21,883 bases of DNA from an uncultured Prevotella sp. (lineage in GTDB: Bacteria > Bacteroidota > Bacteroidia > Bacteroidales > Bacteroidaceae): assembly GCA_900557255.1 (NCBI GenBank), contig USSA01000037.1:1-21883 (forward strand), in the 5' to 3' direction. Both the position numbers and the translations under genes were made by a program. Position 1 is the stretch's first letter. Every line of letters begins with the position of its first letter. The notes beneath the pieces are model-generated. The model was not told where the DNA came from, ran no database searches, and saw only the letters and a list, made by a program, of their open reading frames with translations. Below, piece by piece: positions 1-21,883 of this stretch.

Positions 1-146
1 TTAAGAGAAGAACTCATGATAAGGCAGTAGCTCCTACATTGGCAGTTTGCCCTAATTGTGGTGCATACTATGTATACCACACTGTTTGCCCTACTTGCGG
101 TTACTATCGTGGTAAGGTTGCAATCGTTAAGGAAGCAGCTGAATAA
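1..146 (+). CDS. rpmF: 50S ribosomal protein L32 (3' part, 5' end outside window)
   Basis: The first complete codon starts at base 3 and the frame runs 47 codons to a TAA at 144-146. The protein end contains two CPxCG knuckles (CPNCG and CPTCG), separated by a Tyr-rich stretch, and finishes GKVAIVKEAAE. This is the zinc-ribbon C-terminal half of bacterial ribosomal protein L32, a small component of the large subunit. The four cysteines indicate the zinc-binding form. The stop codon overlaps the fabH start (TAATG, 144-148), so the two genes are almost certainly co-transcribed and translationally coupled. This is the usual rpmF-fabH neighbourhood. The N-terminal part lies upstream of the window. 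Confidence 0.93.
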   Translation, partial: KRRTHDKAVAPTLAVCPNCGAYYVYHTVCPTCGYYRGKVAIVKEAAE

Positions 147-1159
147 TGGGTAAAATTAATGCTGTAATTACTGGTGTCGGTGGCTACGTGCCAGACTATA
201 TCCTCAACAACGAGGAATTGTCTCGCATGGTAGATACTACAGATGAGTGGATTACCACCCGTGTGGGTATCAAAGAGCGCCGCATCCTTACAGAGGAAGG
301 CCTCGGAACAAGCTATCTGGCGCGTAAAGCTGCCAAGCAGTTGATTCAGAAGACTGGCGTTGATCCGGATACAATCGATGCACTGATTGTAACAACCACG
401 ACACCTGACTACAAGTTCCCTTCTACAGCATCTATCGTCCTCGGTAAGCTGGGCTTGAAGAATGCTTTTGCATTTGACTTCTCTGCAGCTTGCTGTGGAT
501 TCTTGTATACCCTTGATGTTGCAGCAAGCATGATTCAGAGTGGTAGATACAAGAAGATTATTGTGATTGGTGCTGATAAGATGTCTTCATTGGTAGATTA
601 CACAGACCGTGCTACTTGTGTTCTCTTCGGAGATGGAGCAGGTGCGGTTTTGGTGGAGGCAACTGAAGAGGAGAACGTTGGTGTTCAGAACTCATACCTT
701 CGTACAGATGGACAAGGTTTGCCTTTCCTTCACATGAAGGCTGGTGGTTCTGTTTGCCCTCCATCACATTTTACAGTTGATCATCGCCTGCACTATCTTT
801 ATCAGGAAGGTCGTACTGTATTCCGTTACGCAGTAACAGATATGAGCAACGACGTGATGAAGATCATGGAAATGAACAATCTGAAGGCTGATGATGTGAA
901 CTGGGTAATTCCTCACGAGGCTAATCTCCGTATTATCGAGGCAGTAACCAAGCGTGCTGGAATTCCACTTGATAAGGTGGTTGTAAACATCGATCATTAT
1001 GGAAATACTAGTGCAGCAACAATTCCATTGGCACTCTGGGATGCTGAAAGCCAATTGAAGAAGGGCGATAACGTCATCTTCACAGCATTTGGTGCAGGAT
1101 TTGTACATGGCGCTTCTTTCTATAAGTGGGCGTATGATGGCGCTGCTTACGGAAAGTAA
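146..1159 (+). CDS. fabH: Beta-ketoacyl-ACP synthase III
   Basis: A 337-residue protein of normal FabH length. FabH condenses an acyl-CoA primer with malonyl-ACP and so starts type II fatty-acid synthesis in the cytoplasm. The thiolase-fold catalytic triad is visible: Cys116 in SAACCGF, His257 in VIPHEAN and Asn287 in HYGNTSAA, with the glycine-rich FGAGFVHG near the C-terminus. A second cysteine follows the nucleophile directly (CC), which is not expected to matter. The ATG overlaps the rpmF stop by one base, which fixes the start. No separate promoter is seen. A strong hairpin at 1194-1244 closes the unit. Confidence 0.96.
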   Translation: MGKINAVITGVGGYVPDYILNNEELSRMVDTTDEWITTRVGIKERRILTEEGLGTSYLARKAAKQLIQKTGVDPDTIDALIVTTTTPDYKFPSTASIVLGKLGLKNAFAFDFSAACCGFLYTLDVAASMIQSGRYKKIIVIGADKMSSLVDYTDRATCVLFGDGAGAVLVEATEEENVGVQNSYLRTDGQGLPFLHMKAGGSVCPPSHFTVDHRLHYLYQEGRTVFRYAVTDMSNDVMKIMEMNNLKADDVNWVIPHEANLRIIEAVTKRAGIPLDKVVVNIDHYGNTSAATIPLALWDAESQLKKGDNVIFTAFGAGFVHGASFYKWAYDGAAYGK

Positions 1160-1193
1160 TCTATAAAAATAGGATAGAATAATAATCTATATA

Positions 1194-1244
1194 AGGAAAC
1201 GCATCTTTCTTATTTCTCTATAAATAAGTAAGGATGCGTTTCTT
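1194..1244 (+). terminator. Intrinsic terminator-like hairpin after fabH
   Basis: The left arm AAACGCATC (1197-1205) pairs perfectly with GATGCGTTT (1233-1241). A further inner pairing of TTATTT-like and AAATAAG sequence lengthens the stem, and it is followed by TCTTTAG. It lies 35 bp after the fabH stop and separates the rpmF-fabH unit from era. The T-tract is interrupted, so termination strength is uncertain. Confidence 0.65.
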
Positions 1245-1281
1245 TAGCTTAAAAACAATAGAGCTTAACTTCTTGATAGTA

Positions 1282-1289
1282 AAATTTTG
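1282..1289 (+). promoter_or_regulatory. Weak candidate -7 box for era
   Basis: AAATTTTG matches the Bacteroidota TAnnTTTG box at all but the first base and lies 17 bp upstream of the era ATG. No TTTG-type -33 element is seen at the proper distance. It is listed because the preceding hairpin suggests that era needs its own promoter. Confidence 0.3.
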
Positions 1290-1305
1290 CTAAATTCAAT
1301 TTTTT

Positions 1306-2187
1306 ATGCATAAAGCTGGTTTCGTAAATATAGTAGGTAACCCTAATGTGGGAAAAAGTACCTTGATGAATCAATTGGTGGGTGAACGTATTAGTATTGC
1401 AACTTTTAAGGCTCAGACAACCCGTCATCGTATCATGGGTATTGTGAATACTGATGATATGCAGATTGTATTTTCTGATACTCCTGGTGTTTTGAAGCCT
1501 AATTACAAGATGCAGGAGATGATGCTTGCCTTCTCGGAAAGTGCATTGGCGGATGCTGATGTGCTGCTTTATGTGACTGATGTGATAGAGAACCCAGAAA
1601 AGAACATGGAATTCTTGGAAAAGGTTAAGAAAATGCAGATTCCTGTACTCTTACTCATCAACAAGATTGATCAGAGTGATCCGAAGAAGTTGGGTGATAT
1701 TGTTGAAAAATGGCACTCTTTGTTGCCTAATGCAGAGATTCTTCCTATCTCAGCGAAGAATAAATTCGGAACGGATATGCTCTTGAAGCGCATTAAGGAA
1801 CTCTTGCCGGAATCTCCTGCTTTCTTTGATAAGGATCAGCTGACAGACAAGCCTGCCCGTTTCTTCGTTTCAGAGATTATCCGAGAAAAGATTTTGCTCT
1901 ATTATGATAAGGAGATACCTTATTCTGTAGAGGTAAGAGTGGAGCGATTTAAGGAAGATGAAAAACGTATCCACATCAATGCGGTGATTTATGTTGAACG
2001 TGATTCCCAAAAGGGTATCATCATCGGGCACCAGGGTATCGCATTGAAAAAGGTGAATACCGAGAGTCGTAAGGCTTTGGAAAAGTTCTTCGACAAGAAA
2101 ATCTTCTTGGAGACTTTCGTAAAAGTTGATAAGGATTGGCGCAGCTCTCAGCGAGAACTTGATGCCTTTGGATATAATCCGGAATAA
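1306..2187 (+). CDS. era: GTPase Era (ribosome assembly)
   Basis: A 293-residue protein matching Era in length and order of parts. Era binds the 3' end of 16S rRNA and helps mature the 30S subunit. The GTPase motifs are G1 GNPNVGKS at residues 11-18, a TT switch (QTTRHR) near 38-42, G3 DTPG at 58-61, G4 NKID at 119-122 and G5 SAK at 149-151. The C-terminal third carries a type II KH RNA-binding domain with the GIIIGHQG loop. The ATG is placed directly before HKAGFVNIVG, as expected, because the G1 motif begins at residue 11 in Era proteins. It is followed by a structured intergenic region and then der, a second ribosome GTPase. Confidence 0.96.
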   Translation: MHKAGFVNIVGNPNVGKSTLMNQLVGERISIATFKAQTTRHRIMGIVNTDDMQIVFSDTPGVLKPNYKMQEMMLAFSESALADADVLLYVTDVIENPEKNMEFLEKVKKMQIPVLLLINKIDQSDPKKLGDIVEKWHSLLPNAEILPISAKNKFGTDMLLKRIKELLPESPAFFDKDQLTDKPARFFVSEIIREKILLYYDKEIPYSVEVRVERFKEDEKRIHINAVIYVERDSQKGIIIGHQGIALKKVNTESRKALEKFFDKKIFLETFVKVDKDWRSSQRELDAFGYNPE

Positions 2188-2242
2188 TTGATAGTTAAGA
2201 GTTAATAGTTTAAGGTCGCCTTTAATAACTATAAACTATCAA
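2188..2242 (+). repeat. Inverted repeat/hairpin directly after era
   Basis: TTGATAGTT (2188-2196) pairs perfectly with AACTATCAA (2234-2242). Inside it, AGTTA (2200-2204) can pair with TAACT (2226-2230), and AAGG (2212-2215) with CCTT (2219-2222). The arm begins one base after the era stop codon. It could serve as an era 3'-end or terminator structure, but the sequence after it (CTAAAATAAC) is not a proper T-tract. Confidence 0.6.
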
Positions 2243-2250
2243 CTAAAATA

Positions 2251-2381
2251 ACTCCTCCCTGAATGTAATCGAGGGAGTGACTCTCGCCAAAAGAGCGAGG
2301 GCCGGAGCAAGGTCAGCTTCGGCAAATTATTAACTTGGATGCAGAGACCACATCCTTGAATACCTCCTAAAAGGAAGGAGG
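2251..2381 (+). repeat. Train of five stem-loops upstream of der
   Basis: Five non-overlapping hairpins tile this stretch: CTCCCT 2255-2260 with AGGGAG 2272-2277; CTCGC 2283-2287 with GCGAG 2295-2299; GCCGGAGC 2301-2308 with GCTTCGGC 2316-2323 (one G-U); GGATG 2337-2341 with CATCC 2351-2355; and CCTCCT 2363-2368 with AGGAGG 2376-2381. The region is richer in GC than its flanks and contains no ORF. The last hairpin buries an AGGAGG element, which would otherwise be a perfect Shine-Dalgarno 13 nt before the der ATG. It could be a structured leader or a dispersed non-coding repeat. The sequence alone does not decide. Confidence 0.6.
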
Positions 2382-2394
2382 ATAATGACTGTTT

Positions 2395-3708
2395 ATGGCA
2401 AATTTAGTAGCTATTGTAGGACGCCCTAATGTGGGTAAGTCTACTTTATTTAATCGTTTGACTCAATCACGTCGCGCTATCGTTAGTGATACTGCCGGTA
2501 CTACTCGTGACCGTCAGTATGGTAAGTGCAGTTGGAATGGTAGAGAATTTTCGGTTGTTGATACCGGTGGTTGGGTTGTAAAATCTGATGATATTTTTGA
2601 AGATGCTATCCGCAAGCAGGTGCTTGTTGCTACAGAAGAGGCTGACCTGGTTCTCTTCCTGGTAGACGTTAACACTGGCCTTACTGATTGGGATGAAGAC
2701 GTGGCGCTTATTTTGCGTCGTGCCAAATTGCCTGTTATCCTTGTTGCTAACAAGGTTGATAACAGCGCAGAGTATTATCAGGCTGCTGAGTTCTATAAGT
2801 TAGGCTTGGGGGATCCCCAGTGTATCAGTGCAGCCACAGGTGGTGGTACTGGTGATTTGCTTGATATGATTCTGGACAAACTTCAGGATAATCCTGAGGA
2901 GGCAATCGAAGAAGATATTCCTCGTTTTGCGGTAGTAGGTCGTCCGAATGCAGGTAAGAGTAGCATTATCAATGCTTTTATCGGTGAGGATCGTAATATC
3001 GTGACAGAAATTGCTGGTACTACACGTGATAGTATCTATACCAGATACGATAAGTTTGGTTTCGATTTTTACCTGGTTGATACAGCTGGTATCCGTCGTA
3101 AGAACAAGGTAAGCGAAGACTTGGAATTCTATTCTGTGATGCGTTCTATCCGTGCCATCGAGAATAGTGATGTCTGCATCCTGATGCTCGATGCTACCCG
3201 TGGTATCGAGACCCAGGATATGAACATCTTCCAGTTGATTCAGAAGAACAACAAGAGTCTGGTGGTTGTCGTAAACAAATGGGATTTGGTTGAGGAGAAG
3301 AATCAGAAGGTAATTGATACTTTTGAAAATGCAATCCGCAAGCGTATGGCTCCATTCGTAGACTTTCCTATCATCTTTGCTTCAGCCTTGACTAAGCAGC
3401 GTATTTTCCGAGTATTGGAAACTGCCAAGGAAGTTTACCAGAACCGTAAGGCTCATATTGGAACTTCTAAGTTGAATGAGGTGATGTTGCCTATTATCGA
3501 GGCATATCCTCCACAGAGCATAAAGGGTAAGTATATCAAGATTAAGTATTGCACCCAGTTGCCTAATACAACAATTCCTTCGTTTGTGTTCTATGCAAAC
3601 TTGCCTCAGTATGTCAAGGAGAACTATCGCCGTTTCCTGGAGAATAAGATTCGTGAGAACTGGTCATTACATGGCTGTCCTATCAACGTCTTCATTCGTC
3701 AGAAGTAA
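2395..3708 (+). CDS. der: GTPase Der (EngA), double G-domain ribosome assembly factor
   Basis: A 437-residue protein with two tandem GTPase domains, the hallmark of Der, which acts in 50S subunit maturation. Domain 1 has GRPNVGKS at 9-16, DTGG at 56-59 and NKVD at 119-122. Domain 2 has GRPNAGKS at 182-189, DTAG at 229-232 and NKWD at 294-297. The C-terminal part (about 355-437) is the KH-like domain. The start at 2395 puts the first P-loop at residue 9, as in the family. An out-of-frame ATG at 2385 lies closer to the AGGAGG at 2376-2381 and is not used for this protein. A small lipoprotein gene follows after 39 bp, probably in the same transcript. Confidence 0.96.
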
Positions 3709-3747
3709 ATAAATGAAGCGAAGAATGCAGAATCAAAGTGTATAAAA

Positions 3748-4146
3748 ATGAAGAAACTTTTGATTTTTATGATATTCATGATGGGATTGGGATTTTCTTC
3801 CTGTAGGGAGGAGAAACCTGATCCTGGCTATCTTGCAGGTATTGCAGCCAAGGGATATTATGATTTGCTTTTAGAGGGCAAGTATAAGGAGTTTGTAGAT
3901 GGTTACAATCAACCTTATCGGTTGCCAAATGGTTATCAGGATCAACTGCTGATGAATGCCAAAATGTTTGTTGAGCAGCAGCAAGATGAACATAAAGGTA
4001 TGGTTAAGGTGAATGTTCTGAATGCAAAAGCTGATACAGCGCATCATGTTGCTGATGTTTTTCTGCAAGTGGTGTATGGTGATAGTACTAAAGAACAGAT
4101 TGTGGTACCTATGGTAGAGGTAAAGGATGCCTGGAAAATGAGATAG
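3748..4146 (+). CDS. Small lipoprotein, DUF4878/NTF2-like type
   Basis: A 132-residue protein with a lipoprotein signal: positively charged KK, a hydrophobic run LLIFMIFMMGLGF, then lipobox FSSC with Cys19 as the lipidated residue. The mature part has a helix-rich start (GYLAGIAAKGYYDLLLEGKYKEF) followed by alternating beta strands (VADVFLQVVYGD, QIVVPMVEV, AWKMR). That layout fits small NTF2-like folds such as DUF4878, judged from pattern rather than a search. It probably resides on the inner leaflet of the outer membrane or in the periplasm. The function is unknown. It follows der by 39 bp and ends at the bidirectional terminator at 4162-4202. Confidence 0.75.
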   Translation: MKKLLIFMIFMMGLGFSSCREEKPDPGYLAGIAAKGYYDLLLEGKYKEFVDGYNQPYRLPNGYQDQLLMNAKMFVEQQQDEHKGMVKVNVLNAKADTAHHVADVFLQVVYGDSTKEQIVVPMVEVKDAWKMR

Positions 4147-4161
4147 GATTTATTTTGTAAT

Positions 4162-4202
4162 AAAAAAGCCATCAGCCACTTTCTGAGCTGATGGCTTTTT
4201 TT
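4162..4202. terminator. Bidirectional intrinsic terminator between lipoprotein gene and mlaF
   Basis: AAAAAAGCCATCAGC (4162-4176) is perfectly complementary to GCTGATGGCTTTTTT (4187-4201), with a 10-nt loop. The A-tract on one side and T-tract on the other make it a textbook terminator for both converging transcripts: the lipoprotein gene from the left and mlaE-mlaF from the right. Confidence 0.95.
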
Positions 4203-4215
4203 GAACGTTACTGTT

Positions 4216-4989
4216 TTATTTGTTTTTAGCTTTTTCCAGCTCTATCTCCTTTACTTTGCGGAAGAGATCGGAAGCAAAGACTAAATCGTTGAGTTTCTCG
4301 TTTGTTGAGGTCATCACTTCATCTTTGTTGCCTTGCCATTCTTTATGACCTTGGTAGATAAAGCAGATGTTTTCACCAATGCCCATCACCGAATTCATGT
4401 CGTGGGTGTTGATGATGGTAGTCATATTATAGTCTTTGGTGATGCCTGAAAGAAGTTCGTCTATCACAAGTGAGGTCTTTGGATCCAAACCTGAGTTTGG
4501 CTCATCGCAGAACAAGTATTTTGGATTCATTACGATGGCACGTGCAATAGCTACTCGTTTCTGCATACCACCCGAGATTTCACCCGGATATTTCTGCTGA
4601 GCCTCAATCAGATTGACGCGGTCAAGGCATTCCTGGGCCCGTTTTACGCGCTCCCTGTAATTCATAGTAGAGAACATATCAAGTGGGAACATGACATTCT
4701 CAAGTACATTCAAAGAGTCGAACAGGGCTGCGCTTTGGAAAATCATTCCCATCTCGCGGCGCATCAGGACTTTTTCTTTTTTCGACATCTGGGTGAAGGC
4801 ACGGTCATCGTAGAGAACTTCACCACTTGTTGGCTGAAGTAATCCTACGAGATTCTTCATGAGTACAGTCTTTCCGGAACCGCTCTGTCCGATTATCAAA
4901 TTAGTCTTTCCTGTTTCAAAGGTGACGTTTATATTGTCTAATACAACCTTGTCGCCAAACGACTTGGTGAGATTTCTAACTTCTATCAT
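4216..4989 (-). CDS. mlaF: MlaF-type ABC transporter ATP-binding protein (lipid transport)
   Basis: A 257-residue ATPase of the ABC family. It has Walker A GQSGSGKT at 34-41, Q-loop Gln85, signature ISGGMQ at 138-143, Walker B YLFCDEP at 158-164 with catalytic Glu163, and switch His196 in NTHD. The signature ISGGMQKR and the partner permease place it with MlaF, which powers phospholipid transport between the inner and outer membranes. It lies 3 bp after mlaE, so the two form an operon. No MCE-domain substrate-binding gene (mlaD) or mlaB/mlaC follows: the terminator comes right after the stop. The symbol is by family, and the direction and substrate of transport are not shown by the sequence. 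Confidence 0.87.
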   Translation of the reverse strand: MIEVRNLTKSFGDKVVLDNINVTFETGKTNLIIGQSGSGKTVLMKNLVGLLQPTSGEVLYDDRAFTQMSKKEKVLMRREMGMIFQSAALFDSLNVLENVMFPLDMFSTMNYRERVKRAQECLDRVNLIEAQQKYPGEISGGMQKRVAIARAIVMNPKYLFCDEPNSGLDPKTSLVIDELLSGITKDYNMTTIINTHDMNSVMGIGENICFIYQGHKEWQGNKDEVMTSTNEKLNDLVFASDLFRKVKEIELEKAKNK

Positions 4990-4992
4990 AGT

Positions 4993-5739
4993 TTACGAGA
5001 GAATTTGAGTGAGGAAAACATCTGAAAACAGAATCAAAACACTAGAACAGACAACAGCATCGGTTGACGATTTTCCAACCTCAACAGATCCACCTTCTAC
5101 GGTATAACCGAAATAAGAAGATACGCTGGAAATGATGAATGCAAAGAAAAGACTCTTGATGATGCTCATCCATACAAACCATTGGTTAAATGAATGCTGC
5201 AAGCCGAGTGTCAGATCATCTGGTGGTAGGATATGCCCAATATACGCTGTTCCGTAGGCGCCGATGATACCCATGCCAGAACTGAAGATAACCAGGAATG
5301 GCATGATGGTAACCAAGCCGATGATTTTAGGTAGAATGAGGTAACATGCTGAATTCACTCCCATGATATCAAGGGCATCAATCTGTTGGGTGACACGCAT
5401 TGTTCCCAACTCCGAAGCGATATTAGAACCCACTTTACCTGCGAGAATCAGACACATGATACTTGAAGAGAACTCCAGAAGCATGATTTCTCGAGTGGTG
5501 TAACCTGAAACCCATCGTGGCATCCATGGACTCTGAATGTTCAATTTCATCTGGATGCAGATAACTGCTCCAATGAAGAAGGATATCAGTAAAACGATAC
5601 CAATAGAGTCAATACCCAATTGCGACATCTCCTTGATGTATTGTTTCAAGAACATGCGCATGCGCTCAGGACGGGAAAAAGAACGTCCCATCAATATGAG
5701 ATATTTACCGAAGGTGGTAAGCCATTTTTCTATTAACAT
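4993..5739 (-). CDS. mlaE: MlaE-type ABC transporter permease (lipid transport)
   Basis: A 248-residue integral membrane protein with about five hydrophobic segments. It carries the diagnostic MlaE stretch GKVGSNIASELGTMRVTQQI at 101-120, continuing DALDIMGVN, which matches the conserved cytoplasmic loop that contacts MlaF. It forms the inner-membrane channel of the MCE/Mla phospholipid transport system. It is the first gene of a two-gene leftward operon and is transcribed divergently from lptB. The ATG at 5739 gives an amphipathic N-terminal helix (EKWLTTFGKYLIL), typical of the family. Confidence 0.87.
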   Translation of the reverse strand: MLIEKWLTTFGKYLILMGRSFSRPERMRMFLKQYIKEMSQLGIDSIGIVLLISFFIGAVICIQMKLNIQSPWMPRWVSGYTTREIMLLEFSSSIMCLILAGKVGSNIASELGTMRVTQQIDALDIMGVNSACYLILPKIIGLVTIMPFLVIFSSGMGIIGAYGTAYIGHILPPDDLTLGLQHSFNQWFVWMSIIKSLFFAFIISSVSSYFGYTVEGGSVEVGKSSTDAVVCSSVLILFSDVFLTQILS

Positions 5740-5764
5740 GCTATTATAAAACTGAATTTTGCTG

Positions 5765-5772
5765 CAAAATTA
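5765..5772 (-). promoter_or_regulatory. Candidate -7 box of the mlaE-mlaF operon
   Basis: On the minus strand the sequence reads TAATTTTG, an exact match to the Bacteroidota TAnnTTTG box, 25 bp upstream of the mlaE ATG. A TTG lies about 22 bp further upstream (CAA at 5795-5797 on the plus strand), which would be a partial -33 element. Confidence 0.6.
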
Positions 5773-5846
5773 ACCAAAATCCTCTAAAAAACTGCAATAT
5801 TATGAATAGTTTTTGATTTTATAAGCGATATTTCCTTTATTTTTAG

Positions 5847-5854
5847 TATTTTTG
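5847..5854 (+). promoter_or_regulatory. Candidate -7 box of lptB
   Basis: TATTTTTG matches TAnnTTTG exactly and lies 18 bp before the lptB ATG, giving a very short leader of roughly a dozen bases. No convincing TTTG -33 box is found at 19-23 bp upstream. Together with the box at 5765-5772 it makes the mlaE/lptB gap a divergent promoter region. Confidence 0.55.
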
Positions 5855-5872
5855 CAGCCAAATTAGCTAATT

Positions 5873-6697
5873 ATGGACGAAATTAACAATAACGAACAGC
5901 AAAATCAGAATTCTCTGGTTTTGCGAACAGAGGGATTGGTGAAGCGCTATGGTAAACGGACGGTTGCCAATGGAGTTTCTATCAATGTGAAGCAAGGAGA
6001 AATTGTGGGATTACTGGGACCTAATGGTGCTGGTAAGACAACTTCTTTCTATATGACAACTGGACTTGTTGTGCCTAATGAGGGACATGTCTTTCTGGGA
6101 GATCAGGAAATTACAGATTTTCCTGTATACAAACGTGCCCGTGCGGGAATCGGATACCTGCCTCAGGAGGCCAGTGTTTTCCGCAAGATGAGTGTTGAGG
6201 ACAATATACTTTCAGTCTTGGAAATGACAGGAAAACCACGTAGTTATCAGTTGCAGAAGTTAGAGAGTCTTATTAACGAGTTTCGTCTCAATAAGGTTCG
6301 TAAGAATAAGGGTGATCAGCTTTCCGGAGGTGAGCGTCGCCGTACAGAGATTGCCCGTTGTCTGGCTATTGACCCGAAGTTTATCATGCTCGATGAGCCA
6401 TTTGCTGGTGTTGACCCTATTGCGGTAGAAGATATTCAGCATATTGTATGGCAGTTGAAGTATCGCAATATCGGTATTTTGATTACCGACCATAATGTAC
6501 AGGAGACTCTGACCATTACAGACAGAGCCTATCTGCTGTTCGAAGGTAAGATTCTTTTTCAGGGCAAACCAGAGGAATTGGCAGAGAATAAGATTGTGCG
6601 CGAAAAGTATCTGAGTAACAGTTTTGTGCTCAGAAAGAAGGACTTTCAGCTCATAGATGAGCAAAAAAGAGCCAAAGAAGCAGCGACTGATGGTTAA
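5873..6697 (+). CDS. lptB: LPS export ABC transporter ATP-binding protein LptB
   Basis: A 274-residue ABC ATPase. It has Walker A GPNGAGKT at 49-56, Q-loop Gln98 in [12 protein letters not shown], signature LSGGE at 150-154, Walker B IMLDEP with Glu175, and switch His207 in ITDHN. The strings [19 protein letters not shown] and [16 protein letters not shown] [12 protein letters not shown] are typical of LptB, the cytoplasmic motor of the Lpt bridge that extracts LPS from the inner membrane. There is a 16-residue Asn/Gln-rich N-terminal tail before the ABC core. It stands alone here: the lptFG/lptC partners are not in the window, but an OstA-like bridge gene lies about 10 kb downstream. Confidence 0.92.
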
Positions 6698-6745
6698 AAA
6701 ATCATTTTTTTCTCTTATATATTAGGTATATCCATTAAAAATGTG

Positions 6746-6753
6746 TAATTTTG
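6746..6753 (+). promoter_or_regulatory. Candidate -7 box of tig
   Basis: TAATTTTG is an exact TAnnTTTG match, 76 bp before the tig ATG, predicting an A-rich leader of about 70 nt (AATAATAAAATAACAAAC before the start). No clear -33 TTTG is present upstream. Confidence 0.6.
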
Positions 6754-6829
6754 CAAGCCAATTGCGGTTATACACGAAAACTGTAGAATTAAAGAAAATA
6801 TTAACAATAATAAAATAACAAACATCAAG

Positions 6830-8188
6830 ATGAAAATTTCATTTGAAAATCCTGACAAGATTAATGGTCTTTTGACCCTCGTTGTCGAAGAGGAAGATTA
6901 CAAGAATGATGTCGAGAAGACATTGAAAGATTATCGTAAGAAGGCTAATGTTCCAGGTTTCCGTCCTGGTCAGGCTCCTATGGGTATGATTAAGCGTCAG
7001 TTCGGTCCATCTGTAAAAATGGAAGCTATCAACAAGCTCGTTGGTCAGCAGATTTACAAGTATGTACAGGACAACAATATCCAGATGCTCGGTGAGCCTC
7101 TCCCATCAGAGAAGCAGGAGCCAGCTGACTTGGAGAAGGGTACTTCTTTTACATTTATGTTTGATATCGCTGTTGCTCCAGAGTTCAAGGTAACTCTTAA
7201 TGGTCGCGACAAGGTTGATTATTATAACATCACAGTTGATGATAAGATTCTCGATCAGCAGATTGATATGTACGCTCAGCGTGCAGGTAGCTATGAGAAG
7301 GCTGAGAAGTACGAGGAGAATGACCTTTTGAAGGGTGACTTGCGTGAGCTTGATGAAAATGGCAATACCAAGGAAGGTGGTATCACTGTAGAGGGTGCTA
7401 TCCTGATGCCTAGCTACATCAAGGTTGACGAGCAGAAGAATCTCTTCAACGATGCTAAGCTCGGTGATGTAATCACATTCAACCCTAAGAAGGCTTATCC
7501 AGAGAACGATACTGAGGTTTCTTCACTCCTGAAGATTGAGCGTGAAGCTGTTAAGGACTTGGAGTCAGAGTTCAGCTTCCAGATTACAGAAATCCAGCGT
7601 TTCAAGAAGCATGAAATCAACGAAGAGCTCTTTAAGCAGGTTCTCGGCGAGGATACTGACGTGAAGGACGAGGCTGCTTTCCGTGCTAAGATTGCAGAGG
7701 GCTTGCAGGCACAGCTCGTTAACGATTCTGATTATAAGTTCATTCTCGACGTTCGCGAGCACTGCGAGAAGAAGGTTGGTGAATTGCAGTTCCCAGATGC
7801 ACTCTTGAAACGTATCATGTTGGCTAACAACAAGGATAAGGGCGAGGAGTTCGTAGAGAAGAACTATGCTGAGAGCATCAAGGAGTTGACATGGCATCTT
7901 ATCAAGGAGCAGCTCATCAAGGCTCAGGACATCAAGGTTGATGACAATGACCTGATGGAGACAGCTAAGGAGGCTGCTCGTGCTCAGTTCGCTCAGTATG
8001 GTATGAACAACATTCCTGAGGAGTACATTGAGAACTATGCTAAGGAAATCCTCAAGAAGGGTGACGCTACAGATGCACTTGTAGATCGCTCTATCGACCG
8101 TAAGTTGGCTGCAGCTCTGAAAACAGCTGTAAAACTCAACGAAAAGGAGATTTCTGTAGAAGATTTCAACAAGATGATGCAGGAATAA
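6830..8188 (+). CDS. tig: Trigger factor
   Basis: A 452-residue ribosome-associated chaperone that meets nascent chains at the exit tunnel. The N-terminal ribosome-binding domain carries the signature GFRPGQAP at 43-50, exactly where GFRxGxxP lies in the family. The middle segment (about 150-255) occupies the place of the FKBP-type prolyl isomerase domain but is strongly diverged, and I cannot recognise FKBP active-site residues in it. Residues about 260-452 are the long helical arms of the C-terminal chaperone domain. Codon use is biased (mostly AAG for Lys, CGT for Arg), as in highly expressed genes. It precedes clpP and clpX, the conserved tig-clpP-clpX order. Confidence 0.94.
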   Translation: MKISFENPDKINGLLTLVVEEEDYKNDVEKTLKDYRKKANVPGFRPGQAPMGMIKRQFGPSVKMEAINKLVGQQIYKYVQDNNIQMLGEPLPSEKQEPADLEKGTSFTFMFDIAVAPEFKVTLNGRDKVDYYNITVDDKILDQQIDMYAQRAGSYEKAEKYEENDLLKGDLRELDENGNTKEGGITVEGAILMPSYIKVDEQKNLFNDAKLGDVITFNPKKAYPENDTEVSSLLKIEREAVKDLESEFSFQITEIQRFKKHEINEELFKQVLGEDTDVKDEAAFRAKIAEGLQAQLVNDSDYKFILDVREHCEKKVGELQFPDALLKRIMLANNKDKGEEFVEKNYAESIKELTWHLIKEQLIKAQDIKVDDNDLMETAKEAARAQFAQYGMNNIPEEYIENYAKEILKKGDATDALVDRSIDRKLAAALKTAVKLNEKEISVEDFNKMMQE

Positions 8189-8220
8189 CATTTTTTTGAA
8201 AAAAAACTTCAAATAAATAC

Positions 8221-8289
8221 GAGGTTATCGACTTTTTTTATTATCTTTGTTCCACCGAACGAGAAATAAGGGTCGATAACCTCTTTTTT
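8221..8289 (+). terminator. Long-loop terminator-like inverted repeat enclosing the clpP promoter
   Basis: GAGGTTATCGAC (8221-8232) is perfectly complementary to GTCGATAACCTC (8272-8283), which is followed directly by TTTTTT (8284-8289). The 39-nt loop holds the clpP -7 box TATCTTTG (8242-8249) and a small nested stem, GTTC/GAAC (8249-8260). A transcript reading through from tig would carry both arms plus the U-tract. A transcript started at the clpP promoter would carry only the right arm and so could not form the stem. The terminator function is inferred. Confidence 0.6.
8242..8249 (+). promoter_or_regulatory. Candidate -7 box of clpP
   Basis: TATCTTTG is an exact TAnnTTTG match, 73 bp upstream of the clpP ATG, inside the loop of the 12-bp inverted repeat at 8221-8283. 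The predicted start of transcription is near 8256, giving a leader of about 65 nt. No -33 TTTG is seen at the usual spacing, because that position falls at the left arm of the inverted repeat. Confidence 0.65.
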
Positions 8290-8322
8290 CGTATGGTTTA
8301 AGACGTAAAATACTATATAGAT

Positions 8323-8985
8323 ATGAACGATTTTAGAAAATATGCAACCAAGCATCTTGGTATGAATGGTATGGTGCTTGATGATGTTATTAAGGCACAG
8401 GCTCAGTATATGAACCCTTACATCTTGGAGGAGCGTCAGTTGAACGTTACTCAGATGGATGTATTCTCTCGCTTGATGATGGACCGTATCATCTTCCTGG
8501 GTACACAGATTGATGACTACACCGCAAATACATTGCAGGCGCAATTGCTGTATCTGGATTCTGTAGATAGTGGCAAGGATATTTCTATCTATTTGAATAG
8601 TCCTGGTGGTAGCGTTACTGCTGGTTTGGGTATTTATGATACCATGCAGTTTATCTCTAGCGATGTTGCTACTATCTGTACAGGTATGGCTGCTTCTATG
8701 GCTGCCGTGCTGCTCGTTTCTGGCCAGGAGGGTAAACGCTCTGCTTTGCCTCATAGCCGTGTCATGATTCACCAGCCATTAGGAGGCGTTCAGGGTCAGG
8801 CTTCTGATATTGAGATTGAGGCTCGCGAAATCTTGAAGATGAAAAAGGAATTGTATACTATCATTTCTGACCATTCTCATACTCCTTATGATAAGGTTTA
8901 TGCTGATAGCGACCGTAACTATTGGATGACAGCTGAAGAAGCCAAGGAATATGGAATGATAGATAATGTGTTGGTTCGTAAATAA
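8323..8985 (+). CDS. clpP: ATP-dependent Clp protease proteolytic subunit ClpP (Ser-His-Asn triad)
   Basis: A 220-residue ClpP that should form the barrel-shaped serine protease fed by ClpX. The oxyanion strand SPGG lies at 93-96, the nucleophile Ser125 in GMAASMAA, and His150 in MIHQPLGG. The third triad residue, 49 positions after the His in E. coli and S. aureus ClpP (second D of DTxRD), is Asn199 here (codon AAC, 8917-8919, in DSDRNYW). The preceding Asp197-Arg198 pair used in ring-ring contacts is kept. The N-terminal region before the MNPYILEERQ stretch is about 29 residues, a long propeptide. clpX follows after 65 bp. The product family is certain; peptidase activity is uncertain because of Asn199. 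Confidence 0.94.
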   Translation: MNDFRKYATKHLGMNGMVLDDVIKAQAQYMNPYILEERQLNVTQMDVFSRLMMDRIIFLGTQIDDYTANTLQAQLLYLDSVDSGKDISIYLNSPGGSVTAGLGIYDTMQFISSDVATICTGMAASMAAVLLVSGQEGKRSALPHSRVMIHQPLGGVQGQASDIEIEAREILKMKKELYTIISDHSHTPYDKVYADSDRNYWMTAEEAKEYGMIDNVLVRK

Positions 8986-9050
8986 CGAATTGTTTTAAGT
9001 AAATATGCGTATATATAATAAGGTGCGCAAGAAGAGATAATAATTATAAT

Positions 9051-10280
9051 ATGCCAAAGAAAGTATGTAGCTTCTGTGGAAGATCAGAAAATGAAGTCAG
9101 ATTACTCATCACGGGTATCAATGGCTTCATTTGCGAAGATTGTGCTAAGCAGGCTTATGAAATTATACAGTCAACAGGGGTATTGGCTCCTAAAGCTGGG
9201 GAGGGTAAGTTTGTTCTCAAAGAGGTGCCAAAGCCTGTAGAGATCAAAAAATACCTGGATGAATATATCATCGGTCAGGATCAGGCTAAGCGCAATTTGG
9301 CTGTCGCTGTATATAACCACTACAAGCGTTTGCAGCAGCCAAAGGATGAAGATGGTGTAGAAATCGAAAAGAGTAATATCATCATGGTTGGTAGTACCGG
9401 TACAGGTAAAACCTTGTTGGCGCGTACAATAGCTAAGATGTTGGATGTTCCTTTCACCATTGTTGATGCCACTGTATTTACTGAAGCAGGTTATGTGGGT
9501 GAAGACGTTGAAAGCATCTTGTCGCGTCTGTTGCAGGTTGCTGATTATGATGTGGCTGCAGCAGAAAGAGGAATTGTGTTCATTGATGAGATTGATAAGA
9601 TAGCTCGCAAGAGCGATAATCCTTCTATCACGCGTGATGTGAGTGGCGAAGGTGTACAGCAGGGATTGTTGAAACTCTTGGAAGGTACCATGGTTAATGT
9701 TCCGCCTAAGGGTGGACGCAAGCATCCTGATCAGGATTATATCCATGTTGATACCAAGAATATCCTGTTTATCTGTGGTGGTGCTTTTGACGGTATTGAG
9801 CGTAAAATAGCTCAGCGTATGAATACGCACGTAGTAGGCTATAATTCGGTTCAGAATGTAGCTAAGATAGATAAGAAGGATTTGATGCAGTATATCCTTC
9901 CACAGGATTTGAAGTCTTTTGGCTTGATACCTGAAATTATCGGCCGTTTGCCTGTGCTTACTTATCTCAATCCGTTGGATAGGGAGGCTTTGCGCAAAAT
10001 CTTGGTTGAACCTAAGAATTCAATTGTCAAGCAGTATCAGAAATTGTTTGAGATGGATGGCATCAAGTTGAAGTTTGATGAGGAAGCACTCGATTATATC
10101 GTAGATAAGGCGGTAGAGTATAAATTGGGTGCTCGCGGACTTCGTTCAATTGTTGAAGCTGTGATGATGGATGCTATGTTTGAGATTCCATCAGAGAAGG
10201 TTAAATCATTCACTGTTACGCTGGAGTATACCAAGCAACAGTTGGATAAATCTCATCTCGGACAGTTGGAAACAGCATAA
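9051..10280 (+). CDS. clpX: ATP-dependent Clp protease ATP-binding subunit ClpX
   Basis: A 409-residue AAA+ unfoldase. The N-terminal zinc-binding domain has Cys6, Cys9, Cys28 and Cys31. Walker A is GSTGTGKT at 114-121, the GYVG pore loop is at 147-150, Walker B is IVFIDE at 175-180, the RKH loop is at 223-225, and the sensor-2 stretch [10 protein letters not shown] lies near the C-terminus. ClpX recognises tagged substrates, unfolds them and feeds them to ClpP. The ClpP-docking loop, IGF in E. coli, reads VGY at 262-264 (HVVGYNS), a noncanonical version. It sits 65 bp after clpP with no promoter box between them, so clpP-clpX is probably one transcript. Confidence 0.96.
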
Positions 10281-10282
10281 AT

Positions 10283-10305
10283 CAGTTGGGCTTTTCGCCC
10301 AATTG
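10283..10305 (+). terminator. Short hairpin after clpX, possible weak terminator
   Basis: CAGTTGGGC (10283-10291) pairs with GCCCAATTG (10297-10305), with one G-U and a 5-nt loop, two bases after the clpX stop. It is followed by AATGCTATTTAATCG rather than a T-run, so it may stabilise the 3' end more than terminate. Confidence 0.45.
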
Positions 10306-10356
10306 AATGCTATTTAATCGTATATATAGACATATATAATATAATAATAGGTGGAT

Positions 10357-12537
10357 ATGACAGAACAGGTTAATCTTACAGGACAGTTGAAGCATTATTT
10401 CGGCTTCGATTCGTTTAAGGGTGATCAAGAGGCAATCATCAGAAATTTGATGAGTGGCAATGATACTTTTGTATTGATGCCTACAGGTGGCGGTAAGAGT
10501 TTGTGTTACCAGTTGCCCTCGCTCATTATGGAGGGCACAGCTATTGTAATTTCTCCTCTGATTGCTTTGATGAAGAACCAGGTAGATGTTATTAATGGTT
10601 TGAGTGAAAGTGATGGCGTGGCTCATTATCTCAATTCATCATTGAATAAGTCGGCTATAGAGAAGGTGAAGAATGATATTCTCAATGGTACGACCAAACT
10701 CCTGTATGTTGCACCTGAATCTTTGACGAAAGAAGATAATGTTGAGTTCCTTAAAACTGTAAAGATTTCGTTCTATGCCATTGATGAGGCTCACTGTATC
10801 TCTGAGTGGGGACACGATTTCAGACCGGAGTATCGTCGTATTCGCCCTATTATTAACGAAATAGGTGTTGCACCTGTCATAGCGCTTACGGCTACTGCAA
10901 CAGATAAGGTACGTACTGATATCAAGAAAAACTTAGGCATCATGGATGCCAAAGAATTCAAGAGTTCTTTTAACCGCCCTAACTTGTATTATGAGGTGCG
11001 CCCGAAGAACAAGGATATCGATCGTCAGATCATCATGTTTATTCGTCAACACAAAGGAAAGAGTGGCATTATCTATTGTCTCTCCCGTAAGAAAGTAGAG
11101 GAATTGGCAGAGGTGTTGAAAGCCAATGAAATCAAAGCGGCTCCTTATCATGCCGGTCTTGATTCGGCTACTCGTTCTCAAACCCAGGATGATTTTCTGA
11201 TGGAGCGTATTGATGTCATTGTTGCTACTATCGCCTTCGGAATGGGTATCGATAAACCTGATGTCCGTTTTGTTATTCATTATGATATACCCAAGAGCTT
11301 GGAAGGTTATTATCAGGAAACGGGTAGAGCCGGACGTGATGGAGGCGAGGGTATATGTATTGCCTTCTATGCCCGTAAAGACCTCAGAAAACTGGAGAAG
11401 TTTATGGAGAACAAACCTGTAGCAGAACAGGATATCGGCAGACAGTTGTTGCAGGAAACGGCTGCCTATGCAGAATCGTCTGTCTGTCGCAGAAAAATGT
11501 TGCTTCATTATTTTGGTGAGGAATATCATGAAGAAAACTGCCATAACTGCGACAACTGCCTGCATCCTACAGAAAAATTCGAGGCTAAGGATGCGCTGCT
11601 CGTTGTTTTGGAGTCTGTTGCTGCGGTGAAGGAGAATTTCCGCCAGGAATATATCATCGATTTTGTAAAGGGACGTGCTACTGATGATATCGTTTCTCAC
11701 AAGCATGATGAACTGGAGGAGTTTGGATCAGGAGAAGATATGGATGCTAAAGTTTGGAATCCTGTTATCCGTCAGGCGTTGATAGCCGGTTATCTCAAGA
11801 AAGATGTAGAGAACTATGGCCTTTTGAAGTTGACAGCTGCGGGTAAGCGTTTCATTAAGAATCCTGAATCATTCATGATCGTTGCCGATAAGGAATTCTC
11901 TGATGATTTTGATGGAGTGCCTCTGAGCGAGCATAATACAGGTGCTTTGGATCAGACACTTTTCTCCATGTTGAAAGACTTGCGTAAGACAGTAGCAAAG
12001 AAGCATAAATTGCCGCCTTATGTTATTTTCCAGGATATTTCTCTGGAACAGATGGCAACGATGTATCCTGTAGATATGCAGGAATTGCAGAACATACAGG
12101 GAGTTGGAGCCGGTAAGGCAAAGAGGTATGGTAAGGAGTTCTGTAATTTGATCAATCAGTATTGTGAAGAGAATCTGATAGAGCGTCCTGAGGAATTACG
12201 TGTCAGAACAGTTGCCAAGAAATCAGTCTTGAAGGTAAGTATCATTCAGAGCATAGACCGCCAGATAGATCTTGATGATTTGGCAGAAGCAAAAGGCTTG
12301 GATTTCTCAGAATTGCTTGACGAAATAGAGGCAATCGTTTACAGCGGTACCAAGCTGAATATCGATTATTTCATAGAGGAAGTTGTGGATGATGATCATG
12401 TAGATGACATCTACGATTACTTCATGGAGAGCGATACTGATGATTTGAATGCAGCTCAAGATGAATTGGGTGAAGACTACAATGAAGACGAAATTCGACT
12501 CGTCAGAATCAAGTTTTTGTCCGAACAAGCCAACTAA
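10357..12537 (+). CDS. recQ: ATP-dependent DNA helicase RecQ
   Basis: A 726-residue 3'-5' DNA helicase (728 if the GTG at 10351 is used; the ATG two codons later looks preferable). Walker A PTGGGKS is near 41-48, DEAH at 143-146, the aromatic-rich loop ISEWGHDFRPEY directly after it, and motif VI QETGRAGRDG near 320-329. The zinc-binding subdomain has Cys377, Cys395, Cys398 and Cys401, followed by a winged-helix RQC region and an HRDC domain at about 529-603. A C-terminal extension (about 608-726) looks like the helix-turn-helix tail seen in many Bacteroidota RecQ proteins and ends very acidic. It acts in recombination repair and replication fork rescue. It stands 70 bp or more after clpX. 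Confidence 0.94.
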   Translation: MTEQVNLTGQLKHYFGFDSFKGDQEAIIRNLMSGNDTFVLMPTGGGKSLCYQLPSLIMEGTAIVISPLIALMKNQVDVINGLSESDGVAHYLNSSLNKSAIEKVKNDILNGTTKLLYVAPESLTKEDNVEFLKTVKISFYAIDEAHCISEWGHDFRPEYRRIRPIINEIGVAPVIALTATATDKVRTDIKKNLGIMDAKEFKSSFNRPNLYYEVRPKNKDIDRQIIMFIRQHKGKSGIIYCLSRKKVEELAEVLKANEIKAAPYHAGLDSATRSQTQDDFLMERIDVIVATIAFGMGIDKPDVRFVIHYDIPKSLEGYYQETGRAGRDGGEGICIAFYARKDLRKLEKFMENKPVAEQDIGRQLLQETAAYAESSVCRRKMLLHYFGEEYHEENCHNCDNCLHPTEKFEAKDALLVVLESVAAVKENFRQEYIIDFVKGRATDDIVSHKHDELEEFGSGEDMDAKVWNPVIRQALIAGYLKKDVENYGLLKLTAAGKRFIKNPESFMIVADKEFSDDFDGVPLSEHNTGALDQTLFSMLKDLRKTVAKKHKLPPYVIFQDISLEQMATMYPVDMQELQNIQGVGAGKAKRYGKEFCNLINQYCEENLIERPEELRVRTVAKKSVLKVSIIQSIDRQIDLDDLAEAKGLDFSELLDEIEAIVYSGTKLNIDYFIEEVVDDDHVDDIYDYFMESDTDDLNAAQDELGEDYNEDEIRLVRIKFLSEQAN

Positions 12538-12597
12538 TCACGTTAAATAGCATTAATAAGGTAAGATTTTCGTGAAAAGCGAACTCTATCTGAGAAA

Positions 12598-12622
12598 TTA
12601 TTGCTAAATTTGCACGCAATAA
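12598..12622 (+). promoter_or_regulatory. guaB promoter with flanking inverted repeat
   Basis: The -7 box TAAATTTG (12605-12612) matches TAnnTTTG exactly and lies 28 bp before the guaB ATG. It sits in the middle of a perfect 7-bp inverted repeat, TTATTGC (12598-12604) and GCAATAA (12616-12622), so a dimeric protein bound there would cover the promoter. An operator is inferred; the box itself is seen directly. Confidence 0.55.
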
Positions 12623-14125
<1,503 letters not shown>

Positions 14126-14139
14126 TATAATTAGGAAAT

Positions 14140-15126
14140 ATGAAGTTTTATGCACTTATAGCGGCAATGCTCCTTTCGGGGAGCATTGCTTTTGCTCATA
14201 CCGACCCAATTGTTATGATTATTGATGGTCAATCTGTCAGGAAGTCGGAATTTGAGTACTTTTATCAGAAAAATCATTTGGGAAATACGGTTGATTCTAA
14301 AAGTGTCAGGGTGTTTACCGATGGCTTTGTTGATTATAAGCTGAAAGTGCAAGCTGCTAAGGATGCTCATCTCGATACTTTGCCTGATATCAGGCGTGTG
14401 TTGAAACGATATGATGATGTCGGGTCATGCGAGTTGATGCCCGATAAAGGCAGTGTTCATGTTGCACATATCCTCTTGAGATTGGGACAGAAAGCATCTT
14501 ACCAGGAACAGGAGGTGGTGGAAAGAAGAATCGATTCTATTTATCAGGCACTTTGCAAAGGTGCAGATTTTGCAGACCTGGCAAAAAAGTGTTCTGATGA
14601 TAAAGGGTCTGCGGTCAATGGGGGGACTTTGGCATGGTTTACAAAAGGTCAGACTGTGCAGGCTTTTGAAAAAGTAGCTTTCTCTCTGCGAAAGGGTGAG
14701 ATTAGTAGACCGTTTATGTCTGAGTTTGGTTATCATATCGTCAAGTTGCTGGATAAACATGATGCTGGTAATCAGAAAAAATATGTTGCTGATGCTAAGG
14801 TAGAAAATTGGCGGGGAACCTACCAGCAGCAGGAGGAAGTAGAAAACCTTTTGCTGAATGAAATCTGCCAGCGTAATATTTGGGATAAGGCTGCTGCTGA
14901 TAAAAAAGGTCTGGCTGCCTTCTATGCCAAGAATAAGAAAAAATACAAATGGGAAATGAAGCGCCTGAAGAAGATGAAGGTTAATCTGCCCCGGAATGGC
15001 GAATACCCGGATGTGGTACTTGCTGACTATCAAGACTCGTTAGAGAAACAATGGGTCGCACAATTGAAGAAGAAATATAAAGTGGTGGTTTTCCGTAGTA
15101 TGTTGACCACTCTCAATATACATTAA
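14140..15126 (+). CDS. Periplasmic parvulin-type peptidyl-prolyl isomerase, short SurA-like paralogue
   Basis: A 328-residue secreted protein. The signal peptide is MKFYALIAAMLLSGSIAFA with cleavage near AFA-HT. A helical N-terminal part (about 30-100) resembles the SurA/PrsA chaperone core. One parvulin (PpiC) domain follows at about 104-206, with HVAHILL at its start, GGTLAWF in the middle and FGYHIVKL at its end. The C-terminal part is Lys-rich and short. From memory, Bacteroidota relatives carry a longer C-terminal domain between the KYKWE and ADYQ stretches, so an internal in-frame loss is possible. It is encoded between guaB (14 bp) and surA (19 bp). Its role should be folding of outer-membrane proteins in the periplasm. 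Confidence 0.85.
   Translation: MKFYALIAAMLLSGSIAFAHTDPIVMIIDGQSVRKSEFEYFYQKNHLGNTVDSKSVRVFTDGFVDYKLKVQAAKDAHLDTLPDIRRVLKRYDDVGSCELMPDKGSVHVAHILLRLGQKASYQEQEVVERRIDSIYQALCKGADFADLAKKCSDDKGSAVNGGTLAWFTKGQTVQAFEKVAFSLRKGEISRPFMSEFGYHIVKLLDKHDAGNQKKYVADAKVENWRGTYQQQEEVENLLLNEICQRNIWDKAAADKKGLAAFYAKNKKKYKWEMKRLKKMKVNLPRNGEYPDVVLADYQDSLEKQWVAQLKKKYKVVVFRSMLTTLNIH
14164..14193 (+). terminator. Terminator-like hairpin inside the PPIase signal-peptide codons
   Basis: GCAATGCTCC (14164-14173) is perfectly complementary to GGAGCATTGC (14180-14189). The loop is TTTCGG, with a U-G pair able to close a UUCG tetraloop, and TTTT follows at 14190-14193. It begins 39 bp after the guaB stop. It looks like a guaB terminator or attenuator placed within the next gene. 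The T-tract is only four bases, so partial termination is more likely than full. Confidence 0.55.
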
Positions 15127-15145
15127 TATATTATAGAAACAATAC

Positions 15146-16600
15146 ATGAATACTGGATATAAAATGACCATGGCATTTATAGCCCTGCTGATGATAGTAG
15201 GAATAAGTGCTAGTGCAACAAGAGCAAGCCGTAGTGCTTTGGCTCATGAGGCTGATTCTGCAAATATCAAGCAACAAGCTGCTGCCGATTCTCAGAAAAT
15301 CAATGAGGGTAGTGTGGTTGATGAGGTAATTTGGGTTGTCGGCGATGAGGCTATTCTGAAGTCAGACGTCGAGGTAACCCGTTTGCAGGCTGAGGCTGAA
15401 GGTATTAAATATACTGGTGACCCAGACTGTTCTATTCCTGAGCAGATTGCCGTTCAGAAACTTTTTCTCCATCAGGCTGCTATCGATAGTATCGAAGTAT
15501 CTGAGTCAGAAGTCATGAATGGTATCGACGAACAGATCAACAGTTGGGTTTCCATGATTGGTTCTCGTGAAAAATTGGAGGAGTATCGCAAGCAGAGTAT
15601 TACCCAGATGCGCCAGCAGATGCATGATGATTTCAAAAACCAACAGCTGATTCAGAAGATGAAGCAGGAACTGGTGAAGGATATCAAGGTGTCGCCGGCT
15701 CAGGTTCGTAAATACTTTAAGAATTTACCTGCCGACAGTATCCCTTTTGTTCCTACTGAGGTAGAGGTTGAGATTCTTACCATGCAGCCACGTATCCCTC
15801 TTGAGGAGATAAACCGTGTGAAGAATCAGTTGCGTGAGTTTACTGACCGTGTGAATAAGGGTGAGACTTCTTTTGCTACTTTGGCTCGTCTTTATTCTGA
15901 AGATCCGGGTTCAGCCCGTATGGGTGGCGAGATGGATTATATTGGTAGAGGTATGTTGGATCCTGCGTTTGCGAATGTGGCATTCAATCTTACTGATCCA
16001 AAGAAAATCTCAAAGATTGTTGAGTCTGAGTTCGGTTACCATATCATTCAGTTGATTGATAAACGTGGTGACAAGATAAAGTGTCGCCATATCCTGCTCA
16101 AGCCTCGTGTTTCTCAAGATGCGATTGATAAGTCTATCAGCCGTCTGGATTCTATCGGTAATGATATTCGTGCCAATAAATTTACCTTTGAACAGGCTGT
16201 TGAAGCACTGTCAGATGATAAGGATACCCGCAACAACAAGGGTTTGATGGCCAATGTTACTCCTGACCAGTCAAGAACTTCCCGTTTCCAGATGAAGGAT
16301 CTGCCTACTGAGGTTGCCCGTGTGGTAGATACAATGAAGGTAGGTGAGGTTTCTGCACCTTTCACGATGGTGAATTCCAAGGGTAAAACCACTTGTGCTT
16401 TGGTAAAACTGGTAAGCCGTGTTGACGGACATAGAGCTACCATTACCGAAGATTTTCAGGTGATGAAGGATGTAGTGTTGGCTAAGGAGCGTGCCCAGAC
16501 CTTGCACGATTGGGTAGTCAATAAAATCAAGCAGACTTATGTTCGTATGAACGATCGCTATAAGGATTGTAAGTTTGAATATCAAGGTTGGATTAAATGA
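15146..16600 (+). CDS. surA: SurA-type periplasmic chaperone / peptidyl-prolyl isomerase
   Basis: A 484-residue secreted protein. The N-terminal hydrophobic run (about 7-22) serves as a signal sequence; a second ATG at codon 7 is a possible start. After a low-complexity Ala-rich linker comes VVDEVIWVVGDEAILKSDVE (58-77), the conserved start of the SurA chaperone core. Two parvulin domains follow, at about 205-307 (GGEMDYIGRG, FGYHIIQL) and 312-420 (RHILLKP). This is the canonical SurA layout. SurA escorts unfolded outer-membrane proteins to the BAM complex. Its TGA overlaps the next ATG (ATGA, 16597-16600), so it is translationally coupled to the OstA-like gene. Confidence 0.9.
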   Translation: MNTGYKMTMAFIALLMIVGISASATRASRSALAHEADSANIKQQAAADSQKINEGSVVDEVIWVVGDEAILKSDVEVTRLQAEAEGIKYTGDPDCSIPEQIAVQKLFLHQAAIDSIEVSESEVMNGIDEQINSWVSMIGSREKLEEYRKQSITQMRQQMHDDFKNQQLIQKMKQELVKDIKVSPAQVRKYFKNLPADSIPFVPTEVEVEILTMQPRIPLEEINRVKNQLREFTDRVNKGETSFATLARLYSEDPGSARMGGEMDYIGRGMLDPAFANVAFNLTDPKKISKIVESEFGYHIIQLIDKRGDKIKCRHILLKPRVSQDAIDKSISRLDSIGNDIRANKFTFEQAVEALSDDKDTRNNKGLMANVTPDQSRTSRFQMKDLPTEVARVVDTMKVGEVSAPFTMVNSKGKTTCALVKLVSRVDGHRATITEDFQVMKDVVLAKERAQTLHDWVVNKIKQTYVRMNDRYKDCKFEYQGWIK

Positions 16601-18252
16601 TAAATAAAAGATTAAATAATCATATCAGAGGGCATAGAATCATATCGGTTATGATTCTATGCCTGTTTGGGTTTTGTCTGGTGCAAGCCATGCAGGCTCC
16701 AAAGAAGCATGCCAGAAAACGCCCTCATGGTGACCGCGTATATCTTTTGCATGCAGATGAATTGTACTATGATATGTTCGGTAATAATCCTGATGCCCAA
16801 ATATTGAAAGGTAAGGTCTCTTTCTTGCATCAGGGCAGTCATCTTACCTGTGACAGCGCGTATTTCTATCAGGCTTCTAATTCCGTGAAAGCTTTCGGAC
16901 ATGTTCATTACCGGCAGGGAGACACCTTGTCACTCACTTGTGATAGAGCAGAGTATGATGGGCAGATGCAGATGATGAGAGCACGCAAGAATGTGGTCTT
17001 GCATCATCGTCGGCAGACTTTGCGTACTGATAGCTTGGATTTCGACCGCTTGTATAATATGGCAAACTTCTTTGACGGCGGAACGCTGATTGATGGTAAG
17101 GATAAGCTGGTTGCCGATTGGGGTGAGTATCATACCGAAACGCGTGAGGCTAAGTTTGTCTATAATGTCAAGTTGCGCAGCGGCAAGGATGTTGTTACCA
17201 CCGATACTTTGTATTACGATGTCCGTAAGTCAAAGGCTCACATGGTAGGACCTTCTAAGATTGTTTCTGGTGCAAGTGTTGTCAAGACAGAAGACGGATA
17301 TTATGATACCAAGACCGATAGAGCACAGCTTTACGGCCGTTCTACGGTTATAGATAAAGACAAGACACTTACGGGTGATACGCTCTATTATGTAAAGAAT
17401 GGAGAGAGTACCGGATATGGCAATGTGGTTTATGTAGACAAGAAAAATAAAAATTCCCTTACTTGCAATTATCTGCGTTACAACGAGAAAACCGGTAATG
17501 GCTTTGCCACCCGCAATCCTGTAGCGATCGACTATTCGCAGAAAGATACCCTTTGGGTTCATTCTGATACCATGCGTATCAATACCTTCCATATCAATAC
17601 CGATTCGGTATACCGTAAGGTGCATGCTTATCCTAAGGTCCGTGCCTATCGCCTGGATATGCAGGCCATCTGCGATTCCCTGGTTTTCAATTCTCAGGAT
17701 TCCTGCATGACCATGTATAAGGATCCTATCGTCTGGAATGGAAACCGTCAGTTGCTGGGCGAGAAGATTCTGGTCTTCATGAACGATTCTACCGTTCGTT
17801 TTGCCCATGTCATCGGACAGGCGCTGTCTGTAGAGCAGATGCCGGATAGTGTTCATTTCAATCAGATCAGTTCTTCTGAGATGAAATCTTACTTTGAAAA
17901 AGGTGAGATAAAACAAGGAGAGTCTATCGGTAATGTGCAGACCATCTATTATATGACGGATGATAAGGACAGTTCGCTCATTGGCTTGAATTATCTGGAG
18001 ACCGATACCATGCGCATGTATATGGGACCGGGCAGGAAGATGGAGAAAATTTGGACCAATAAGTTTACATCTACCATGTATCCTATGACGCAGATTCCGC
18101 CGGCAAAATATAAACTTAACAATTTTGCCTGGTTCGAGGACTTGCGTCCTAAAGATAAGAATGATATCTTTGTATGGCGTGGTAAATCCAAGGGCTCCGA
18201 ACTCAAGAACATTAAGCGTCATGAAGCTCCACTTCAGAAACTGACTGACTGA
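16597..18252 (+). CDS. OstA-like LPS transport protein (LptA/OstA_2 type)
   Basis: A 551-residue protein with an N-terminal membrane or signal segment at about 14-32 (ISVMILCLFGFCLVQAM). The rest is built from repeated short beta strands of the OstA/LptA beta-jelly-roll kind: DELYYD, LKGKVSFLHQGSHLTCDSAYFY, VKAFGHVHYRQGDTLSLTCDRAEYD, and several later turns of the same D-x-L-x-Y-D pattern (TLYYDVRKSKAHM, GYYDTKTDRAQL, TLYYVKNGESTGYGNV). Such proteins form the periplasmic bridge that LPS slides along from LptC to LptD. At 551 residues it is much longer than E. coli LptA (185), as is usual in Bacteroidota. It overlaps surA by 4 bp and precedes mutL by 42 bp. Confidence 0.82.
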   Translation: MINKRLNNHIRGHRIISVMILCLFGFCLVQAMQAPKKHARKRPHGDRVYLLHADELYYDMFGNNPDAQILKGKVSFLHQGSHLTCDSAYFYQASNSVKAFGHVHYRQGDTLSLTCDRAEYDGQMQMMRARKNVVLHHRRQTLRTDSLDFDRLYNMANFFDGGTLIDGKDKLVADWGEYHTETREAKFVYNVKLRSGKDVVTTDTLYYDVRKSKAHMVGPSKIVSGASVVKTEDGYYDTKTDRAQLYGRSTVIDKDKTLTGDTLYYVKNGESTGYGNVVYVDKKNKNSLTCNYLRYNEKTGNGFATRNPVAIDYSQKDTLWVHSDTMRINTFHINTDSVYRKVHAYPKVRAYRLDMQAICDSLVFNSQDSCMTMYKDPIVWNGNRQLLGEKILVFMNDSTVRFAHVIGQALSVEQMPDSVHFNQISSSEMKSYFEKGEIKQGESIGNVQTIYYMTDDKDSSLIGLNYLETDTMRMYMGPGRKMEKIWTNKFTSTMYPMTQIPPAKYKLNNFAWFEDLRPKDKNDIFVWRGKSKGSELKNIKRHEAPLQKLTD

Positions 18253-18294
18253 TTATAATGAAGCATCATTTTCTTATATGATTAATATTTAGAG

Positions 18295-20166
18295 ATGAGT
18301 GATATTATTCAACTTTTACCCGATTCTGTTGCCAATCAGATAGCAGCAGGTGAGGTTATACAGCGTCCGGCTTCAGTTATCAAGGAGCTGGTCGAAAATG
18401 CAGTCGATGCGGGTGCCAGGAATATCCATGTCACAGTTACCGATGCTGGCCGTACCAACATCCAGGTGATAGATGATGGAAAAGGTATGTCCGAGACAGA
18501 TGCTCGTTTGGCTTTCGAACGTCATTCTACTTCCAAAATCCGTAAGGCTGATGATTTGTTTGCACTTCGCACCATGGGCTTCCGTGGCGAAGCTTTGGCG
18601 TCTATAGCTGCTGTGGCTCAGGTAGAACTGAAGTCACGACAGGCTACCGACGAGATAGGAACCCTGATACAGATTTCTGGTTCCCGATATGAGAAACAGG
18701 AGCCATGCTCCTGTGCTGTGGGAAGCATCTTCTCTGTCAGCAATATCTTTTATAATGTACCTGCGCGAAGGAAGTTCCTGAAGTCCAATTCTACAGAGTT
18801 GAACAATATTCTGACGGCTTTCGAGCGGATTGCATTGGTAAATCCTCAAATCACCTTTACTTTACATAGCAATGGTACCGAAGTATTCAATTTGCGTGCC
18901 GCTAATTTGCGTCAGCGCATTCTCGATGTCTTCGGCAAGCGTTTCAATCAGGAACTCCTGCCGGTAAATGTAGAAACCTCTATGTGTAAGGTGTCTGGAT
19001 TTGTGGGCAAACCGGAATCTGCCAGAAAGAAAGGTGTGCATCAGTTCTTCTTTGTCAACGGGAGATACATGAAACATCCTTATTTCAATAAGGCTGTGAT
19101 GGCTGCTTATGACCGTCTGGTTCCTCAGGGTGAACAGGTGCCTTACTTTCTGTATTTTGATGTAGATCCGAAGGATATTGATGTGAATATCCATCCTACG
19201 AAGACTGAAATCAAATTCGAGAATGAGCAGGCAATCTGGCAAATCCTCTCGGCTTCGGTCAAGGAGTCCATCGGTATGTTCAATGATGTACCTACCATTG
19301 ATTTCGATACTGAGGATAAACCGGACATCCCTGTTTATAATCCGGAGATGAGCACTGCTGCTGCGGCACCGAAGATCAGTTTGAATCCTGGTTATAATCC
19401 GTTCAAGTCTTCCTCTTCCACGGGAGCAGTTCCTATGGGAGCAGGCTTCTCTGTTCCTAAGTCAAAGCCTCAGGTGGATGAAAAATGGGAACAGCTTTAT
19501 GAAGGACTCAAAGATCAGGATGATGTTCAGGGGATGGAGCAGACCATGGTGTTTCCCGATGATTCTAGTCAGGATAATACGCCAGACAGTATCATTGCAG
19601 AGAAATCGCCAGCCCATTATCAGTATAAAGGTAAGTATATCATGACTGCGGTAAAATCGGGATTGATGATTATCGACCAGCATCGTGCCCATGTGCGTGT
19701 CTTGTTCGAACAGTATTTGCGCCAGTTGGCTGACCGGACCTTTCATTCCCAGAAAGTCCTCTTTCCTGAGGTTGTGCAATTCCCGATGTCTGAGAAGGTA
19801 ATCTTTGAAAAGATCCTGCCTGAAATGGAATCGATGGGCTTTGAACTGGAAGATCTTGGAGGCGGAAGCTATGCCGTTAATTCAGTTCCTGGCGGACTTG
19901 AAGGATTGAATCCTCTTAAACTGGTACAGGACATGGTTTCTTCTGCAGTAGAAAAGGGCGTATCAGCCATTGATGAAATCAATCAGACTTTGGCTTTGAG
20001 TCTGGCTCGCCAGGCTGCAATACCTCAGGGGCAGATATTGAGTAATGAAGAGATGGAGGGGCTGGTGAATGATCTGTTTGCCTGCCAGAATGTCAATTAT
20101 ACGCCCGACGGAAAGTCGGTACTTTGTATCCTCCGTCAGCAGGAAATTGAGCATCTTTTAGGTTAA
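18295..20166 (+). CDS. mutL: DNA mismatch repair protein MutL
   Basis: A 623-residue MutL. The GHKL ATPase domain is intact: [11 protein letters not shown] with Glu31, Asn35 and Asp38, IDDGKGM at 59-65, the HSTSKI lid at 77-82, [10 protein letters not shown] at 95-104 and [10 protein letters not shown] at 155-164. A linker (about 335-440, Ser/Pro/Asp-rich) leads to the C-terminal dimerisation domain. There the endonuclease motif DQHA(x)2E(x)4E is replaced by [12 protein letters not shown] (461-472), with Arg for Ala and Val467 for the first Glu, and the ACR and CPHGRP motifs read ARQAA and NYTPDGKS. A beta-clamp-type motif, QKVLFP, is kept at 486-491. It is the last gene of the guaB-to-mutL run. 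Confidence 0.95.
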
Positions 20167-20262
20167 AAGCGGGGAAAAATCCTGTTTTACTTAAAAAAGT
20201 TAACGAAAAATGCTTTTTTTTTTAGAAAATGAAGGTTATTTCAAAAAATAGTATTATCTTTG
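20165..20262 (+). promoter_or_regulatory. ompA-like gene promoter with phased A/T tracts
   Basis: The -7 box TATCTTTG (20255-20262) matches TAnnTTTG exactly, 51 bp before the ATG. Upstream, A or T tracts lie at 20165, 20175, 20185, 20193, 20206, 20214 (ten Ts), 20226 and 20243, mostly 8-13 bp apart. This suggests curved DNA or an UP-like element for a strong promoter. No -33 TTTG is seen. Confidence 0.6.
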
Positions 20263-20313
20263 CTCCGTCATTCAGAAGGTATATATATAAATTGATTTTT
20301 AAATTATAAAGTT

Positions 20314-21486
20314 ATGAAAAAGTTATTAGCAGTGCTAGCATTGGCTAGCGTAACAATGGGCAGTATGGCTCAGGATGCAGCAACTACTGAGAAGTATAGT
20401 GTTGCAACAAATTCGTTCTGGAGCAATTGGTTTGTTCAGGCAAACGTTGCTGGTTCTGCATTCTGGGGCAACCAGGAAGAGGGCAATGGTTTCTCTAAGA
20501 GCCCACTCAAGGGTTTCAGAAACAATCTCGGTTTCTCTGTTGCTGTAGGTAAGTGGTTCACACCAGGTCTCGGTCTCCGTACCAAGTTCAATGGCGTTTG
20601 GGGCCGTACAGTAGTTTCTGAGGATAAGTCAACAAATGCAAATAAGTATTGGACTTTGAATGAGCAGGTTTTGTTCAATGTTAGCAATATGTTGTGTGGC
20701 TACAACGAGGCTCGTGTTTGGGATTGCATCCCTTACGCAGGTTTTGGTATTAACCGTAACATGAGCGCTAACTGCTATGCTCCTGTAGTTGGTGTTGGTC
20801 TCTTGAACGAGTTCAAGATCAATAACAAGTGGGCTGTCAACCTCGATGTAAACTATGCAGTAGGTGCTAGCGACTATGATGGTTACACAGGTGTATTGGC
20901 AGGTGCTAAGCCTAGCACATCTCGCTCACTCGACAAGGTGATTGCAAGACGCGACCGTTCTTTGAATGTTGAGGTCGGTGTTACATACAACTTGGGTAAG
21001 GCTACTTGGAACAAGGTTCCAGATGTTGACGCTATCAACGCTCTTCATCAGTCAGAACTCGACGCTCTCAATGCTAAGTTGAACGATGCTAATGCAGAGA
21101 ACGACCGTTTGAAGAATCTCTTGAACAACCAGAAGTCTGTAGGGGAAAAGGCAGTTAAGGAGTATGTTGCTACTCCAGTTTCTGTATTCTTCAACATCGG
21201 CAAGTCTAAGGTTGCTTCTAAGAAGGATCTCGTAAACGTACAGGCTCTCGCTCAGTATGCTAAGGACAACAACGCTAAGTTGGTAGTTAACGGTTATGCT
21301 GACAGCGCTACAGGTTCTGCAGCTGTTAACCAGAAGATTTCTAAGGCTCGTGCTGAGAAGGTAGCTGATGAGCTCGTTAAGTTGGGTGTTGCTAAGGAGA
21401 ACATCGTAGTTAAGGCTAACGGTGGTGTTAAGGATTTGACTCCTGCTTCTTACAACCGTCGTGCAACTGTTCAGGTTGGTGAGTAA
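20314..21486 (+). CDS. OmpA-family outer-membrane porin/anchor protein
   Basis: A 390-residue outer-membrane protein. The signal peptide is MKKLLAVLALASVTMGSMA, cleaved before QD. An N-terminal beta-barrel of alternating aromatic strands spans about 30-232 (WFVQANVAGSAFWG, GFSVAVGKWFTPGLGLRTKF, LNVEVGVTYNLG). A short coiled coil follows at about 242-272 (LDALNAKLNDANAENDRLKNLL), then an OmpA-like peptidoglycan-binding domain at about 283-390 with Asp330 (GYAD) and Arg346 (SKARAEKV) at the conserved diaminopimelate-binding positions. It ties the outer membrane to the cell wall. Codon use is strongly biased (AAG, CGT, GTT), as in abundant proteins. It has its own promoter and terminator and is a probable SurA client. 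Confidence 0.9.
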   Translation: MKKLLAVLALASVTMGSMAQDAATTEKYSVATNSFWSNWFVQANVAGSAFWGNQEEGNGFSKSPLKGFRNNLGFSVAVGKWFTPGLGLRTKFNGVWGRTVVSEDKSTNANKYWTLNEQVLFNVSNMLCGYNEARVWDCIPYAGFGINRNMSANCYAPVVGVGLLNEFKINNKWAVNLDVNYAVGASDYDGYTGVLAGAKPSTSRSLDKVIARRDRSLNVEVGVTYNLGKATWNKVPDVDAINALHQSELDALNAKLNDANAENDRLKNLLNNQKSVGEKAVKEYVATPVSVFFNIGKSKVASKKDLVNVQALAQYAKDNNAKLVVNGYADSATGSAAVNQKISKARAEKVADELVKLGVAKENIVVKANGGVKDLTPASYNRRATVQVGE

Positions 21487-21526
21487 TTATACAGTATATA
21501 TAATATAAGGTATAAAAATAGAATAG

Positions 21527-21557
21527 GGCATTCTTCCTCGTGAAGAATGCCTTTTTT
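21527..21557 (+). terminator. Intrinsic terminator of the ompA-like gene
   Basis: GGCATTCTTC (21527-21536) pairs with GAAGAATGCC (21542-21551) around a 5-nt loop and is followed by TTTTTT (21552-21557). It lies 40 bp after the stop codon. Confidence 0.93.
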
Positions 21558-21770
21558 GTTTCTTTGAATTTCTTAAAAAGAACTTTTCTTTCTCAATAAG
21601 TACCTTTTGGGGTTGAAAGAGGTTTGGCAGTCCCATCGTAAGTACTTTCTCTTGGTTGGCTGTTTTTGGCAATTGAAATGCAAAAACTGACCGTTTTTAC
21701 CCTGAAAATTGAGGAAAAACACCAGAAAATGCACTTTTTTGAAGAAAAAACGAAAAAAGTTGCTGAAAAA

Positions 21771-21802
21771 TTTGGTGGAACCAAAAAATAGTCGTACCTT
21801 TG
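21771..21802 (+). promoter_or_regulatory. tRNA-Val promoter (-33 TTTG and -7 TAnnTTTG)
   Basis: TTTG (21771-21774) is followed after 20 bp by TACCTTTG (21795-21802). This is the best complete Bacteroidota promoter in the window, with both elements at standard spacing. The predicted start is about 14 nt before the tRNA. A small stem, CTTAC (21809-21813) with GTAAG (21819-21823), lies in the leader. Confidence 0.85.
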
Positions 21803-21822
21803 CAACCGCTTACGAAAAGTAA

Positions 21823-21883
21823 GGGCGCTTAGCTCAGCTGGTTTAGAGCATCTGCCTTACAAGCAGAGGGTCGGCGGTTCGAA
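21823..21883 (+). tRNA. tRNA-Val (anticodon UAC), 3' end cut by window
   Basis: The first 61 bases of a tRNA. Acceptor 5' strand GGGCGCT (21823-21829), D-arm GCTC (21832-21835) with GAGC (21846-21849), anticodon stem TCTGC (21851-21855) with GCAGA (21863-21867), loop CTTACAA with anticodon TAC at 21858-21860 (reads GUA, and GUN by wobble), variable loop GGGTC, then the T-arm 5' strand GGCGG and TTCGAA of the T-loop. The T-stem 3' strand, acceptor 3' strand and any CCA lie beyond the window. Confidence 0.95.

What the first reader, a model, noticed from the sequence alone, without database searches (positions are those of the whole stretch)
8911..8922. ClpP appears to carry a Ser-His-Asn catalytic triad
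Seen directly: Ser125 and His150 are in their usual contexts, but the residue 49 positions after His150, which in E. coli and S. aureus ClpP is the catalytic Asp (second D of DTxRD), is Asn199 (AAC at 8917-8919, in DSDRNYW). The flanking Asp197 and Arg198 are kept, so the alignment is not in doubt. Established: Listeria monocytogenes ClpP1 has the same Asp-to-Asn change, is almost inactive on its own and becomes active within a mixed ClpP1/ClpP2 complex. Inference: this ClpP may be poorly active alone, need a partner or activator, or have its resting state tuned by Asn. It is the only clpP in the conserved tig-clpP-clpX locus.
Basis: partly seen in the sequence, partly recalled or inferred. 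Interest (0 to 1): 0.72.

Follow-up and report, generated by a model that had tools for sequence, protein, structure and literature searches.

The report
ClpP protease with relocated acidic residue
This gut-bacterial ClpP protease has an asparagine where the catalytic aspartate normally sits, and such ClpPs, even in distant bacteria, carry an extra glutamate nearby, which suggests that the missing acid is made up for from another place in the protein.

Summary
In detail: ClpP (8323-8985 +) has Ser125, His150 and, at the triad-Asp column, Asn199 (AAC, 8917-8919). It is fixed in the lineage: 96 of 98 same-genus genomes at least 90% complete have it, as do part of a second genus of the family and two further groups of the phylum. 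G001, the nearest genome held, has one full-length ClpP, so a ClpP partner is unlikely.

All 200 distinct Asn-type ClpPs tabulated (many closely related) have a Glu in the handle, at window 166 (188) or 157 (12); 136 of 140 Asp-types have neither. On a ClpX+Tig tree Glu166 and Val156 follow Asn in 7 of 7 supported independent pairs; of 64 columns tested no other exceeds 4.7. ClpP-only trees are too weak to confirm this alone. Listeria ClpP1, the known Asn ClpP, has the same Asn-Glu-Val set.

Best reading: a working, ClpX-activated, homomeric housekeeping ClpP whose acid moved from the triad to the ring-ring interface. Coupling shown; mechanism inferred (0.5).

The parts
8323..8985 (+). clpP, 220 aa ClpP protease subunit
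8917..8919 (+). Asn199 (AAC), at the column of the triad Asp (S. aureus 172)
8818..8820 (+). Glu166 (GAG), second turn of the handle helix (S. aureus 139); the residue coupled to Asn199
   Evidence: helix 160-185 in the model
8788..8790 (+). Val156 (GTT), handle tip (S. aureus 129); second residue coupled to Asn199 within the Bacteroidales set
   Evidence: model confidence is low here (154-157 under pLDDT 50)
8791..8793 (+). Gln157 (CAG); the position that carries Glu instead in the Asn-type ClpPs of family f34
8695..8697 (+). Ser125, nucleophile
   Evidence: invariant in 166 of 166 rows
8770..8772 (+). His150, triad histidine
   Evidence: invariant in 166 of 166 rows
8911..8916 (+). Asp197-Arg198, oligomerisation-sensor pair, retained
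   Evidence: (166 of 166); role from PMC7496096 and PMC9035409 passages
6830..8188 (+). tig, trigger factor, upstream neighbour
   Evidence: Trigger_N
9051..10280 (+). clpX, unfoldase, downstream neighbour and presumed activator
   Evidence: zf-C4_ClpX, AAA_2

Best explanation
Shown: this is an ordinary-fold housekeeping ClpP in the tig-clpP-clpX order whose triad Asp is Asn, fixed across most of the genus, and the Asn is coupled to a Glu in the handle helix (166; or 157 in one family) and, within Bacteroidales, to Val156. Inferred: the triad Asp of ClpP does two jobs, orienting the His and holding the handle/oligomerisation-sensor network in the extended, active state. In Asn-type ClpPs the Asn side chain still accepts the hydrogen bond from His, while the lost negative charge is supplied by Glu166, which lies on the handle helix that forms the ring-ring contact. 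The result would be a homotetradecamer that works without a ClpP partner but has its active/inactive balance reset, so that ClpX docking (or substrate) switches it on.
For: Coupling: N199 has E166 in 66 of 66 and V156 in 66 of 66 unique sequences, D199 has E166 in 1 of 84 and V156 in 5 of 84. Wider set: 200 of 200 distinct N-types have E166 (188) or E157 (12), 136 of 140 D-types have neither (includes 120 near relatives). Against relatedness: on a ClpX+Tig tree (ClpP not used) the state changes 8 times and E166 and V156 go with N in 7 of 7 starred pairs, sign test p 0.0156; of 64 columns tested the next best reaches 4.7. Separate lineages: a clade of f17, f15, f42 and f50 (18 loci, N+E166) with D relatives that have Q/H/T/V166 (32 loci; clade support 100/98); f34, 12 of 12 full ClpPs in 7 genomes N+E157 (support 100/99); ClpP1 of Listeria, Vagococcus and Enterococcus, 108 of 109 distinct N+E139+V129, the other being the D form of PDB 4jcr; second ClpP paralogs, 7 N+E166 and 2 D+Q166 of the 9 read. 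The nearest solved relatives of Listeria ClpP1 (7m1l, 9ndj) have Asp and no Glu there. Close pairs: L039 and L163 differ at 13 compared sites, among them A156V, T166E, D199N; the D-type L127 differs from the N-type L094 by L153M, V156T, E166V, N199D among 19. Function: S. aureus D172N is compact and inactive but ADEP restores it (passages of PMC9035409, PMC7496096, PMC8182300), so Asn allows catalysis once the particle is extended; in Pseudomonas ClpP2 Asp to Ala or Pro leaves 16% or 13% activity (PMC12900304, passages). No ClpP partner.
Against: No activity or oligomer data exist for any Bacteroidota Asn-type ClpP as far as I found. Listeria ClpP1 has the same Glu and is still an inactive heptamer alone, so Glu is not sufficient for independent activity. 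Four D-types carry the Glu too (L116, L282, L283 with E166; L081 with E157). In f34 the Glu sits at a different place. Trees of ClpP itself are poorly resolved: only 2 starred pairs and 3 (the Glu goes the same way in 2.9 of 3). Some switches inside the genus may be exchange of whole alleles: L144, L145 and L149 are nearer to each other in ClpP than their ClpX+Tig places suggest. I had no coordinates, so no distance from Glu166 to His150, Asn199 or Arg198 was measured.
Confidence: 0.5

Rival explanations
1. Latent enzyme reading (first reader, extended): Asn199 makes the particle inactive by default and Glu166/Val156 are part of the off-switch, so the enzyme depends wholly on ClpX or another activator. 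It differs from the best explanation in that the Glu stabilises the inactive state.
For: S. aureus D172N is compact and inactive until ADEP binds; Listeria ClpP1 carries N, E and V and is an inactive heptamer alone, and N172D restores tetradecamers while E139 stays.
Against: There is no second full-length ClpP in G001, so the homomer has to work; reversions to Asp lose the Glu as well, which fits compensation at least as well as an off-switch.
Confidence: 0.22
2. Relocated catalytic acid: Glu166 (or Glu157) itself pairs with His150, in the same or the opposite ring, making a Ser-His-Glu triad.
For: Every N-type tabulated has a carboxylate at one of two handle positions, as a direct substitute would need.
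Against: Two different positions serve; Glu166 lies in the second turn of the handle helix, which I judge (no coordinates) too far from the His of its own subunit; D-types with the Glu exist.
Confidence: 0.1
3. Neutral drift or hitch-hiking: one ancestral allele set (N, E, V) was inherited or passed around by gene transfer and has no functional coupling.
For: ClpP-only trees are weak; allele exchange inside the genus is likely for some D-types.
Against: Whole-gene transfer would carry many columns, but only 166 and 156 follow N in 7 of 7 pairs; the same N+E pair is found in ClpP1 of Bacillota with about 35% identity to the window protein and as N+E157 in f34.
Confidence: 0.1
4. Sequencing error, wrong frame or misalignment.
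For: None.
Against: Same residue in 96 of 98 near-complete same-genus genomes; gap-free placement.
Confidence: 0.01

Closest known systems
Canonical single ClpP (S. aureus, E. coli, B. subtilis; NCBIfam NF011091/PRK14514 and NF001368)
   Same: Fold, Ser and His, oligomerisation sensor Asp-Arg, position beside clpX, sole full-length ClpP in the nearest genome
   Different: Asn at the triad-Asp column, Glu at S. aureus position 139, Val at 129; scores under the TIGR00493 equivalog cut-off (266 against 308.6 bits)
Listeria monocytogenes ClpP1 (PDB 4jcq, 4jcr, 4ryf, 6sfx) and its Vagococcus/Enterococcus relatives
   Same: Asn172, Glu139 and Val129
   Different: 35.5% identity to the window protein over 84% of it; a second paralog beside a canonical ClpP2 in Listeria; [quoted passage not shown]
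Pseudomonas plecoglossicida ClpP1 (Ser-His-Pro)
   Same: ClpP with a changed third triad residue that still has activity (PMC12900304, passages)
   Different: Pro instead of Asn; paralog with truncated N-terminus; acts with a canonical partner
S. aureus ClpP D172N (engineered)
   Same: Same Asp-to-Asn change
   Different: The relatives of S. aureus type read here have Ala, not Glu, at position 139 (Listeria ClpP2, L294; the S. aureus residue itself is recalled); the mutant is compact and inactive until ADEP binds

Membership tests
ClpP (peptidase family S14 by recall; PF00574) | Sequence model match over the cut-off | tested here: met
   PF00574 260.8 bits, cut-off 20.2; NF011091 463.4, cut-off 361
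ClpP (peptidase family S14 by recall; PF00574) | ClpP fold | tested here: met
ClpP (peptidase family S14 by recall; PF00574) | Catalytic Ser and His in context | tested here: met
   Ser125, His150; invariant in 166 of 166 rows
ClpP (peptidase family S14 by recall; PF00574) | Third triad residue Asp | tested here: not met
   Asn199; so it is a ClpP but not a Ser-His-Asp ClpP
ClpP (peptidase family S14 by recall; PF00574) | Two stacked heptameric rings, peptidase activity | not testable with these tools
   Needs purified protein
Listeria ClpP1-type subunit | Asn172 with Glu139 and Val129 | tested here: met
   N199, E166, V156
Listeria ClpP1-type subunit | Second paralog next to a canonical Asp-type ClpP in the same genome | tested here: not met
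   G001 one full ClpP; 150 same-genus genomes, one exception G071. The window's own assembly is not held
Listeria ClpP1-type subunit | Close sequence relation | tested here: not met
   34-37% identity of eight ClpP1 rows to the window protein; best model is NF011091
Listeria ClpP1-type subunit | Heptamer, inactive alone, active with a partner ring | not testable with these tools
   Needs purified protein

The most novel reading that the evidence does not exclude
Ser-His-Asn ClpPs are not decayed enzymes but a recurrent second design of ClpP in which the acid is moved from the triad (172) to the handle at the ring-ring interface (139 or 130), tying catalysis to ring docking. It arose several times in separate lineages, serves as the sole full-length ClpP in Segatella/Prevotella, and explains Listeria ClpP1 as a paralog of the same design.
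Probability: 0.4. Interest if true: 0.75.

Novelty: new variant of a known kind. Interest (0 to 1): 0.62.

Why it matters
ClpP is a textbook serine protease and an antibiotic target, and its catalytic Asp is generally treated as part of the essential triad. A common genus of the human gut and the rumen appears to run on a ClpP without it. The tight Asn-Glu coupling gives a concrete, previously unmentioned (in the papers I could search) handle on how triad geometry and ring assembly depend on each other, and on why the D172N mutant of S. aureus collapses while natural Asn ClpPs persist. It also bears on whether ClpP activators or active-site inhibitors made for Asp-type enzymes act on Prevotella. 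It can be tested with a few point mutants.

Tried and rejected
Sequencing error: rejected by conservation. Another Asp taking the role (Asp195 or Asp197): Asp197 is kept in Asp-types as well (166 of 166), and the alignment with S. aureus is free of gaps here. Hidden second ClpP: not found in G001 nor, but for G071, in 150 same-genus genomes; the list there is cut below 87 bits, and 11 hits of 87-114 bits, most in frames of 356-386 aa, were not studied (they look like head-maturation proteases by length and score only). Extra DRDFWM or DSNYWM pattern hits in same-family genomes are other proteins (L118, L123-L126, L129, L136); two of the eight Asp-pattern hits (L143, L146) are not ClpP, so 6 of 398 same-genus genomes are confirmed Asp-type there. 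The Asn patterns used (YWM or FWM endings) miss the DRNKWM and DRNNWM forms of f17, so undercount Asn-types outside the genus; of the 12 matching genomes, five hits are not ClpP. The scan used NYWMTAEE as one of its words, so its N:D ratio is biased and is not used as a frequency. Coupling of ClpX columns with the Asn: no column stands out clearly (best mutual information 0.32 at ClpX 213). Ranking all column pairs by corrected mutual information did not place any pair with 199 among the first 200; that measure is dominated by deep lineage differences, and I went over to the tree-based test; it is a result against an easy reading by statistics alone. First structure prediction (30 near relatives, pLDDT 41.8) was discarded. 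No listing of my ten paper searches showed a paper on an Asn triad in Prevotella or Bacteroidota ClpP, nor on a Glu139 coupling; the library lacks most subscription papers, among them the original Listeria ClpP1 structure papers, which I know by recall only; I opened five papers, by passages only (PMC5361862, PMC7496096, PMC8182300, PMC9035409, PMC12900304).

Full report
1. The observation. ClpP is the 220-aa ORF 8323-8985 (+) between tig (6830-8188) and clpX (9051-10280). A predicted model (pLDDT 86.2) superposes on S. aureus ClpP with a residue offset of 27 (rmsd 0.8 A for 7xbz_H): Asn199 is position 172, the triad Asp. In the alignments the top five distinct solved ClpP sequences all have Asp there.

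2. It is a lineage trait. Of the 79 of 82 loci that the script could read, 25 have N and 54 D; named N rows include Segatella copri Indica (L003), Prevotella falsenii (L014) and P. illustrans (L044), while Bacteroides, Phocaeicola, Paraprevotella and Alloprevotella rows have D (the scan is biased towards N because one search word held the Asn). By DNA pattern, 96 of 98 same-genus genomes at least 90% complete are N-type. In an even draw of 150 same-genus genomes, 138 had a ClpP that covers the site, and 135 of these match the N pattern. In 398 same-genus genomes, 8 match the D pattern, of which 6 are ClpP. A second genus of the family (g8) is mixed: by my reading of the list, 13 of the 76 genomes with a match are N and 63 D.

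3. It is the only full-length ClpP of the nearest genome. G001 (65% of the window's 31-mers) has one full PF00574 match, and a 30-bit hit in a 597-aa frame. The window's own assembly is not held. Among 150 same-genus genomes only G071 has a second ClpP over 115 bits; it is of Asp type and of another lineage, in an 86%-complete, 5%-contaminated bin (L116).

4. What goes with the Asn. In 150 unique ClpP sequences, N199 is accompanied by Glu166 in 66 of 66 and Val156 in 66 of 66; with D199 these are 1 of 84 and 5 of 84. Leu153 is 66 of 66 against 20 of 84, and Thr99 52 of 66 against 2 of 84. Glu166 lies in the handle helix (160-185 in the model), Val156 at the handle tip, where the model is unsure. 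To test relatedness I built a tree from ClpX and Tig only (163 rows, quick method, LG+G4; several long branches). The 199 state changes 8 times; in 7 starred independent pairs Glu166 and Val156 go with N in all 7 (p 0.0156 each). As a control, 64 ClpP columns were put through the same test: only 166 and 156 reach 7.0; then Thr99 4.7, Phe173 4.6, Lys168 4.5, Val81 4.3, Leu153 3.2. Trees of ClpP itself, with the coupled columns left out, agree but are weak: 9 changes and 2 starred pairs, 11 changes and 3 starred pairs, Glu going the same way in 2.9. Close pairs show the coupled change on otherwise similar proteins: L163 to L039 (13 differences, among them A156V, T166E, D199N), L151 to L018 (12, among them M153L, A156V, T166E, D199N), and the reverse in L094 to L127 (19, among them L153M, V156T, E166V, N199D) and L018 to L193 (16, among them V156M, E166Q, N199D). 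Other D-types in the genus (L144, L145, L149) resemble each other more than their ClpX+Tig places suggest, so some switches may be allele exchange.

5. Other lineages. A pattern search of 394 genomes of the phylum found 12 matching genomes, of which G001 and six genomes of family f34 are ClpP hits. All 12 full-length ClpPs in 7 f34 genomes are N-type, with Gln or Arg at 166 but Glu at 157. In the same class, 18 loci of f17, f15, f42 and f50 are N-type with Glu166; 32 loci of thirteen other families (f4, f11, f13, f19, f28, f30, f36, f38, f41, f43, f44, f51, f53) are D-type with Q, H, T or V at 166 and Q or S at 157. G795 and G826 (f17) have exactly one PF00574 match each. Nine second paralogs were read: seven are N+E166, two D+Q166; in f38, f41 and f44 the main copy is D+Q166 while the second is N+E166. 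Over all loci and the 120 proteins, 341 distinct sequences: 200 N (188 with E166, 12 with E157, none with neither), 140 D (136 with neither, 3 with E166, 1 with E157), one Y (P0043) with E166 (24 of 299 loci held no ClpP frame of score 300 or more and were left out).

6. Listeria ClpP1. Two contigs labelled as Listeria phage hold a ClpP that matches the Listeria ClpP1 entries 4jcq, 4ryf and 6sfx (389 bits for 4jcq). It has N172, E139 and V129, the same set. Of 109 distinct proteins among its 120 best relatives (Listeria, Vagococcus, Enterococcus), 108 have N, E and V; the other is the D form that matches 4jcr, by inference the engineered N172D. The Pseudomonas relatives 7m1l and 9ndj (organism of 7m1l recalled) have Asp and Tyr at these places. 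Listeria ClpP2 has Asp and Ala (L294).

7. How it may work. From passages of reviews and papers: the triad sits beside the handle and the oligomerisation sensor, and correct triad geometry needs the extended form (PMC9035409); S. aureus D172N is compact and inactive, and ADEP restores it; Listeria ClpP1 N172 selects the inactive heptamer and N172D gives tetradecamers (PMC5361862); in Pseudomonas ClpPs the third residue modulates activity but is not strictly required (PMC12900304). From these and the coupling I infer that Asn keeps the hydrogen bond to His and that the Glu in the handle takes over the charge that holds the ring-ring network. The likely partner is Arg198 or residue 168 of the opposite ring. 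Two hints for 168: Lys168 tends to go with N (4.5 of 7), and two D-types that lost Glu166 have Glu at 168 (L193, L147). I recall, without a call, that the neighbour of this residue in E. coli ClpP can be cross-linked between rings. No distance was measured.

8. Standing. Membership in the ClpP family is clear; the Asp of the triad is not met; the partner-dependent life of Listeria ClpP1 is not indicated here. The finding is ordinary as a gene and unusual as an active site: a new variant of a known kind. The coupling rule is the part that would surprise a specialist.

Noticed in passing
L278, L279, L280 (Prevotella phages Lak-B5, Lak-C1, Lak-A1): Lak megaphages, whose host is given as Prevotella, encode their own ClpP (about 56-61% identity) that keeps Asp and Thr166 and has an altered handle tip (SGDHTQ or SGPHTQ). 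An Asp-type phage subunit in an Asn-type host could form mixed particles; not tested.
   Followed up: partly
L282, L283 (uncultured huge phages): Phage ClpPs with Asp199 and Glu166 together, so the Glu can exist without the Asn.
   Followed up: partly
L284 (MT836411.1), L290, L291 (OR846749.1, OR848153.1): Records filed as phage that look like host chromosome: one encodes a ClpP 100% identical to the window's, two encode Listeria ClpP1.
   Followed up: partly
L301-L307: Second ClpP paralogs in several families of the phylum resemble Listeria ClpP1 (HQPxGG, RNFWL) and are Asn+Glu; in f38, f41 and f44 they sit beside an Asp-type main ClpP, as in Listeria.
   Followed up: partly
window 2256-2362: engA cis-regulatory RNA (RF02972, 87 bits) upstream of the GTPase gene at 2395.
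   Followed up: no
window 21823-21883: tRNA match cut off by the window end.
   Followed up: no
P0043: A near relative of the window ClpP with Tyr at the triad-acid position (DSDRYYW) and Glu166 kept; a single protein cluster (20 contigs are listed for P0042, none counted here for activity), possibly an error.
   Followed up: no
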